DNA from: Rhodohalobacter barkolensis
GTDB taxonomy: Bacteria > Bacteroidota > Rhodothermia > Balneolales > Balneolaceae
Length of the DNA: 64,000 nucleotides
NCBI RefSeq assembly: GCF_002834295.1
Contig: NZ_PISP01000001.1
Coordinates: forward strand, 248,001 to 312,000
Direction of reading: 5' to 3'
Shown: positions 1 through 64,000 of the stretch, piece by piece
Numbering within the stretch: the stretch's first letter is position 1
Layout of the letters: every line of letters starts with the position of its first letter
Program-made: the position numbers and the translations under genes
Notes under the pieces: model-generated
Seen by the model: only the letters and a program-made list of their open reading frames with translations
Databases searched by the model: none
What the model was told of the DNA's origin: nothing

Positions 1-1221
1 TACCATTCCTCCCGCATGAGAATTCTGATTGATAATATTTTGTTTCATCCGGTAAACCCCGAAGTTTTCAGCAGGTTGATCAATTGAGTTTAAACGGTCG
101 GTTTGCATATTTAAAACACCGACATCCCATTTTCCTGTTCTGCCGGCCAGTCGTAGCCCTCCCAGAATTCGAACCTGTTGACCCTGTTCAAGACCAATTC
201 GTCTGCTGTAAAAAAGTGCATTATTGCCTCCAAGATTGAAATCAAAAATGTCTGACCGCTCCTGGAAGAATTGTCTTTTTTCGGGGAAGAAAAGCGGCGT
301 TCTGTTAAGATTTATTTGAGCTTCATCAGCTTCAACCTGGGCAAAATCGGTGTTCAGCGTCAAATCCAGGTTCATATTTCCGGTTATTGGATATTTGATA
401 TCCAGACCGGCTTCAGTTACATAATCAGTGCCGGTTTGATATGCATCGCCGGATGTATTCAACAAGTTTGACTGTTCAAATCCACCCAATAGGTAAGGGG
501 TAATGTAGACCGGTTTTTCATATTCAATTCCTGTAAAACGCACCTTTTGGGCTTGCGATGGTTTTGTAAACCCCCGTGACCATTCTGGGGCGATATCAGG
601 GAAGATGTGTCGCTCGGCTCGACGAGCATCCCACCGGTACGTGATGAGTCCCATGATCACTTCATTGTTAACTTCTCGAAATCCCAGGCTTGAAAATGGA
701 ATTCGAATTTCCGCAAACCAACCATCCTCTGTTATCTCAGCTGCAGCATCCCAATGTGTATTCCAGTCTCGATTAAAAGAGTTGCCGCCTTCAGAGTCGT
801 TGGATATCTGCTGATCTACCCGAACTCCTGTGGGTGTGACAAAGAACCATTTAGCGGTTTCATTATCGTTAAAAGAGTCAAGTATGATGGCAAATGTCTC
901 ATCTCCGCTGTACCGGTTTCGATAGAGCGTGTTGGCAACAATATTTTCCGGTTCGGAATCGTACAGTTCGCCGGCTATGTATAGATATTTGTCATCATAA
1001 GTAACCTTTATCACGGTTCTGTTCGACATTTCACCACCATAAACAGGTTGATATACTTGCATGGGGAAAGGTTTAATCTCCTGCCAGGCGGGCTCATCAG
1101 GTATCCCATCAATCGTAACCGGAGAGCTTAGTCTTTGAATGTTGATCGGACTCTTTTTATCAACGGTTTGAGGTGCAACCTGGAAGAGTAAAGCGAACGT
1201 AAAAGCTAAGAGTATATTCAT
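1..1221 (-). CDS. DUF5916 outer-membrane protein with CBM9-like domain (3' part beyond the window)
   Basis: An open frame runs without a stop from an ATG at 1219-1221 to the left edge, giving 407 codons of a longer protein. The first 18 or so residues (MNILLAFTFALLFQVAPQ) are a signal peptide. Residues about 30-215 look like a CBM9-type carbohydrate-binding sandwich (VTIDGIPDEPAWQEI, YDDKYLYIAGELYDSEPENI, DGWFAEIRIPFSSL). From about residue 240 the text matches the DUF5916 barrel region (TDFAQVEADEAQINLNRTPL, FFPEKRQFFQE). Proteins of this family are predicted outer-membrane proteins common in Bacteroidota; substrate and role are unknown. It starts 6 nt after the transporter gene stop and is probably cotranscribed with it. 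Family call firm, function unknown. Confidence 0.88.
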   Translation of the reverse strand, partial: MNILLAFTFALLFQVAPQTVDKKSPINIQRLSSPVTIDGIPDEPAWQEIKPFPMQVYQPVYGGEMSNRTVIKVTYDDKYLYIAGELYDSEPENIVANTLYRNRYSGDETFAIILDSFNDNETAKWFFVTPTGVRVDQQISNDSEGGNSFNRDWNTHWDAAAEITEDGWFAEIRIPFSSLGFREVNNEVIMGLITYRWDARRAERHIFPDIAPEWSRGFTKPSQAQKVRFTGIEYEKPVYITPYLLGGFEQSNLLNTSGDAYQTGTDYVTEAGLDIKYPITGNMNLDLTLNTDFAQVEADEAQINLNRTPLFFPEKRQFFQERSDIFDFNLGGNNALFYSRRIGLEQGQQVRILGGLRLAGRTGKWDVGVLNMQTDRLNSIDQPAENFGVYRMKQNIINQNSHAGGMV

Positions 1222-1227
1222 GCCAAT

Positions 1228-2706
1228 TTACTGAGCCCAATCGGGGATGATGCCAATTTCTATGCCAAATACATATGAGAATAAAGTGTAGCAGGCAATA
1301 CTTAGAATGACAGATACAATGATGTTAAGCCAGATCCCTGCTTTCGCCATTTGAGGAATGGATACTTTTCCGCTCCCATATATAATGGCATTTGGGGGTG
1401 TGGCTACCGGCAACATAAATGCACAACTGGCAGCTATGGCTGCAGGAATTACGAAGAGCATTGGATTCTGTCCTATTCCAATTGCAGAAGATGCTAGAAT
1501 TGGAAGAAAAGCAGCTGCGGTAGCTGTATTACTGGTAATCTCTGTGAGGAATACCACAATCATAATTACAACAAAGAGAAGGAAGATAATAGAAAGTGCA
1601 TCCAGCCCGCTTACGCCCTGACCAATCCATGCCGCTAAGCCGGTTGAACTGATAGCAGAGGCTAAACTCAAGCCCCCTCCAAAGAGAATGAGAATACCCC
1701 ACGGCAAATCCCGTAAATTACTCCATTGCAGTAAATTTCCACCCGAATTTTTACCATTAGGAATCAAAAACAGTACAACCCCTGCAGTAACTGCAATGCC
1801 GGCATCCGACAGTCCCGGAATTAATTCTGAAATGAGTGGACGGAATATCCATAGAAAGGCAGTAGTCGTAAAAATAATGGCTACCCGAAATTCAGGTTTG
1901 GAAATGTTCCCAAGTGCTTCAAGCTGATTCAGAATGATCGACTTACCGCCCGGCAGTTCTTTCATTTTAATAGGGAAGATGAACCGACTTAACAGGATAT
2001 ACATAATGGGAAGAAGTAAGAGAACAAGTGGAACACCAATCATCATCCAGCGGGCAAAACTGATTTCAAGACCGTAGTTTTCCAGCATAAAGGCTGCTAA
2101 GAGTGCATTCGGAGGAGTTCCTATCAGTGTTCCAATTCCACCAATATTGCAAGCGTACGCAATGGAAAGCAGGAGTACAATTTCAAAATTTGTAACTTTT
2201 GGAGCCGCATCATCTTTCTTGTTACCCACAAATTGAAGGACAGAAACGGCAATAGGCAGCATCATTAACGCAGTTGCTGTATTGCTTACCCACATACTTA
2301 AAAATGCAGAAGCAATAATAAATCCAATAATAATAGACGAAGGTTTAACACCCACAACATTTACAATGTTTAAGGCAATTCGCTTGTGTAGACCCCAGGT
2401 TTGCATTGCAATGGCAATGATAAAACCACCCATAAAAAGAAATATCAGCGGATTTGCATAGGGTGTTGTTGCATCGCTAATAGGTGCTATATCGAGAACG
2501 GGAAACAGGACGATGGGAATCAAAGATGTAGCTGCAATGGGAATGGCTTCAGAGATCCACCAGGTAGCCATCAGTATAGCAACTGCAGCCGTTCGCCAGG
2601 CAGCCTCGTCTAACCCTTCAGGAGCCGGAAGGAATAGAAAGATGAGAAAAAGAATGAATCCAAGATATAACCCAAATCGAGATGAATCGGTAATTCGATT
2701 TAACAT
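1228..2706 (-). CDS. SLC13/DASS-family sodium-coupled anion symporter
   Basis: This 492-residue inner-membrane protein is hydrophobic throughout and carries the two repeated SNT motifs of the divalent-anion:Na+ symporter family: SNTATALMMLPIAV (from about residue 141) and TSNTATAAAFLPIL (about residue 400). These bind sodium and substrate carboxylates in VcINDY-type transporters. The C-terminal MLPVATPPNAIIYGSG matches the family signature. The likely substrates are C4-dicarboxylates such as succinate, but sulfate or other anions cannot be excluded. It lies between the GlmU-like gene (82 nt gap) and the DUF5916 gene (6 nt gap) on the same strand. Length is normal for the family. Confidence 0.9.
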   Translation of the reverse strand: MLNRITDSSRFGLYLGFILFLIFLFLPAPEGLDEAAWRTAAVAILMATWWISEAIPIAATSLIPIVLFPVLDIAPISDATTPYANPLIFLFMGGFIIAIAMQTWGLHKRIALNIVNVVGVKPSSIIIGFIIASAFLSMWVSNTATALMMLPIAVSVLQFVGNKKDDAAPKVTNFEIVLLLSIAYACNIGGIGTLIGTPPNALLAAFMLENYGLEISFARWMMIGVPLVLLLLPIMYILLSRFIFPIKMKELPGGKSIILNQLEALGNISKPEFRVAIIFTTTAFLWIFRPLISELIPGLSDAGIAVTAGVVLFLIPNGKNSGGNLLQWSNLRDLPWGILILFGGGLSLASAISSTGLAAWIGQGVSGLDALSIIFLLFVVIMIVVFLTEITSNTATAAAFLPILASSAIGIGQNPMLFVIPAAIAASCAFMLPVATPPNAIIYGSGKVSIPQMAKAGIWLNIIVSVILSIACYTLFSYVFGIEIGIIPDWAQ

Positions 2707-2788
2707 AGTATCATTAAATTAAAAAATGTGCACTGTTATATAGACCATCGCGAACGGGGAAACCCCTATTGGGGCGAGTATATTATCA

Positions 2789-4009
2789 CTAAAAGCTGGT
2801 AGAGTCGAACAGAGCCTTCATCATATTTTTATATGCGGGAGTAAGTTCAACACTGCGGCGCTCCATCATTTTTCCCATTGCTTCTATCGCCTTTTCAAAA
2901 TGGTAAGGCACGATGTCATGTCCGCTTACCCAGCTAAAAGAGGGGATATACTTTGGTGGATAACCGTCAGAGAAGAGATTGCAGCACACACCACAAAGTG
3001 TTCCCGTATTAAGCATAGAGTTGATGCCTGTTTTACTGTGGTCTCCCATAATTGTCCCGATGAACTGCTGCCCGGAATCAACAAGTTTACCGGAACTCCA
3101 ATCGGTCACTTTAACAGTGCTGTAATTATTTTTGAGATTTGATGTATTCGTATCTGCACCGAGATTTACCCATTGACCGAATACAGAGTTTCCTGCATAA
3201 CCGTCGTGGGCTTTATTGGAATAGGAGTGAAAAATAACATTGGAGATTTCGCCTCCTACTTTGCAAACCGGGCCGATTGTTGTGTCTTCATAAATTTTAG
3301 CTCCCATTTTAACAACCGATTTTTCACAAATTGCTGAGGGTCCGCGAACGACTGAGTTAGCCATTACGTGAGCATTTTTACCGATGTAAATAGGACCTTT
3401 ATCAGCGATAAGCATAGCACCCGGCTCAATTAAAGCGCCTTCATCGATGTAGATATTTTCAGGCTTAACAAATAAGGTATTGGGGTAAATTTTCTCTTCA
3501 CCGTAGGCGATCTTTTTTGATAAGATCAGATCCTTTCGAATTTCATTGCCATTTAACTGAAACAATTCCCAGATATTTTTAACAATTGTATTTCCGTCGG
3601 GTTTTATTTCAGAAGTCTCTAATGCTTTTTGATCAATCCCGGATTTCTCCCATTTACTGTGCTCTTTGGTGGATATTAGTGCAGCAATAAGCGAGTCGTT
3701 ACAGGTTAATCCCTGAGAAATTTCTAACTGCTTTATCTGTTCAATTAACTGTACATTCGGGATGAATCGCGGATTAATCCATAAAACCGCGTCATGTTCT
3801 TTCTTTATTTCAGGTAATTCAAATACTCCGGAAAGGTGCTGACGGATAGGTCCTCTCAATGCAGAATCAACAGGTAAACCGAGAGCGTATTTCCATTTTT
3901 CTGCAAGTGTGAAAATCCCAACTCTTAAATCGTATACCGGCCGGGTTAGAGTGAGTGGATGGAAATTTTCCATGAAGTGATCTTCAAAAAGGGAGTATTG
4001 TAATTTCAT
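2789..4009 (-). CDS. GlmU-like sugar nucleotidyltransferase / acetyltransferase, alternative Bacteroidota type
   Basis: This 406-residue protein corresponds to the alternative GlmU family of Bacteroidota. The N-terminal half has a degenerate nucleotidyltransferase (FHPLTLTRPVYDLRVGI) instead of the classical LxxGxGxRM loop. From about residue 185 there is a left-handed beta-helix with hexapeptide repeats (IYIGKNAHVMANSVVRG, CEKSVVKMGAKIYEDT). The predicted role is glucosamine-1-P acetylation and UDP-GlcNAc synthesis for peptidoglycan and LPS. Divergent placement next to glmS, which makes the precursor glucosamine-6-P, supports this. No classical glmU is present in the window. Biochemical details are inferred from family and context. 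Confidence 0.85.
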   Translation of the reverse strand: MKLQYSLFEDHFMENFHPLTLTRPVYDLRVGIFTLAEKWKYALGLPVDSALRGPIRQHLSGVFELPEIKKEHDAVLWINPRFIPNVQLIEQIKQLEISQGLTCNDSLIAALISTKEHSKWEKSGIDQKALETSEIKPDGNTIVKNIWELFQLNGNEIRKDLILSKKIAYGEEKIYPNTLFVKPENIYIDEGALIEPGAMLIADKGPIYIGKNAHVMANSVVRGPSAICEKSVVKMGAKIYEDTTIGPVCKVGGEISNVIFHSYSNKAHDGYAGNSVFGQWVNLGADTNTSNLKNNYSTVKVTDWSSGKLVDSGQQFIGTIMGDHSKTGINSMLNTGTLCGVCCNLFSDGYPPKYIPSFSWVSGHDIVPYHFEKAIEAMGKMMERRSVELTPAYKNMMKALFDSTSF

Positions 4010-4106
4010 TATATTTTGTTTTCCTTTTGCAGGGAATTCTGATTTGTTGTCTTGACGTTTTCTAAAATGTTAAATAACAAATTAATTTCAATCAGACGTT
4101 ATGAAT

Positions 4107-4135
4107 ATTATGTACATTTTAAAAAAGTACATAAT
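4107..4135. promoter_or_regulatory. 9-bp inverted repeat in the glmU-like/glmS divergent region
   Basis: ATTATGTAC (4107-4115) is the exact reverse complement of GTACATAAT (4127-4135), with an 11-nt A/T spacer. It lies 72 nt before the glmS start and 98 nt from the start of the divergent gene. It could be an operator for a dimeric regulator or a leader hairpin. No glmS ribozyme core was recognised in this short leader. Confidence 0.4.
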
Positions 4136-4206
4136 GGATAAAATAGAAGAGTAAAACTGATTTAATAGTTATCAGTTATAATAAGATCAATAAAAAGTTA
4201 TAGACT

Positions 4207-6048
4207 ATGTGCGGAATAGTAGGTTATGTAGGTGATAGAGACGCCGCTGAAGTATTAATCAAAGGGTTAAAAAGGCTTGAGTATAGAGGGTACGACTCTG
4301 CCGGAATTGCCATCATGAATGGAGAGTTAAACATTCAAAAAGGCAAGGGTAAAGTAGCCAACCTGGATAAGAAAGTGTTGGAGAATAGTGTGAAAGGCCA
4401 TATTGGTATTGGTCATACACGCTGGGCTACTCATGGTGAGCCCAATGATGTAAATTCTCATCCACATTTAAGTGAATCCGGTAAAGTTGCCGTTGTTCAC
4501 AATGGAATTATTGAAAACTACGGATCACTAAAAAGATCTCTGACCGAGAAAGGCCGGACGTTTAAGAGCATGACTGATACTGAAATTATTGCTCAGCTCA
4601 TTGAAGAGATTTATACAACTTCCAAGAATGTGACTTTTGAAGAAGCCATTCGCCTCACCTTAAAGCAGATTGTGGGAACGTACGGTCTTGCAATTGTAAA
4701 TCTGGATAGCCCGGAAAAGATTTACATCGCCCGAAAAGGCTCTCCTCTTCTTTTGGGAGTTGGCGATAATGAGATGTTTATTGCTTCGGATGCATCACCC
4801 ATTGTTGAGTATACCAATAAGGTAGTATACCTGGATGATGGTGAAATGGCGGTTGTAGAGCGTGACGGTTATGAGGTTAAGACAATTGATGATGTGAGCC
4901 TGACGAAAGAGGTTCATGAACTGGCAATCAGTTTGGAAGCGATTGAGAAAGCGGGTTATCCTCACTTTATGCTGAAAGAGATATTTGAGCAACCCAGATC
5001 AATGGCTGACTGTATGCGGGGGCGTATTGATCCCGATAAGGGAACCATACAACTGGGGGGTATTGCAGATGTAATGGACGATTTGGCTAACGCAAACCGA
5101 GTTATAATTGCTGCCTGCGGAACCAGTTGGCATTCAGGCTTGGTGGGTGAGTACCTATTTGAATATTTGGCAAAAACACCCGTTGAGGTTGAGTACGCAT
5201 CTGAATTTCGATACAGCGATCCACTGATTGGTGAAGGGGACGTGATGCTGGTAATTTCTCAAAGTGGAGAAACAGCTGATACACTTGCAGCACTCCGTGA
5301 AGCCAAAGAGCGTGGCGCTTTGGTTTTGGGTATCTGTAATGTGGTCGGTTCAACAATATCCAGGGAAACCGATGCGGGTGTCTTTACCCATGCCGGACCG
5401 GAAATCGGAGTTGCTTCAACGAAAGCATTTACTGCTCAGGTTGTTGTATTGACAATGATGGCACTGGCTCTCGGTATTAAAAAGGGACATATCGACAATA
5501 AAAAAGCGAAGAAGTATATCAAAGAACTGAATGCCATTCCTGATAAAGTGGATCAAATTTTAAAGGAGTGTGATGATGATACCAAAGAGATGGCTAAGAT
5601 GTTTACGTATGCACCCAACTTTCTCTATCTGGGACGGAGCTATAACTTCCCGGTTGCACTGGAAGGTGCGTTGAAGCTGAAAGAGATCTCTTACATTCAT
5701 GCTGAAGGATATCCGGCTGCGGAGATGAAGCACGGACCGATTGCCCTCATTGATGAGATGATGCCGGTTGTGGTAATTGCTGCCACTACTCATACTAATG
5801 ACAAAATGATCTCGAACATTGAAGAGGTAAAAGCGCGCAAAGGACGTATTATCTCCATTATGAATAAAGAGAACAGTGATGTAAAAGAGCTGTCGGAATA
5901 CTCCATCTCAATTCCCTCAACGTTTGATGTATTTTCACCGCTTCTTACGGTAATACCGCTGCAGCTGCTTTCGTACTACATTGCCGTGAACAGAGGGTGT
6001 AATGTGGATCAACCCAGAAATCTGGCGAAGAGCGTTACCGTTGAATAG
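4207..6048 (+). CDS. glmS: Glutamine--fructose-6-phosphate aminotransferase (isomerizing)
   Basis: The enzyme makes glucosamine-6-phosphate from fructose-6-phosphate and glutamine, the first step of UDP-GlcNAc synthesis. At 613 residues it has full family length. Cys2 of MCGIVGYVG is the N-terminal nucleophile of the class II amidotransferase domain. RLEYRGYDSAGIA, HTRWATHGEPN and HNGIIENY are classic motifs. Two SIS domains follow (ACGTSWHSG, SQSGETADTLAAL, then YLGRSYNFPVALEGALKLKE), and the C-terminal PRNLAKSVTVE tail is intact. It lies divergent to the GlmU-like gene that uses its product. Confidence 0.98.
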   Translation: MCGIVGYVGDRDAAEVLIKGLKRLEYRGYDSAGIAIMNGELNIQKGKGKVANLDKKVLENSVKGHIGIGHTRWATHGEPNDVNSHPHLSESGKVAVVHNGIIENYGSLKRSLTEKGRTFKSMTDTEIIAQLIEEIYTTSKNVTFEEAIRLTLKQIVGTYGLAIVNLDSPEKIYIARKGSPLLLGVGDNEMFIASDASPIVEYTNKVVYLDDGEMAVVERDGYEVKTIDDVSLTKEVHELAISLEAIEKAGYPHFMLKEIFEQPRSMADCMRGRIDPDKGTIQLGGIADVMDDLANANRVIIAACGTSWHSGLVGEYLFEYLAKTPVEVEYASEFRYSDPLIGEGDVMLVISQSGETADTLAALREAKERGALVLGICNVVGSTISRETDAGVFTHAGPEIGVASTKAFTAQVVVLTMMALALGIKKGHIDNKKAKKYIKELNAIPDKVDQILKECDDDTKEMAKMFTYAPNFLYLGRSYNFPVALEGALKLKEISYIHAEGYPAAEMKHGPIALIDEMMPVVVIAATTHTNDKMISNIEEVKARKGRIISIMNKENSDVKELSEYSISIPSTFDVFSPLLTVIPLQLLSYYIAVNRGCNVDQPRNLAKSVTVE

Positions 6049-6088
6049 CGAATGTAATCTTATAAGTTCGAGTTCGTTGTAACTACTT

Positions 6089-6652
6089 ATGAAATTGTCA
6101 GTCAAAAATATGGTCTGTCCCCGTTGTGTTGAATCCGTTTCGGATATTCTGTCGGGGATGGATATTCCTGAAGCTCGTGTTGAACTTGGATCTGTTGAGT
6201 TGGAAAAAAAATTCTCAGAGTCAGAACTGGATCAGTTTAGTAAACGGCTTCAGGCAAAAGGGTTTGAGCTCATATTTGATCGTGAAACGGAACTGGTTAA
6301 TGACGTGAAATCTGCTTTAGTCAAGTATATTGATCATCTCGAGAATTCACAGATGCCGGACAAACTTTCCATCTTTATTGCAGAACAAACAAACTATAAC
6401 TACTCCTACCTTAGTAAAGTTTACTCCGATCAAACCGGTTATACGATTGAAACTCATCTTATTGAGATGAAAATAGAGCGGGTGAAAGAGCTGCTTGGTT
6501 TTCGGAAATGGACACTCAGTGAAATTGCCTGGAAACTGAAGTATAGCAGTGTGCAGTATCTTTCCAATCAGTTCAAAAAAGTGACCGGCATGACGGTTAC
6601 TGAGTATCGAAAGTCAGGAGAATCAGCCCGGAAAACTTTGGATCAAATTTAG
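6089..6652 (+). CDS. HMA-AraC fusion, predicted copper-responsive transcription regulator
   Basis: This is a 187-residue protein with two parts. Residues 1-70 look like a heavy-metal-associated fold with a metal-binding CxxC (MVCPRCVESV, Cys10 and Cys13). Residues about 95-180 are an AraC/XylS double helix-turn-helix (NYNYSYLSKVYSDQTG, WTLSEIAWKLKYSSVQYLSNQFKKVTG). A usual AraC arm is absent, so the HMA domain probably senses the metal. It lies 129 nt upstream of the two-HMA ORF and the P1B-ATPase on the same strand, which points to control of copper efflux. Regulation of copA is inferred from context. Confidence 0.8.
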   Translation: MKLSVKNMVCPRCVESVSDILSGMDIPEARVELGSVELEKKFSESELDQFSKRLQAKGFELIFDRETELVNDVKSALVKYIDHLENSQMPDKLSIFIAEQTNYNYSYLSKVYSDQTGYTIETHLIEMKIERVKELLGFRKWTLSEIAWKLKYSSVQYLSNQFKKVTGMTVTEYRKSGESARKTLDQI

Positions 6653-6781
6653 CCAAAAATATTACACATCTCTCTGCTCGCTGTATAACACGTAACGTCC
6701 TATCTCTTTCTATACTGTTATCAGAAAATTAAACAAAGAAAAAATCGGGTAAAACCGATCATCCATAAAAGGTAGAGTATT

Positions 6782-7225
6782 ATGAAAAAGCGTATTCAAA
6801 TAAATGGAATGCATTGCGCGGGTTGTGTCAACTCCGTTGAAAAGGTATTGAGCCGGGTTGAAGGTGTTAAAAATGCTAATGTTCAACTCACTACCGAAAG
6901 CGCAGAGATTGAAGTTGAGGGAGATAACTTTCCTTTTGAAGTGATACGCGAAACCGTTGAGAATGCCGGATATGAAGTTGAGGAGCCTAAAAGTGAGTCG
7001 GTAACCTTTCAAATTGGCGGTATGCACTGCACAGGATGCTCTTCGGCGGTAGAGAAAGCGATTCGAAAGCAGGATGGCATTGTAAGTGCAAATGTGAATC
7101 TAGCCGCAGAAAAGGCTTTTGTAGACTTTGACAGCTCGCAAATATCGATCGATCAAATTAAAGAGAGTATCGAAAATGCCGGTTATGAAGTGATTGAGCA
7201 GCAAAAAAAAAAGTTAATAAGTTAG
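6782..7225 (+). CDS. copA: Two-HMA copper chaperone-like ORF; N-terminal part of CopA in frame 0
   Basis: The 147 residues hold two complete heavy-metal-associated domains: GMHCAGC (Cys12, Cys15) and GMHCTGC (Cys83, Cys86). The frame stops at 7223-7225 just after a run of ten A (7203-7212). Reading one base back inside this run continues without a stop through a charged linker into the ATPase at 7276, giving about 822 residues, the usual size of a two-HMA CopA. As annotated, the short product could act as a soluble copper chaperone. Either this is programmed -1 frameshifting, as known for E. coli copA, or one A has been lost by mutation or assembly error. Confidence 0.85.
7207..7213 (+). promoter_or_regulatory. 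Candidate -1 frameshift slippery heptamer A-AAA-AAG
   Basis: In frame 0 the codons are AAA (7208-7210) and AAG (7211-7213), preceded by A7207, so the heptamer has exactly the phase used at the E. coli dnaX site. A shift of -1 here joins the two HMA domains to the ATPase. A possible stimulatory stem, AGCAGAA (7226-7232) with TTCTGCT (7257-7263), starts 12 nt downstream; its 24-nt loop makes it weak. No upstream Shine-Dalgarno-like stimulator is obvious. Confidence 0.5.
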
Positions 7226-7275
7226 AGCAGAAGCGAGAGAGAGAAGAGAAAAAACTTTCTGCTGCAAAACAGAAA

Positions 7276-9249
7276 ATGGTGCGGAGTTGGGTGGTTACCG
7301 TTCCATTAATGATATGGATGTTTCTCAGCATGGTGCTGGGTATTCACTTCACCTCACATCTTGTAATGGAAGTGGCTATGGTACTTGGAGCGGGTTACGT
7401 TCTATTCGGACCGGGTCTTGAAACCATCCGAAGCGCTATACTTTCCACCCGAAATTTAACTCCCAACATGGATGTCCTCATTGCTTTGGGTACAACCGCG
7501 TCTCTGATAACAGGGTTGGTGTCGCTGGGTTTTATGCTCGGACTGATTCAGTCACCTTTCTACAGTTTTGCCGGAATTGCCTCTATGATCATGGCGTTTC
7601 ATCTTACCGGGCGATATATCGAGGCAAAAGCGAGAGGACGAGCATCTGACGCAATCACCAAACTTTTGACATTGGAGGCCAAAACAGCCCGTATTATCAA
7701 AAACGGAGTTGAAGAGGAGATAGAAATCGGTGATTTGAGAAAAGGGGATGTCATGATAGTTCGTCCCGGTGAAACCATCCCAACCGATGGGGAAGTTGTA
7801 GATGGTAAAAGTTCTGTTGACGAGTCTATGGTTACCGGAGAGTCGATGCCGGTAGTTCGAGAAAAAGGGGATGAAGTTATTGGGGGTACGATAAACACAG
7901 AAGGCTCCATTCGTGTACAGGCAAAAGAAGTTGGGGAGAATACATTTTTGAATCGAGTAATCCAGATGGTAGAGGAAGCACAGGGATCCAAGATTCCTAT
8001 CCAGGATTTTGCGGATAAAGTAACGGCAATTTTTGTGCCTGTAATTTTAGTACTCACGGCAATTACATTTACGGTCTGGCTGGCTTTTCCCGAAACATTA
8101 CGTCCCATTTTAACCTGGGCCGATTCATTTATTCCCTGGATTATCACAGATCTTGAACCGGTTAGCCAGGCATTTTTTGTGGCTCTTGCTGTTTTGGTTA
8201 TCGCTTGTCCGTGTGCGTTAGGGCTGGCAACTCCAACAGCACTGATGGTAGGTACCGGATTGGGTGCCGAAAATGGAATTCTTATTCGAAAGGGTGAATC
8301 TATTCAGCGTCTGCAGGAAGTCACAACTTTTGTATTTGATAAAACAGGTACATTAACGAAAGGCGAACCGGAAGTTACGGATTGGTTCGAAATTGGAAGT
8401 GATGAGTTAGATCTCAAAAAAATAATCGCTGCTGCAGAAAACTACTCTGAACATCCGATCAGTAAAGCCATCTTAAATTATACAGGCACAAAAAATCTGC
8501 CGACATCGGAAGATTTTGAATCATTTACCGGAAAAGGTGTGAAAGCGATAGTGAATGGTTCGCGAATTCTGGCCGGTAATGTTGACTTACTTAAACAATT
8601 TTCTATCAAACAGTCTGAGGCGGTTCAGGAAAAAGCAGATGCACTTCATTCAGCCGGTAAAACTACGATTTTTCTGGTAATGGATGATGAGGTTGTTGCA
8701 CTGTGCGGAATAAAAGATACCATCAAACCGGAAACCGCCGATACAGTTCGAGAGATTCATCAAATGGGATATAAAACCGTGATGTTGACCGGAGATCAGC
8801 AGAAGGTAGCAGAGATCATAGCAGAAGAGATAGGCATTGACGATGTATTTGCACAAGTAAAACCGGATGAGAAAGCCGATGTGATCAAAAAACTGCAAGA
8901 AAAGGGAGAAGTTGTTGCTATGGTAGGCGACGGAATCAACGACGCTCCGGCACTGACACAATCTGATGTGGGTATCGCACTGGGAACCGGAACAGATATA
9001 GCCATCGAATCGGGGAGTATGATTTTGATTGATGGAAATCCGCAGGCCATTATCAGAGCGATTAATTTGAGTAATGAGACGTTTAAGAAAATACGCCAAA
9101 ATCTGTTTTGGGCTTTTTTCTACAATATCGTCATGCTACCCGTAGCTATGCTGGGATGGATGCACCCGGTGTTGGCAGAAATTGCAATGGCACTGAGCTC
9201 CATAAATGTTGTTGGAAATTCTAAACGTCTGCAAAAAAAGAAAATCTGA
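7276..9249 (+). CDS. copA: Cu(I)-type P1B-ATPase, membrane and catalytic part (-1 frame relative to the HMA ORF)
   Basis: The enzyme exports Cu+ or Ag+ across the inner membrane using ATP. Visible motifs in the 657 residues counted from the ATG at 7276 are TGES (177-180), the transmembrane metal site CPC (301-303), DKTGT with phospho-Asp345, the HP motif in [14 protein letters not shown], and the last helices with YN ([11 protein letters not shown]) and MALSS. The CPC, YN and MxxSS combination is the Cu(I) signature. The ATG at 7276 has no convincing ribosome-binding site, and the frame is open upstream to 7198. Translation therefore probably enters by frameshift from the preceding two-HMA ORF rather than starting here. 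Confidence 0.93.
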
Positions 9250-9599
9250 TTTTTTATAAAGAATTAGAAACAAAGGGACACAATCTTTGTAACAAATTTC
9301 TTTGATAACACTCTTGTAAATACACAGCGGTTACAAAAAGTTGTAAATAGTTGTGATGGTGGAAAAAATAAACTTGATTTTGGCTGGGAATATAATTAGA
9401 TAAAAAGGTCCCATTAAGCCATTCTAATAATTTTTGTGTTCTCTGATGAAAAACTGGAAAACTTTACTTTTTAAGGTAGCTCTGCTAGTAGTTATTGCAA
9501 TTGTAGTCTTTACTGGCTAATAAAAATCAATTTGGCTCACAATAGCTTAGGTCACCACATTTTAATACATTCAATTTTAGAATGATGAGAATCGTGTAG
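9250..9599. other. 350-nt gap between copA and the hybrid kinase; only a tiny hydrophobic ORF
   Basis: The stretch is AT-rich with several TTGTAA-like repeats (for example near 9314 and 9345). The only coding-like item is ATG 9446 to TAA 9520 on the plus strand: 24 residues, KNWKT followed by a hydrophobic helix (LLVVIAIVVF). It could be a small membrane peptide or the remnant of a signal sequence. Nothing else was recognised. Confidence 0.3.
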
Positions 9600-11558
9600 A
9601 TGACTGAACGTGATAACTTTGTAAGTGAGCACCCTGTACTGTTAGCAAAACTGCTCAATCATACATTTGATGCTTTATTGATTTGCAAGCCGCAAAAAGA
9701 TCAACTCGAAGCGGTTTATGCCAATCAAACATACTACTCTTTAACCGGACAAACTGAACAGGATGTTATAGGTTTACGTCCACAGTTAACAGCCCGGAAA
9801 CCTACTGCAAATAATATCTATGAAGACATCTTATCTCATTATCAGAATAATGAGTTGCTGGAAAGAGAATGCTCCTGCCTTGATGCTTCCGGTTCTCCTT
9901 TTTGGGCGCAGTTAAAGTCATTCACCGTTGAAGAAAAAGAAAACCGTTATTGTGTTCTGCTAATCAAAGAGATCACAATTCGTAAGAAGAGGGAGAGTGA
10001 ACTTACCAAAGCACTGGATATAGCTGAAGCTTCCAAAGATGCGAAGGATAAGTTTTTGGCCAACATGAGCCATGAAATGCGTACACCTCTGAACGGAATT
10101 TTGGGTATTGTTCAATTACTGGAAGCAACAAGTTTAAAAGACGATTCGAAGAACTATGTAGATGAAATCAAGCACTCTGCAGAAAATCTGCTGGCTATAG
10201 TGAATGATATTCTTGAGTTCAATTTTTTAAAATCATCCGGCTTTAAACCGAATAACAGAAAATTCAGCATTCGCAAAACCTTAAAGCAGATCTTTGAGAC
10301 GATGAAAGATCGAGCTGATCAGAAAGGTCTGAATTTAAGTCTGGTGATTTCGGATAAAGTGTCTGAACAATTAATAGGGGATTCGGTACGGCTGTCTCAG
10401 ATTTTGATGAATCTGATCGGAAATGCCATCAAATTCACAAAAGACGGTGAGGTAGCTGTCTATGTTAGGCAGTTGGAGGTGGTTAATGAGAGAGTGCATT
10501 TAGAGATTAAGGTTAAAGATACCGGTATTGGCATTCCTGAGTCGTTAGTAAGTGAAATTTTTGAAAGCTTCAATCAAGCTGCAAAAAACACGACGTATAA
10601 ATATGGTGGTACAGGTATGGGGTTGTCGATTGTAAGGCAACTTGTAGGGCATATGGACGGAAAAATAGGAGTTAAAAGCCGGGAAGGTGAGGGAACAGCT
10701 GTTTCTATCACTCTACCTTTTGAACTTGTTGACTCGTCCTCGAATTTTAAATCTTTGGATGAACTTTATGGAGCGGATGAAAAAACAGATTTTAAGGGAT
10801 ATAAAGTTCTCATTGTTGATGATTACACCGTGAATAGACGAATTGTGAAGGGCATGATGAAAAAACTAGGTGTAGAAGTGGATGAAGCCGAGGATGGACG
10901 TTCAGCCCTGGAAATGATAGCAAATAATGACTATTCAGTCATTTTTATGGATGTTCATATGCCGGGAATGGACGGATTGGAAGCAACCCAAAAAATCCGG
11001 AATCTTGAAGATGATGTAAAAAGTCAAGTACCGGTTATTGCTATCACTGCTTCCGTACTGGATCGGGATATTGAAGAGTGTAAAAAGGCCGGGATGAATG
11101 GGTTTATTGCAAAACCATTTACATTTAATGAGCTTTATGAACGCTTCAGTAACTTTATTTCAAAAGACTACTCTGAGGAATCTTCAGGAGAGGTCGAATC
11201 GAAAGAATTTATTGGATTTAAAATTGAAAACCTTGAAGAACTTACCGGTGGAGATGATGATTTGCTAAAAGAGATGCTGGATCTTTTTCTGGAACAGACT
11301 CCAGATATGATGGAAAAAATTCTGGATAATTTAGATAATAAAAACTACGAGAAGGTTAAAATGAATACCCATACGCTAAAACCAACATTTACGTATGTTG
11401 GAATCCAGGAGGCAACAGAGCTTGCAGAAAAGATTGAAGAAATGGCCGGTCGTGAGAATCCTCCCTCTGAAGAACTGGAGAAGTCAATTTACCGACTTAA
11501 AGAAATTAGTGACAGATCGATTTTAGAAGTTCAAGAGTTGAGACGATCATTGGTCTAA
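9600..11558 (+). CDS. Hybrid sensor histidine kinase with PAS, HisKA, HATPase, receiver and Hpt domains
   Basis: This 652-residue protein holds a complete phosphorelay. A PAS domain occupies about 15-130, and the H-box FLANMSHEMRTPLNG has phospho-acceptor His158. The ATPase domain has N (LIGNAIKFT), G1 (DTGIGIP) and G2 (GGTGMGLS) boxes. The receiver has its Asp at position 451 (MDVHMPGMDG) and ends in AKPF. A C-terminal Hpt domain has His591 (NTHTLKP). No transmembrane helix is seen, so it is probably cytoplasmic. The domain order resembles BarA/ArcB-type kinases. The output regulator is not next to it and the signal is unknown. Confidence 0.93.
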   Translation: MTERDNFVSEHPVLLAKLLNHTFDALLICKPQKDQLEAVYANQTYYSLTGQTEQDVIGLRPQLTARKPTANNIYEDILSHYQNNELLERECSCLDASGSPFWAQLKSFTVEEKENRYCVLLIKEITIRKKRESELTKALDIAEASKDAKDKFLANMSHEMRTPLNGILGIVQLLEATSLKDDSKNYVDEIKHSAENLLAIVNDILEFNFLKSSGFKPNNRKFSIRKTLKQIFETMKDRADQKGLNLSLVISDKVSEQLIGDSVRLSQILMNLIGNAIKFTKDGEVAVYVRQLEVVNERVHLEIKVKDTGIGIPESLVSEIFESFNQAAKNTTYKYGGTGMGLSIVRQLVGHMDGKIGVKSREGEGTAVSITLPFELVDSSSNFKSLDELYGADEKTDFKGYKVLIVDDYTVNRRIVKGMMKKLGVEVDEAEDGRSALEMIANNDYSVIFMDVHMPGMDGLEATQKIRNLEDDVKSQVPVIAITASVLDRDIEECKKAGMNGFIAKPFTFNELYERFSNFISKDYSEESSGEVESKEFIGFKIENLEELTGGDDDLLKEMLDLFLEQTPDMMEKILDNLDNKNYEKVKMNTHTLKPTFTYVGIQEATELAEKIEEMAGRENPPSEELEKSIYRLKEISDRSILEVQELRRSLV

Positions 11559-11996
11559 TCGTTGTGTCATTTGTACGTGCGGTATTCCATCCAGATCGTA
11601 GATTTCACCTGCACTCGTAAAACCTAAACTCTCATAAAACTTTATTAAATGGGCCTGAGCTTCAATTCGAACATCTTCTGCTCCCTCTTCGATAACCCAC
11701 TTTAAAGACTCTTTTATAATCTGCTTCCCCAAACCTTGTCCTCTTAGTTTTATATTTACAACGATTCGGCCTACAGAGGGTTCATCGTATTTGACACCGG
11801 CCGGAACAATTCTGCTGTAAGCAACCAGGTCATCATTTTTCTTGAGCAGAAGATGGTTTGATTGTTTATCCAATCCATCTATATCGTCATAAATGCAATC
11901 CTGTTCTATTATAAAAATATCCTGCCGCAACTTTAAGATCTCATAGAGTTCTTCAGCAGACATGGTCTTAAATCCGTGGTATCGAATAAATTTCAT
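11547..11996 (-). CDS. ElaA-like GNAT-family N-acetyltransferase
   Basis: This 149-residue protein matches the ElaA group of GCN5-related acetyltransferases. It has the N-terminal LYEILKLRQDIFIIEQDC stretch and the acetyl-CoA loop VNIKLRGQGLGKQII (R/QxxGxG/A type). The substrate is unknown. Its 3' end overlaps the 3' end of the convergent hybrid kinase gene by 12 nt. Confidence 0.87.
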   Translation of the reverse strand: MKFIRYHGFKTMSAEELYEILKLRQDIFIIEQDCIYDDIDGLDKQSNHLLLKKNDDLVAYSRIVPAGVKYDEPSVGRIVVNIKLRGQGLGKQIIKESLKWVIEEGAEDVRIEAQAHLIKFYESLGFTSAGEIYDLDGIPHVQMTQRLDQ

Positions 11997-12057
11997 AGAG
12001 TGAAAACTTTTTCAGTGTTCTCGCGTAAAGTGAAGAAATGTAATAAATCTGACTGCT

Positions 12058-12384
12058 ATGTTAAAAATCCTAATAATTAATAGTCTTGTTATCTTTTTTG
12101 GCGCGTACTTATTAGAGGGTGTTTCGATTAAAAACTATTTGACCGCTATTGGGGTGGCAATTTTATTGGGTTTGATAAACGTGTTCATAAAGCCTCTGAT
12201 TATCATACTTACGCTTCCACTTACTATTATCACTCTGGGGCTTTTTATCTGGGTAATAAACGCCTGGATGTTGATGATGATTGATAAATTGGTTGAAGGA
12301 TTAACAATCCGGAATTTCTGGTGGGCACTTTTCTTTAGTCTCTTTATTTCTATTCTGAATGGAGTTCTTTTTAGAATTTTTTAG
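12058..12384 (+). CDS. Small four-helix membrane protein, phage-holin-4-2/YvlD family
   Basis: The 108 residues are almost entirely hydrophobic, with about four membrane helices (ILIINSLVIFFGAYLLEGV, AIGVAILLGLINVFIKPLI, LPLTIITLGLFIWVINAW, FWWALFFSLFISILNGV). The NVFIKPL and NAWML elements are typical of the YvlD-like family, often labelled phage holin family. No phage genes surround it, so lysis is unlikely. The function is unknown. Confidence 0.82.
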   Translation: MLKILIINSLVIFFGAYLLEGVSIKNYLTAIGVAILLGLINVFIKPLIIILTLPLTIITLGLFIWVINAWMLMMIDKLVEGLTIRNFWWALFFSLFISILNGVLFRIF

Positions 12385-12488
12385 TTGAATAGATTCATTT
12401 TCCTTTCTACAACTGATTTGTAAGTAAAGCTCGACACTTTAATCTCAAATATTAAAGTGATTCAGCTTTTTACTATTTTATGCTTGTG

Positions 12489-12528
12489 TTGATTTTGCTG
12501 CGCATTCTATTATAATCGAACGTTCGAT
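12489..12528 (+). promoter_or_regulatory. Promoter-like TTGATT-N16-TATAAT overlapped by a 14-bp palindrome, upstream of ptsH
   Basis: TTGATT (12489-12494) and TATAAT (12511-12516) are 16 nt apart, like a group 1 sigma factor promoter. The perfect palindrome ATCGAACGTTCGAT (12515-12528) overlaps the end of the -10 element and the expected start site, where a repressor would block initiation. The ptsH start lies 85 nt downstream. No binding protein is known. Confidence 0.45.
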
Positions 12529-12613
12529 ACTACAAAAGCCGTTTAAAGATAAAATATCATTTACAAAAGCAGTGCAAGTCAAAAAGTAGTCAAATCAGAA
12601 ATATTTACGTCAA

Positions 12614-12880
12614 ATGGTTAAGAAGACAGTTACAGTAAAAAATGAAGCGGGATTACATGCTCGACCCTCTTCGGCTCTCGTTAAAACTGCATCAAAATAT
12701 GATTCAGATTTTTACATTAGTATGTACGGTTATAAAGTGAATGGGAAAAGCATTCTTGGTGTAATGACGCTTGCTGCCGAATGCGGGGCAGAAATGGAGC
12801 TCATCTTGGAAGGTCGAGACGAAAAAGAAGCTCTCGACGAAATATCTCAATTATTTGAAAACGAATTCGAACTACATTAG
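12614..12880 (+). CDS. ptsH: Phosphocarrier protein HPr
   Basis: This 88-residue HPr has the phosphorylatable His15 in GLHARPSS and Ser46 in NGKSILGVMTLA, the regulatory site used by HPr kinase. It accepts phosphate from enzyme I, encoded 6 nt downstream. No sugar-specific EII component is present in the window, so the pair may serve regulation or a distant permease. Confidence 0.95.
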   Translation: MVKKTVTVKNEAGLHARPSSALVKTASKYDSDFYISMYGYKVNGKSILGVMTLAAECGAEMELILEGRDEKEALDEISQLFENEFELH

Positions 12881-12886
12881 TCTGCT

Positions 12887-14593
12887 ATGACGGAACGAAT
12901 CGAATTTAATGGTGTACCCGCTTCTCATGGTATTGGAATCGGGAAAGCTTTTATACTTGAAGAGAGAAATAGTGATGTAAATCCTGAAAAGATTCACGAA
13001 GAGGATATCGATTATAACCTTGAAAAGTGTACTCGGGCATTCAGCAAACTTAAAAGTGAATTTCAACATCTGAAGAATGAATCTGAAGGTGAGGTAGCCG
13101 ATATTGTCGATGCTCAGATTGAAACACTTAAAGATCCCGAGCTGAAAAAATCAATTCTGAGAAAAATTAAGGAAGAACGCTACGAAGCGGAATATGCTAT
13201 TTTCAGTACGTTGAACGAATTCATCCATATTATGGAGAATTCGGACGCTAGCTGGTTGAATGATCGAACGATTGATCTCATGACGATAAGGGACCAGTTA
13301 ATAGATGCAGCAAAAAACCGAAGCAGAGATGAGAGTATAGAGGAAAACTCAGTTGTATTTGCCACTGCTATCTCGCCTACCAAAATGATAGAGCTCAGTC
13401 GAAGCCATATAGCAGGCGTAGTGATGCAGAAAGGTGGACTAACTTCTCATGCAGTGATCCTTTCACAATCGTTAGATATTCCGTGCATCATTAGTGCAAA
13501 ATGGAAAAATAAACGCATCAAAAATGGTGAAGATATCATTATTGATGGTGATGAAGGAACTGTTGTTGTAAGACCAAAAGAGAAAGAAGAAGTTCATTAC
13601 GCAAGGCTGAAGCGGGAGCAGCAAAAGAATTATAAAAAAGAACTCGAAATTGTTGAGAAGCCCAGCAAAACCAAATGCGGGGCTCATTTTTTACTTCAGG
13701 CTAATGTTGAGTTTTTAGAAGAGTTGCCACGCATTAAAACTCATGGTGCAGAAGGTGTTGGACTACTTCGAACAGAAACCATTCTGTTTCAAAAAACGGG
13801 ATTTGATCTAGAAGCACAGTTGGATTTCTATCGAAAAGTTGTAGAGGCGAGCGGCGATAAACCAGTTACAATTCGTCTTTTTGATGCCGGAGGAGATAAA
13901 CTGCTTGAAGATGCAGAGACTGAATCGAATCCTTTTTTAGGATGGCGTGGAATTCGAATGCTTCTTGACCAGAATGAACTGCTTACTAATCAACTGAAGG
14001 CGATATATATACTTTCAGGTGAATACCCGGGCCGGATAAAACTTTTGGTTCCGATGGTGTCTTGTAACAGTGAAATTGAAAAACTGAAAGAAAATATATC
14101 ATCAATCAAAGAGGAGCTGAAGAGCGAGAATACAAACTTTGATGATAATCTACCGCTGGGCGTAATGGTAGAGGTGCCAAGTGTGGCATTAATGGCGGAT
14201 CGACTTGCAAAGTTGGTCGATTTTTTCAGTATTGGAACCAATGATTTAACACAATATACTTTGGCGGTTGACCGTGGAAATGAAAAAATTTCAACTCTGT
14301 ATCAGCCTTTCCATCCGGCTGTTTGGAAATTAATTCGTATGACTAAAGAGGGTGCCGATCAATATGGGATTCCTGTTACTGTATGTGGGGAAATGGCATC
14401 AAAACCCAAAGCGGCGGCTTGCTTAATGGGATTGGGAATTACAAATTTAAGTATGACTACATCAGCACTGCCCAAGGTTAAATCGATGCTGTGTAATCAC
14501 AGTCTTAGTGAAATGCAGAAGCTTGCAGAAGATGTTTCGGAGTCGAATTCTCCTGATGAGGTAATAAGTCTGCTGGAAGGTTTCGGCAGTTAA
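12887..14593 (+). CDS. ptsI: Phosphoenolpyruvate--protein phosphotransferase (enzyme I)
   Basis: The 568 residues have the full enzyme I layout: an HPr-binding and swivelling N-terminal part, phospho-His188 in GGLTSHAVILSQSLDIP, and a PEP-binding barrel with GLLRTE, TIRLFDAGGDK, NPFLGWRGIR, FFSIGTNDLTQY and active-site Cys500 in VCGEMAS. It moves phosphate from PEP to HPr in the cytoplasm. It follows ptsH by 6 nt and is certainly in the same operon. There is no N-terminal GAF domain, so it is not the nitrogen-PTS type PtsP. Confidence 0.95.
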   Translation: MTERIEFNGVPASHGIGIGKAFILEERNSDVNPEKIHEEDIDYNLEKCTRAFSKLKSEFQHLKNESEGEVADIVDAQIETLKDPELKKSILRKIKEERYEAEYAIFSTLNEFIHIMENSDASWLNDRTIDLMTIRDQLIDAAKNRSRDESIEENSVVFATAISPTKMIELSRSHIAGVVMQKGGLTSHAVILSQSLDIPCIISAKWKNKRIKNGEDIIIDGDEGTVVVRPKEKEEVHYARLKREQQKNYKKELEIVEKPSKTKCGAHFLLQANVEFLEELPRIKTHGAEGVGLLRTETILFQKTGFDLEAQLDFYRKVVEASGDKPVTIRLFDAGGDKLLEDAETESNPFLGWRGIRMLLDQNELLTNQLKAIYILSGEYPGRIKLLVPMVSCNSEIEKLKENISSIKEELKSENTNFDDNLPLGVMVEVPSVALMADRLAKLVDFFSIGTNDLTQYTLAVDRGNEKISTLYQPFHPAVWKLIRMTKEGADQYGIPVTVCGEMASKPKAAACLMGLGITNLSMTTSALPKVKSMLCNHSLSEMQKLAEDVSESNSPDEVISLLEGFGS

Positions 14594-14711
14594 TGAATTA
14601 TTGTTTAGATCTTTTGAAGCTGATTTGTCTGATGTCTGACAGAATTAGTTAAAGATTTAAATACAGAATGAATAATGCTTTAGAGGCTTTTAGGTAAGCA
14701 GGTTTAAATAG

Positions 14712-14723
14712 GGAAACGTTTCC
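14712..14723. promoter_or_regulatory. LacI-family-like palindromic operator GGAAACGTTTCC
   Basis: This perfect 12-bp palindrome has a central CG and fits the AANCGNTT core bound by LacI/GalR-type regulators. It lies about 120 nt after ptsI and 150 nt before the CBM48-like gene. A role in control of the downstream gene is inferred; no LacI-type regulator gene is in the window. Confidence 0.4.
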
Positions 14724-14873
14724 ATAATTAAAATATTTAGGAATTTATTCTATATTTCCTTTTAAAATTAAATAAATTATTACAGTGGCCGACTATCCTT
14801 CTGCTTGATGTCTTTTTAAAGGTAAAATGATTAGTTATTATTATTTTTCAACAAGAATGAAATTACGTTTAAA

Positions 14874-15176
14874 ATGGTAAGTAAAGCATATACACCTAAG
14901 AGAACAATTTGTAAAGTTACATTTGAAATTCCGGGAGATTGGGCAAAAGAAAGTGCAAATCTTGTAGGTGATTTCAATGATTGGAATGAATCGGAAGATC
15001 TCATGTCAAAGAATAAGAAAGGTAATTGGGAGATCACGAAGCGTTTAAAGCCTGAGACGACCTATAGATTCAGATATTTTCTGGATAGCAGTAGGTGGGA
15101 AAACGATGACGCAGCAGACCAATATGTTGCAAACGATTTTGGAAATGAAGACTCTGTAGTTATTACAGGAAAATAA
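14874..15176 (+). CDS. Small glycogen-binding-like (CBM48/isoamylase early-set) protein
   Basis: The 100 residues are one early-set immunoglobulin-like domain: CKVTFEIPGDWAKESANLVG, DFNDWNE, GNWEITKRLKPETTYRFRYF and WENDDAADQYVANDFG. This pattern matches AMPK-beta/isoamylase N-terminal glycogen-binding modules. No catalytic domain is attached. It precedes birA by 7 nt. Its ligand is unknown; alpha-glucan binding is only a family-based guess. Confidence 0.8.
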   Translation: MVSKAYTPKRTICKVTFEIPGDWAKESANLVGDFNDWNESEDLMSKNKKGNWEITKRLKPETTYRFRYFLDSSRWENDDAADQYVANDFGNEDSVVITGK

Positions 15177-15183
15177 ATAGAAT

Positions 15184-15999
15184 ATGAGTCGGCCATTTGA
15201 TACAGGGCTATTTACCAAACAGCTACCTACAAATTGGCTTGGAAAACAATTTCAATACCTGGCTGAGGTCGACTCTACAAATACATTCCTGAAGAATATC
15301 CCTGAAGAAGAGCTGCATCATGGAATGATTGCTTTGACAGACGATCAGACCAAAGGGAGGGGACAGCATTCGAAAAAGTGGGAGGCGAACGCTTATGAAA
15401 ATCTCACTTTTTCTATAGCATTTAAGCCGAACTCACCGGATAGACTGACGCTTTTAACACTATCGTGTGCATTTGCTATTGCTAAAGTTTTGGGTGACAT
15501 CACAAACGAAAAAGCTTTGTTAAAATGGCCGAATGACATTTATGTAAACGATAAAAAAATTGGTGGAATTCTCACGGAGTGCACTTTTATGGGCCCCAAA
15601 CCCGAACGTGTGCTAATCGGTATTGGCCTTAATATTAATCAGTCTGATTTTGGAGATGAGATAAAAAATAGTGCGACTTCACTTTATCAGATCACAGGTA
15701 TACAATATTCAAGAGAGGAAGTTTTAAGCAAGATTTTATTTCAGATAGAGCAGACCTATGAACTTTGGGAAAGTCGTTCTCCGGAACTCCATAAAAAAAT
15801 CAGCCAAAATCTTATAGGGTTTGGAGTTTGGGTACGACTTCAGATAAATAAAGAGCTGATGGAGAGTCGATATAAATTTTTGGGAGTTAATGAAAAAGGT
15901 GAGTTATTAGTGTTAAACGAAAAACTTGAGCTCAAGTCCTATTCACATGAGCAAATTCGAATCATCATCGGTAACGAAAGCATTTCAAAAATCAGTTAA
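15184..15999 (+). CDS. birA: Biotin--[acetyl-CoA-carboxylase] ligase
   Basis: The enzyme attaches biotin to carboxylase BCCP domains through biotinyl-AMP. In 271 residues one sees the adenylate loop GRGQHSKKW (58-66) and the lysine motif LKWPNDIYVNDKKIGGILTE (Lys114), followed by the C-terminal SH3-like region. There is no N-terminal winged helix, so this is the non-repressor class of BirA. Its end overlaps the start of tilS by about 50 nt, which suggests translational coupling. Confidence 0.93.
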   Translation: MSRPFDTGLFTKQLPTNWLGKQFQYLAEVDSTNTFLKNIPEEELHHGMIALTDDQTKGRGQHSKKWEANAYENLTFSIAFKPNSPDRLTLLTLSCAFAIAKVLGDITNEKALLKWPNDIYVNDKKIGGILTECTFMGPKPERVLIGIGLNINQSDFGDEIKNSATSLYQITGIQYSREEVLSKILFQIEQTYELWESRSPELHKKISQNLIGFGVWVRLQINKELMESRYKFLGVNEKGELLVLNEKLELKSYSHEQIRIIIGNESISKIS

Positions 16000-17296
16000 G
16001 AGCTACCTACCTGACTCCTTAAAGCTCATCGCTGGTGTGAGCGGCGGTCCGGACTCTATGGCTCTACTCTACCTGCTCCATCGATTTGAAATGGATGCTG
16101 TGGTTGTTCATTGTAATTATCAGCTTAGGGGAGAGAATTCTGAGAAAGACCAGCGACTCGTGGAGAAGATGAGTTCATTTTGGGAATTTGAATGTGTTTC
16201 AGTAAAACTCGAAAATGAGTCTATGAATAATTTTCAAGCTTGGGCAAGGGAGCGCAGGTATGAAATATTTTATGATCTGAAAAGAGAGTTTCAAGCAGAT
16301 TTTATTACCACGGCACACCATCAGGATGATCAAATTGAGACCATTTTGCAGCGGATGCTAAGAGGCGCAGGCTTGACGTCCTGGAGAGGTATCCGTCCTA
16401 TTGAAGAACAACTTTTCAGGCCGCTTCTGGAAGTTTCGAAAGGGGAGATATTGAAATTTGTGGAAGAATTTAACATCCCATACAGAATTGATAACAGCAA
16501 TGAAGAGTCTACGTATGCGCGAAATTTTTTGAGGCATAATTGGTTTCCGGAAATGAGGAAGTTTTTCCCCGGATGGCGTGATAATATTTTAAAACTTCGG
16601 GACAGAGCTGAAGAGTACGAGTTGATGGCAGATGAAATTTTAAAATCTGTCAGAATGGATAGGAAATCACTGAAAAGAGAGCAGTTTATGGAATTGCCTG
16701 AAAAAATCCGTTCTGCCATTCTCGTTCACTTTATTGAATCGGCTACAAAAGAGATTGATATAAGCAGTTCAATTCGCTCAATTTCTGAGAATTTAATTGA
16801 GTTGCAATCCGGAAAGTCGATTCAACTTTCCAGTAACTACAAGCTTGTTCGTGACAGAGACTTGATCACATTGAATAGAATCAGTGATGAAAAAAAAGCA
16901 TCCGTCGAATTAAAGAAAGAAGATCTTTCTCAAATAAAAGCTGTTTATGGACATCAAATGTCTATTGAGGAATACGATGGAAAATTTGAAGATAATCGAT
17001 TATATGCGGATCTATCCAAGGTGAGCTTTCCAATAACGGTTCGACACTGGAAAGATGGTGATCGCTTTCAACCGTTGGGTATGGAAGGAACACAACTTAT
17101 ATCTGATCATCTAACCAACAGAAAAATTTCATCTGCACAAAAAAACGATGCTTTTCTGATAGAAACTTTTGATGGAAATATTTGTGCCGTTATATTCCCT
17201 CACAATACTTCAGACGATCAAATCGGGACCCTATCAGAGTCAGTTCGCTGTTCTTCTGAAACCAAAAAAGTTTTAGTCATTTGTAATCAAACATAA
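15947..17296 (+). CDS. tilS: tRNA(Ile)-lysidine synthase
   Basis: The enzyme modifies the CAU anticodon of tRNA-Ile to lysidine so that it reads AUA. The PP-loop SGGPDSMALL lies at residue 32 onward, with HCNYQLRGENSEKDQ and TAHHQDDQIETILQRMLRGAGL following. The C-terminal TilS domain (VRHWKDGDRFQPLGMEG) is complete. An in-frame TTG lies 21 nt further upstream, but the ATG at 15947 gives a normal N-terminus. It overlaps birA and is followed by hpt after 3 nt; tilS-hpt pairs are a common arrangement. Confidence 0.94.
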   Translation: MSKFESSSVTKAFQKSVKSYLPDSLKLIAGVSGGPDSMALLYLLHRFEMDAVVVHCNYQLRGENSEKDQRLVEKMSSFWEFECVSVKLENESMNNFQAWARERRYEIFYDLKREFQADFITTAHHQDDQIETILQRMLRGAGLTSWRGIRPIEEQLFRPLLEVSKGEILKFVEEFNIPYRIDNSNEESTYARNFLRHNWFPEMRKFFPGWRDNILKLRDRAEEYELMADEILKSVRMDRKSLKREQFMELPEKIRSAILVHFIESATKEIDISSSIRSISENLIELQSGKSIQLSSNYKLVRDRDLITLNRISDEKKASVELKKEDLSQIKAVYGHQMSIEEYDGKFEDNRLYADLSKVSFPITVRHWKDGDRFQPLGMEGTQLISDHLTNRKISSAQKNDAFLIETFDGNICAVIFPHNTSDDQIGTLSESVRCSSETKKVLVICNQT

Positions 17297-17299
17297 TTC

Positions 17300-17866
17300 A
17301 TGAACTTGTATCTGCCTGAGAAAATTAATGTTCAGGGTGAGGAGTTTAGAGTTTATCTCACTCAGGAAGAAATTCAACAAAGAATTAAACAGATCGGTCA
17401 AAATCTTAGCCAGAAATTTCAGGATAAGCGCCCCATTTTTATTGGTGTTTTGAATGGATCTTATATTTTCCTTGCAGACTTGATGAGATATGTCAGTATT
17501 CCTTGTGAGGTAGATTTTTTAAAGTTAAGCAGCTACGGAGATGAAAAAGTTTCTTCTGGCGAGGTCAGGGATTTGAAACAAATTGATGCTGACATTAAAG
17601 ATCGGCATGTGATTATCATTGAAGATATTGTGGATACCGGCCTCTCCATGAAATATTTGGTTGATAAGTTGAAGCAGTACAAACCTGCATCCTTAACTGT
17701 AGTTACACTGCTTCACAAGACGGAAGCAACCCGATATGAAGTGCAGATCGATTACACTGCTTTTAAAATTCCGAATCTATTTGTTTTGGGGTATGGATTG
17801 GATTTTGCACAAGAGGGAAGAAATCTTGGTCAGATCTATATCCAGATTGAAAAAGAAGAGGAATAA
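17300..17866 (+). CDS. hpt: Hypoxanthine phosphoribosyltransferase
   Basis: This 188-residue purine salvage enzyme makes IMP or GMP from hypoxanthine or guanine and PRPP. The PRPP-binding motif IIIEDIVDTGLSM (105-117) and the substrate-loop SSYGDEKVSSGEVR are clear, and GVLNGSYIFLADLMR contains the PPi loop. It lies 3 nt after tilS on the same strand. Confidence 0.94.
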   Translation: MNLYLPEKINVQGEEFRVYLTQEEIQQRIKQIGQNLSQKFQDKRPIFIGVLNGSYIFLADLMRYVSIPCEVDFLKLSSYGDEKVSSGEVRDLKQIDADIKDRHVIIIEDIVDTGLSMKYLVDKLKQYKPASLTVVTLLHKTEATRYEVQIDYTAFKIPNLFVLGYGLDFAQEGRNLGQIYIQIEKEEE

Positions 17867-17891
17867 AATTTCGAATATTTTGCAATCAATG

Positions 17892-17923
17892 TTGCAAAGA
17901 GTTCATAAAGGTTCCTATATTTG
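17892..17923 (+). promoter_or_regulatory. Bacteroidota-type promoter of tRNA-Ser, TTG-N21-TATATTTG
   Basis: TTG at 17892-17894 and TATATTTG at 17916-17923 match the Bacteroidota -33/-7 consensus (TTTG and TAnnTTTG). The tRNA starts 29 nt further on. The tRNA-Leu gene has the same elements with the same 21-nt spacing. Confidence 0.65.
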
Positions 17924-17952
17924 AGGCTCTTAAAAAGATGATATTCGACTAC

Positions 17953-18041
17953 GGAGAGATGGCTGAGTGGTCGAAAGCGCTCCCCTGCTAAGGGAGTAAA
18001 CCCCGAAAGGGGTTTCGAGGGTTCGAATCCCTCTCTCTCCG
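17953..18041 (+). tRNA. tRNA-Ser (anticodon GCT)
   Basis: The acceptor stem is GGAGAGA with TCTCTCC and discriminator G. The anticodon arm is CTCCC-CTGCTAA-GGGAG, giving anticodon GCT (reads AGC/AGT). There is a long variable arm (CCCCGAAAGGGG) and a TTCGAAT T-loop. The length of 89 nt is normal for a class II tRNA. CCA is not encoded. Confidence 0.97.
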
Positions 18042-18051
18042 CTCAACAAAA

Positions 18052-18086
18052 AGGATGCTGTTCTGTGAATGGCATCCTATTTTTTT
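18052..18086 (+). terminator. Rho-independent terminator after tRNA-Ser
   Basis: AGGATGC (18052-18058) pairs with GCATCCT (18072-18078) and is followed by a run of T (18080-18086). It lies 10 nt after the tRNA. Confidence 0.75.
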
Positions 18087-18105
18087 ATCCAAATGGGGTT
18101 AAATC

Positions 18106-18693
18106 ATGTCTCTTCTCATTTTTGAACTGGTGCCTGCCGCTCTCGTACCTCTTTTTATTTTCTTTGCCCGTATTTTGGATGTTAGCATCGGTACGATTCG
18201 AATCATGTTTGTTTCGAAGGGCTTTCGTGGAAAAGCCACGATTCTGGGATTTATTGAGGTGTTGATTTGGATCATAATCGTTGCACAGATATTCCAAAAT
18301 CTGGATAACTGGCTGAACTATATCGCATATGCGGGTGGATTTGCGGCGGGCAATTTTATCGGGATGTACATTGAAGAGAAGATGAAAATGGGAGTTCAAA
18401 TCTACCGGATTATTGTGAATCAGGAGAATTCACACCTTGCAGAAGAGCTGATGAAACACGATTTTCGTGTAACGGTGGTAGATGGAAAAGGTAAATTTGG
18501 CCCTGTGAATGTTTTGTTTACGGTGGCAAAAAGAAAACGATGGCAAGAGCTGGCAGATGTTGTGAATGAGTTTGCCCCGAATGCGTTCTTCTCTGTTGAA
18601 GATGTGAAACATGTTTCTCTGATTGGCGAAGATGTTCCATCGGGCAGACCTGATGTCTGGACGCGAATGCTTAAGTTAAAAAAGGGCGTTTAA
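18106..18693 (+). CDS. UPF0316 membrane protein (DUF5698 plus DUF2179)
   Basis: The 195 residues begin with three membrane helices (PAALVPLFIFFARILDVSIG, ATILGFIEVLIWIIIVAQIF, LNYIAYAGGFAAGNFIGMYI), which form the DUF5698 part. A soluble C-terminal DUF2179 domain (EELMKHDFRVTVVDGKGKFG, VLFTVAKRKRWQELADVV) follows. This is the typical UPF0316 layout and length. The function is unknown. Confidence 0.88.
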   Translation: MSLLIFELVPAALVPLFIFFARILDVSIGTIRIMFVSKGFRGKATILGFIEVLIWIIIVAQIFQNLDNWLNYIAYAGGFAAGNFIGMYIEEKMKMGVQIYRIIVNQENSHLAEELMKHDFRVTVVDGKGKFGPVNVLFTVAKRKRWQELADVVNEFAPNAFFSVEDVKHVSLIGEDVPSGRPDVWTRMLKLKKGV

Positions 18694-18747
18694 GTTGAAA
18701 GGTTCTCAAATTTCGGCCAGGATAATACTCAAACTACGGTGGACTCT

Positions 18748-19344
18748 ATGAAATCGTCGCGCCGAAGAGAACTGGAAAAGAGAAGGGAGAAAAAACAAAA
18801 GCTGCAGAAAATCTCAGATTACTGTAAACAGCATGTAATTCCATGGCTGGAGATTTATAGAGAGCTTAAGAGAAATAAGGCAAGTTTTAAATTGGAGTAT
18901 TTGGCTTCCTCACTTGACCAACCGTTAGACTTTTTAGAAGAGACCCTGATAACACTGCTGAATAATGAAGAGGCTGATCTTATTTCAGGAATAATTTCGA
19001 CATCAGAACTGCCTGTACATCATAGTATGGAGAAATACTTTCCATCACGCCAGCAATTACGCTATGTGCCGGGAAACACCTCAGTTACTTTTGGTTCAGA
19101 TTCAATCAAAATGGTACAAAAGGCTGTGAAAGAACTTCGGATTTCAAAAGAAGAGCTCTGTTTTGTTTGTTATCCTATATTTACTCCGGTGATCTTTATG
19201 AGTGTAGGGGAAATGGTGAAGCAGTGCAGTGTATTATTCGAACCTCAAGAGAGTGTGGCAATTTTATCCAAAGATTATACCTGGATTATATTCAAAAGCC
19301 TCGAAGATGAATGGATTTGGATACGACGGAATTCAATGAAATAA
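18748..19344 (+). CDS. Uncharacterised protein with very basic N-terminus
   Basis: No family was recognised in this protein of about 198 residues. Residues 1-25 are rich in Lys and Arg (SSRRRELEKRREKKQKLQK). A helical middle follows, and the C-terminal half has predicted beta strands (LCFVCYPIFTPVIFMSV, YTWIIFKSLEDEWIWIRR). An in-frame GTG at 18739 is an alternative start. It lies 54 nt after the UPF0316 gene on the same strand. The codon pattern and neighbours suggest a real gene. Confidence 0.65.
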   Translation: MKSSRRRELEKRREKKQKLQKISDYCKQHVIPWLEIYRELKRNKASFKLEYLASSLDQPLDFLEETLITLLNNEEADLISGIISTSELPVHHSMEKYFPSRQQLRYVPGNTSVTFGSDSIKMVQKAVKELRISKEELCFVCYPIFTPVIFMSVGEMVKQCSVLFEPQESVAILSKDYTWIIFKSLEDEWIWIRRNSMK

Positions 19345-19449
19345 ACGTTTAGAACTCATTCACCTCTCAAGGGTGTAAATCTACTTTTCAGCTAATTCGA
19401 AATCCATTTTAAGGATAGCTAATGAGTCTACAGGATATCTCTATAGCGG

Positions 19450-20535
19450 TTAATTTGTCAAAGTAATAGTGAATGTTGTTCCTTCATTTACTTCACTTTC
19501 AACCTGTATTGTTCCACCCATAGCACGTATATGGTTGTAAACTAAATACAGCCCGATACCTTCACTGTCTTTATTTTTATGAAAGGTTTGGTTGAAACCA
19601 AAGATCTTGTCTTTCACTTTATCCATTTCAAATCCAATGCCATTATCAGAGAAGATGATTTGCCTGTATTGATCTTCCTTTTTTGTCTGGATTAAGATTT
19701 GAGGGGATGTATTTGGTTTGGCGTACTTTATTGAATTCGTTATCAGGTTCAGAAAAATACTTTCGAGATATGAACGATTGTAAAGAATTGAACCAAACTC
19801 TTCCAATCGTGTCTCAATGTTAGTTTCAGTGTCTTTTATAAGTGACTGAATCGATTGTGTAACAGTTGATAAGCATTCAGAAATATCAATTTCTTCAACA
19901 TTTCCGGTAATATTTTCAGAATACTTAATAGTATCAATCTGCTTATCTAACGTTACTCTCATTTTTTCGGCACTTGTCTTAAGTAACCCGAGAAGATTAA
20001 GGATTTCTTCATCCACCCCTTGAGATATATCCAAAATACTAAGGATGCTGATCAAATTTCCCAAAGGAGCACGAAGATCGTGAGAGGTTGAATAGGTGAG
20101 TTGTTTTAAATCGCTATTTGATTTGGTGAGTTTTGACAGCTGTAAGTTTCGATGCTCAGCTAGAAGTTTGCCATGGGTTATATTTTTTGCAACAGCATAA
20201 ACCAGATTTAAGTCCTTCACGGGCATTGAGGTCCACGAAAGCCAAACCGTTTCTCCTTTTTTTGTTACATACCTATTTTCAAAATTCAAGAGGGGAGTGC
20301 CACTTCGAATTCTTCCACGATAATTAGATGTAATTTCTCGATCCTCCGGATAAATAAATTCGTTGATGGGTTTGCTGAGAAGTTCATTTTCTGAATAACC
20401 CAACAGTTTAATCAACGAAGGATTTACTTTCTTAAAGTACCCATCAAAACCGGCAATACAGAGAAGATCGGCAGAAATCTCAAAAAATAGCTCCAGATTA
20501 TAGGTTTTATCTGACTGCTTAGAAATGGCTTTCAT
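19450..20535 (-). CDS. PAS-domain sensor histidine kinase
   Basis: In 361 residues there is one PAS domain with its PAC part (about 12-122: LFFEISADLLCIAGFDGYFK, TKKGETVWLSWTSMPV), then an H-box TSHDLRAPLGN with His152, and an ATPase domain with LNLITNSIKYA, DNGIGF and EGIGLYLVYNHIRAMGG. No membrane helix or receiver is seen. This is a cytoplasmic orphan kinase; signal and partner are unknown. Confidence 0.9.
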   Translation of the reverse strand: MKAISKQSDKTYNLELFFEISADLLCIAGFDGYFKKVNPSLIKLLGYSENELLSKPINEFIYPEDREITSNYRGRIRSGTPLLNFENRYVTKKGETVWLSWTSMPVKDLNLVYAVAKNITHGKLLAEHRNLQLSKLTKSNSDLKQLTYSTSHDLRAPLGNLISILSILDISQGVDEEILNLLGLLKTSAEKMRVTLDKQIDTIKYSENITGNVEEIDISECLSTVTQSIQSLIKDTETNIETRLEEFGSILYNRSYLESIFLNLITNSIKYAKPNTSPQILIQTKKEDQYRQIIFSDNGIGFEMDKVKDKIFGFNQTFHKNKDSEGIGLYLVYNHIRAMGGTIQVESEVNEGTTFTITLTN

Positions 20536-20627
20536 GGATGATATTAAATTCGGATTTCGAAAACAGAATACTTGAGCTTAAAGAGTCATAAAATATAATC
20601 CATTAAAATGGAATGGCTACGCAAAAT

Positions 20628-20735
20628 TATTCTTCTAACAGAATAATAACTAATCTTCTCGCCCACCCCGAATCCATATTCACAAAATTAAATATCCTGC
20701 CATATTCCGAGGTTGAACATTCTATTGATTACGGG
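20628..20735 (-). pseudogene. Remnant of a second yjbQ-like gene, C-terminal end only
   Basis: Read on the minus strand, this stretch gives FNLGIWQDI, a TAA stop, FCEY, then after a 2-nt deletion SGWARRLVIILLEE and a stop. The intact gene at 23233-23655 ends FNLGTWQGIYLCEH, RGGARRLVVTLFAE. The similarity covers about 33 residues and ends abruptly upstream. One nonsense codon, one frameshift and loss of about three quarters of the gene make it a pseudogene. Confidence 0.85.
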
Positions 20736-21264
20736 ACTTTGCAGGAGTAGTAAATGTATTTACCTATAAGGCATTATACGCTTTTGAGGGTATAATTAGT
20801 GATTAATAAGTAGAAAATTAAGATTCAGTATTAAAGCTACAATCTCTTACCAACATGAGTAATGAAATTTAAAATACAATTCCATTTCAGATCAAACGAT
20901 CGATGGCTTTGAAGAGAAATGTGTATATAAGCAGTTCAGTAAATTTTTGCAGAAAAGGTGTTTTTTGACTTGTTATAAATCAAGTTTGTATGGGTAAACC
21001 ATTTGCTTCTTTGGCATTAGGATATATTAATACATTTATATTTAGAAGTATATAATGTTATTAAGTTACTATAAAATAATGTGTTAAATGATTTTATAGA
21101 CATGCATACATATCAGGCGTAAAGATTAGAAATTAAGTTATATATATTAATATTTATAAAAATTTTGTAAAAATAGGTAACACCTAATGCCTTAGGAAAA
21201 GAGTGAAAAAAAAGAGAGGCAAAAAGGGGGAAGTCTTATCTAAAATTAAACAGGGATAAATATT
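20736..21264. other. AT-rich gene-free stretch before the thioester-type lipoprotein
   Basis: About 530 nt with frequent stops in all frames and long A/T tracts. No homology was recognised. It presumably holds the promoter of the lipoprotein gene at 21265. The leader has purine-rich tracts, including a G5 run near 21225, but no convincing promoter element was found. Confidence 0.4.
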
Positions 21265-22623
21265 ATGAAAACCAAACTATGGGGTATTTTTATACTCGTT
21301 CTAACGAGCATGTTGTATCTAACGGCATGCGATAACAGCACAAGTCCGGGGATAGAAGATTCGTTTGAACTTTTTACTGGTCTTGAAGCGGTAGAGGAAG
21401 CCAATAACATGACCTTGCTCATCAATAAGGGTAGTGACTCACAAGAAGATGGTTTTTTTAAAATAGATATCAGTGACGTATTGCCTAATGAGTATATAAA
21501 TAATACAACCGCAAATGCATGGTGTCTTGAGTGGAATAAACCATTAAGATCCAGTAACGATATTCATGTAGGAGTGAAAGCATTCGCTACGGAATCAAAT
21601 GATAAATGGAAGCCATTAAATTATTTGTTCAGTATAGAAAATGAGCTTAAAGCCAAATATCCTGAAAAAGGCGTTTTGACACATAGAGAAATGCAGGCTG
21701 TAATTTGGACCTTAGCAGGGTATATGGGTATTGCTCCGGAATTTAACGTAGATAACCTCAGTGATAGTGAACTGCCAAGCCGATTGACAGAAAATGGCAG
21801 AGCCAATTTTAGTCGTGAAATTGTAAAAGAAATCAGTGAACTGGTACTGAAAAATTACTCTTCCAGCACAATAACTACATCTGGTTTTGCACTTCAGACC
21901 GAAGAAGATCAGCAGAACGTTTATGTTGTGCCGCCGTCTGGCATTACCACAAATGAAGTTACTGATATTACACCAACCACTGCAGTAACGGGTGGAGTGA
22001 TTGATGACGCCGGAGATTCTCCAATATCCAAAAAAGGAGTATGTTGGAGTACATCGGCAAATCCAACAACTGACGACAATTGCACCGATGATGGTACAGG
22101 ATCAGAAGATTTTGTAAGTAACATATCAGGGCTCAATCAGTCTACAACTTACTATGTTCGTGCTTATGCTGTCAATGAAGCGGGAACGTCGTATGGGAAT
22201 CAAAGAACCTTTACAACAGGTTTGGCAGGCGAAGTTGATAAAGAGCTTGATGTTTGTGGTGATTGGTCGGCTTCCCAATCCGGAGGTTTCGGAGTTACTG
22301 TGGATACCTGGGACATATCCGAGATTCCTGTAGGTGCATCTTTTGATATCCGATTTGATGCTTTAAGTCAACCGGATAAATATGTTGTTGAATATCCCAT
22401 TGGTAATGAAGTGTATGATTCAGGGTGGCGGGGCCTTCAAAGTTATTATAATGATCCCATTCTCTTTCCAGAATTCCAACCAGATGGTGTGGTTGGTCCT
22501 GGTCAAGGTCAAGAAAATGGTATCTTTATAAAAGATGCTCAGAATACATTCAGAGTTATCGTTACAGGGCCTCAGGCTGGTACTATATGGTATTATGACA
22601 TTAGGTGCAGTGTTCCCGGTTAA
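21265..22623 (+). CDS. Lipoprotein with candidate Cys-Gln thioester domain and fibronectin-like repeat
   Basis: This 452-residue surface lipoprotein has an SPII signal with lipobox LTAC (Cys22). Residues about 35-205 contain WCLEW (Cys87) and EMQAVIWTL (Gln144), resembling the paired Cys and Gln motifs of bacterial thioester domains, which can bond covalently to host or matrix amines. Residues about 215-318 are a fibronectin-like module common in Bacteroidota (GVCWSTSANPT, TTYYVRAYAVNEAGTSYGNQ). The C-terminal 130 residues look beta-rich (WDISEIPVGASFDIRFDALS). A terminator follows. The thioester assignment is inference from two motifs. Confidence 0.78.
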   Translation: MKTKLWGIFILVLTSMLYLTACDNSTSPGIEDSFELFTGLEAVEEANNMTLLINKGSDSQEDGFFKIDISDVLPNEYINNTTANAWCLEWNKPLRSSNDIHVGVKAFATESNDKWKPLNYLFSIENELKAKYPEKGVLTHREMQAVIWTLAGYMGIAPEFNVDNLSDSELPSRLTENGRANFSREIVKEISELVLKNYSSSTITTSGFALQTEEDQQNVYVVPPSGITTNEVTDITPTTAVTGGVIDDAGDSPISKKGVCWSTSANPTTDDNCTDDGTGSEDFVSNISGLNQSTTYYVRAYAVNEAGTSYGNQRTFTTGLAGEVDKELDVCGDWSASQSGGFGVTVDTWDISEIPVGASFDIRFDALSQPDKYVVEYPIGNEVYDSGWRGLQSYYNDPILFPEFQPDGVVGPGQGQENGIFIKDAQNTFRVIVTGPQAGTIWYYDIRCSVPG

Positions 22624-22667
22624 TATGAATCATTAACTTTAGTATTAATATTAGTTTTAAATTTACA

Positions 22668-22698
22668 GGCGGCATCAGAATTTGATGTCGCCTTTTTT
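22668..22698 (+). terminator. Rho-independent terminator after the lipoprotein gene
   Basis: GGCGGCATCA (22668-22677) pairs with TGATGTCGCC (22683-22692) over 10 bp with a GAATT loop, followed by six T (22693-22698). It lies 45 nt after the stop codon. Confidence 0.9.
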
Positions 22699-22743
22699 AT
22701 GTTAATTTTTAAAAAAGTTAAACTAAGAAACTTGATTATATCC

Positions 22744-23090
22744 TTGAAACAAAGAGATCTCTAATCCTGTATCTATCAAGTCGTGGAATATATTCCTCAG
22801 GGCAGAATGACCACCCATGGCGCCATTGCTAAATGCATGGGTGTGGCATCGGGTGCACACATGGTAGGGTATGCGCTGAATCAGCTGGTTCACGAACACG
22901 AGGATCAACCGTTACCTACACACAGCGTGGTGAACCGCCTGGGGCAGCTTACGGCACGCGGATAGTTTACGGATGATAGAATGCGTGAACGCCTTGAACC
23001 TATTCGAAAAAGAAGCGCAGAATTCTTTCAGAAATATAGTTACAGGATCTCAAGCAGGTAGAGTATGATCCTTCAATATTCTATGTGTAG
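22744..23090 (+). pseudogene. Broken alkyltransferase-like (ATL/Ada C-terminal domain) gene
   Basis: Plus-strand reading gives KQRDL, a TAA stop, CIYQVVEYIPQGRMTTHGAIA, KCMGVASGAHMVGYALNQ, PTHSVVNRLGQLTARG, a TAG stop where Tyr is expected, FTDDRMRERLE, then after further shifts DLKQVEYDPSIFYV and a stop at 23090. This is the small alkyltransferase-like family that recognises O6-alkylguanine. The usual PCHRV active-site segment reads PTHSV, so it was the non-catalytic ATL type. At least two stops and at least one frameshift make it a pseudogene. The ORF 22783-22965 is only its intact middle. Confidence 0.85.
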
Positions 23091-23232
23091 AGTAGAATGA
23101 GATAAAATTAAAAAAGGCGGAATTTTAAACGGATTCAACCTTTTTAATTTAAAAGCTAGTAGCATACAGAATAAATTAATTGGAGTAATTATTTATTTAT
23201 CTAAACGATACTAGTTTAAATCTGTAAGTTAT

Positions 23233-23655
23233 TTATTCAGCAAACAAAGTAACAACCAACCTCCTCGCTCCACCCCGATTCCTGTGCTCACAAAGATAAA
23301 TTCCCTGCCATGTTCCCAAGTTAAATCGACCGTTTGTGACAGGCACGGAAACAGAGTGACCAAGAAGTGAACTCTTGATGTGAGATGTCATGTCATCCGG
23401 CCCTTCTAGTGTGTGTTCAAATAATGATATGTCTTCCGGGACCATTCTGTTGAAGTGCGACTCAAAATCTCTTCGAACCGAAGGATCTGCATTTTCATTG
23501 ATTGTTAAGCCGGCGCTGGTGTGTTGGATGAAGATATGTGCAACTCCTGCTTTGATATTTTCCAGTTCAGGAACCTTTTGAATAATTTCATCCGTAATGA
23601 GATGGAAACCACGAGATTTAGGTGATAGAGTTATTGATTTTTGAATTGTATTCAT
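23233..23655 (-). CDS. YjbQ-family (UPF0047) protein, secondary thiamine-phosphate synthase type
   Basis: This 140-residue protein has the complete family pattern: HIFIQHTSAGLTINENADPS, VRRDFESHFNRMVPED, GPDDMTSHIKSSLLGHSVSV and LGTWQGIYLCEHRNRGGARR. Some members show weak thiamine-phosphate synthase activity; the biological role is unsettled. It follows the SDR gene by 3 nt on the minus strand. A broken paralogue lies at 20628-20735. Confidence 0.93.
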   Translation of the reverse strand: MNTIQKSITLSPKSRGFHLITDEIIQKVPELENIKAGVAHIFIQHTSAGLTINENADPSVRRDFESHFNRMVPEDISLFEHTLEGPDDMTSHIKSSLLGHSVSVPVTNGRFNLGTWQGIYLCEHRNRGGARRLVVTLFAE

Positions 23656-23658
23656 GAT

Positions 23659-24435
23659 TTAACCAAATATTCCTTTTATGGATCCGCCATCATGACTGAT
23701 GGTTTGTCCGGTTACATAACCGCTGTGAGGCGACAATAGCCATGCAGCAAGAGACGCAAACTCCTCTGCTTTACCCATGCGTTTTACAGGAATATTTTCA
23801 ACCATCTCTTCTTTAGCTTTGTCGTAAGATATTCCTTTCAGACTGCTGTTATTTTTGATTACTCTTTCGATGGCGGGCGTTTCGTGTGAGCCGGGAGCAA
23901 GGACGTTTACAGTCACTCCTTTATCCGCAATTTCAAGCGCCAAAGACTTTGCAAAACCGACCACTCCCGCTCTGAATGAATTGCTTAGCGCCAAGGAGGG
24001 CAGAGGTTGTTTTACGGATTGGCTTTCAATAAAGAGCATCCGCCCGTACTTCTTTTCAACCAAAAGAGGAGCCAATCGCAACGCCAGATCAATTTTCCAG
24101 CGCATGACCAGCTGCCAGGATGAGTCCCAATCAGCCATGTCCGTATTTAAAGGTGTTCCGGTAGGAGGGCCTCCGGCATTAAATACAATTCCGTGAAACG
24201 ATTTTTTTTGAACACTTTTTTCAATCTTTTTAAGGGTCTCATCATATAGAATACTTCCTTCAATTATACTTGTCTGATCTTCAAAATGTCCGAATTTATC
24301 TCTTAGCACATCTCCTCGTCTTGCAACTAAAACGACATGAGCTCCTTCGGATAACATTAGACGCGCAATGGCTTCACCGAATCCACTGCTGGCTCCACAA
24401 ATAATAAATCGTTGATTATCGAGTTCTAAGTTCAT
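23659..24435 (-). CDS. SDR-family oxidoreductase lacking the YxxxK dyad
   Basis: The 258 residues form a short-chain dehydrogenase fold with cofactor loop GASSGFGEAIA (14-24), NAGG and the C-terminal GYVTGQTISHDGGSIKG. The usual catalytic Tyr-x-x-x-Lys is replaced: FIESQSV is followed by LALSNSFRAGVVGFAKSLALE, so Tyr aligns with Ser and Lys with Arg. This matches a known subgroup of FabG-like SDRs without the classic tetrad. Substrate unknown. It is cotranscribed with yjbQ. Confidence 0.88.
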   Translation of the reverse strand: MNLELDNQRFIICGASSGFGEAIARLMLSEGAHVVLVARRGDVLRDKFGHFEDQTSIIEGSILYDETLKKIEKSVQKKSFHGIVFNAGGPPTGTPLNTDMADWDSSWQLVMRWKIDLALRLAPLLVEKKYGRMLFIESQSVKQPLPSLALSNSFRAGVVGFAKSLALEIADKGVTVNVLAPGSHETPAIERVIKNNSSLKGISYDKAKEEMVENIPVKRMGKAEEFASLAAWLLSPHSGYVTGQTISHDGGSIKGIFG

Positions 24436-24572
24436 GATGATAGGATTGGTTTAGAATTGTTAATACAGAAATAATATCGACTTGTCATAATAAAAGCTTA
24501 TTTTAGGAAGCTGTAAACATTTTCATTTAAATAATAAACTTTTTCTGATTTGCCCCTACAAAGGAAGGTCAG

Positions 24573-26411
24573 ATGGTTAGTACCAATTTTATGACTCAAG
24601 ATATTAGAAATATTGCCATTATCGCTCACGTAGATCACGGAAAAACCACATTGGTGGACAAGATGCTTCGGCAGAGCGGTACATTCAGAGAGAATCAACA
24701 AGTAGACGAAAGAGTAATGGATTCCGGTGACCTCGAAAAAGAAAAGGGGATTACCATTAGTTCAAAAAATACAGCTGTACTTTGGAAGGGCACGAAAATC
24801 AATATTGTGGATACTCCGGGTCACGCCGATTTTGGTGGTGAAGTGGAACGTATCCTGAAGATGGTTAACGGTGTGATTTTACTTGTTGACGCTGCTGAGG
24901 GTCCGCTTCCTCAAACCAAGTTTGTACTCCGAAAATCGCTTGCTCTGGGATATCAGCCTATTGTTTTAATTAATAAAATTGATCGACAAGATGCTCGTCC
25001 GGATGCTGTATTGAATATGGTATTCGACCTGTTTGTGTCTCTGGATGCCAGTGATGAACAACTTGACTTCCCGGTTCTATATGCTGCCGCGATTGACGGT
25101 TATGCAAAAACGGAACTGGAAGATGAAAATGTGGATATGGCTCCGCTATTTGATAAGATTGTAGATCATATACCACCGCCGAAGCAAATAACAGACGCGC
25201 CATTCAAAATGCTGGTCAGCAGCGTGGACTGGAACGACTATGTTGGCCGTATTGCGATTGGTAGGGTAGAGCAGGGAACCATCAAAACCAACCAGGAAAT
25301 TATTTTGATGGACCGGAAGGGAAATCAAAAGATAAAGGCAAAAGCTACAAAACTGTATACTTTTAATGGTCTGAACCGTGAACCGGTTGATGAAGCTCAA
25401 GCAGGGGACATTTTTGCAATGGCCGGGTATGATGCCGTGGAGATCGGCGATACGTTGACTCACGTTTCCGACCCTACTCCGATCGAGTATTACGATATCG
25501 ACCAGCCAACAATGGCGATGTATTTTAGGGTTAATAATTCTCCGTTTGCGGGCCTTGAAGGTGATTATGTGACCTCAAACCAGATAAAGGATCGTCTTAA
25601 TAAAGAGATTCGAACTAATGTCTCCATAAGGGTTGAGCAGACCGATAATCCGGATATTTTCAGAGTTGCCGGAAGAGGTGAACTCCAGCTGGCCATTCTT
25701 ATTGAAACCATGCGAAGAGAAGGTTACGAGTTTGCCGTTTCCCGTCCGGAAGTACTTTACAGAGAAATTGATGGACAGACTCATGAGCCATTTGAAGAGG
25801 TCGTGATCGACGTTCATGCAGATTACAGTAACAAAGTGATCGATAATCTGCAGAAACGGAAGGGAATTATGACATCAATGGTACAGGAAGGAGAGAATCA
25901 CAGAGTTGAGTTTAAAGTACCTTCGCGTGGCTTGATTGGATTCAGAGGCGAGATGCTTACAGAAACCCGAGGAACTGGCATCATGCACCAGCAGTTTGAC
26001 TCCTATGAGCCATACGCAGGTGATATTCCGGGACGTACACGAGGAGCACTAATTTCACTGGAGAAAGGTGATGTAACTCCATATGCTCTTGAGGGGCTTC
26101 AGGACAGGGGGCAGTTTATTGTTGAACCCGGAGATCCTGTATACACGGGCCAGGTTGTTGGCATCAACAACCGCGCGGATGATTTGGTTGTGAATGTAGT
26201 GAAGAAGAAGAATTTAACGAATCACCGGGCAACCCAAACTGCTGATTCAGTAAAAATTTCACAGGCTAAAAAAATGAGTCTGGAGCAGTGTATTGAATTT
26301 ATCGACAATGATGAACTGCTGGAAGTAACTCCCAAAAGTTTGAGAATTCGAAAAACGTATCTTGATCACAACGAGCGGAAAAGAGCTGAGAAGAAGAAAG
26401 AGTTGGTTTAA
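24573..26411 (+). CDS. typA: Ribosome-associated GTPase BipA/TypA
   Basis: A 612-residue translational GTPase with the EF-G-like G1 loop AHVDHGKTT, G2/G3 (GITISSKN, DTPGHADFGGEV) and G4 NKIDR, followed by domain II, an EF-G domain V-like part and the BipA C-terminal domain (PSRGLIGFRGEMLTETRGTG). It binds the 70S ribosome and helps 50S assembly at low temperature or stress. The ATG at 24573 is preceded by GGAAGG at good spacing; an internal ATG at codon 7 is an alternative start. Confidence 0.97.
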   Translation: MVSTNFMTQDIRNIAIIAHVDHGKTTLVDKMLRQSGTFRENQQVDERVMDSGDLEKEKGITISSKNTAVLWKGTKINIVDTPGHADFGGEVERILKMVNGVILLVDAAEGPLPQTKFVLRKSLALGYQPIVLINKIDRQDARPDAVLNMVFDLFVSLDASDEQLDFPVLYAAAIDGYAKTELEDENVDMAPLFDKIVDHIPPPKQITDAPFKMLVSSVDWNDYVGRIAIGRVEQGTIKTNQEIILMDRKGNQKIKAKATKLYTFNGLNREPVDEAQAGDIFAMAGYDAVEIGDTLTHVSDPTPIEYYDIDQPTMAMYFRVNNSPFAGLEGDYVTSNQIKDRLNKEIRTNVSIRVEQTDNPDIFRVAGRGELQLAILIETMRREGYEFAVSRPEVLYREIDGQTHEPFEEVVIDVHADYSNKVIDNLQKRKGIMTSMVQEGENHRVEFKVPSRGLIGFRGEMLTETRGTGIMHQQFDSYEPYAGDIPGRTRGALISLEKGDVTPYALEGLQDRGQFIVEPGDPVYTGQVVGINNRADDLVVNVVKKKNLTNHRATQTADSVKISQAKKMSLEQCIEFIDNDELLEVTPKSLRIRKTYLDHNERKRAEKKKELV

Positions 26412-26532
26412 TTTCCACGCACTTATCCACTTCATTTATCAAAAGGTGAATGAGTGAGCTTTAAGCATTTGAAGTAACTACAGATCGGGAATTTTTGGGA
26501 ATGGCAACATTCTTATAATCGTTTTCGACATC

Positions 26533-28011
26533 ATGAAAAACTTCAACAGCTACCGAGTTTTTAAACGAAACGATAAAGAGCTAAATCCGGATGGAGAGTA
26601 TGTTCTCTATTGGATGCAGATTAACCGACGGTTCCAATACAATTTTGCATTGGAGTATGCTGTAGGCTGGGCCAATAAACTCGGAAAACCACTTCTGATT
26701 TTAGAAGCATTCTCCTGCGATTATCCCTGGGCAACGGATCGCTCACATACATTTATGATGCAGGGAATGAAGGAGCATCTGGACTATGCTACAGATCAAA
26801 AATTGAATTATGTCTCTTTTGTGGAAAAGGAGGCGGGTCAATACAAAAAGCTGCTCTTCGATCTGGCATCAAATGCCTCTGTTTTAATTACAGATGAATA
26901 CCCCGTTTTTATCATGAAAGAGAGAAACCGGGAGTATCCAAATGAGGTGAAAATTCCATACTACACGGTAGACAGCAACGGACTGATCCCACTCGGTTTA
27001 ACCGAAAAAGATCCCTACAGCGCATACTTTTTCAGAAAAATTATGCAGAAACACTTTGTTGAGGCGTTTACCCATCCACCCAAGCAGAATTCATTAGACG
27101 AGTTAGAGAACAATTCAAAGATTGAATTACCGCAGTCAATTTTTGATGATCTTCCCGATGCAGAAAATTCATTGAATAATATCCCCGATTTTATTGAACA
27201 TCTGGATATTGACCATGAGGTAAAACCGATCGAATGGATGGGAACACGGGCGGCCGGTCTTGGAATGCTGGGGCAGTTTATCAGCCAAGCACTTTTGGAG
27301 TATGATGATAAGCGGAACGATCCGGATGAGAAGAAGACGAGTCAGCTGAGTCCCTGGCTTCATTTTGGTAAAGTCTCGGAATACGAAATTGTGAAAGCCG
27401 TTATGGAGTATCAGCCGGAAGGGTGGGATCTGGATAAAATCACATTCAACAAAGGTTCAACCGGTGGATTTTTTAACGGTAATCCGAATATTGACGGATT
27501 CCTGGATGAGGTGATTACATGGCGTGAAGTCGGATTTCACTTTGCTCATCACAGAGATGACTACGATCAGTTTAAAAGCCTGCCGGACTGGGTATTGGAA
27601 ACAATGAACGAACATCGTGATGATCCGAGAGAGTGGATTTACAGCTACGATGAACTCAAGAATTCGAAGACTCATGATGAGATATGGAATGCGGCTCAAA
27701 CTCAGCTTCGGGAAGAGGGCATCATCCACAACTATCTGAGAATGTTGTGGGGAAAAAAGGTTATTGAGTGGACTCCGGACCCGGAAACTGCACTTCAGTA
27801 TTTGATTGACCTCAACAACACCTACGCCATTGATGGTCGTGACCCGAACAGCTACTCCGGTATTTTCTGGTGTTTTGGACGGTTTGACCGGGCTTGGCAG
27901 GAGAGACCCATTTTTGGAAAACTAAGATATATGACCAGCGAGAGCACGCGAAAAAAGGTAAAACTGAAGGAGTATCTCAATAAATATGGGAGTCAAAAAA
28001 GTCTTTTATAA
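26533..28011 (+). CDS. Class II CPD photolyase (cryptochrome/photolyase family)
   Basis: A 492-residue flavoprotein expected to split UV-induced cyclobutane pyrimidine dimers with blue light. The N-terminal alpha/beta domain begins VLYWMQINRRFQYNFALEYA. The FAD-binding C-terminal half has SPWLHFGKVSEYEIV, LRMLWGKKVIEWTPDPETAL, YAIDGRDPNSYSGIFWC and WQERPIFGKLRYM. The YxxDGRDPNxY and RPxFGKxRYM motifs are typical of class II enzymes. It is convergent with the purine nucleoside phosphorylase gene. Confidence 0.9.
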   Translation: MKNFNSYRVFKRNDKELNPDGEYVLYWMQINRRFQYNFALEYAVGWANKLGKPLLILEAFSCDYPWATDRSHTFMMQGMKEHLDYATDQKLNYVSFVEKEAGQYKKLLFDLASNASVLITDEYPVFIMKERNREYPNEVKIPYYTVDSNGLIPLGLTEKDPYSAYFFRKIMQKHFVEAFTHPPKQNSLDELENNSKIELPQSIFDDLPDAENSLNNIPDFIEHLDIDHEVKPIEWMGTRAAGLGMLGQFISQALLEYDDKRNDPDEKKTSQLSPWLHFGKVSEYEIVKAVMEYQPEGWDLDKITFNKGSTGGFFNGNPNIDGFLDEVITWREVGFHFAHHRDDYDQFKSLPDWVLETMNEHRDDPREWIYSYDELKNSKTHDEIWNAAQTQLREEGIIHNYLRMLWGKKVIEWTPDPETALQYLIDLNNTYAIDGRDPNSYSGIFWCFGRFDRAWQERPIFGKLRYMTSESTRKKVKLKEYLNKYGSQKSLL

Positions 28012-28039
28012 AATACTTGTCTGAGCCCGAAATTTTAAA

Positions 28040-28834
28040 TCAAAGTCTGTCAATCAGTTCTGTAACCAGTTTTGCAAAATCATCTTTGCGACTTTCAGCA
28101 GCTGCTTTTACTTCAGAATGATCCAGCTTTTGGTTTAACACACCGGCGGCCATATTAGTAACCAGTGATATGGCTGCAGCAGGCAGTTCAAGTCTGGAAG
28201 CTTCAATCAGTTCCGGTGCAGTGCTCATCCCCACAACATCTGTACCCATCACACGAAATGCGCGGATTTCTGCTTTGGTTTCGTAACTGGGGCCCTTTGC
28301 GTAGAGATACGTACCTCGTTGAACCTCGAGCCCGATTGATGCGGCTATTGATCTCACTTTATCTGCTACAGGTCCAAGATTGTATCGATAGGGTTGGGAG
28401 ACTGCAGGCGCTACTTTCTGGAATATCCGAAAAACATCATCTATAACCATCAGGTCGCCTACTTTAAACCGGGTATTGATTGCACCGGCAGCATTTGATA
28501 CAATCAGTTTTTTAGCGTTAAATGCTTTGGCTAGGTGAACGGGGAGAACGGTGGTTTCTAACGGATGTCCCTCATAGTGATGAAACCGGCCAGAGAATGC
28601 TATAATTTTATGACCTTTAGTAGTACCGGTAAATAGCTCACCTGAATGCCCCGTTACGGTAGTATGAGGGAACCCGGGAATTTGATTGTAAGGAATTGAA
28701 AAAGGCTCATCTATGGTTGTTGAAAAATCGCCCAGACCTGAACCTAAAATTATAGCAGCTTCAATTTCCTCAGGAAAATCATTTTGAATCAGGTACGATT
28801 TTATTTGATCGATTTTGTCAGGTAGTTTCATCAT
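28040..28834 (-). CDS. Purine-nucleoside phosphorylase (PNP-I)
   Basis: A 264-residue trimeric-type PNP that splits inosine or guanosine with phosphate. It has ILGSGLGDFS, FPHTTVTGHSGELFTG, SGRFHHYEGH, SNAAGAIN, GPSYETKAEIRAFR, VGMSTAPE and SLVTNMAAGV, all normal for the family. It overlaps the upstream metallo-beta-lactamase-fold gene by 4 nt and may complement the hypoxanthine phosphoribosyltransferase at 17.3 kb in purine salvage. Confidence 0.95.
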   Translation of the reverse strand: MMKLPDKIDQIKSYLIQNDFPEEIEAAIILGSGLGDFSTTIDEPFSIPYNQIPGFPHTTVTGHSGELFTGTTKGHKIIAFSGRFHHYEGHPLETTVLPVHLAKAFNAKKLIVSNAAGAINTRFKVGDLMVIDDVFRIFQKVAPAVSQPYRYNLGPVADKVRSIAASIGLEVQRGTYLYAKGPSYETKAEIRAFRVMGTDVVGMSTAPELIEASRLELPAAAISLVTNMAAGVLNQKLDHSEVKAAAESRKDDFAKLVTELIDRL

Positions 28835-29622
28835 GATACATTTTCAATTGTATATCCCTTCTTTTTATCGAAGCCCGTTAGTTTAAAAATCGGATTTATC
28901 GGTTCATGATAGGTCATGATTGCATAACCTTCTTTATAAGCCAACTCTTGAAGCTCTGACCTGGCCTTTACACTCTGCTTGGGGTCGAAGTCATACTTTG
29001 CCTCGAAGCTACGATTTATGGCGCTTCTGCGCCCCAATATGTCTCCCGCCATAAGGTAACGATCATCACCGTTTTCGTAAAAAAGTACCTGATGGAATTC
29101 GGTATGCCCGCCAATTCTCTTCGTTCGTACATGATCGATCTGATTCTCCTCATCATTCAAAAAATTGAGGTCAGCATGAGAATCAATAAAGTTGAAGAAG
29201 TCTCTTACATCGTCATCCTCTTTTTCGATAATGGACCTGAGCTTTCTCCACCCATTCTTTGATATCCAAACCTTTGCGTCGGGAAACGTAAGATCCCAAT
29301 ACCCATTTTTTCGGTTTGCTAATCCTCCGATATGATCAAAATGGAGATGGCTGGCAAAGATATCCGATATTTCAAAATCCTCAACTCCTTTGGATTCCAA
29401 ATTTTCCAGAATGGTATCTATAGAACTGTTCTCACCCAGCAAATCACCAAGTCCCACATCAAAAAGAATATTTTTCTCGCCATCCTGTATTAAAAACGGA
29501 TTAATGGCAAGCTTGAGAGCCCCTTTATTTGGTGGATCATCTCTGCTAATTCGTTTGAAATTTTTATCAAGCCCCACAGAGAATGTACCTTCATACAGTG
29601 GTGTAACTTTGATATTGCTCAT
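28831..29622 (-). CDS. Metallo-beta-lactamase-fold hydrolase
   Basis: The 263 residues show the HxHxDH metal motif at 92-97 (SHLHFDHIGG), then GHTEFHQV and a later MAGDILG supplying the next ligands. The fold matches AHL-lactonase/RNase-Z-like hydrolases, but the substrate cannot be told. It overlaps pnp by 4 nt (ATGA) and follows phoH by 45 nt. Confidence 0.87.
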   Translation of the reverse strand: MSNIKVTPLYEGTFSVGLDKNFKRISRDDPPNKGALKLAINPFLIQDGEKNILFDVGLGDLLGENSSIDTILENLESKGVEDFEISDIFASHLHFDHIGGLANRKNGYWDLTFPDAKVWISKNGWRKLRSIIEKEDDDVRDFFNFIDSHADLNFLNDEENQIDHVRTKRIGGHTEFHQVLFYENGDDRYLMAGDILGRRSAINRSFEAKYDFDPKQSVKARSELQELAYKEGYAIMTYHEPINPIFKLTGFDKKKGYTIENVS

Positions 29623-29667
29623 AGTTTGAATAAACTTAAATCGTTAAAGGAGAGACGGGATCTATTA

Positions 29668-30669
29668 TTACTTTTCAAATTTTTCGTATGCATCAATGAT
29701 GTCACGAACCAGCTTGTGCCGCACAACGTCTTCCTGACTTAAATAGACGAACGAAATTCCATCTATGTCTTTCAGAATATTTTGAATAGAGATCAAGCCG
29801 GACTCTTGTTTTTTAGGAAGGTCCGTTTGAGTGACATCGCCGGTGATAATCGCCCGGCTATTAAACCCAATCCGGGTAAGGAACATCTTCATCTGCGTAT
29901 TGGTGGCGTTCTGCGCCTCATCCAGAATCACAAAAGCATTGTTTAGCGTACGACCACGCATGTAGGCCAGGGGTGCAATCTCAATAGTATTTTTTGCCAG
30001 CTGAAATTCGAGCTTATCAAACTCAATCATCTCTTCGAGTGCGTCATAAAGCGGACGGAGGTAAGGATCGACTTTTTCCTTTAAGTCTCCTGGCAGAAAA
30101 CCGAGATTTTCACCGGCTTCAACCGCCGGTCTGGCAAGTATAATTTTTTTCACTTTTCGCTCTTTCAGTGCTTTAACTGCAAGTGCAACAGATGTGTAAG
30201 TTTTACCGGTGCCCGCCGGACCAATAGCGAAGAGAATATCATTGTTTTCAGAAGCTTTTACGATGTTTCTCTGACCGGGAGTTTTTGCAGAGATAGCTTC
30301 TCCGGTATGCGTATGGATAATTACATCACCTTTGTCCTGAGTAAAGGGTTTTCGTGCAGGTGATGAACTGCTGTCTCCCTCAGTTTTATCAGCCAGAGCC
30401 AGCAGTGTGGAAACATCCTGAGATTTAATGTGCCCCGTTTGTCTCCCAATTGAAATCATTTCACTCATGATCTCTTCAATAGCACTTACTTCATCCTGGG
30501 GGCCTAAAATTTTAATTCGATTTCCTCTGGCGGTAATCTTTGTAGAGGGGAAGGCCCGATCAAGTTGATTCAGATGTTCATCACTAAATCCTAAGATTAC
30601 AACCGGATCCAGATCTTCGATGAAAATCGTTTTTTCAATGAGTTTTTGGGATGTTTCGATAGGAGTCAA
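29668..30669 (-). CDS. PhoH-family ATPase
   Basis: The 333 residues have an N-terminal KH-like part, Walker A GPAGTGKTYTS (150 onward), EAGENLGFLPGDLKEKVDPY and Walker B FVILDEAQNAT. This is the PhoH/PhoL type, linked to RNA metabolism and often near ybeY. No ybeY is in the window. It sits in a long minus-strand series behind rpe. Confidence 0.94.
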   Translation of the reverse strand: MTPIETSQKLIEKTIFIEDLDPVVILGFSDEHLNQLDRAFPSTKITARGNRIKILGPQDEVSAIEEIMSEMISIGRQTGHIKSQDVSTLLALADKTEGDSSSSPARKPFTQDKGDVIIHTHTGEAISAKTPGQRNIVKASENNDILFAIGPAGTGKTYTSVALAVKALKERKVKKIILARPAVEAGENLGFLPGDLKEKVDPYLRPLYDALEEMIEFDKLEFQLAKNTIEIAPLAYMRGRTLNNAFVILDEAQNATNTQMKMFLTRIGFNSRAIITGDVTQTDLPKKQESGLISIQNILKDIDGISFVYLSQEDVVRHKLVRDIIDAYEKFEK

Positions 30670-30721
30670 TATTTAAAGTTGGGTTTAGAATTTAAAGATA
30701 AAGGTTCTATGTGAAAATGAT

Positions 30722-31411
30722 TTAAACGACCTTCTCCGAACCTTTTAAAGCAAGTGAATTGAGTTCGCTGATTCTTTCAGGAATATCTTCTGCTTTAAAG
30801 ACACTGCTTCCGGCCACAAGTACATCCACACCTGTCTCAACAAGTTTGGAGATGTTTTTGGTTCCTACGCCACCGTCTATTTCAATAAGGAACTCAGCAT
30901 TTAGTTCACTTCGGATCTGTTTAAGCTCCTGAACTTTCCGGTAACTGGACTGAATAAATTTTTGTCCGCCAAATCCAGGATTTACACTCATAATCAATGC
31001 AAGGTCTACATCAGGTAAAATAGGTCGAAGTAGATCTGTACTTGTAGCAGGATTAATGACCACTCCCGCCATACAACCGTTTTGTTTAATACTTTGAATG
31101 GTTCGGTGAAGATGTGGACAGGCTTCGTAGTGAACAGAGATTAAGTCTGAGCCCGCGTCTGCAAAGTCATCAATATAATTGTCCGGATTTTCAATCATCA
31201 GATGAACATCTAGAAATGAGTCCGGTACAGATTTTCGAACGGCTCCTACAATTCCCGGTCCGTAGCTGATATTTGGCACAAAATGGCCATCCATGATATC
31301 ACAGTGGAACCAGTTAATTCCGGCATCTTTACATGTTTGAAGTTCATCACCAAGTTTCAAAAAATCAGCGGCCAGTATAGATGGAGCCAGTATCGGTAGA
31401 TCAAAATTCAT
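30722..31411 (-). CDS. rpe: Ribulose-phosphate 3-epimerase
   Basis: A 229-residue TIM barrel that interconverts ribulose-5-P and xylulose-5-P. It shows LAPSILAADFLKLG, WFHCDIMDGHFVPNISYGP, LDVHLMIENP, ALIMSVNPGFGGQKFI and EIDGGVGTKN with the metal and catalytic Asp residues. It is 13 nt downstream of the PASTA gene. Confidence 0.97.
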   Translation of the reverse strand: MNFDLPILAPSILAADFLKLGDELQTCKDAGINWFHCDIMDGHFVPNISYGPGIVGAVRKSVPDSFLDVHLMIENPDNYIDDFADAGSDLISVHYEACPHLHRTIQSIKQNGCMAGVVINPATSTDLLRPILPDVDLALIMSVNPGFGGQKFIQSSYRKVQELKQIRSELNAEFLIEIDGGVGTKNISKLVETGVDVLVAGSSVFKAEDIPERISELNSLALKGSEKVV

Positions 31412-31424
31412 GTTAAGTGATTTA

Positions 31425-32252
31425 TTAATTATCTATTTGAGTGGTATCAGGTGGGGTTGTGGCAGTTGAGTCGTCGACAACAGCTCCTGATTCAGCTTCT
31501 TCACGGGCGTCAAAACGTTCTGCAATAACCAATTCAATGGATTCTCCTTCCTGGAGTTCAGGTCCAACCGGACTGTATGAAAGAACCGTATTTGGAGTAA
31601 CATCCCTTGCCGGTTCAAAACGTAATTCTCCAACTCGTAATCCTGCGGCCATAATTTTTTGTTGCGCTTCAGACAGTCTCAAACCCTCCACGTCAGGCAT
31701 TTGTACCATTCTTGCACCCAAGCCATCACTGACTACAAGGTTTACAACAGTACCGCGGTCAACGGTATCTTCCGGGGCTATTGACTGGCGTAAAATCGTG
31801 TTTCTGAAACGGTTAGATTCATAACTGATAGAACCTACAGTTAAGCCATTATTTTCCAGCTGAAGCCGAGCATTGCGAAATGAGAGATTCTCTACTTTGG
31901 GAACCACCACCTGCGGTGTTGATTCGGAGTTAACGGTTAAGTAAACCTTTCGATTGGGTTTTACGAGTTGTTTTGCCGAGGGTGACTGATCAATAATGTA
32001 GTTAGCCGGATAAGCTGAGTGAGCTCTGCGGTCATGAATTTCATATCGAAGACCATAGTCGATTAAAAGAACCTCGGCTTCTTCGAGAGAAAGTTTGGTT
32101 ACATCTGGTACGGTTACACCTTCATTGTAATTCGTGTAATTAGGCATAATTACAAAATCCATCAACAGGACGAGAATAGCACCTAATGTGACTAAACTGC
32201 CAAGAGAGATGTAGAATGTTTTATTGGTCAGTAATGCTTTTAATTTATCCAT
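31425..32252 (-). CDS. Membrane-anchored PASTA-repeat protein
   Basis: The 275 residues have a short cytoplasmic start, one membrane helix (about 14-34: FYISLGSLVTLGAILVLLM) and three PASTA domains (VTVPDVTKLSLEEAEVLL, VVVPKVENLSFRNARLQLE, MVQMPDVEGLRLSEAQQKI). No kinase or penicillin-binding domain is present. PASTA domains bind peptidoglycan stem or beta-lactam-like ligands in Ser/Thr kinases and PBPs. The C-terminus is acidic and Thr-rich. The role is unknown but periplasmic. Confidence 0.9.
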   Translation of the reverse strand: MDKLKALLTNKTFYISLGSLVTLGAILVLLMDFVIMPNYTNYNEGVTVPDVTKLSLEEAEVLLIDYGLRYEIHDRRAHSAYPANYIIDQSPSAKQLVKPNRKVYLTVNSESTPQVVVPKVENLSFRNARLQLENNGLTVGSISYESNRFRNTILRQSIAPEDTVDRGTVVNLVVSDGLGARMVQMPDVEGLRLSEAQQKIMAAGLRVGELRFEPARDVTPNTVLSYSPVGPELQEGESIELVIAERFDAREEAESGAVVDDSTATTPPDTTQIDN

Positions 32253-32280
32253 GGTTAAAAATACAATTTTCCATCAGTTG

Positions 32281-33255
32281 TTAGAAACGGACAGTCATAC
32301 TTATTTGTCGTCCGGGTACAATACTTGGAGTTGCTTCTACTCTGTTTTGTTTCAGCTGAACGGTAAACAGTGCATCAAAAGCTGATGCAACATGATTAAC
32401 CAGCAAAACCATTTTAAATGACCGGCTTGTTCTGTATAGATCATTAAAACGTTCGGCATCATCAGCAAATTGCCAAAAAAGGGGACTGGCATAAGCACCG
32501 TTCCGATCAAATAAATACCGTTGATTGTAGCTTTCTCCCGTATGACCGAGTTGGTCGTGAAAATCGTGGTAGTCTCTCCATCCGGCCTGATACTGATAGT
32601 ACTTTGCAATCAGTTCGTAGTATTGCTGTGAGCCATAAGCCGGAAGTGTGTGAGAAAAACGATTAGCAGACAGGTCATCCGTAGTGAAATACCGGGTATT
32701 TCGTTCACTGTTCCGTAATACATTGATATCTACTGCACTCCAGTCAATATCGGTATCAAAAGCCGGATCAAGTCCTGAAACTTCATTTCTCAGATCTTCA
32801 ATGTAGGGGTTGTTAATATTATGTACGTCATGGTACTCAACCAGCCATTGAGCATACTGAACCACACTCCAATTCTGATCCGCGTTTCGTTCATAACTGT
32901 TTTCAACTCGTGATCCCCGGTTGTGAAAATCGATAGCCAGAACAATTGCAGTGGCTTCAACAGCGGCAAAAAAACCGGCTCGAATCCAGTTTCGGTTAAA
33001 CGCCTGTGCTGATCCGGGTACTATGGCAGAACTAAAAAAGGCTAAACCGGGCTTAGACTGAAATGAACCTGAAATAGAATAATCGTCAGCAGAATTGAAT
33101 CTGGTTGTAAATGCAGGGTCAACCAGGTCGAACTTGTTTAATTCCTGAGTCGAGGTAATAACCTGTTCACCCGGGTTGCCGGTACGTTCCACCTGCTGCG
33201 AGTGTACGGATAAGGGTAAAAGTAAAAAAATCAGAACGGCTGTAAAACGAATCAT
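32281..33255 (-). CDS. DUF5683-like secreted/membrane protein
   Basis: The 324 residues begin with a signal peptide (FTAVLIFLLLPLSVHSQ). The segment SKPGLAFFSSAIVPGSAQAF followed by NRNWIRAGFFAAVEATAI resembles the DUF5683 hallmark. The rest is rich in aromatic and charged residues without a known domain. Its start overlaps the end of the large upstream gene by 4 nt (ATGA), so it is translationally coupled. Function unknown. Confidence 0.72.
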   Translation of the reverse strand: MIRFTAVLIFLLLPLSVHSQQVERTGNPGEQVITSTQELNKFDLVDPAFTTRFNSADDYSISGSFQSKPGLAFFSSAIVPGSAQAFNRNWIRAGFFAAVEATAIVLAIDFHNRGSRVENSYERNADQNWSVVQYAQWLVEYHDVHNINNPYIEDLRNEVSGLDPAFDTDIDWSAVDINVLRNSERNTRYFTTDDLSANRFSHTLPAYGSQQYYELIAKYYQYQAGWRDYHDFHDQLGHTGESYNQRYLFDRNGAYASPLFWQFADDAERFNDLYRTSRSFKMVLLVNHVASAFDALFTVQLKQNRVEATPSIVPGRQISMTVRF

Positions 33256-36200
33256 AGAAGATCAAAATCGAAAGTTAAGCCGAAATAGAACAACAGTTCA
33301 CGACCGTATTGAACTCCACCACTTTCCTGCGTGGTAACAAACTGAGATGGCAGGTTCACGTCGAACCGGTTGAATCCGTATGAGGTATTGATGAAAAATT
33401 TCATAGGGAAAAGATAGGCATTGTTGAATGCAAATCGCAGTTCTGCTCCAATTCCCGATTTTAGATTATTTCCGATCTCTAAAGGGCCTCCCCAGCCGTT
33501 TCCGGTTTCCGCATACAGGTGTGCAAAAAGTTTGTCTAAGGTATAAGGGCCAAATTGTTTGTTGATTTGATCGATAAGCGGTGTGATGTAGGATGTACGA
33601 ATAAATGCTGTTCTCTGCCCTCCAATAGCAAAAAATGGATAAGATCGCAGCCCTCCCAAACCGCCACTGTAATCAAGATAAAAATAGTCTTCAGGGGTAT
33701 TTAAATATGTGTAGGCGCGAGATGTGATCAAACCGGTTGATCGATTGGAAATACTAAATCCGTACTGTCCGCTCCACTCCAGAGAGTGATTCTTCTCCCT
33801 GTTGTAAATCGGAGAAAGAGAGCCATCTTCAAGTTCAAAACGATCCAATAGCCTTCCGGGTTGATATCGATAAGTGAACGAACTTTTGATTCCTTCAGGA
33901 GCAATGTCGGAGTGTCTGGTCGGCTCAATAAGCTCTGCGTGATAGGCTGCAGAAAATGTTGCCCCTTTAAAATACTCTGATGATGAGCCCGGAATAAACT
34001 CCTGGTACTCTTCAGAAAAAAATCCGTCACTTGTTACGGTATAGGGAGAGTAGGTTGCTCCCAGTTCCAATAAGCTCCACCGATTTAATTTACTTCTTAA
34101 AAATAGGTTCGCTTCCCAAATGGAATAGCGGGTATCAATCTGGCGTATTTCCGGCAGACAAGATGTACACTGAAATTCTTCAAATTCGAGCCCATTTTTG
34201 ACGTTTCTCTTGAGATTATAAAGCTCAATGGAAATGGTTGGAGACCAGCTTCTTTTTATGAACGGAAGTCCTTTATGTTCTACAATAAAAAACAGATCTC
34301 TGTCCAGATTATTTAATCGGGATGGAGAGAAAAAATCACCGATGCCATCTGCAGATCTTGAACCGAATCCGAAAAGTGCTCCGCCAAAAATTGAGATGTT
34401 CTCAGTAACATCACGCGTGGATAAATAAGTGCCAATTTTGAGATCTCTCCACAAATTCTCAGAAAGTGAACCAAACTTACCTGATGTAATTAATTCACCA
34501 TTTCCACCCTTTAATTTCGAATAATTATCAAAGCGAACAACCGGGAATATCGAGAGACCGGTAGTAGTTTCACTGTAAGGCTCAACTTGATATGTTGGAG
34601 CAAGATCTTCAGTCTGATGGGTATTGATAAACCTCTCCTGATCCGTATCGTTTTTATTAATGTCAGCAGTGAATTCTGAAGCAATTGAACTAAGGGATGA
34701 TTTCGTGATTTTGTATCCACCGGCTTTGTACTCTGCCATGTAGAGTTCTTCATCGTAAACATGAGGCATGAATGCCCCGCCAAGTACATCGGTTACTTGC
34801 TCAATCTGTTCGGTATTAAGATTTAAACGATAGATATTGAAAATTCCTGTTTGATCGGATGAGAAGTAGAGGAATTCTCCTGTAGGTTCAACCCAGGGAT
34901 CTCTGAAATCAACGTAGCGATCTGAAAATATTGAGTTGATTTCTCCGGTCTCTAGATCATACTTATAAAGATTCCGGTTTGATTTGGAAGCAGCCGAAAA
35001 GTAGATGCTGGAGCTATCAGTATGCCAAACCGGGGTGAAAACTGTTTCACCACTGTTGAAATCGGTTAGCTGAGAAATCTCTCCGGTTTTCGGATCTGCC
35101 AAAACTAAATTTTGGGATCCCTGATACAGCTGAACTGCAGCAATTTGATTTGAAGAGGGGCTCCAAGCTGGATCCTGGATTCTTGAATCTGTGGTAATCT
35201 TTCGACTTTTCTGCTGATCAATATTGTAGATATAAAGATCATTATAGGTTTCGCCGTAGCGATTTTTCTCAGCTCTGCTATAGATAATTTCTGTTCCGTT
35301 GGGGGAGAATGAAAATCTGCTGCTTATAAAATCCAATGCAGCGTTTGAGGTGAAACCGTGTAAACTATGATAGTTTTGATCCCCGGTCATAGATTCACCA
35401 CTGCTTAAATCATCAATTTTTGTCACTTCTCCGTCATCCACTAAGATTAAAGCATTGCGTGCATAATCTCTTCCCCTGTTTGAGAGGTATGCAAACCTTG
35501 ATTCAACCGGGCTAAACTGCGGATGGAAATTAAAAAAGCCGTCATCCTCTACAACTACTGTTTCGGTTTGGTGTACCTCGTTTGAGACGGAGGAATACTC
35601 TTCTTTTTTTGTATGTATCCAGTCATCAAATAATTCTTCACCAGAGCTCCCGGTCACGGCTTCAATGGTTTTGCTGAAATTTGATTGACTGCCGGAAGCC
35701 GATTCAGTAGTAATATCAGCCAGAACTTGTTCTCCAAATCGATTCGCTAAATAAATAGTAAATCCAAATCCCTGACTATATACCAATTCTCTTTCAAGAC
35801 TGCTTTTAGAATCAAAAACTCCCATCTCAATAAATCCAAGATTCGTTTCTGATAGGACTTCGGTTCGAAGCAACATATCGCGATGAGAGTCCCAATAGTC
35901 ATATTCCATTCCGGTTCGCTGGTACTGAGCTGTTCCTTCGGCAAACCAAGCCGGTATATTCAAAGTGGCAAACGGAAGGGTTACGACACCTTTGGGAAAA
36001 CCGTACAGTACATCGGGCCGGCGAACATCCTCGTAGGATAGCCACTGAAAATAGATGGCTGGAATCCGGTTACTCCTTTTCATAGAGGCACCAAGCTGCA
36101 CCATGTGTGTAAATTCGTGAGGGATTACATTATCCAGCCAATCGTGGGTTCCCCTCAATGGAGTATCCAGGGGAGGAGTCCAGATTTCGATTTTATTATC

Positions 36201-36527
36201 AAAAAAGAAAGCCGCACCGTTTGAATAGTCCTCCCGGTCTCTTAGAACGATACTTATTTTCCGGTCCGGTACATATTCATAAAGTTCAGTAATTGGGTAA
36301 TAAACAGAATCAGCTATTGCTGCAGTTCGTTCGGCACTCACTATGCTGCCCTCCTGAAAGTGAATCAGAAAATGATCACTTTCGATGGTAAACCAAGGCA
36401 AGTGATTTTGCGGATAATCGTAAAATTGAGGAGAAGTTTGACTATAGGATGTGTGACTGATCCCAATAGACACGATGAGCATAAAAATTATGCATGCCCC
36501 AAGCCGATATGTTTTTGAATGAATCAA
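33252..36527 (-). CDS. Secreted gluzincin-like metallohydrolase fused to a beta-propeller and outer-membrane barrel
   Basis: In 1091 residues a signal peptide (cut near 29) is followed by a peptidase-MA-like domain with HEFTH (137-141) and the downstream Glu197 in WFAEGTAQY, the expected zinc ligands. Residues about 325-620 are PD40/TolB-like propeller repeats (FHPQFSPVESRFAYLSNRG, PAWSPSSNQIAAV, YFSSDQTGIFNIYRLN). The last 400 residues look like an outer-membrane barrel, ending LLFYFGLTFDFDLL. The fold order suggests a surface-anchored protease or chaperone. It starts directly after the M6-like gene stop. Confidence 0.82.
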   Translation of the reverse strand: MIHSKTYRLGACIIFMLIVSIGISHTSYSQTSPQFYDYPQNHLPWFTIESDHFLIHFQEGSIVSAERTAAIADSVYYPITELYEYVPDRKISIVLRDREDYSNGAAFFFDNKIEIWTPPLDTPLRGTHDWLDNVIPHEFTHMVQLGASMKRSNRIPAIYFQWLSYEDVRRPDVLYGFPKGVVTLPFATLNIPAWFAEGTAQYQRTGMEYDYWDSHRDMLLRTEVLSETNLGFIEMGVFDSKSSLERELVYSQGFGFTIYLANRFGEQVLADITTESASGSQSNFSKTIEAVTGSSGEELFDDWIHTKKEEYSSVSNEVHQTETVVVEDDGFFNFHPQFSPVESRFAYLSNRGRDYARNALILVDDGEVTKIDDLSSGESMTGDQNYHSLHGFTSNAALDFISSRFSFSPNGTEIIYSRAEKNRYGETYNDLYIYNIDQQKSRKITTDSRIQDPAWSPSSNQIAAVQLYQGSQNLVLADPKTGEISQLTDFNSGETVFTPVWHTDSSSIYFSAASKSNRNLYKYDLETGEINSIFSDRYVDFRDPWVEPTGEFLYFSSDQTGIFNIYRLNLNTEQIEQVTDVLGGAFMPHVYDEELYMAEYKAGGYKITKSSLSSIASEFTADINKNDTDQERFINTHQTEDLAPTYQVEPYSETTTGLSIFPVVRFDNYSKLKGGNGELITSGKFGSLSENLWRDLKIGTYLSTRDVTENISIFGGALFGFGSRSADGIGDFFSPSRLNNLDRDLFFIVEHKGLPFIKRSWSPTISIELYNLKRNVKNGLEFEEFQCTSCLPEIRQIDTRYSIWEANLFLRSKLNRWSLLELGATYSPYTVTSDGFFSEEYQEFIPGSSSEYFKGATFSAAYHAELIEPTRHSDIAPEGIKSSFTYRYQPGRLLDRFELEDGSLSPIYNREKNHSLEWSGQYGFSISNRSTGLITSRAYTYLNTPEDYFYLDYSGGLGGLRSYPFFAIGGQRTAFIRTSYITPLIDQINKQFGPYTLDKLFAHLYAETGNGWGGPLEIGNNLKSGIGAELRFAFNNAYLFPMKFFINTSYGFNRFDVNLPSQFVTTQESGGVQYGRELLFYFGLTFDFDLL

Positions 36528-39500
36528 TTATCTGGCAATTGCAATTTTAATCAGTTTACTCTCTTTCTTTTCATTTATCTCGGCAGTAATGAGAGCAATA
36601 TAACCCCCACTGGCCCAGGATGAAGTATCAATGGAAATCTCTTCCGGTAAACCACCTCTGCTTTGAAATTTGCGATCATAAATGGGGCGTCCGCTTAATG
36701 TTGTGATCTTAATTTCTATTTCGGCCGGTTCGCTTGTTTGAAACCTTATATTAGTGTCATTTTGAGCAGGATTGGGCCAGTTATAAGTCTCGTCTTTATT
36801 TAAAAGCGTAAAATCAGGGATTTGTGTATCAGCCGAAGAAATGTTAGCCGTACTCTTATTGTCGTTTTGAATACCATAAACAGAGCCCCAGCTGATTTCC
36901 CCCATCTCTGGAAATTCCCAGATTTTGAGATCTCCTGCCGGGCTCACTGCGGCAACATAATGATCAAATATGACAGGATTGATAATTCTTTGGTCTAAAT
37001 TTTGAATTCCACCAACAAGAAGTGGAAATCCATCTAAAAGCTCGCCACTGGTATCATACGCGTAGAGATTTAGAGACGACTTGTCTATTCCGGCGATCAA
37101 GATATTCATTTGATCATCACCATTTATATCTGCAATTAGCGGAGTTCCGGAGAACTGAACTCCGGCAGGAGGGTTGAGTGGAAAATAATCTAAATATGAT
37201 CCGTTTTGGTTCAATGCAATGAGCGAATGATTCTCTTTGTTAACAAAGATAAATTCCGGTGCTCCATTATTAGTTAAATCTGCAACAGCCGGTCGTTCGA
37301 GTGATGCTCCATCGTGCAATTGAATAGGCTGATTGTAATCGTTATCCGGAGTAAAAAGTTTTAACGATTTATCCTCAACAAGGTAAAAAAGTGGATTCCC
37401 GGATTGCACTCTGATTAAACCTGCATATAGCCTTTGCCTACTTGATTCATTGAATATTGTATGTTCTGAAGATCCGCCGGGGTATGAGATGATAAAGTTT
37501 TGACCTGAAAGGGATGCGGAATATCCAGCTTCACTATCAGTTCTGAAAAAAGTTTGATCAGGTACAGATTCGGCGGTTTGATTGTCAATATTAAATCGGA
37601 AGGCAGATCCATCTAAATCTATATATCCGGTTTCAACCGAGCTTAAATTTCCACGATTTGCAGGTACTGTGAATTCATCAATCAGCTGAAGTGTTTCACC
37701 ATCCCATTCAGCTGTTTGCAAAATTATGTTATCTACAGATGAGGCGGGATTTGGGGATAAGTAAATTTTTTCATCTATAATGCTATAGAGGGGTTGCTGA
37801 TAGCTTTGCAGATCGGTTATCGGAGATGATAATACTTCATCATTTAACGAGTAGACCTGGAGTCCATCGTTTCCGGGAATGAGTATGTGTTGATTTCCAT
37901 TTCGGGTAAAGGATGACAGTGAAAGAGGGTAGGAGTTCCAGTAGTCGTCACTATCGGGTGTGAAGGTTTCAATGTTGAGGTCAGAACGATCGATAGATAA
38001 ATTGTAGAGATCTTCGAATGGATTTACCGGCCTGATACTAAAATTTGCAGTGGGTAAATTATCGGAGAAATCGAACAGCTCGAATGTTGAAATTGCTCCT
38101 GAATGACTGTTGTTTTGGGGAGTTGTATCTGGGCCGAATCTATTTTCATAAAGTGTGATACGATCTGTTTGAGTGATGACCGTAGCATCATTACCGCTCC
38201 ACCAAAAATCAAAGGCTGATCCGTTCGATTCATTTTGAAATAGACCTACTGAAACCGGTCTGCCGATATCCTGAGCTCCATCCGCTTCAATTAATTGAAC
38301 TCCTTTTCTGGATGGGTCATCATTAACACCCAAATTCTGAATCAACTGTTGTTCAATAACAGAATCATCAATATGCCAGATTAAAATCCCTCCATTAAGC
38401 TCGCGGTTCCCCTCTTCATCCAATCCGCCCGGGAGAGAAAAATCGTAATGAGAAACATCAATGATAACACCCGGCTCTAACAGTTCATCAAATCCGCTTC
38501 GTTGATTTGTAAAATCAACATCACTGTGGGAAAATGTTTGCTCTACGATTGATCTGTCGGGCTTCTGTATTGTAAGTGTAACGCCATTACCGTCAGGATC
38601 TCTATGACGGTTTTCTAGGAGGAAATACTCGGTGGAAGACAAGGAAATTTGTGCAGTACTGCTTTGTCGATTCAGTGATGAAACAGGTAGATTTACTGAT
38701 GTTTCCTGATCTGTGTCATATTGAGTCGGTTCAGTCCAGCCCAGGTGGAGTTTTTCCCATGCGGACATTTCAGGCGGGAACAGACCATTATAGGCAAAAA
38801 TACCGGCTCCATCCATCAATCCAAATCGACCGATTCCGGACTCACCGGTTTGAGTGTTAAACAGATCGGGCAACCCCAGGTGACTACCCAGTTGTGCAGT
38901 TAGCATTCCATTAATAGAAAGAGGGAGTACATAACGTTCGCCGGTCAGATCTTCACCTGATCGGCTGAGGGTGCGGGGTATAATAAGGCTGTTGGTAACC
39001 AATATATTACCGTTTTGAATGGGGAATCCGCTAAAAGAAGGATCACCCATCATTTCTGAAAGGGCCTCATTGCTGAGATAGACGGATGGAATATCCTGAG
39101 GTGTTCGGTCTAATGTGGTACCGGTGAGTTCAATATCTCTTCCAACACCGGCATGAAAAATAACAAATGCGATATTGTCTCCGGGCTGTAAAGATGGGAC
39201 TTGCATATCCGATTCTGCCACGGTTTCCCAAACCTCACGCGTTAACTCTGATAATTGAGATAAATCAGGTTCTTCTCCAATTGGAGAGTAGTATTCCATT
39301 TTATTAGATAATCTGATTACTTCTGGCAGTACGGAATATTCTATCTCTAATTGACCATCAGACATTCGCTCGAAATAATTTTTAGAAAACCGAAGATGTG
39401 CTTCGAAATAGGAACGATCGTGAGGAAGAGCATCCACTGAAGTTCCCGGATTTTCTAAGTAAGGGATACTTCCGGTTTCAAATGTACCATTACCCGACGT

Positions 39501-39692
39501 AAATCGATTATCATCAGGTTGAAATTCTGCCATCACACCAATGATGTGAAGAGTCCCATCAACCGGAGAGGGAGTCAGTGAATTTAAAGATGAGCTGTAA
39601 TCTTGAGAATAGACTGATGGAGAACATAAAAAACATAAAAAAAGCAGTGATATAATATGCTTACCACTGCTTTTGAAATGTCTATAAATCAT
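36528..39692 (-). CDS. M6-like (immune inhibitor A type) secreted protein with lost zinc site and T9SS sorting domain
   Basis: The 1054 residues have a signal peptide, an M6-peptidase-like domain (about 45-440) and a C-terminal beta sandwich typical of T9SS type A sorting domains (YNWPNPAQNDTNIRF, KITTLSGRPIYDRKF, to the end). Residues about 620-960 look like a WD/FG-GAP-type propeller. Where active M6 enzymes read HEFGHxLGLPDLY, this one reads AQLGSHLGLPDLF (266-278): both His ligands and the catalytic Glu are replaced, while the flanks are conserved. It is probably a pseudoenzyme. It lies 11 nt after porV. Confidence 0.85.
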   Translation of the reverse strand: MIYRHFKSSGKHIISLLFLCFLCSPSVYSQDYSSSLNSLTPSPVDGTLHIIGVMAEFQPDDNRFTSGNGTFETGSIPYLENPGTSVDALPHDRSYFEAHLRFSKNYFERMSDGQLEIEYSVLPEVIRLSNKMEYYSPIGEEPDLSQLSELTREVWETVAESDMQVPSLQPGDNIAFVIFHAGVGRDIELTGTTLDRTPQDIPSVYLSNEALSEMMGDPSFSGFPIQNGNILVTNSLIIPRTLSRSGEDLTGERYVLPLSINGMLTAQLGSHLGLPDLFNTQTGESGIGRFGLMDGAGIFAYNGLFPPEMSAWEKLHLGWTEPTQYDTDQETSVNLPVSSLNRQSSTAQISLSSTEYFLLENRHRDPDGNGVTLTIQKPDRSIVEQTFSHSDVDFTNQRSGFDELLEPGVIIDVSHYDFSLPGGLDEEGNRELNGGILIWHIDDSVIEQQLIQNLGVNDDPSRKGVQLIEADGAQDIGRPVSVGLFQNESNGSAFDFWWSGNDATVITQTDRITLYENRFGPDTTPQNNSHSGAISTFELFDFSDNLPTANFSIRPVNPFEDLYNLSIDRSDLNIETFTPDSDDYWNSYPLSLSSFTRNGNQHILIPGNDGLQVYSLNDEVLSSPITDLQSYQQPLYSIIDEKIYLSPNPASSVDNIILQTAEWDGETLQLIDEFTVPANRGNLSSVETGYIDLDGSAFRFNIDNQTAESVPDQTFFRTDSEAGYSASLSGQNFIISYPGGSSEHTIFNESSRQRLYAGLIRVQSGNPLFYLVEDKSLKLFTPDNDYNQPIQLHDGASLERPAVADLTNNGAPEFIFVNKENHSLIALNQNGSYLDYFPLNPPAGVQFSGTPLIADINGDDQMNILIAGIDKSSLNLYAYDTSGELLDGFPLLVGGIQNLDQRIINPVIFDHYVAAVSPAGDLKIWEFPEMGEISWGSVYGIQNDNKSTANISSADTQIPDFTLLNKDETYNWPNPAQNDTNIRFQTSEPAEIEIKITTLSGRPIYDRKFQSRGGLPEEISIDTSSWASGGYIALITAEINEKKESKLIKIAIAR

Positions 39693-39703
39693 TCACGCTG
39701 CCA

Positions 39704-40840
39704 TTATTGGAAGTTAACCAAAAGACTGAGGCGAATAGTGTTTGCCAATGGGTGATCTTCTTCAAGTGTGTAAATATAGCTGAAGTCAACACCAAAAATA
39801 TTGTATCGTAAACCGGCACCGAGAGTTACAAACTCACGATTTCCGTTGTCAGGGTTTTCATAATAGTAACCTGTTCTGAGAGCAAAAAGATCGTTGTACC
39901 AATACTCGAGTCCAAATCCCCACATCAATTGCTGGGGGAGATTTAGTGAAATAGTTTCACCCTGACCTGTTGCACGCTCCAAAGAGCCCCAAGAGTTAAA
40001 CAGAGCTTTTCCGACACCCATAGGTTCGTACGTCTCATCACCATTCTCGTCTACAGTTCTTTCCGTCCGAGCCATGATTTTTGAGATATCATTTGTAAAT
40101 GTCAGGGTATTCATTCCCATGTCATCCAGATCCATGGTGTAAGCCCAGCCTAAACGAAATACAGTAGGTAATGGATCTTTTTGTGCATTATCCGTGTACT
40201 GCATACCCGGTCCGATATTGGAAAGGTTTACACCTGCATTAAATGAGGCATTTCTGTTCGCTACCTGAAAGGGATTACTTTTATAAAGAGCTGCAAGGTC
40301 GAGCCCGACGCTGGAACCCGGGTTAATTTTTTGACCGCTTACTTCACCGTCGGCCAATGAACTGTAAATAAATCTCAATCCGGTACCCAATGCAAAGTTT
40401 TCAGAAAGCTGATAACCGTAAGATAGGCCGGCAGAGATCTCATAACTGTTAAAACGCCCGAGGTTCTCGGCAAATTCATCAGTACGTACTTGCTCGCCTA
40501 AATTAAGGAATGTGATGTGTCCACCAATTGTACCGATTCCTTCCACATGATAGGTACCAACCAGGTAGTCATAAAAAAGATCTGCATTAAAAGCAGGCAG
40601 CCAGTTAGCGTGTGTAATACTTACCTGATTTTGATTTTGAAATGCCAGACCGGCTGGATTCCAGAAAATTGCGGATGCATTGTCAGCAATGGCAACACCG
40701 GTACTGCCCATTCCGGCGCCACGTGAATCGGGTTCAATTTGAAGAAAGGGTACTGCTGTAATACCAACCTGTGCTTGTGCTGCAGGTACTGATATAGCAA
40801 AAATTACTGCTAATAGGATGGATGATAATGCCTTTTTCAT
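39704..40840 (-). CDS. porV: T9SS outer-membrane protein PorV
   Basis: A 378-residue outer-membrane barrel with a cleaved signal peptide (ISVPAAQAQ) and the PorV pattern AVPFLQIEPDSRGAGMGSTG followed by VAIADNASAIFWNPAGLAF, then GAGLRYNIFGVDFSYIY near the end. PorV shuttles T9SS cargo from the SprA translocon to the surface attachment complex. Cargo is recognised through C-terminal sorting domains, and the next gene encodes such a protein. The last residue is aromatic-adjacent (LLVNFQ), as in barrels. Confidence 0.9.
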   Translation of the reverse strand: MKKALSSILLAVIFAISVPAAQAQVGITAVPFLQIEPDSRGAGMGSTGVAIADNASAIFWNPAGLAFQNQNQVSITHANWLPAFNADLFYDYLVGTYHVEGIGTIGGHITFLNLGEQVRTDEFAENLGRFNSYEISAGLSYGYQLSENFALGTGLRFIYSSLADGEVSGQKINPGSSVGLDLAALYKSNPFQVANRNASFNAGVNLSNIGPGMQYTDNAQKDPLPTVFRLGWAYTMDLDDMGMNTLTFTNDISKIMARTERTVDENGDETYEPMGVGKALFNSWGSLERATGQGETISLNLPQQLMWGFGLEYWYNDLFALRTGYYYENPDNGNREFVTLGAGLRYNIFGVDFSYIYTLEEDHPLANTIRLSLLVNFQ

Positions 40841-41143
40841 ATAAATATGCCTTTATGCTACGAAAGATTGATAACGAGAATATCGGGGATCAATTATAGA
40901 TATAACTGAATTATAATGATTAATATAGAATTATGAGAACTGTAAAAGATAATAAGCCGGTAAGACTTGATCTAATTTAACGAAAGTAGCAACTATTAAA
41001 TAGGCAAATTGTTTCTTGAATGTTTACTTCTGTGAAATTTGAAACCTCTTAAGTAGAGATAATTCAATAAAAATATTATACATCCGTCATCTCAAAAATG
41101 CAAAAAAATTGTAGAAGGCAACGGATGTATAATGATACGTAAT
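40841..41143. other. Gene-free stretch upstream of porV
   Basis: About 300 AT-rich nt between the end of the thiolase gene and the start of porV, both on the minus strand. It holds the hairpin at 41075-41133 and presumably the porV promoter. No small gene was recognised. Confidence 0.5.
41068..41133 (-). terminator. Hairpin with 13-bp stem downstream of the thiolase gene
   Basis: ATTATACATCCGT (41075-41087) is the exact reverse complement of ACGGATGTATAAT (41121-41133), with a 33-nt spacer. On the minus strand the stem is followed by ATTTTTATTG. It lies 11 nt after the thiolase stop and probably ends that operon, although the loop is large. Confidence 0.5.
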
Positions 41144-42322
41144 CTAAATCATTTCAACTACAAGAGCCGACGCACCGCCACCTCCATTGCAGATACCGGC
41201 ACAACCGTATTTGCCACCGGTTCTTTTTAACGCGTGCAGAAGAGTGACAATGATTCTGGCACCGGAACAACCAATTGGGTGCCCAATACTTACCGCACCG
41301 CCATGGATATTAACCTTTTCCGCGTCGAGCTCAAGAATTTGATTATTAGCCAGTGATACAACTGAAAAAGCCTCATTGATTTCAAAAAGATCAATCTCAT
41401 CTTTCGTAAGACCAGCGCGTTTCAGAGCAATAGGAATGGCATCAGAAGGAGCTGTTGTAAACCATTCCGGAGCTTTTGCAGCACTTCCGTGACTTAAAAC
41501 TTTTGCGAGTGGTTTGAGTCCTAGCTCCTTTGCTTTTTCTTCACTCATGATCAACACAGCTGCTGCTCCATCATTAATACTGCTGGCATTGGCTGCTGTT
41601 ATTGTTCCTTCCTTGTCAAAAACCGGACGCAGTTGTGGAACTTTATCGAAGTTTACTCGTCCCAGCTCTTCGTCTTTCTCAACTTCAGTAACATTTCCTT
41701 TCCGGTCTTTCACTTTGATCTTTACAATCTCATCTTTGAAGTAACCTTTCTCGGTAGCTTCGATGGCACGTTTGTAAGATGTAATAGCAAACTCATCTTG
41801 GTCTTCTCGTGAGATATTGCATTCTTTAGCACAGATTTCCCCTGCATTTCCCATATGGAAATCATTATAGACGTCCCAAAGACCATCTTTCAGAATTCCA
41901 TCTTCTACCTGAGAATTGCCAAGTTTTGAACCGAAACGATGCTTGGGGAGATAGTATGGTACGTTACTCATGCTCTCCATACCACCGGCAATCATAATAT
42001 CATTCTGGCCGAGTGCTATTTGGTCTGCAGCAATCATGATCGCTTTTGTACCGGATGCACATACTTTATTGATAGTTGTAGAAGGTGTTTTTTCAGACAT
42101 TCCTGCTTTTAAAGCTGCTTGACGTGCTGGTGCCTGGCCAATTCCGGCTGTAAGTACATTACCCATTACAACTTCCTGAACATCATCCGGTTTGATACCG
42201 GCAGTTTTCACTAAATCGTTGATTACGGCTGCACCCAGTTCAGGTGCTGAAAAGGATGATAAACTGCCACCGAACGAACCAAGAGGAGTTCTTCTGGCAG
42301 CAACAATTACTGCGTTCTTCAT
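41144..42322 (-). CDS. Acetyl-CoA C-acetyltransferase (thiolase)
   Basis: A 392-residue thiolase with the acyl-accepting Cys in NKVCASGTKAI, the NEAFSV motif, the His in GHPIGCSGARI and the second Cys in CAGICNGGGGASALV. Active-site elements are complete. It condenses two acetyl-CoA or cleaves acetoacetyl-CoA. It is 15 nt downstream of the cystathionine gamma-synthase-type gene. A second, different thiolase lies at 53-54 kb. Confidence 0.95.
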   Translation of the reverse strand: MKNAVIVAARRTPLGSFGGSLSSFSAPELGAAVINDLVKTAGIKPDDVQEVVMGNVLTAGIGQAPARQAALKAGMSEKTPSTTINKVCASGTKAIMIAADQIALGQNDIMIAGGMESMSNVPYYLPKHRFGSKLGNSQVEDGILKDGLWDVYNDFHMGNAGEICAKECNISREDQDEFAITSYKRAIEATEKGYFKDEIVKIKVKDRKGNVTEVEKDEELGRVNFDKVPQLRPVFDKEGTITAANASSINDGAAAVLIMSEEKAKELGLKPLAKVLSHGSAAKAPEWFTTAPSDAIPIALKRAGLTKDEIDLFEINEAFSVVSLANNQILELDAEKVNIHGGAVSIGHPIGCSGARIIVTLLHALKRTGGKYGCAGICNGGGGASALVVEMI

Positions 42323-42337
42323 AATGTTATGGTAGAT

Positions 42338-43474
42338 TTAAAATGCTTGATTTAAGTCTTTTATTAGATCATCGACATCTTCGATGCCAACAGATAACCT
42401 GATAAGGGAGTCTTTTAACCCGGCTTTTTCCCGGACTTCTTTTGGAATAGAGCCGTGTGTCATAGATGCCGGATGGCTGATCAAAGACTCAACGCCTCCT
42501 AAACTCTCTGCAAGAGTAAATATACCGGTTTTGCTCATAAACTCTGAAGCTTTTTCAATGGAATCATCTTTTAGGCTGAATGATACCATCGCGCCAAAGT
42601 CATCCATCTGTTGTGAGGCAATATCATGTTGAGGGTGTGATTCCAGGCCGGGATAAAATACTTCTCCAACTTTCGGGTGCTCGTTCAAAAACGATGCGAT
42701 TTTTTTAGCATTCTCAACAGAACGCTGTACACGAACATGAAGTGTTTTGATTCCCCGGAGAATGAGATAGCAATCCATCGGCCCGGGAACGGCACCTGAA
42801 GTTTTAATCTGGAATCTCAATTTCTCCATCAACTCCTTGTTGGAAGTTGCCACGGCTCCTCCAATAGCATCAGAATGACCACCCAAATATTTAGTGGTAG
42901 AGTGCATAACCGCATCGGCGCCCAATGTGAGTGGCCGCTGCAAATAGGGAGATGCAAAAGTATTATCAACTATACTTAAAATATTTCGACTTCGGGTAAG
43001 CTTGGTTACGGCTTTAATGTCAATAATACGAAGCAGAGGATTGGTCGGTGTTTCCATCCAAACCAATTTCGTGTTGTTTTGAAAAGCAGATTCAACCTCT
43101 TGAATATCGGTCATATCCACAAAGGAGAACTCTATACCATATGGCTCAAAGACTTGAGTAAAAAGACGGTAGGTTCCGCCATAAAGATCGTTCGTTGATA
43201 TTACGTGATCTCCCGGCCGCAATGTTTTCATAATACCATCTATAGCGGCAACACCACTCGCAAAACAGGCACACTCATCTGCTTCTTCCAATCCTGCAAT
43301 AAGATTTTCCAATGACGTGCGTGTAGGATTTCCAACTCTCGCATAATCGTAACCCTGATGATCATTCGGGGCTTTTTGAGCATACGTTGATGTCTGAAAA
43401 ATAGGTGGCATTACTGCACCTGTTGTCTCTTCAGGCTTTTGCCCTGCATGGATTGCTTTGGTGTTAAATTTCAT
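42338..43474 (-). CDS. Cys/Met-metabolism PLP enzyme (cystathionine gamma-synthase or -lyase)
   Basis: The 378 residues show YDYARVGNPTRTSLENLIAG, CFASGVAAIDGI, STNDLYGGTYRLF, DNTFASPYLQRPL and the PLP-binding lysine in MHSTTKYLGGHSDAIGG, then FTLAESLGGVESLISHPASM. Synthase and lyase activities cannot be separated by eye in this family. No partner gene for methionine synthesis is adjacent. Confidence 0.92.
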   Translation of the reverse strand: MKFNTKAIHAGQKPEETTGAVMPPIFQTSTYAQKAPNDHQGYDYARVGNPTRTSLENLIAGLEEADECACFASGVAAIDGIMKTLRPGDHVISTNDLYGGTYRLFTQVFEPYGIEFSFVDMTDIQEVESAFQNNTKLVWMETPTNPLLRIIDIKAVTKLTRSRNILSIVDNTFASPYLQRPLTLGADAVMHSTTKYLGGHSDAIGGAVATSNKELMEKLRFQIKTSGAVPGPMDCYLILRGIKTLHVRVQRSVENAKKIASFLNEHPKVGEVFYPGLESHPQHDIASQQMDDFGAMVSFSLKDDSIEKASEFMSKTGIFTLAESLGGVESLISHPASMTHGSIPKEVREKAGLKDSLIRLSVGIEDVDDLIKDLNQAF

Positions 43475-43477
43475 ATG

Positions 43478-44683
43478 CTATAGATTATATGATCTTTTTA
43501 GTGATTCCGCTTCTTCAGTCATTTCTAAGTCGACATAAATTTCGTAGAGATTACGAATATAATTTATGTTATCGGGGTTGTTTTCTGTTAATCGCTCCCA
43601 AAGTTCTAAAGACCTGTTTAAAAGTTCAACTCTATGCTGTTCCAGTCGATCATCAGTTGAGTTTGATGAAAGGTCTGCAAGATATTGAGAACTATTTTTC
43701 AGAAAGGCGGCTTTTCGATATGCATTTTCATCTGATAGAGGAACTGCTGAATCAATCTCCTCATATAGATTTGAGATTTCAGATAGTATTTGAAGTAATT
43801 CGTCGGTCTCTGAATCGGAAACCTCACGTTCAGAATTGATAATTTGCAGAGCCGTACTTCTGAAAGTGAAATAGAGTTCTCCGGCTAAAGACTCCTTGTA
43901 TTCAATTCTGTTTGGATAGTCATTTATGAGATCACGAAGTACAGTTATCGAAGAATCATGATCATTATTTAGCATATATGCGTTGGCAAGTCCATGACGA
44001 ATTTGGGCATTCTGAGGATACTCTTCTACCAACTGATTATAGTAATTTATAGAAGTCTCAATATCGCCGGACTCCAAATAAATGTATGCCAGTTTTTCTT
44101 GATATTCCCGGTTATTTCCCTGATCCAATTCAATAGCGTCCTGTAGCGTTTGAATTGCGTCATCAAACCGTCCGGACCGGTAGTATGTATTTGCTAATAG
44201 ATTGTAAGTAACCAGACTGTCCGGGTTTACAGTAATAGCATTATTAAAATGATCTGCAATCTGCTCAGAATTACTTAGTGCAGCAACTGAGTTATTGCGC
44301 TGTAACAGTTTAACCCCTTCACCTTGTTCATATGACCAGGCAGTACGTACAATTTCATTTATCTCATTATTTGCAGACTGATCGGAAAAGTTGATGTCAG
44401 ACAGATCTTTCAGATTCCTATAGAGCGGAATTCTTTGTGATGGGGGCGATGTTTTTTCGGCAATCTGAAAAAGAAGTGTTGCTTTTTCAATGTTTAAACG
44501 AGGGTCTCGTTCATTCCCTTGTAGTTCTTGTTCAGTGTTATTCAACTGATTTTGGAGCTCATCTAATGATGATAGTGATGATGAGTTATCACTACTTGTT
44601 TGATTAGTAGAAGTACAGGATAGGGCAAAAAAAATCCCGAAGGCAAGCAAAGTGCCTGCCACTCGGGTATTTAAATAGTTCAT
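43478..44683 (-). CDS. TPR-repeat lipoprotein
   Basis: The 401 residues begin with an SPII signal, lipobox ALSC (Cys23). Acidic helical TPR repeats follow (SLVTYNLLANTYYRSGRFDD, EYQEKLAYIYLESGDIETSI, QIRHGLANAYMLNNDHDSSI). It is a relative of the neighbouring 437-residue lipoprotein, 22 nt upstream. The likely place is the periplasmic face of a membrane; role unknown. Confidence 0.85.
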   Translation of the reverse strand: MNYLNTRVAGTLLAFGIFFALSCTSTNQTSSDNSSSLSSLDELQNQLNNTEQELQGNERDPRLNIEKATLLFQIAEKTSPPSQRIPLYRNLKDLSDINFSDQSANNEINEIVRTAWSYEQGEGVKLLQRNNSVAALSNSEQIADHFNNAITVNPDSLVTYNLLANTYYRSGRFDDAIQTLQDAIELDQGNNREYQEKLAYIYLESGDIETSINYYNQLVEEYPQNAQIRHGLANAYMLNNDHDSSITVLRDLINDYPNRIEYKESLAGELYFTFRSTALQIINSEREVSDSETDELLQILSEISNLYEEIDSAVPLSDENAYRKAAFLKNSSQYLADLSSNSTDDRLEQHRVELLNRSLELWERLTENNPDNINYIRNLYEIYVDLEMTEEAESLKRSYNL

Positions 44684-44705
44684 ACAGTTTTTTTAAATAT
44701 TGGAA

Positions 44706-46019
44706 TTACATTCCGGCTTTTTCCATGGCTTCTTCAGCTTCTTCTTCCATTCCTAAAATGGTGTAAACCTGGAAGAGAGATTGCCAGTTTTCCGGATTGT
44801 CAGGGTTGATTTCTGCAGCTCTTTCGTAATAAACCAGTGACTCTTCAAGATTTTCACGAGCTCTTTCGTCATAATCCTGAGCCTCGGCGTTATCATCAGT
44901 ATTGTTACGTCTGTCGAACAGACTGGCTGCTCTGTTTTGGTAGATGATACCAAGGATGAAATTTGCTGATTCATCGTTTGATTCGAGTTCAACTACCTTT
45001 TTCATTTCACGTATTGCAATTTCAGTGAGTTCGTCTGCATCCGCTTCTTTACGATTAATTTCAGCATTCAACTCTTCAATCTCACTTTCAAGCTGACTCA
45101 GTTCATCGCCTGAAGCATTTCTTGCTTCCTGACGCAGTTCAAATACTTCTTCGTAAAGATCACTTACATCATCATTGAGTTCGCTTACAATCTGATAAAC
45201 CTGTGTACCAAGTACCCGACGATATTGTGGGTTTTCAGGATCATCCTCAATCAATCCCTCAACAAGTTCAATAGCACGATCTCTTTCTCCGGCTTGTAAA
45301 TAAGCATCTGCAAGTAATTGAATAAAGATTGTATCATCCGGATATAATGACATTGCCTCTTCAGCATAACGGGTAGCCCGGTCGAAATTTTCATTCACAA
45401 GAAGGATTCCGATCATGTATTCATAATCATCTGCTTCTGGTGTTTCAAGCATTTCCATGGCTGTTTCGTACGTGCTTACCGCATTTTCAATGTCTTCTTC
45501 ATTAAAATATGCTGAAGACATTACTTGATAAGTAAGTGCACTATCGGGTTGTACAGTTGCTGCATTTTTGAAATGTGCAATCGCAGTATAGTTTGGATCC
45601 GGAGTAGCAGCATTCAGACTGTCATCGTTCAGGATGTTCACACCGGCATTAAACTCATCAGCCCAAAAAGAAGTTACGGTATCTTCAAGCTCCTGATATT
45701 CTGCAGGCTCTTCTTCAAGTGAAGACATAATTTCTTTTGCGCGATCATAGGATTCTCGAGCTCTTTCATAATACTCTTTTCGATCACTTGGATCTTCAAA
45801 AGTTTCAGCCTGAGAACTGAGCACATAACCTTTGTAATAGTGGGCAACGTAGTTATTTTCGTCCTCTTCAATTGCAGTATCTACAATATTTAGAGCTTCG
45901 TCAAAATTTCCTGTTAACAGTTGTACTTGAACGTCATTCACTAATGGATCTGTAGTTTCACAGCCCCACATGAACCCCGCGAATAGTAAGATGAGTAGTA
46001 ATGGTTTCAGACTTTTCAT
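44706..46019 (-). CDS. TPR-repeat lipoprotein with central coiled coil
   Basis: The 437 residues have a lipobox MWGC (Cys20), several TPR units (YVAHYYKGYVLSSQAETFED, ALTYQVMSSAYFNEEDIENA, TIFIQLLADAYLQAGERDRA) and a charged coiled-coil segment near 275-315 (LRQEARNASGDELSQLESEI). The C-terminal TPRs end EEEAEEAMEKAGM. It is the first gene of the operon that continues to the thiolase. Possibly an assembly or scaffold lipoprotein. Confidence 0.85.
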   Translation of the reverse strand: MKSLKPLLLILLFAGFMWGCETTDPLVNDVQVQLLTGNFDEALNIVDTAIEEDENNYVAHYYKGYVLSSQAETFEDPSDRKEYYERARESYDRAKEIMSSLEEEPAEYQELEDTVTSFWADEFNAGVNILNDDSLNAATPDPNYTAIAHFKNAATVQPDSALTYQVMSSAYFNEEDIENAVSTYETAMEMLETPEADDYEYMIGILLVNENFDRATRYAEEAMSLYPDDTIFIQLLADAYLQAGERDRAIELVEGLIEDDPENPQYRRVLGTQVYQIVSELNDDVSDLYEEVFELRQEARNASGDELSQLESEIEELNAEINRKEADADELTEIAIREMKKVVELESNDESANFILGIIYQNRAASLFDRRNNTDDNAEAQDYDERARENLEESLVYYERAAEINPDNPENWQSLFQVYTILGMEEEAEEAMEKAGM

Positions 46020-46185
46020 GTGTTTTATTCTATCAGTTGTTGATTATCTTCGTTAGAGAGAAAGTAACCATATATAGTGCTTTCCGCAATAAGGCTCTGC
46101 GATGAAAAGAACTATATGAATCGTTATTATTGATATCTACTTATATAATGCCTTTTAAACCCATAATGTTTCAATAAATTTAAAA

Positions 46186-46566
46186 ATGAATCACAAAATA
46201 GTTTCGACATCGAATGCACCCGCGGCCATTGGCCCTTACAGTCAGGCAACAATTTATAATAATGTGGTGTATTGCTCCGGTCAAATAGCCCTTGATCCTT
46301 CTACTAATGAAATTATAGAAGGAGGAGTAAAGGAGCAGACCGACCGGGTAATGAAAAACCTGTCAGCAGTTTTGGCTGAAGCCGGCTCCGGGGTTGATAA
46401 AGTTCTTCGGTGCACCATTTTTCTGGATGATATGAATGATTTTCCACTCGTAAATGAAGTATATGGTAGCTACTTTAAAGGGAATCTGCCTGCAAGAGAA
46501 ACCGTTGCTGTTGAAACACTTCCCAAGAAAGTACTCGTTGAAATCAGCTGCATTGCCTATATCTGA
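46186..46566 (+). CDS. ridA: RidA-family reactive intermediate deaminase
   Basis: The 126 residues cover the complete YjgF/YER057c/UK114 family: APAAIGPYSQATIYNNVVYC, SGQIALDP, VMKNLSAVLAEAGSG, VLRCTIFLDDMNDFPLVNEV and PARETVAVETLPKKVLVEI, with the catalytic Arg in ARETV. It hydrolyses 2-aminoacrylate and related enamines. Its stop codon abuts the stop of the convergent M23 peptidase gene. Confidence 0.96.
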   Translation: MNHKIVSTSNAPAAIGPYSQATIYNNVVYCSGQIALDPSTNEIIEGGVKEQTDRVMKNLSAVLAEAGSGVDKVLRCTIFLDDMNDFPLVNEVYGSYFKGNLPARETVAVETLPKKVLVEISCIAYI

Positions 46567-48456
46567 TCAGGAACCAGAACGGAAAAGAATTTCTAGTTCC
46601 CGGGTTGTGCTGTTACCAACACCGTCTAAAATATTGTATTTGACGGTGTTGGTCTCTGATGGCGAAAAATCCGGATGGTAATACATTAAGAAGTTATTTT
46701 CCGGATCAAATTCAATAATTCCCATTTTACCATTAACGGTGATCTTAGAATTTGTGTAATCAACCCCGCTATCCTCATCTTTGACCGGAATACGGACAAT
46801 GAAATTTCCGGCTAAGTTTCGAACAATTTCCGGCCTTCCCACCCAGGGCGATATGCGATCTTCTCTAACTCTTAAATTTGTTAATTCATTTAAATTTGCC
46901 CTGATCATTCCCTCAGAAACTTCTGCACTTATAAACCGTTCTCGATTTCGGTAAGGATCTACAGAAAAAAGTGCCAGATTCTCTTTGGATTTAAACTCTT
47001 CCGGCAAAATAAAGTTAAATTTTGCGGATCTGTTGAGCGGAAGTTTGGTTGGAGAGAGCTCTATGTCGATCTGATTTGTGCTATATAAAACTTCCATTCG
47101 GACACTTAGAGTATCATAAAGAGATTCATTGGGAAACTGCAGCCACAATTTTTGATCTGCTGTGTGGAGTACGTCCATCTTGCCGGGGCTGAGGGTTGTC
47201 TCCGCATATCTGCGTGTCGTGAAGAATACTGCATTCGATGAGTTTTGTGAATAAAGTTCGGGGCCGGAGGATGCGATCAACGATTCATCATATGGTACGG
47301 TTGGCTCCACCCAACTGAATGGATTGTAGTTAGGATTGTTTTTGGGTGACGGATAAGTAGCTACATACTGAATGTCGTGCTGTCTGCCGGAATTTTCTAC
47401 CCTAAGATTAAGATTAGCCGTAGATCTGTTCCCATAGATGTCTTCAGCGATTATCTGGATGGGATAGGAACCTTTATCTAAATGAAGCACACCCTGATTG
47501 ATCATTTTTTTATAGATGGGCAGTCGGTTTCCGGATACTTTGAATAACCGCTGAAATCCTCTTCTTGTTTGAGCTAAAATTGGAAAAGATCGATCCAGAA
47601 ACATATCACCTGACTGAGAAAACTCGAATCCATTTTTAACTGAATGGAAAAGGGTATCAGATTCATGAATCATCATTAATGAGTGGACGGCATAAGAGTT
47701 GGGAGCCCGATTGGCTTTATCATGAACGTTAACGGAAAGTCCCACAGGTCCGCTGACTGTAATGTCTCCAAAATCAAAACCATCTTCAGTTTTCTGTGCA
47801 CTGAATATTTCAAAATCTAAAAACCTGTAATTTTCTTTCGAAAGGAATTCAATTGCGATTTGAGAAAATACAGGTGGCAAATTGTCTTCTACATGATTTT
47901 TTAAATTGGTTAAAAGCGGGTTGATAGGATTTAAATCCGGATCCCTGATTTCAAAATGGAGGTGCGGAGGCCCTACTCCGGTAGACCCGGAGTATCCGAT
48001 GATATCCCCTTTTTTATATTCCATGCTCTGTTCATGGAAGCGGAAGTCCAGCTCATATTGATAATTTTGAAGGCGGATAGAATCTGCAAACTCCTGCAGG
48101 TTGGGCTCAAATCGATTTAGGTGAGCATATACTGTAAATGAACCATCATTGTGTTTTAAATAGATTACATGACCATAACCTTTTGGCCCAATACCTATAC
48201 GATAGACTTCGCCGTCGCGTGCGGCAAAAACCTTATAACCTTCCTGGCCCCACGTTCGGATATCGATTCCAGAATGCAGATGGGCAGATCGTGTTTCCCC
48301 AAAAGTAGAGGAGAGGTATCGTGTAGCGTCCGTAGGCCAGGCATACTCAACAGTATCACTTAAAAAAGAGGTTCGATTTTCCTGAGCTACGAGGGATGAA
48401 CTGAAAGATATCAGTCCAATCAATAAAATGAGCAATACTTGAAGTTTATGAGACAT
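46567..48456 (-). CDS. M23-family peptidase with C-terminal beta domains
   Basis: The 629 residues begin with a signal peptide (LLILLIGLISFSSSLVAQ). Residues about 45-180 are a LytM/M23 domain with complete zinc ligands: HLHSGIDIRTWG and later GPPHLHFEIRDP. The following 440 residues are beta-rich modules of unknown fold. It probably cuts peptidoglycan or organises its hydrolases in the periplasm. Its first 11 nt overlap the end of the upstream FAH-family gene. Confidence 0.9.
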   Translation of the reverse strand: MSHKLQVLLILLIGLISFSSSLVAQENRTSFLSDTVEYAWPTDATRYLSSTFGETRSAHLHSGIDIRTWGQEGYKVFAARDGEVYRIGIGPKGYGHVIYLKHNDGSFTVYAHLNRFEPNLQEFADSIRLQNYQYELDFRFHEQSMEYKKGDIIGYSGSTGVGPPHLHFEIRDPDLNPINPLLTNLKNHVEDNLPPVFSQIAIEFLSKENYRFLDFEIFSAQKTEDGFDFGDITVSGPVGLSVNVHDKANRAPNSYAVHSLMMIHESDTLFHSVKNGFEFSQSGDMFLDRSFPILAQTRRGFQRLFKVSGNRLPIYKKMINQGVLHLDKGSYPIQIIAEDIYGNRSTANLNLRVENSGRQHDIQYVATYPSPKNNPNYNPFSWVEPTVPYDESLIASSGPELYSQNSSNAVFFTTRRYAETTLSPGKMDVLHTADQKLWLQFPNESLYDTLSVRMEVLYSTNQIDIELSPTKLPLNRSAKFNFILPEEFKSKENLALFSVDPYRNRERFISAEVSEGMIRANLNELTNLRVREDRISPWVGRPEIVRNLAGNFIVRIPVKDEDSGVDYTNSKITVNGKMGIIEFDPENNFLMYYHPDFSPSETNTVKYNILDGVGNSTTRELEILFRSGS

Positions 48457-49099
48457 GAACTTGCAGTGTGGATAATCCTTTACCTAAGGACGCTTTAATT
48501 AGATCACCTTTTTGTACTGCTGAAACGCCTTCAGGAGTGCCGGTGTATATCAAATCACCGGGGGTGAGCGTGAATTGTTCAGATAAATATGAGATCAAAT
48601 TTGCTACAGGAAATAACATATCAGAAGTGTTTCCTGATTGTCGTTTCTCTCCATTTACTGAAACCGTAAGATCCAGGTGAGTGAGATTAATATCTTTGTT
48701 AAACTCTACCAGGTTCCCAAGTGGAGCAAACGTATCAAACCCTTTAGCTAGTGTCCATGGCAAACCTTTTAATTTTGCAGCAGATTGCAAATCACGTGCT
48801 GTCATGTCTAATCCAACTCCGAGAGCCTTAACAGAGTCCAGGGCATTTTCCGGAGATACACTCTTTGTCTCTTTACCTATTAAAATGACCATCTCAACTT
48901 CGTGGTGCACACTCTCCGACTGTGTTGGGATTTTGACTAATTCACCGTCAAAAATCAAACTGCTTCTCGGTTTCAGAAAGATCACCGGTTCTGAAGGGAT
49001 TTCATTTTTTAACTCTTTTGCATGCTTGGCGTAATTTCTGCCAATGCAATATATAGAGCCAAAATGCAGATCAGGAAAGTCAGGAATTTGATGAGTCAT
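48446..49099 (-). CDS. Fumarylacetoacetate hydrolase family protein
   Basis: The 217 residues form the single-domain FAH fold: IYCIGRNYAKHAKELKNEIP, VIFLKPRSSL, the metal-binding Glu residues in HHEVEMVILIGKE, and LIYTGTPEGVSAVQKGD at the end. Family members are acylpyruvases or oxaloacetate decarboxylases/tautomerases. The exact substrate cannot be told. Confidence 0.93.
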   Translation of the reverse strand: MTHQIPDFPDLHFGSIYCIGRNYAKHAKELKNEIPSEPVIFLKPRSSLIFDGELVKIPTQSESVHHEVEMVILIGKETKSVSPENALDSVKALGVGLDMTARDLQSAAKLKGLPWTLAKGFDTFAPLGNLVEFNKDINLTHLDLTVSVNGEKRQSGNTSDMLFPVANLISYLSEQFTLTPGDLIYTGTPEGVSAVQKGDLIKASLGKGLSTLQVHVS

Positions 49100-49173
49100 G
49101 ATATCAACATTTTGAAATGAACACTAAAGGAAGATGGAACCATCAGATGGTATTGGATTATAGCCCAATCTTA

Positions 49174-49211
49174 AAATAAAAAAAGCTCCGATATATAAAT
49201 ATCGGAGCTTT
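49174..49211 (-). terminator. Rho-independent terminator after rpmA
   Basis: AAAGCTCCGATAT (49182-49194) and ATATCGGAGCTTT (49199-49211) form a 13-bp stem with loop ATAA. On the minus strand the stem runs into a T tract (complement of the A run 49178-49184). It lies 25 nt after the rpmA stop. Confidence 0.9.
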
Positions 49212-49236
49212 AATAAATTCTGATAACAGAAATGTT

Positions 49237-49491
49237 TTACACCTGTTCGATAGAAACGTATTTTCTACCGTTTCCTCTGCGTCTGAAGGTAACCTTACCG
49301 TCAGTTAATGCAAACAGTGTGTCGTCTCCGCCGCGACCAACATTTTCGCCGGGGTGGAATTTAGTGCCACGCTGGCGTACAATAATATTGCCGGCTTTAA
49401 CTACTTCACCGCCATATTTTTTTACACCAAGACGTTTCGATTCTGAATCGCGTCCGTTTCTTGTAGAGCCTTGACCTTTCTTATGTGCCAT
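49237..49491 (-). CDS. rpmA: 50S ribosomal protein L27
   Basis: An 84-residue L27 with [20 protein letters not shown] at the N-terminus and [27 protein letters not shown] in the core. There is no Firmicutes-type N-terminal extension that needs cleavage. It follows rplU by 22 nt. Confidence 0.99.
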
Positions 49492-49513
49492 TGGTATACC
49501 TCGTCGTCGTTAA

Positions 49514-49822
49514 TTACGAAATTTTTTCGATTTTAATTTGGGTGATCGGCTGTCTGTGACCGTTTTTAACCCGATATCCTTTTCGTCGTTTCTTTTTGAA
49601 GACGATTACTTTATCACTTTTAAGGTGATCTACTATAGATGCTTCAACTTTTGCACCTTCAACAGTAGGCTGACCAATTTTAACTTTTCCATTTCCATCT
49701 TTAACTAAAAGAACATTTTCAAATGTTACTTTTCCGTCAGCTTCAGGCAGCCTGTTTACAAACAGTGTTTGGTCTTCAGAAACTTTGTATTGATGCCCGC
49801 CGATTTTTACGATAGCGTACAT
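49514..49822 (-). CDS. rplU: 50S ribosomal protein L21
   Basis: With the start at 49822 the protein has 102 residues, beginning MYAIVKIGGHQYKVSEDQ as in other L21 proteins. An in-frame ATG 33 nt upstream would add an odd 11-residue leader and is less likely. The core FKKKRRKGYRVKNGHRQP is conserved. It forms the standard rplU-rpmA operon. Confidence 0.98.
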   Translation of the reverse strand: MYAIVKIGGHQYKVSEDQTLFVNRLPEADGKVTFENVLLVKDGNGKVKIGQPTVEGAKVEASIVDHLKSDKVIVFKKKRRKGYRVKNGHRQPITQIKIEKIS

Positions 49823-49872
49823 AGGATTATGATAATTTCTTAGATTGCAATTCAATTATTTTGGATAGAAAC

Positions 49873-49907
49873 CAAAGATAAAGCTTTTTAATTAAATCTG
49901 AAAACAA
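49873..49907 (-). promoter_or_regulatory. Candidate promoter of rplU-rpmA (TTG-N24-TATCTTTG)
   Basis: On the minus strand TATCTTTG (49880-49873) matches the Bacteroidota -7 consensus TAnnTTTG and lies 50 nt before the rplU start. TTG at 49907-49905 is the best -33 element, with a rather long 24-nt spacing. Confidence 0.45.
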
Positions 49908-50039
49908 TTGATGTATGTTTTTTCCTCTAAATGAAATGCCGATCTGCGTCACATAGAGGAGTGGAAATTGATTCTCGCAGAATTTCAGTTTTTCTAAATG
50001 AATCAGTTCACGTATTTTGAAAACAAAAACAACGGAGTC

Positions 50040-50216
50040 ATGAATAAATTACCCGATCTGCATAAGCAAGCTTTTAAGTATAAAAATCGTAAACGTCTTC
50101 AACACGATGGCGGGAGAGCCTGGATTAAGGATTCTCAGTTATTTGAATCAAGAAAAGGAGCAAACGGTCATCTCGAAACGGTTAAGGATAATCGACCTGA
50201 AAAGCAGGAAAAGTAA
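50040..50216 (+). CDS. Small basic hypothetical protein
   Basis: With the ATG at 50040 the product has 58 residues (KLPDLHKQAFKYKNRKRLQH, WIKDSQLFESRKG) and is rich in Lys and Arg. An in-frame ATG at 49998 would add 14 residues. A GGAG lies just before the inner start, though very close. No family was recognised. It lies alone between rplU and lexA, convergent with lexA. It could be a real small protein. Confidence 0.4.
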   Translation: MNKLPDLHKQAFKYKNRKRLQHDGGRAWIKDSQLFESRKGANGHLETVKDNRPEKQEK

Positions 50217-50264
50217 ACAGATTTAGGTTTACGCAATAAATACCCGCTAACTTTAACAACTTCT

Positions 50265-50915
50265 TTAAAAAGCTTTGTGTATTCCGTTTCGGTTCACGTG
50301 ACCGATATACTTTCCGATTACCCGAACCTCTTCAAACACATCGGGCTCAACATGTATGGTATCATACTCTTCGTTAGCGGGTTCTAGACGCAATCCGTTT
50401 TTGTCGTAGTAAATTCGCTTTAGGCTGGTCTCACCATCATAGAGAATTGCACCAATATCCCCATCTTTTACATCACTATCCATCAGCAGAACAAAATCAC
50501 CATCATAAATTCCTGCATCTTTCATGCTCATACCGGCAACTCTCAGCGCAAACATTTGGTCTAAATTCGGGAATAGAGTTTCCAGTGTAATTTTTCCCAA
50601 ATCGGCTTGAACAGCTTCTTGTAAGTATCCGGCTGCAATAACACCCCGTACTTCAATGCCGTCATTTCTGCCGACCAACATCTCTTCATGGTCCGGATGG
50701 ATGTCATATTCGTCATCCTCACCCTTGACCAAATAACCCTTTTTTAAAAGTGCCTGGATATTTTGTGTTACACTGTTTGGAGATTTATAGTTAAACTCAT
50801 CAGAAATCTCCCGGTAGGTTGGCCATACATCAAATTCATTTTTGTATTCAATGATGTAATCGAGAAATTCCTTCTGCTTTCGGGTCAATTGTACTTTATC
50901 CATAAACAAATTCAT
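50265..50915 (-). CDS. lexA: LexA-type SOS repressor
   Basis: The 216 residues (or 212 from the inner Met5) have a winged-helix N-terminus (LTRKQKEFLDYI, WPTYREISDEF, SPNSVTQNIQAL) and an S24 self-cleavage domain. The cleavage site is Ala95-Gly96 in GVIAAGYLQEA, with Ser130 in VAGMSMKDAGI and Lys166 in GETSLKRIYY. All three are in order. It lies 14 nt from the divergent cyclophilin gene, leaving a very short shared control region in which no obvious SOS box was seen. Confidence 0.93.
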   Translation of the reverse strand: MNLFMDKVQLTRKQKEFLDYIIEYKNEFDVWPTYREISDEFNYKSPNSVTQNIQALLKKGYLVKGEDDEYDIHPDHEEMLVGRNDGIEVRGVIAAGYLQEAVQADLGKITLETLFPNLDQMFALRVAGMSMKDAGIYDGDFVLLMDSDVKDGDIGAILYDGETSLKRIYYDKNGLRLEPANEEYDTIHVEPDVFEEVRVIGKYIGHVNRNGIHKAF

Positions 50916-50929
50916 TTACTGTAAGAAAT

Positions 50930-52921
50930 ATGTGTAATAAACGGATTCCTGATTCAAAATTCAATCTGAAAAGCTTTAAACCGTACACTTTTTTTTCACT
51001 GATTTTGGTGGCTGTCATTTTGCAAGGCTGTTCGAATGAATATGATTATCTGGATAGAGATGAGATTGTTCAAGAAGTATATCCGGAATTAATGGATAAT
51101 ATTTCTTCAAGAAGTTTTTCGGGATTGATTGAGTATACAACTCATGAGAATTCAGATGTGTCTGATTTGGCATGGAAAGCGTTGGCCAAAACTGAAATGA
51201 ATGATGGAGAGCTGGAAATTCTGCTTGAGAAAGCATTCAGATCCGATATCAAGGGAGGTTGGTTTTCGGTGAGTTTCCACGACTTGGACAGTGAAACACT
51301 GGGATCTATTCGAGACGCATTCCGGTCCGGCGAGATCAATTCCGAATCGGTTTGTAATGTCTTTTTCAGACAGGGAGAACTCAGCGATTTAGAATATCTG
51401 ATATCGTCCATGGACTTGATCAGTTCCTCTGAATGCTCTAAAGCAATTGGCGGAATCATGTCGCGCGTGGAGGTACCCGAATCTCTGAATGAAACTCTTA
51501 TCCGAATTATTTTTGATACAGAAGATCAGGAAATCCGAAGAAATCTATTGTACGGCTACTATCGTGCATCCGTGAACAGACCTAAACAGGAATCGTTTTT
51601 GGCTTCTCTGGTTGAAAACCGATGGAAAGAGTTTGGTGTTGGCCGGGATGAATTTCTGGATGTGACAGTTGTGAGAATGCTTGGAAAGAGGGGATTCCAA
51701 GTTGCCATGGATCTGCTGTCGGATCAAGAACTGAATGAAAAAACCGGGCTGGCAATTGATATAGCATCTACTCTTGGAAACGAACTTCCAGACGCTGAGG
51801 ATGTTGAACCTATTTTTCGACTACTCCATCATGAGAATAATCATGTGGTTGTTCAGGTTCTAACTTCGTTGGCCCAACACGACCGTTTAACTCCACCATT
51901 CCTTAACAGAATTGAAAAAGAGATTACAATACCAACACGTGATCCTGAGGTTTTTGTGAGTTCTCTGAATCTGTTTTTAAGAAATGGACTGGATATATCA
52001 TCACATCGATACCGTCTTGATGATTTAGCAGGTAAAAATCCATACCTCACAGAACAGTTTTTGATTATTTACAGCGCCCTGGATTCGGATGAGGAGTATT
52101 TTGAAAGGCTTTCTAATCAACTCAGAAATGGAGGTGTTGAAGCGCTTCATGCCGGCCGTATGATGACTCGTTTTTTGCAAAGAGATGGAATTCCTAATCA
52201 GTTCAGGGATTCTATAGATGAACTCATTTCATCCGTATTAGATGAGGGAAACCGAAGTGCTCTGGATGGATTATTGGAAGTGTTTTTAAGTGATCGGGTG
52301 CTCTCGGATGATTCATACCGGTTGCTTGATGATGCTTATAGACGTTATGCGGAGATGGAGATGACTGAACAAGCTTTGATATTACAAAGAGTACTATCAG
52401 AACGATTTGATGATACTTTTGAACCTGTTGAAATGGTCACGGAAAAACCATTTTATCAACCGGATATGGATCGTTTGTATCAAATGGGAACCCGTCCGTT
52501 TTGGGAACTGAAGACAGAAAAAGGAACCATTGTTGTTCGATTGGATCCACTATCAGCACCATTTACAGTTTCGTCAATAGACAGCCTTACCCGTGCAGGC
52601 TTATATGATGACGTGGTTTTTCACCGGGTTGTCCGTAATTTTGTAGCACAAGGCGGTGATTTTGATCGAAAAGACGGATTTGGCGGGCCGGATTATCGTA
52701 TTCCAACTGAACCATCATTTGAGACATTTGAGCGAGGCATGGCCGGAATTGCCAGTTCAGGTACCGATACTGAGGGGAGTCAGTTTTTCTTTATGCACCG
52801 ATGGTCGCCCCATCTTGACGGCCACTACACCAATTTTGGCGAAGTTACTCGTGGAATTGATGTGCTGGATAATTTACAGGTTGGTGATAGAGTACTTGAA
52901 GCGGCGATCTTTCCGGAGTAG
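50930..52921 (+). CDS. Lipoprotein with HEAT-like repeats and C-terminal cyclophilin-type PPIase
   Basis: The 663 residues start with an SPII signal, lipobox LQGC near residue 34. About 450 residues of helical HEAT-like repeats follow (DVSDLAWKALAKTE, HENNHVVVQVLTSLAQHDRL). The final 160 residues are a cyclophilin: FHRVVRNFVAQGGDF, GMAGIASSGTDTEGSQFFFM and HYTNFGEVTRGIDVLDNL. Probably a periplasmic folding factor tethered to the membrane. It is the sole plus-strand gene here and ends in a strong terminator. Confidence 0.9.
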   Translation: MCNKRIPDSKFNLKSFKPYTFFSLILVAVILQGCSNEYDYLDRDEIVQEVYPELMDNISSRSFSGLIEYTTHENSDVSDLAWKALAKTEMNDGELEILLEKAFRSDIKGGWFSVSFHDLDSETLGSIRDAFRSGEINSESVCNVFFRQGELSDLEYLISSMDLISSSECSKAIGGIMSRVEVPESLNETLIRIIFDTEDQEIRRNLLYGYYRASVNRPKQESFLASLVENRWKEFGVGRDEFLDVTVVRMLGKRGFQVAMDLLSDQELNEKTGLAIDIASTLGNELPDAEDVEPIFRLLHHENNHVVVQVLTSLAQHDRLTPPFLNRIEKEITIPTRDPEVFVSSLNLFLRNGLDISSHRYRLDDLAGKNPYLTEQFLIIYSALDSDEEYFERLSNQLRNGGVEALHAGRMMTRFLQRDGIPNQFRDSIDELISSVLDEGNRSALDGLLEVFLSDRVLSDDSYRLLDDAYRRYAEMEMTEQALILQRVLSERFDDTFEPVEMVTEKPFYQPDMDRLYQMGTRPFWELKTEKGTIVVRLDPLSAPFTVSSIDSLTRAGLYDDVVFHRVVRNFVAQGGDFDRKDGFGGPDYRIPTEPSFETFERGMAGIASSGTDTEGSQFFFMHRWSPHLDGHYTNFGEVTRGIDVLDNLQVGDRVLEAAIFPE

Positions 52922-52939
52922 ATATGCAACGAGTATGAT

Positions 52940-52977
52940 AAGACCTTCAAAGTGCTGAGATCTTTGAAGGTCTTTTT
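52940..52977 (+). terminator. Rho-independent terminator after the cyclophilin gene
   Basis: AAGACCTTCAAAG (52940-52952) pairs with CTTTGAAGGTCTT (52962-52974) over 13 bp and is followed by T (to 52977). It may also serve the convergent thiolase gene, whose stop lies 30 nt away, but the minus-strand T tract is short. Confidence 0.9.
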
Positions 52978-53006
52978 ACGTGTATGCTACTTGAAAAAAT
53001 ACTCTG

Positions 53007-54221
53007 TTAAACTCGTTCCAAAATTACAGCATAACCTTGCCCGACCCCAATACACATGGTAACCAAGGCATATTTCTTACTCTGCTTCTGAAGTTCTATG
53101 GCAGCAGTTTGAAGAATTCTGGCACCGCTCATACCTAGCGGGTGACCCAGTGCAATAGCACCGCCATTTGGGTTGATTCGAGAATCATCATCCTCAAGGC
53201 CCATTTCCCGGGTGCAGGCAAGTGACTGAGCCGCAAACGCTTCATTGAGCTCAATGATGTCCATATCATCGTAGGTCAGCCCGGCCTTATTCAAAGCGAT
53301 TTCTGATGCATAAACCGGACCGATTCCCATAATTCTGGGCTCCACACCGGCAACACCTGAAGATACGATGCGCGCCATCGGCTTCAGGTTGTGGTCTTGG
53401 ACTGCTTTCCCTGATGCAACCAGCATAGCGGCAGCGCCATCATTTAAACCGGAGGAATTTCCTGCTGTTACGCTGCCGTCTTTTTTGAATGCGGGGCGCA
53501 GTTTCGCTAAAACTTCTGGTGTAGTGGTTGGACGTATAAATTCATCATCATCAAAAATGATAGGATCCTGTTTTCTGCGTGGGATTTCGACCGGAACAAT
53601 CTCTTCAGCCAATCGACCGGATTCTCTTGCTTTGGCAGCTTTTTGCTGAGACCAGGCCGCAAATTTATCCTGATCTTCCCTTGAGATGTTGAATTTCTCC
53701 ACAAGGTTTTCGGCTGTATTTCCCATTCCATCGGTTCCGTAAAGTTCTTCCATTTTTGGGTTGATAAATCTCCATCCAAAGCTGGAATCGTGCATCTCCG
53801 AATCATTTCCAAACGGCTTGGATGATTTTGAAATCACCCAGGGACCGCGCGTCATGTGTTCAACACCGCCGGTAATGAAGAGATCGCCGTCACCTGCTTT
53901 GATGGCTCGATTGGCATGAACAGCTGCCGACATACTGGAAGCACATAGCCTGTTCACTGTCTCACCGGGAACCGTAAATGGCAGCCCTGCCAAAAGAAGA
54001 GCCATTCGGGCTATGTTCCGATTATCTTCGCCAGCCTGATTGGCACATCCCATAATCACATCATTGATAGCAACGGGATCAAGATCTGAATTTCTTTCCA
54101 TCAATGATTTGATAACATGGGCAGCTAAATCGTCGGTTCGAACAGGGGAGAGCGACCCGCGAAAATTTCCAATTGGAGTTCGAATGGCGTCAACAATGAA
54201 GGCTTCTTCTTGGTCAGACAT
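53007..54221 (-). CDS. Thiolase (acetyl-CoA acyltransferase type)
   Basis: A 404-residue thiolase with AFIVDAIRTPIGNFRGSLSP, the acyl Cys in NRLCASSMSAA, NEAFAAQSLA, GHPLGMSGARIL and the second Cys in VTMCIGVGQGYAV. The pattern resembles 3-ketoacyl-CoA or beta-ketoadipyl-CoA thiolases more than the acetoacetyl-CoA enzyme at 41-42 kb. A role in fatty-acid or aromatic-acid degradation is inferred. It stands alone. Confidence 0.93.
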   Translation of the reverse strand: MSDQEEAFIVDAIRTPIGNFRGSLSPVRTDDLAAHVIKSLMERNSDLDPVAINDVIMGCANQAGEDNRNIARMALLLAGLPFTVPGETVNRLCASSMSAAVHANRAIKAGDGDLFITGGVEHMTRGPWVISKSSKPFGNDSEMHDSSFGWRFINPKMEELYGTDGMGNTAENLVEKFNISREDQDKFAAWSQQKAAKARESGRLAEEIVPVEIPRRKQDPIIFDDDEFIRPTTTPEVLAKLRPAFKKDGSVTAGNSSGLNDGAAAMLVASGKAVQDHNLKPMARIVSSGVAGVEPRIMGIGPVYASEIALNKAGLTYDDMDIIELNEAFAAQSLACTREMGLEDDDSRINPNGGAIALGHPLGMSGARILQTAAIELQKQSKKYALVTMCIGVGQGYAVILERV

Positions 54222-54236
54222 GAGATAAGTGATATG

Positions 54237-54249
54237 AGATTTGAGATAT
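54237..54249. repeat. Left arm of 13-bp inverted repeat flanking the four-helix-bundle remnant
   Basis: AGATTTGAGATAT here is the exact reverse complement of 54544-54556. The surrounding 54222-54249 is built of related GAGATA/ATGAGAT units, so the full repeat is longer and degenerate. Confidence 0.6.
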
Positions 54250-54255
54250 TTCTAA

Positions 54256-54499
54256 ATAAAAAGTTCAGTGGTATCCATCAGTTCAAATATTGCTGAAGGA
54301 GCGGGAAGAAAAGGAACGAAGGAATTCTGTCATTTTTTAAGTATTGCTTATGGATCAGCCTGTGAAGTAGAAACTCAACTAATTATTTCTAAAAATTTAG
54401 AGTTTATTCAAAAAAAATCAGTTTGATGAACTGTTTCAAATGTGTGATGAAATTCAGAAAATGATTTATACTCTCCAAAGAAACTTATCGGATAAGTAA
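54256..54499 (+). pseudogene. Truncated and frameshifted four-helix-bundle protein (23S rRNA intervening-sequence protein family)
   Basis: Plus-strand reading gives VVSISSNIAEGAGRKGTKEF, CHFLSIAYGSACEVETQLII and SKNLEFIQKK. It then hits a stop; a frameshift at the A run 54410-54417 continues as QFDELFQMCDEIQKMIYTLQ and RNLSDK to TAA at 54499. SxSNIAEGxGR and ExETQL are the hallmarks of the four-helix-bundle (IVP/S23) family. The N-terminal helix region before VSI is missing. It is therefore a 5'-truncated, frameshifted remnant. Confidence 0.88.
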
Positions 54500-54543
54500 A
54501 TAAAAGAAGTGAGAGTCATTAAAACTCTCATATCTCTCTTCTC

Positions 54544-54556
54544 ATATCTCAAATCT
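54544..54556. repeat. Right arm of 13-bp inverted repeat flanking the four-helix-bundle remnant
   Basis: ATATCTCAAATCT, reverse complement of 54237-54249. The adjoining 54524-54543 carries two more CTCATATCTC-like units. The arm ends 3 nt before the OstA-like gene stop. Confidence 0.6.
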
Positions 54557-54559
54557 GTT

Positions 54560-55975
54560 TCAATTCTGATTATCTTCCAAATATCGAACATATCTGGGTG
54601 GTAACTCAAAAGGACGCTCTTCAGGGATTGCCGGAAGTCTGGGAATTTGAATCAGCGGTCTTGACGGTTTTTGATCGGGGTGCCAGGCAAAATTATCCAG
54701 CTGCCGATTTACGTTCTGAGGTGATTCGGGCAGATAGGAACCATCTACATTTCTTTCGGCTTTGAAAAAATCAAACTCGCCATCCACAAAATACATGGTG
54801 GATGATCCCGATGCGATTAACTCAATCAAGCCGTCCGGCTCTTCATTATCATCACGCTGGTGAAAAATAATTTCGCTTTCGTTATAAACAACAATTCGTT
54901 CAACAGCACCATCGTCAAAATAGGAGTGCAGGGTATCTCCGGCCATCTGGTGGAGTCTGCCTGTAACTGAATCTTCCTGAACCGCAATAGGGCGAGGGTA
55001 GGAGGATAGAAACCGGATATCATCATTTTCCAGGTGAGCTTCTATAATGGGACCCGTCAGTTGAATATTCCCTTGCCACAATTTGGGATTGGATCTCAGC
55101 TCAAACTTCTCCTCGTGATCACGATAGAGTGCGGTGTCTGCTACGGCCGAAAATTTTGTAGACCAGATCCGAACATCTTCAAAGGCATCCATTGTAGATG
55201 TGGAATCGGTTTCAAGCAGTTCAATCTTTTTTGCCAGTAGGTGCGTTGTGTCGGCTTCACTGTCGCTCAGCTCCATTAGCCAAGCATCGTCACCTTCCAG
55301 TAATCTATATCCTGTAGAATCGGCATAGAGATAATCACCCGTAAAAATGACTTTATCTTCGAAATCTTCGGCATAAACCCGGCCAAACAATTCATAAAGA
55401 TCCTTTTGCCGATTCATGAAAAGGGAGTCCGATTCCAGATACTGCGTACTATCAGCCAGTTGTACATTTCCTCGAAATGCGGCACTGTCTACATCTTGGT
55501 AATAGAGTCCTGATCCGGCCAGAAGAGTACCTCGTTCATCCTCAAATCGTATGGGATCGCTAAAGATAATCAGATCCAGGGCGAGAGCTGCATCCATCGC
55601 ATTACTGAAAACCGTATTGGTTTCGGACTGAATGATGACGCGGCCTCGAAGTTCACTGTAATCTGTTTGTGTATTGTAGAAAAGGGTGTCTGCCCAAATG
55701 ATCTCCGTTTCAGTTTCAATCTGAATGTTAAAGGCATGCAGCATATTTTGATCGGTAAACTGATATACGCTGTCTGCATTCATTGACATTTGATCGGTTT
55801 CGAGCTCCACACTGCCCAATAACTTTCTTACAGTTTGCCCATCAATTACAGCTCCCTCAGCTCTTTCTGCATCAACAATATTAACGCGGTTTTGTGATTG
55901 GGAGATCTCAGGGTTGATTAAGTACAGAAGCCCCCAACCGAGTAGAGAAAATAGATATACCTTATAGTTTTTCAT
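54560..55975 (-). CDS. OstA/LptA-like LPS transport protein
   Basis: The 471 residues start with a signal sequence or membrane anchor (VYLFSLLGWGLLYLINPEI) and form repeated beta-strand units of the OstA/LptA jellyroll (VELETDQMSMNADSVYQFTD, TLFYNTQTDYSELRGRVII, SDSLFMNRQKDLYELFGRVY). It is predicted to form part of the periplasmic bridge that carries lipopolysaccharide. It directly follows lptC with a 1-nt overlap, which supports the role. It is longer than E. coli LptA, as usual in Bacteroidota. Confidence 0.85.
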   Translation of the reverse strand: MKNYKVYLFSLLGWGLLYLINPEISQSQNRVNIVDAERAEGAVIDGQTVRKLLGSVELETDQMSMNADSVYQFTDQNMLHAFNIQIETETEIIWADTLFYNTQTDYSELRGRVIIQSETNTVFSNAMDAALALDLIIFSDPIRFEDERGTLLAGSGLYYQDVDSAAFRGNVQLADSTQYLESDSLFMNRQKDLYELFGRVYAEDFEDKVIFTGDYLYADSTGYRLLEGDDAWLMELSDSEADTTHLLAKKIELLETDSTSTMDAFEDVRIWSTKFSAVADTALYRDHEEKFELRSNPKLWQGNIQLTGPIIEAHLENDDIRFLSSYPRPIAVQEDSVTGRLHQMAGDTLHSYFDDGAVERIVVYNESEIIFHQRDDNEEPDGLIELIASGSSTMYFVDGEFDFFKAERNVDGSYLPESPQNVNRQLDNFAWHPDQKPSRPLIQIPRLPAIPEERPFELPPRYVRYLEDNQN

Positions 55976-56547
55976 TAATCAACGATCAGTCTTCCGCGAG
56001 GTTCATCGATAGTGTAGGAGGAGAGATCAGTTAAGCCATCAAATCCCCGGCCGGATATACTATCTGTGGGTGTAACGATGGTCACAAATCTTGGAGATGT
56101 AATTCTATCGGTTTTTTGTGACCAGACCAAGAAATCGGAGTAGAGCTCGCGGTCTGTATTTGTGAGTACACGAACAGAATCGTAAAGTTCAAATTCACTT
56201 TTATTTTCCAGGTATATGGCTTTTTTACTCCAGGCTTCTGTTTCTACGGCACCGGTTGTATCGAAGAGCTGAACGTAAACGGGGCCGTCTATGTGAGTTT
56301 CAGAACGTTCGTTAGACTGATAACTTATCGCATAGCTCCCTTCAATAGATATTCGGGCCTGTTCCTGTTGCATAAGGGTCATCTGAACGTCCCAGCTTTC
56401 AGTGGATGTAATGAGGGAGTCGTTCAGTGTAGAGCGAACCTGTTCACTGTCATATTCCGACAGATCACTGCAAGCACCGGCAAGCAGAAGTGAGACAAGA
56501 AATCCGGGGATAATAATGTGAAATTGAATTTTTGGCATAAATTTCAT
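55975..56547 (-). CDS. lptC: LPS export ABC transporter periplasmic protein LptC
   Basis: The 190 residues begin with a signal and lipobox-like AGAC (near residue 26) and continue with the LptC jellyroll (GPVYVQLFDTTGAVETEAWS, KKAIYLENKSEFELYDSVRV, RELYSDFLVWSQKTDRITS). LptC links the LptBFG transporter to LptA. It overlaps the OstA-like gene by 1 nt. Confidence 0.85.
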   Translation of the reverse strand: MKFMPKIQFHIIIPGFLVSLLLAGACSDLSEYDSEQVRSTLNDSLITSTESWDVQMTLMQQEQARISIEGSYAISYQSNERSETHIDGPVYVQLFDTTGAVETEAWSKKAIYLENKSEFELYDSVRVLTNTDRELYSDFLVWSQKTDRITSPRFVTIVTPTDSISGRGFDGLTDLSSYTIDEPRGRLIVD

Positions 56548-56629
56548 TCTGAAGGATTTCTCTTGTCAGCTTGGTTTAGTGCTCCTCAAACCAGAACTAT
56601 TAAAATCATGATCCAATAAACAGGCTGAA

Positions 56630-57277
56630 CTAAGTAGTGCTGAAATAGCGATCACCGGCATCACCCAGACCCGGTACAATGAATGCATCTTGATTCAGCT
56701 GTTCATCTACCGCAGCAGAAATCATTTTAACCTCCGGATATTTTTTACTGATTCGTTCCAAACCTTCCGGTGCCGCTATTAACGATATAAAGCGGATATT
56801 GTTGGCTCCCTGTTTTTTCATGAAACCAATGGCATCATCGGCACTGCCTCCGGTTGCCAGCATGGGATCCACAACCAAAACCAATCCTTTCTTTACCCCT
56901 TTAGGAAGATTCGAGTAGTAGTCAACCGGTCGGTGAGTTTCTTCATCCCGATACATGCCCAGATGCCCCACTTTCGCATCCGGAATAAAATCGATAATGG
57001 CGTCTACCAGACTCAGTCCGGCACGAAGAATAGGAACGATGATGATTTCTGTATCAATTTCGTATCCCTCAGTTTCAGTAATAGGGGTTTGAATAGTGGA
57101 TTTACGCAGTGGAAGATCTTTCAGGGCAAAGTAAGCCAGAATCGTTGCTATTCTGCCCATGGCAGCACGAAACTCAGCTGTGCCGGTGGTTTTATCTCTC
57201 AGGATTGAGAGATCTCGAGCCACCACCGGATGATCAATTACGGTTACTTTGTCTAAAATCTTCTGACGTTTACTCAT
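56630..57277 (-). CDS. upp: Uracil phosphoribosyltransferase
   Basis: With the ATG at 57277 the protein has 215 residues, starting MSKRQKILDKVTVIDHPVV. A longer in-frame start at 57355 would lie inside the symporter gene and is unlikely. Motifs are VPILRAGLSLVDA, HLGMYRDEET and the PRPP site LVVDPMLATGGSA, ending in VPGLGDAGDRYFST. It makes UMP from uracil. The start overlaps the symporter stop by 8 nt. Confidence 0.96.
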   Translation of the reverse strand: MSKRQKILDKVTVIDHPVVARDLSILRDKTTGTAEFRAAMGRIATILAYFALKDLPLRKSTIQTPITETEGYEIDTEIIIVPILRAGLSLVDAIIDFIPDAKVGHLGMYRDEETHRPVDYYSNLPKGVKKGLVLVVDPMLATGGSADDAIGFMKKQGANNIRFISLIAAPEGLERISKKYPEVKMISAAVDEQLNQDAFIVPGLGDAGDRYFSTT

Positions 57278-58919
57278 CGTCTTCGGTTTCTTCCATTCTG
57301 TTAAAGTACTCCTTAGAGGTTGCGTAAACGACCCCGGAAAGAGCAAAGAGCGCAATCAGGTTCGGAAATGTCATCAAGCCGAGAGCAATGTCCCCGATGG
57401 CCCAGATGGTTCCAAGAGCTGTAATTGCACCGATAAAGTGAAGGAGGATATAAACTCCTTTGTAGTATATGATTGATTTGTCGCCTGCCAGATACTGAAT
57501 GGATCGATCGCCGTAGTAACTCCATGCAATGGATGTTGAGATGGCAAAAAGGAGAACACAGATGGTAACAATGTACTTACCGCCGGGAATGAGTGGAGAA
57601 AGACCAACTTCAAAAGCCTGGGAGGTAAGTGTTGCCCCATTATAAATTGCATTACCGTAAACGGTACCAGAGCTTTCACCGGTATCAGAGCGGAAAGCGG
57701 TGTATGTACTCATATCAATTGTACCGCTAAAGAATTCGGTTTGAGCCGGATTTACATAAAGGGTGTCAATAGAAAAATCATTTCTGAGAAGAGTTCCATT
57801 AGTTACAATGCCTTCTTCTACTTCAAGGATAAATGGATTTTCAGTAACCTCCGCAACTTCATATCCCATGTCGGGCGAGTTGAGGTTTACATCGGTTGGA
57901 TGCTTTGTATCCCATACACCTGTTGAAATAATAACCAGACCGGTCATTGTACAAACTAAAATCGTATCGATAAATGGTTCAAGCAGGGCAACGGCGCCTT
58001 CCCGAACAGGTTCTTCAGTTTTTGCGGCACCGTGAGCAATAGGGGCTGAACCCTGACCGGCTTCATTCGAGAATAATCCCCGCTTCACACCCCATACCAT
58101 GGTAGTGATGAAGAGACCGGAACCGACACCAAATGCACCGGCTACAGGATCAAATGCGTATGTGAAAATGGTTATGAATGAAGGTATCACCTGATCATAA
58201 TTCAGCAGCAAGATGAGTAGTGCACCCAATACATACAGAAGAGCCATCAAAGGGGTGAGCCGTGCGGTTACATATCCAATTCGCTTAATACCGCCTATAA
58301 TTACAAATCCAACAAGTGATGCAGTGATCAAACCGGTTACATACGTTGGTACAGTGAAGAAAAAGGAGTTCTCCATTACATCGGCAACGGTGTTGGCCTG
58401 AATAGCATTACCTGTGAAGAATGAACAGATCACGGCTAATGCAGCAAAGGTGACGGCCAGCCACTTCCAGTTCGGACCCAGTCCGCGTTCGATATAGTAC
58501 ATGGGTCCACCGGAAACAGAGCCATCGGCATTTTTAATTCGATATTTAATGGCAAGTAAACACTCGGAATATTTAATAGCCATTCCAAAAAACGCGGTTA
58601 CCCACATCCAAAAAAGGGCACCGGGACCTCCGTAGTGAATGGCAATCGCTACACCTGCAATATTACCGATACCCACGGTAGCTGAGAGAGCAGTGGAGAG
58701 GGCCTGAAAATGGTTTACATCACCGGTGTCATCGGGGTTGTCGTAATGACCCATCACAACTTTTACACCGTGACCAAATTTTCGAAGTTGGATGAATCCC
58801 ATTCTGAGGGTGATGAATATACCAAAGCCCAGAAGTGCTATTACCATGAGCGGCAACATTTCCGGGGTATTCCAAACCAGGTTGTTTAAAAAATCAACTA
58901 CTCTGTCAAGCGTTTCCAT
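57270..58919 (-). CDS. Alanine/glycine:cation symporter (AGCS family) with large extramembrane insert
   Basis: The 549 residues hold the AGCS core: TVGIGNIAGVAIAIHYGGPG, GALFWMWVTAFFGMAIKYSE, GPMYYIERGLG, FSNEAGQGSAPIAHGAAKT and a terminal membrane region. Sodium-coupled alanine or glycine uptake is the family function. Most members have about 450 residues; here residues about 330-425 form a hydrophilic beta-rich insert (FSIDTLYVNPAQTEFFSG, FRSDTGESSGTVYGNAIYNG) between membrane helices. Confidence 0.93.
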   Translation of the reverse strand: METLDRVVDFLNNLVWNTPEMLPLMVIALLGFGIFITLRMGFIQLRKFGHGVKVVMGHYDNPDDTGDVNHFQALSTALSATVGIGNIAGVAIAIHYGGPGALFWMWVTAFFGMAIKYSECLLAIKYRIKNADGSVSGGPMYYIERGLGPNWKWLAVTFAALAVICSFFTGNAIQANTVADVMENSFFFTVPTYVTGLITASLVGFVIIGGIKRIGYVTARLTPLMALLYVLGALLILLLNYDQVIPSFITIFTYAFDPVAGAFGVGSGLFITTMVWGVKRGLFSNEAGQGSAPIAHGAAKTEEPVREGAVALLEPFIDTILVCTMTGLVIISTGVWDTKHPTDVNLNSPDMGYEVAEVTENPFILEVEEGIVTNGTLLRNDFSIDTLYVNPAQTEFFSGTIDMSTYTAFRSDTGESSGTVYGNAIYNGATLTSQAFEVGLSPLIPGGKYIVTICVLLFAISTSIAWSYYGDRSIQYLAGDKSIIYYKGVYILLHFIGAITALGTIWAIGDIALGLMTFPNLIALFALSGVVYATSKEYFNRMEETEDDE

Positions 58920-59104
58920 TATGTTTATTTAGATTCTGATTAATTCAAGACCGAATGTATAAAAGATTTATCTTAAATTTTGTGAAAATTAGATACAAAG
59001 TGAACGATAGCTCTTCAAAATCACTTTCAAAACTAAAGAGTTCAAGAATACTCTCTAAATAGATTTCGTAATTAATCAAAAAAATTGACGTAAATCCCAA
59101 AATT

Positions 59105-59389
59105 ATGACGAAAGCAGACATTGTTGATGTGATATCATCATCGACAGGAATTACCAAAGTGGAAACTGAAGCTGTGGTAAATGGATTTTTGGACACGGTA
59201 ATAGATGCGATGAAACGCGGTGAACATATTGAATTGCGCGGATTTGGTAGTTTTAAAGTCGTAAAGCGTGCGCAACGTGTTGCCAGAAACCCCAAAACAA
59301 ATGAAGAAGTTATCGTACCGGAACAATATGTACCGGTTCTTAAAATGTCTAAAGATTTTAAGGAGCAAGTAAATAACTCTCACGACTAA
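59105..59389 (+). CDS. HU/IHF-family DNA-binding protein
   Basis: The 94 residues match bacterial HU/IHF: MTKADIVDVISSSTGITKVE, VVNGFLDTVIDAMKRGEHIE, LRGFGSFKVVKRAQRVARNP and KTNEEVIVPEQYVPVLKMSK. The RNP arm tip (ARNPKTNE) is present. It bends DNA and compacts the nucleoid. Whether HU or IHF cannot be settled by eye. Confidence 0.96.
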   Translation: MTKADIVDVISSSTGITKVETEAVVNGFLDTVIDAMKRGEHIELRGFGSFKVVKRAQRVARNPKTNEEVIVPEQYVPVLKMSKDFKEQVNNSHD

Positions 59390-59406
59390 TTTTTTAATAT
59401 TGAAAC

Positions 59407-59445
59407 GCGAGTGTCTTTCTGTTATTCAGTAACAGATACACTCGC
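59407..59445 (+). terminator. Strong inverted repeat after the HU gene
   Basis: GCGAGTGT (59407-59414) pairs with ACACTCGC (59438-59445), and inside it CTGTTA (59419-59424) with TAACAG (59430-59435). No T tract follows, so it is a terminator-like or RNA-stability hairpin rather than a classic rho-independent terminator. It starts 18 nt after the stop. Confidence 0.45.
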
Positions 59446-59628
59446 CAATATCTCAATTCCTTATCTAAAATTACTTATATCATCAATTGCCAGTACGGTT
59501 TTAAGTGGGATACCCATCTAATTCTTTTCAGGCGAAATATTCATTATAGAAACTAAGTTTTCCGATTTGGCTCTCAATTCACGATTTTCAAGTCTTATTA
59601 AATTGTGAACTTATATTCTGTTTGATCG

Positions 59629-61479
59629 ATGGTATTATCATTTCGCGGGGGGATTTCTTTTTTACTGATCTCACTATTTTTATGGTCTTGTAACCGTCCG
59701 CCGCAGGCAGACTACTACAATGCGGAAGGAATTGTATCGATTCATGTATCGGAGGCAGAGGGAAACGAATATTGGGAGAACTACAGAAACCCACCGGTTT
59801 TCTCCTTGAGATCTCTTGATGTATCAGATAATGAACCCGGAGAATTAGAACTTCAATTTTACGTCCAAAACGCAGGAAGCTATGCGCTATGGATTCTCGG
59901 AGCTTCAGAAACCGGTCAAAATAATCCACTTCAACTACGTCTGCTGGATGAGAATGATGAATTCATTTCCACTCATCGTGTGGAACTCAACGGGGAATCA
60001 ATTCCAAACTGGGTGAATAGAGATCAGTTTACTGATGATCCAGTTGTTCTAAATTTTGCTAAAGAAGGATTCTATAAGCTGCAGTTAGAGTCAGGTGGTG
60101 TTGGTGGATTGCACGTATCAAAAATTCATATGTCGAAGAATGGCGATTTAATTCCAAATGGAACCGGTTACCCGGAAACCAAAGATTGGAGGATCGATCC
60201 GGTGATTGATAAACGCCTTGAACAGTCTGCCATACCACCGGCCTGGGTTTTTGGTTCTATTGTAAACCAAAATCAAAACATCGAAATGGCCGATGCACTT
60301 CTGATTGACCAAAATGATAGTGGTCAGAATGCATTTTCACCTCACTTTAAACTTGGAAGGTTATCAACTGAAAGTGGTCCGGATTTTGTTTATTACAGTG
60401 ATTATCAACCTTTCGAAGATTTGAATGTTGAATCACGCCGTTCAAGGGGATTAAATCTTTATCCCGCTCAAAATCTATTGGATAGCAGATACAAAGACTT
60501 TCCACTTCCATGGTATAAACCAGAGATCACGGCAGGTTTTGACTATATGAAAGAAGCTGTGAATATACTTTCGAATCCGGACCTGGCAACCTATGAATCT
60601 GCCTGGCTGGTGATCCCTCCGGAGTGGTATGAACCCGGTAATCTGAATAACATCAGACCGTCTGATGAGTTGATTCTCAGAACACTTCAACTCTCGGCAT
60701 TTCAAAATGTAATGTTTACGCCGGCTGCTGATGATGGATTTTCCGATGAGCTACTCGAGGAGTTGAAAAATCTAATTCAGCTGCGCCAACAACTGTTCCC
60801 CTACATTTACAGTTACACGAACCGGGCACGAACAGTGGGTACGAAATTAATAACCGGGTATCGGGATTTTCCCGGGCAGTTTCTATTTGGGGAGTATTTT
60901 CTGGTTGCTCCTGTTTTTGAAGAGGGAGCCGACAATCGTGAAGTTTATCTGCCGGAAGGCGTCTGGTACAACTTTCAAACTGAGGAAATGTTTGAGGGTG
61001 GGCAGTCATTTACTGTAGATGTATCGATGAATTCGTTGCCGTTGTTTGTAAAAGGGGGAGGCATCATTCCGCAGAGGCCGGATGCAAAACCGATATTACT
61101 CGGAAATAATAGCAAATTGCTGATTGATGTCTACTCAGGCGGTTCCGGATCATTTCGTTTATACGAAGACGATGGCGAGTCGCTGGAATACCAATCCGGA
61201 GAATTTTCAACCATCGCCTATCGATATTTTGAAGGGGAGGGGTACTCCACGTTTAACATCGGTGCAATGGTGAATGGGTTTTCAGACCGGCGTAAACAAA
61301 CCGACTACGAAATACGGTTCAAGATGGTTGATGAACCGACTCAGATTACCGTAAATGGCAATATTCTTGATCGGACGAATGAATCGCAGGGTTGGAATTA
61401 TGATCGTGAAAAGAGAACCCTTTTCATCTATTGGAATCAAATGGATTCAAACAGATCGGAGTTTCGAATAGAGTTTTAG
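59629..61479 (+). CDS. GH31-related lipoprotein lacking a recognisable catalytic centre
   Basis: The 616 residues begin with an SPII signal, lipobox LWSC (Cys21). Residues about 25-190 look like a carbohydrate-binding sandwich. From about 345 onward the text matches the last part of a glycoside hydrolase family 31 protein: LIQLRQQLFPYIYSYTNRAR, GQFLFGEYFLVAPVFEEGAD, REVYLPEGVWYNF, SLPLFVKGGGIIPQRP and the DUF5110-like YEDDGESLEYQSGEF. The central barrel with the WxDM nucleophile and acid/base Asp is not seen; the intervening 150 residues are divergent. It may be a binding protein rather than an enzyme. Confidence 0.75.
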   Translation: MVLSFRGGISFLLISLFLWSCNRPPQADYYNAEGIVSIHVSEAEGNEYWENYRNPPVFSLRSLDVSDNEPGELELQFYVQNAGSYALWILGASETGQNNPLQLRLLDENDEFISTHRVELNGESIPNWVNRDQFTDDPVVLNFAKEGFYKLQLESGGVGGLHVSKIHMSKNGDLIPNGTGYPETKDWRIDPVIDKRLEQSAIPPAWVFGSIVNQNQNIEMADALLIDQNDSGQNAFSPHFKLGRLSTESGPDFVYYSDYQPFEDLNVESRRSRGLNLYPAQNLLDSRYKDFPLPWYKPEITAGFDYMKEAVNILSNPDLATYESAWLVIPPEWYEPGNLNNIRPSDELILRTLQLSAFQNVMFTPAADDGFSDELLEELKNLIQLRQQLFPYIYSYTNRARTVGTKLITGYRDFPGQFLFGEYFLVAPVFEEGADNREVYLPEGVWYNFQTEEMFEGGQSFTVDVSMNSLPLFVKGGGIIPQRPDAKPILLGNNSKLLIDVYSGGSGSFRLYEDDGESLEYQSGEFSTIAYRYFEGEGYSTFNIGAMVNGFSDRRKQTDYEIRFKMVDEPTQITVNGNILDRTNESQGWNYDREKRTLFIYWNQMDSNRSEFRIEF

Positions 61480-61679
61480 TACTTATTCTGTGCGAGGTCC
61501 TCGCGTATAGATCGTAACGTTAATGCTGTTTCGAAATAGGAGTACCAACCAGGGTTTTGTATGAAAAATACCCATATGTTTTCAATTTCATCAACTGATA
61601 GATTCCCATCTATATAGTCATCAATCATTTTTGAAATTTCAATGTCACTGTCTGATTCGGGTGCTGTAGTCACGTTCAA
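61476..61679 (-). CDS. Small acidic protein, anti-sigma-factor-like
   Basis: The 67 residues include ISKMIDDYIDGNLSVDEIEN and WVFFIQNPGWYSYFETALTL, similar in style to the short N-terminal regions of anti-sigma factors (DYIDGNLS-type start). No sigma factor is adjacent. Its stop overlaps the stop of the convergent GH31-related gene by 4 nt. Function unknown; probably a real gene. Confidence 0.55.
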   Translation of the reverse strand: MNVTTAPESDSDIEISKMIDDYIDGNLSVDEIENIWVFFIQNPGWYSYFETALTLRSIREDLAQNKY

Positions 61680-61812
61680 AATATGTTGCCTAAAGTGTTT
61701 TGTATATCTCTTGTTGAATGCATTTTATGCATTTATATAAACTGTCTGTATGGAACGGAATTTTATTCTTCCTTACACCGATTATTACGATCTAACGTAA
61801 AATAGAGGGATT

Positions 61813-61836
61813 ACAGTAGAAGATTTTACCTACTGT
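61813..61836. terminator. Weak hairpin between mreB and the small acidic gene
   Basis: ACAGTAG (61813-61819) pairs with CTACTGT (61830-61836). On the minus strand it lies 37 nt after the mreB stop, without a good T tract. Confidence 0.3.
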
Positions 61837-61872
61837 GTGAGCGATATTCGAAAATACTTTTTAGGGACTGAC

Positions 61873-62940
61873 CTAAAAAAGAGAATTTTGATACTCTTCA
61901 TGATTTTCCAGGATTATTCCGGTTCCTCTTACTACGGTGGTCAGCGGATCTTCAGCTACATGAACCGGGAGCTCAATGGCTTCAGAAATCATGCGGTCAA
62001 GATCCCGAAGAAGTGCGCCGCCGCCGGTTAGCATGATGCCACGATCCAGAATATCTGCACCCAGTTCCGGTGGTGTATTTTCCAGGGACTTTGTGATGGC
62101 ATCCAGACACGCATTTACCGATTCATGAATAGCCTCGCGTACATCCTCTGAAGTAACTGTGAGGGTTTTTGGTACTCCACTGACGAGGTTACGACCTTTT
62201 GTAATCATCTCTTTCTCCTCACCGCCGGGTATGGCCGATCCAATTTCATGTTTAATTTTTTCAGCGGTTCGTTCCCCAATCAGCAAGTTATGCTTTCTGC
62301 GGATAAAATTGACAATCTCCTCATTCATCTTTTCACCGCCAATTCGAACCGATTGGGCATGTACAATACCGGAAAGCGAAATAATGGCTATTTCTGTTGT
62401 TCCGCCACCGATGTCGACTACCATATTTCCCATCGGTTCATTGACATTCAGTCCCATTCCCACAGCTGCGGCTATGGTCTCTTCAATCAGAAAAACCTCT
62501 TTTGCTCCTGCATTTTCCGCACTGTCTCTCACGGCCATTCTCTCAACGGCGGTAATGCCGTTGGGAACCGTAACAAGCATTTTTTTAACGGTAGCAAACC
62601 AGCGCTTTTTCATTACCTTCCTGATCATTTCGCGCATCATCTTTTCCGCGATATCAAAATCGGCAATCACTCCGCCTTTCAAAGGACGTACAGTTCTGAT
62701 GTTCTTGTGGGTTTTTTCATGCATCATTTGAGCTTCTATTCCCACCGCGATGATTTTGCCATTAGGGTCGAGAGCGACGATAGATGGTTCATTCAGAACG
62801 ATACCTTGGTCGCGAAGATAGATGAGAGTATTTGCAGTACCCAGGTCAATCGCCAGGTCACTGTTCAGAGAGTTGAAAAATCCTTTTTTGGCTTTTGATC
62901 GAGGTTTGTCAGTGGTTTTGGTAGCAGTTTCAGTATTCAT
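61873..62940 (-). CDS. mreB: Rod-shape determining actin homologue MreB
   Basis: With the start at 62940 the product is 355 residues; upstream in-frame ATGs at 62964 and 62997 are possible. It has LAIDLGTANTLIYLRDQGIV, VPNGITAVERMAVRDSAENA, VVDIGGGTTEIAIISLSGIV, RTAEKIKHEIGSA and LTGGGALLRDLDRMI. It polymerises under the inner membrane and guides lateral wall synthesis. No mreC/mreD follows on this strand in the window, which is somewhat unusual. Confidence 0.96.
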   Translation of the reverse strand: MNTETATKTTDKPRSKAKKGFFNSLNSDLAIDLGTANTLIYLRDQGIVLNEPSIVALDPNGKIIAVGIEAQMMHEKTHKNIRTVRPLKGGVIADFDIAEKMMREMIRKVMKKRWFATVKKMLVTVPNGITAVERMAVRDSAENAGAKEVFLIEETIAAAVGMGLNVNEPMGNMVVDIGGGTTEIAIISLSGIVHAQSVRIGGEKMNEEIVNFIRRKHNLLIGERTAEKIKHEIGSAIPGGEEKEMITKGRNLVSGVPKTLTVTSEDVREAIHESVNACLDAITKSLENTPPELGADILDRGIMLTGGGALLRDLDRMISEAIELPVHVAEDPLTTVVRGTGIILENHEEYQNSLF

Positions 62941-63180
62941 AAAATGATAGGATTCGGCATTCATTATTTTTCTGGGGCTCCGCTCAGGGTAAATCACCCA
63001 ACATTCAAAACTGTGTTTGAGGAGGTTTGTTCCTGATTTGATACATGAAAACCAATTTTATTTTAAATCGGTAAATCACATTTTGTTCCCGGATTACTGT
63101 TTTAATAAATCCCAAAATGGAACCTAGGTTCTGAAGAAAATCAGATAGAGATAGGGAGGAGAAAAAAGCCTTAAAAAATG

Positions 63181-63212
63181 TTGTTCAAGTATTGGGGATT
63201 CCCTTATATTTG
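63181..63212 (+). promoter_or_regulatory. Bacteroidota-type promoter of tRNA-Leu, TTG-N21-TATATTTG
   Basis: TTG at 63181-63183 and TATATTTG at 63205-63212, identical in elements and spacing to the tRNA-Ser promoter. The tRNA starts 39 nt downstream. Confidence 0.65.
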
Positions 63213-63251
63213 AAATCTGTTTAAAAGACAGAACTTCCAATTCAATTTAAT

Positions 63252-63339
63252 GCCTCGGTGGCGGAATTGGTAGACGCGTTGGACTTAAAATCCAATTGAC
63301 ATTACAATGTCAGTGCCGGTTCGAGCCCGGCCCGAGGTA
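63252..63339 (+). tRNA. tRNA-Leu (anticodon TAA)
   Basis: The acceptor is GCCTCGG with CCGAGGT (a G-T pair at position 1-72) and discriminator A. The anticodon arm TTGGA-CTTAAAA-TCCAA gives TAA, reading TTA/TTG. A long variable arm and the T-loop TTCGAGC are present. The length of 88 nt fits a class II tRNA. CCA is not encoded. Confidence 0.96.
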
Positions 63340-63340
63340 C

Positions 63341-63375
63341 AAGCCTTCATCTGTTTTCAGGTGAGGGCTTTTTTT
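63341..63375 (+). terminator. Rho-independent terminator after tRNA-Leu
   Basis: AAGCCTTCATCTG (63341-63353) pairs with CAGGTGAGGGCTT (63358-63370), including two G-T pairs, followed by seven T (63369-63375). It begins 1 nt after the tRNA. Confidence 0.85.
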
Positions 63376-63717
63376 ATGTCTCAAATTTTTTCAATGCAAT
63401 TCGAGCTAGAAGCAGGATCGGAGTGAAAGTATAGTATCAGTTCCAAATGAACGATACTGAAAGTCTTTAAAATTAATTGAAGAGTATTGTAGAGCCGCCG
63501 CAAATTGATATGATCCCGCTTAGTCGCAGTTACTTTTCAACCGGCAATAAATTTAGGTTTTACCTGCAGATGCAATTCATCATAATTTGATAATATAGGC
63601 TGGTTAAATTCATCTTGGTTCATGCGAACCTTCACGATGCAATGTCTAAACATCCTATGTTGAACATATTCATCATTTTTTTTAAACATCCTCCCCTACA
63701 AACCACTCAACTGTATC
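63376..63717. other. Gene-free stretch between tRNA-Leu terminator and the last lipoprotein
   Basis: About 340 nt. No gene, RNA or repeat was recognised. Short ORFs below 40 codons on the minus strand (around 63540-63650) show no known pattern. Confidence 0.4.
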
Positions 63718-64000
63718 ATGAAATTACTTGTTCTAATTCTGTTTCTGATTCCCGCATTTATCATGACACAATGTGAAGATGACTGTTCTACTCTTGAAAA
63801 CTGGGAAGTAGAGGATGTTGTGAACCTCATTTCCCTAACACCGCTGGATACCTCCTATGAAAAAGGCACCGTTTTGACACTGAATATTGAGCTGCCGTCA
63901 ACCAATGACTTCTTTGCAGATTACATCAATAACAGAAGAACGCAAGTCAATCTGTTTGAAGAAACCAATGACAATTTTGCCCTGATTACCTTGGGAGAAG
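63718..64000 (+). CDS. Lipoprotein of unknown family (N-terminal part, runs off the right edge)
   Basis: From the ATG at 63718 the frame is open to the window end (94 codons). It starts with an SPII signal (KLLVLILFLIPAFIMTQC, Cys19). The mature part continues with ENWEVEDVVNLISLTPLDTS, GTVLTLNIELPS and NRRTQVNLFEETND, which looks beta-rich. No family recognised. Confidence 0.75.
   Translation, partial: MKLLVLILFLIPAFIMTQCEDDCSTLENWEVEDVVNLISLTPLDTSYEKGTVLTLNIELPSTNDFFADYINNRRTQVNLFEETNDNFALITLGE

Follow-up and report, generated by a model that had tools for sequence, protein, structure and literature searches.

A conserved poly-A run within copA probably lets a single gene specify a copper chaperone and a copper pump in Rhodohalobacter

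The stretch of DNA analysed here, called the window throughout, spans 64,000 nucleotides of the Rhodohalobacter barkolensis genome (contig NZ_PISP01000001.1, positions 248,001 to 312,000), and hosts on the forward strand a copA gene whose two parts lie in different frames. The original prediction held that a run of ten A's separates the metal-binding HMA domains, in frame 0, from the ATPase, in frame -1. Direct reading of the sequence and its translation bore this out, along with the coordinates, the heptamer, the linker and the length of the joined product. The features of the locus are the following.

6089..6652, + strand: AraC-type regulator upstream of copA, with a weak CopZ-like N-terminus; likely a copper regulator
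6782..7225, + strand: frame of HMA1 and HMA2, 147 aa, predicted soluble copper chaperone if no realignment occurs (PF00403 twice, NCBIfam CopZ models above cut-off)
6794-6976 and 7004-7189, + strand: HMA domain 1 and HMA domain 2 (PF00403)
7203..7212, + strand: A10 run, proposed realignment site; A9-A10 found at the same junction in 20 of the 22 readable species of the genus
7207..7213, + strand: A_AAA_AAG heptamer, in phase here, and in such phase in only 7 of the 13 split species
7213..9249, + strand: linker and P1B-type copper ATPase, -1 frame, 678 codons plus stop (translation, Pfam, NCBIfam)
7222..7275, + strand: pump-frame linker, beginning at Leu 7222, which is conserved, and ending with the codon ahead of ATG 7276, no ATG, GTG or TTG inside; constrained as coding in the split species
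7223..7225, + strand: TAG ending the short product; all 13 split species have a stop of this frame at the corresponding Leu codon
7226..7263, + strand: possible stem proposed earlier, not conserved (folding of 20 species)
7276..7278, + strand: earliest ATG in the pump frame (residue 22), taken for a structural Met rather than a start; ATG also in most in-frame species

The run is directly followed by a G, and the HMA frame ends in EQQKKKLIS. The -1 frame hosting the ATPase is open from 7198 to 9249, and a -1 slip on A-AAA-AAG would join 144 and 678 residues into a protein of 822, with the linker [20 protein letters not shown]. Pfam assigns HMA and E1-E2 ATPase domains to the two pieces, NCBIfam calls CopZ for the first and copper-translocating P-type ATPase for the second. 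The ATPase piece scores over the cut-offs of TIGR01525 and TIGR01511 (562.7 bits for the latter, cut-off 397), and below that of the E. coli-type equivalog PRK10671 (506.7 bits, cut-off 1316); family profile and N-terminal HMA domains together make it a predicted Cu(I)-exporting P1B ATPase, or CopA. The short product scores 120.2 bits against NF033795 (cut-off 91), with both HMA domains contributing, and is by this measure CopZ-like, a putative chaperone. Its nearest solved two-domain chains are the CopA N-termini 2rml and 1p6t, which we take to be of the B. subtilis type. The CopZ-like N-terminus of the AraC-type regulator is far below cut-off (E 5.8e-4) and is not matched by PF00403; an ORF resembling an AraC-type regulator also precedes copA in one related species (locus L168, genome G025).

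The same junction was compared in 28 genomes of the genus, including the one hosting the window (G000), and is readable in 22. Halves are out of frame in 13 of the 22 species (G000, G009, G019, G022, G001, G015, G024, G003, G020, G018, G011, G006 and G021), always by -1, and always at a run, which is A10 throughout except for A9 in G015. In 7 species (G007, G013, G008, G014, G002, G004, G025) the halves are in frame and an A9-A10 run is kept. In the last two, G023 and G010, the halves are in frame, the junction carries no run, and an A9 is found a few codons downstream. The remaining six genomes are either cut by contig ends (G026, G027), show no ortholog (G017), or host only a relative which is 46-47% identical and in frame, and whose runs near the junction do not exceed A8 (G005, G012, G016). 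Identity among the 13 split species is as low as 64%. Between G000 and G009, 77% of the DNA letters and 89% of the protein letters are the same; silent sites have thus changed much, and A10 has been retained. On a tree of the ATPase part, which leaves G025 and G027 unscored, the split or fused state has changed at least three times in the genus, and four times if outgroups are included. Outside the genus, all 31 loci from 30 genomes are in frame, and A9 or longer runs occur near the junction in three: G097 (A10), G096 (A9) and G033 (A9, farther along the linker). A second A9 run is found farther along the linker in L089 and L090 (G007 and G013), where the locus of G033 (L108), which belongs to another genus, has its own. 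A broader scan of contigs kept 80 loci at 39-51% identity, apparently none from the group of the window, which do not enter these counts. One of the split genes, L101 in G006, encodes a CopA with a single HMA domain, still split by -1 at A10, and its short product (95-codon open frame) has the size of a classical CopZ.

That the two pieces need to be joined is suggested by the linker. Over the 20 pump-frame codons starting at the conserved Leu, pS is 0.92 and pN 0.24 among the 13 split species, against 0.36 and 0.39 for the same letters read in the other frame. Corresponding values are 0.76 and 0.19 for the ATPase core, and 0.77 and 0.30 for the HMA part, the latter obtained from 11 of the 13 species, leaving out L091, which a contig end truncates, and L101, which has one HMA domain. 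In 11 of the 13 species the pump frame has no ATG, GTG or TTG ahead of residue 22, these three being the start codons considered; in G022 and G001 the first of them is a TTG at residue 15. Since the linker is constrained as coding and most species offer no start ahead of it, translation must plausibly proceed through the run and a fusion is needed; the constrained linker could hardly be translated otherwise.

The run itself seems to be under selection. In 19 of the 20 run-bearing species the codon preceding the lysines ends in A, against 4.9 expected from the gene's own codon usage (pooled in the case of G025), a contrast which is no strict probability, because species share ancestry and loci were chosen for having a run. 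The codons involved include the avoided CTA in four cases, and CAA in seven of seven where CAG is twice as common. Two runs in other genes served as controls: the A10 of a gene which we call proline-dehydrogenase-like is kept as A9 or longer in 1 of 25 other loci of the genus, the A9 of a gene which we call deaminase-like in none of 12. These figures indicate that the copA run is conserved at the nucleotide level, beyond the need of the protein. The genome of the window (3.6 Mb) has 49 distinct runs of A9 or longer, both strands counted, 17 of which lie on the sense strand of an open frame of at least 100 aa. Seven of the 49 are A10 or longer, and two of these seven are inside such a frame, namely those of copA and of the proline-dehydrogenase-like gene. 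Only in copA do two open frames of at least 100 aa overlap one of the 49 runs. The longest run is an A14 (L239, G000:C5:20819-20832), found outside any sense open frame of that size. Two proline-dehydrogenase-like genes, 86% alike and 16 kb apart, are present (L242 and L266, G000:C3:158257-159105 and 174797-175645), one with the in-frame A10 run, the other without.

In all 13 split species a stop in the short-product frame overlaps the conserved Leu codon (TTAG in 10, CTAG, CTGA and CTAA in one each); in G015 and G018 it is preceded by an earlier stop. All 19 run-bearing loci counted in the genus (G025 is not among them) have the frame of this stop, hereafter the Leu frame, closed near the junction, against 3 of 15 loci without a run. 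Outside the genus, G097 has a run and an unclosed Leu frame. In a second set of 20 loci the Leu frame is closed in 6, and unclosed in G096, which hosts the only A9 run of that set. Both G097 and G096 are in frame. Within 8 codons, the Leu frame is closed in 20 of the 20 run-bearing species of the genus against 6.2 expected, the remaining frame in 19 against 14.7, and both non-pump frames in 19 against about 4.0. Closure of both frames was considered as a mark of slippage in either direction, a reading mostly dropped, as the Leu frame accounts for the excess. Closure of the remaining frame is about equally frequent with the run (18/19) and without (13/15), and is therefore uninformative.

We consider it likely that copA of this genus hosts a selected slippery poly-A site, and that one gene would specify, by partial realignment, both a two-HMA chaperone and a whole pump. 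According to this view, a slippery run is kept between the metal-binding domains and the membrane ATPase, and a share of the expression events would be realigned there by RNA polymerase, by the ribosome (-1), or by both. In R. barkolensis, unshifted reading would yield the 147-aa two-HMA chaperone, and -1 realignment the 822-aa CopA pump. In the seven sister species with the run in frame, the pump would be directly encoded, and realignment would yield the short protein. The original prediction of a programmed frameshift making chaperone and pump holds in that programmed realignment best explains a split common to 13 species; the dnaX phase and the stem it pointed to are not conserved. We infer realignment, the machine responsible for it, the ratio of the products and the chaperone role of the short one from sequence and comparative evidence only. 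The loss or displacement of the run in G023 and G010 counts against the explanation, and so do G096 and G097, which have a run but are in frame with an unclosed Leu frame. A further step, offered tentatively and somewhat short of an even chance, is that the gene is indifferent to frame: the run would keep both products available, and single-A indels would flip the gene between encoding the pump and encoding the chaperone without the loss of either.

It was proposed earlier that A-AAA-AAG stands in the exact dnaX phase, and this is true of the window. Relatives share the out-of-frame arrangement in 13 of the 22 species, the heptamer in this phase in only 7 of the 13 split ones; the run is one phase later in 5 of the others, and an A9 in the third phase in one. 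Moreover, any run of at least nine A's holds A_AAA_AAA in every phase, so that the phase alone is weak evidence. The letters of the proposed downstream stem (7226-7232 with 7257-7263) do pair, but folding of the 65 nt which follow the run is no stronger than that of shuffled sequences (z -0.51). Among the 20 species no conserved stem follows the run, z being below -2 in two, and no conserved Shine-Dalgarno-like motif precedes it, such a motif being present in three. The site thus departs from a dnaX-type -1 ribosomal signal both in heptamer phase and in its stimulators. All 20 runs are A9-A10 and kept beyond protein need, as expected of transcriptional realignment; all three phases are represented, and in two runs the next letter is T. 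The shift in both directions among orthologs, regarded in PMC3711429 as a further mark of transcriptional realignment, was not found, as 13 of 13 split genes require -1. According to PMC1088944, a large share of genomes avoids A/T runs from a length of nine onwards, and reporter frameshifting amounts to 63, 40 and 10% at 11, 9 and 7 A's according to PMC3711429. Run length and varying phase slightly favour transcriptional slippage, and suit it no worse than they suit a ribosomal site of the dnaX type. We give about an even chance to realignment by RNA polymerase adding or dropping A's, which puts it slightly ahead of the ribosome, and it is a fair possibility that both kinds of slippage act.

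The strongest alternative, a serious one though with rather less than an even chance of being right, is that transcripts are faithful and all realignment is -1 programmed ribosomal frameshifting, as in E. coli copA, where the shift is ribosomal (PMC5009743, PMC9548414), and in dnaX. The constant direction leans this way, a conserved direction being taken in PMC3711429 as a mark of ribosomal frameshifting; yet it may also reflect a split which arose once or a few times. Similarly, A_AAA_AAA or A_AAA_AAG is in phase in 20 of 20 runs, but such heptamers are inevitable at this length, and in the seven phase-one cases, all with CAA, the A's go on past the last ribosomal heptamer. The scarcity of stems and Shine-Dalgarno-like motifs also speaks against purely ribosomal slippage, and so do the in-frame species: 7 of the 7 with a run keep a TTAG in a frame which a -1 slip does not enter, against about 1.3 expected from synonymous codon choice. 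Descent from a split ancestor might account for part of this retention.

An improbable reading is that of a contingency locus, in which slipped-strand mispairing would change the length of the run and turn the pump on or off among the cells of a population. A9-A10 is indeed a mutable length, and the repeated alternation of split and in-frame states among species would fit. But run length and frame are shared within G000, G009 and G019, within G007 and G013, and within G014 and G002 despite much silent change, the third frame is found in no species, and CopA is no surface antigen. Still less probable are two overlapping genes translated independently, an HMA chaperone and an ATPase starting at ATG 7276 or by re-initiation. 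The ATG at residue 22 is the first start in 9 of the 13 split species, but a Met at this residue is equally common in in-frame species, and in the window no Shine-Dalgarno-like sequence lies ahead of it; G022 and G001 either have no ATG, GTG or TTG at residue 22, or have a GTG there, after the TTG at 15. Re-initiation at ATG 7276 was rejected in view of the 18 constrained pump-frame codons which precede it. Homopolymers are prone to sequencing error, but the loss of one A, by error or in a decaying pseudogene, an explanation the original prediction had allowed for, has a negligible chance and is excluded for the group, since 13 species, some only 64% identical, carry the same -1 split with both halves constrained.

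In the R. barkolensis genome, PF00403 matches only the two copA domains. None of the genus's 20 run-bearing genomes, some of which are incomplete, yielded a stand-alone PF00403 protein; matches are limited to the two of copA, or to a single one in G006 and, at a contig end, in G024. The three species with a different copA and no A9 or longer run (G005, G012, G016) do have HMA ORFs standing alone, 81-111 aa long. Elsewhere in the family, in other genera and among the matches listed, an HMA ORF of 74-105 aa often lies beside a CopA with one HMA domain (e.g. G030, G079, G082, G085). In contrast, the two-HMA CopA of G028, G095, G099 and G101, from sister genera, is fused and lacks the run, and PF00403 has no further match in these genomes. 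A missing CopZ hence does not demand a run, and the strict rule that the run replaces CopZ is weakened. Usually copZ is a gene of its own (PMC10187127); plausibly, we infer, copZ was first fused to copA, and a slippery run later restored a soluble product. In one of the two species lacking a run at the junction, G023, the start of copA (L100) carries an in-frame TGA at the first Cys of the HMA1 CXXC motif (GMH-TGA-AGC), a Cys in its relative G010. Candidate explanations are an error, a broken copy and selenocysteine; tRNA-Sec matches reach at best 45.4 bits in G023 and 44.5 in G000, the gathering score being 47.

In E. coli, copA is cut after the first HMA domain, at another, non-poly-A heptamer followed by a downstream structure; in Rhodohalobacter the cut is after the last HMA domain, at poly-A, with no conserved structure. 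The two systems would be alike in that one copA gives a short HMA protein and a full pump via a -1 shift, which is predicted here and in E. coli is described as yielding products of 70 and 834 aa (PMC5009743; also PMC9548414). The full pump is in E. coli the unshifted product, in the 13 split species the shifted one. The dnaX gene has A9 in T. thermophilus and mostly A10 in its two-ORF form (PMC3711429, PMC1088944); there too, an A9-A10 run gives long and short products, and one-ORF and two-ORF forms both occur. Gene and function differ, and transcriptional slippage has been demonstrated in T. thermophilus dnaX, whereas in copA it is predicted. Transposase and magnesium-chelatase genes also have a frame transition at poly-A, with efficiency rising with length (PMC3711429). 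Neither kind of gene is concerned with metal homeostasis, and transposase families shift in both directions, whereas the copA set is -1 only. Where a separate copZ lies beside copA, chaperone and pump are likewise side by side, but as two genes, with copA in frame, rather than as one gene with an internal frame change. One copA for chaperone and pump, as in E. coli, and the poly-A signal, as in dnaX and transposases, are thus already known. A search of titles and the starts of abstracts, a range outside which most subscription papers fall, found no published account of a poly-A site in copA, and the main text of PMC3711429, its supplements aside, makes no mention of copper, heavy metal, P-type or ATPase.

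Gene callers would list copA genes of this kind as broken, or as two. The species of this genus would form a natural series, one recoding site occurring with either product encoded, and slippage by polymerase and by ribosome may be told apart in it. If the explanation is true, copA genes would have come, probably independently, to a second means of making their own chaperone, differing from that of E. coli both in signal and in the place of the cut.
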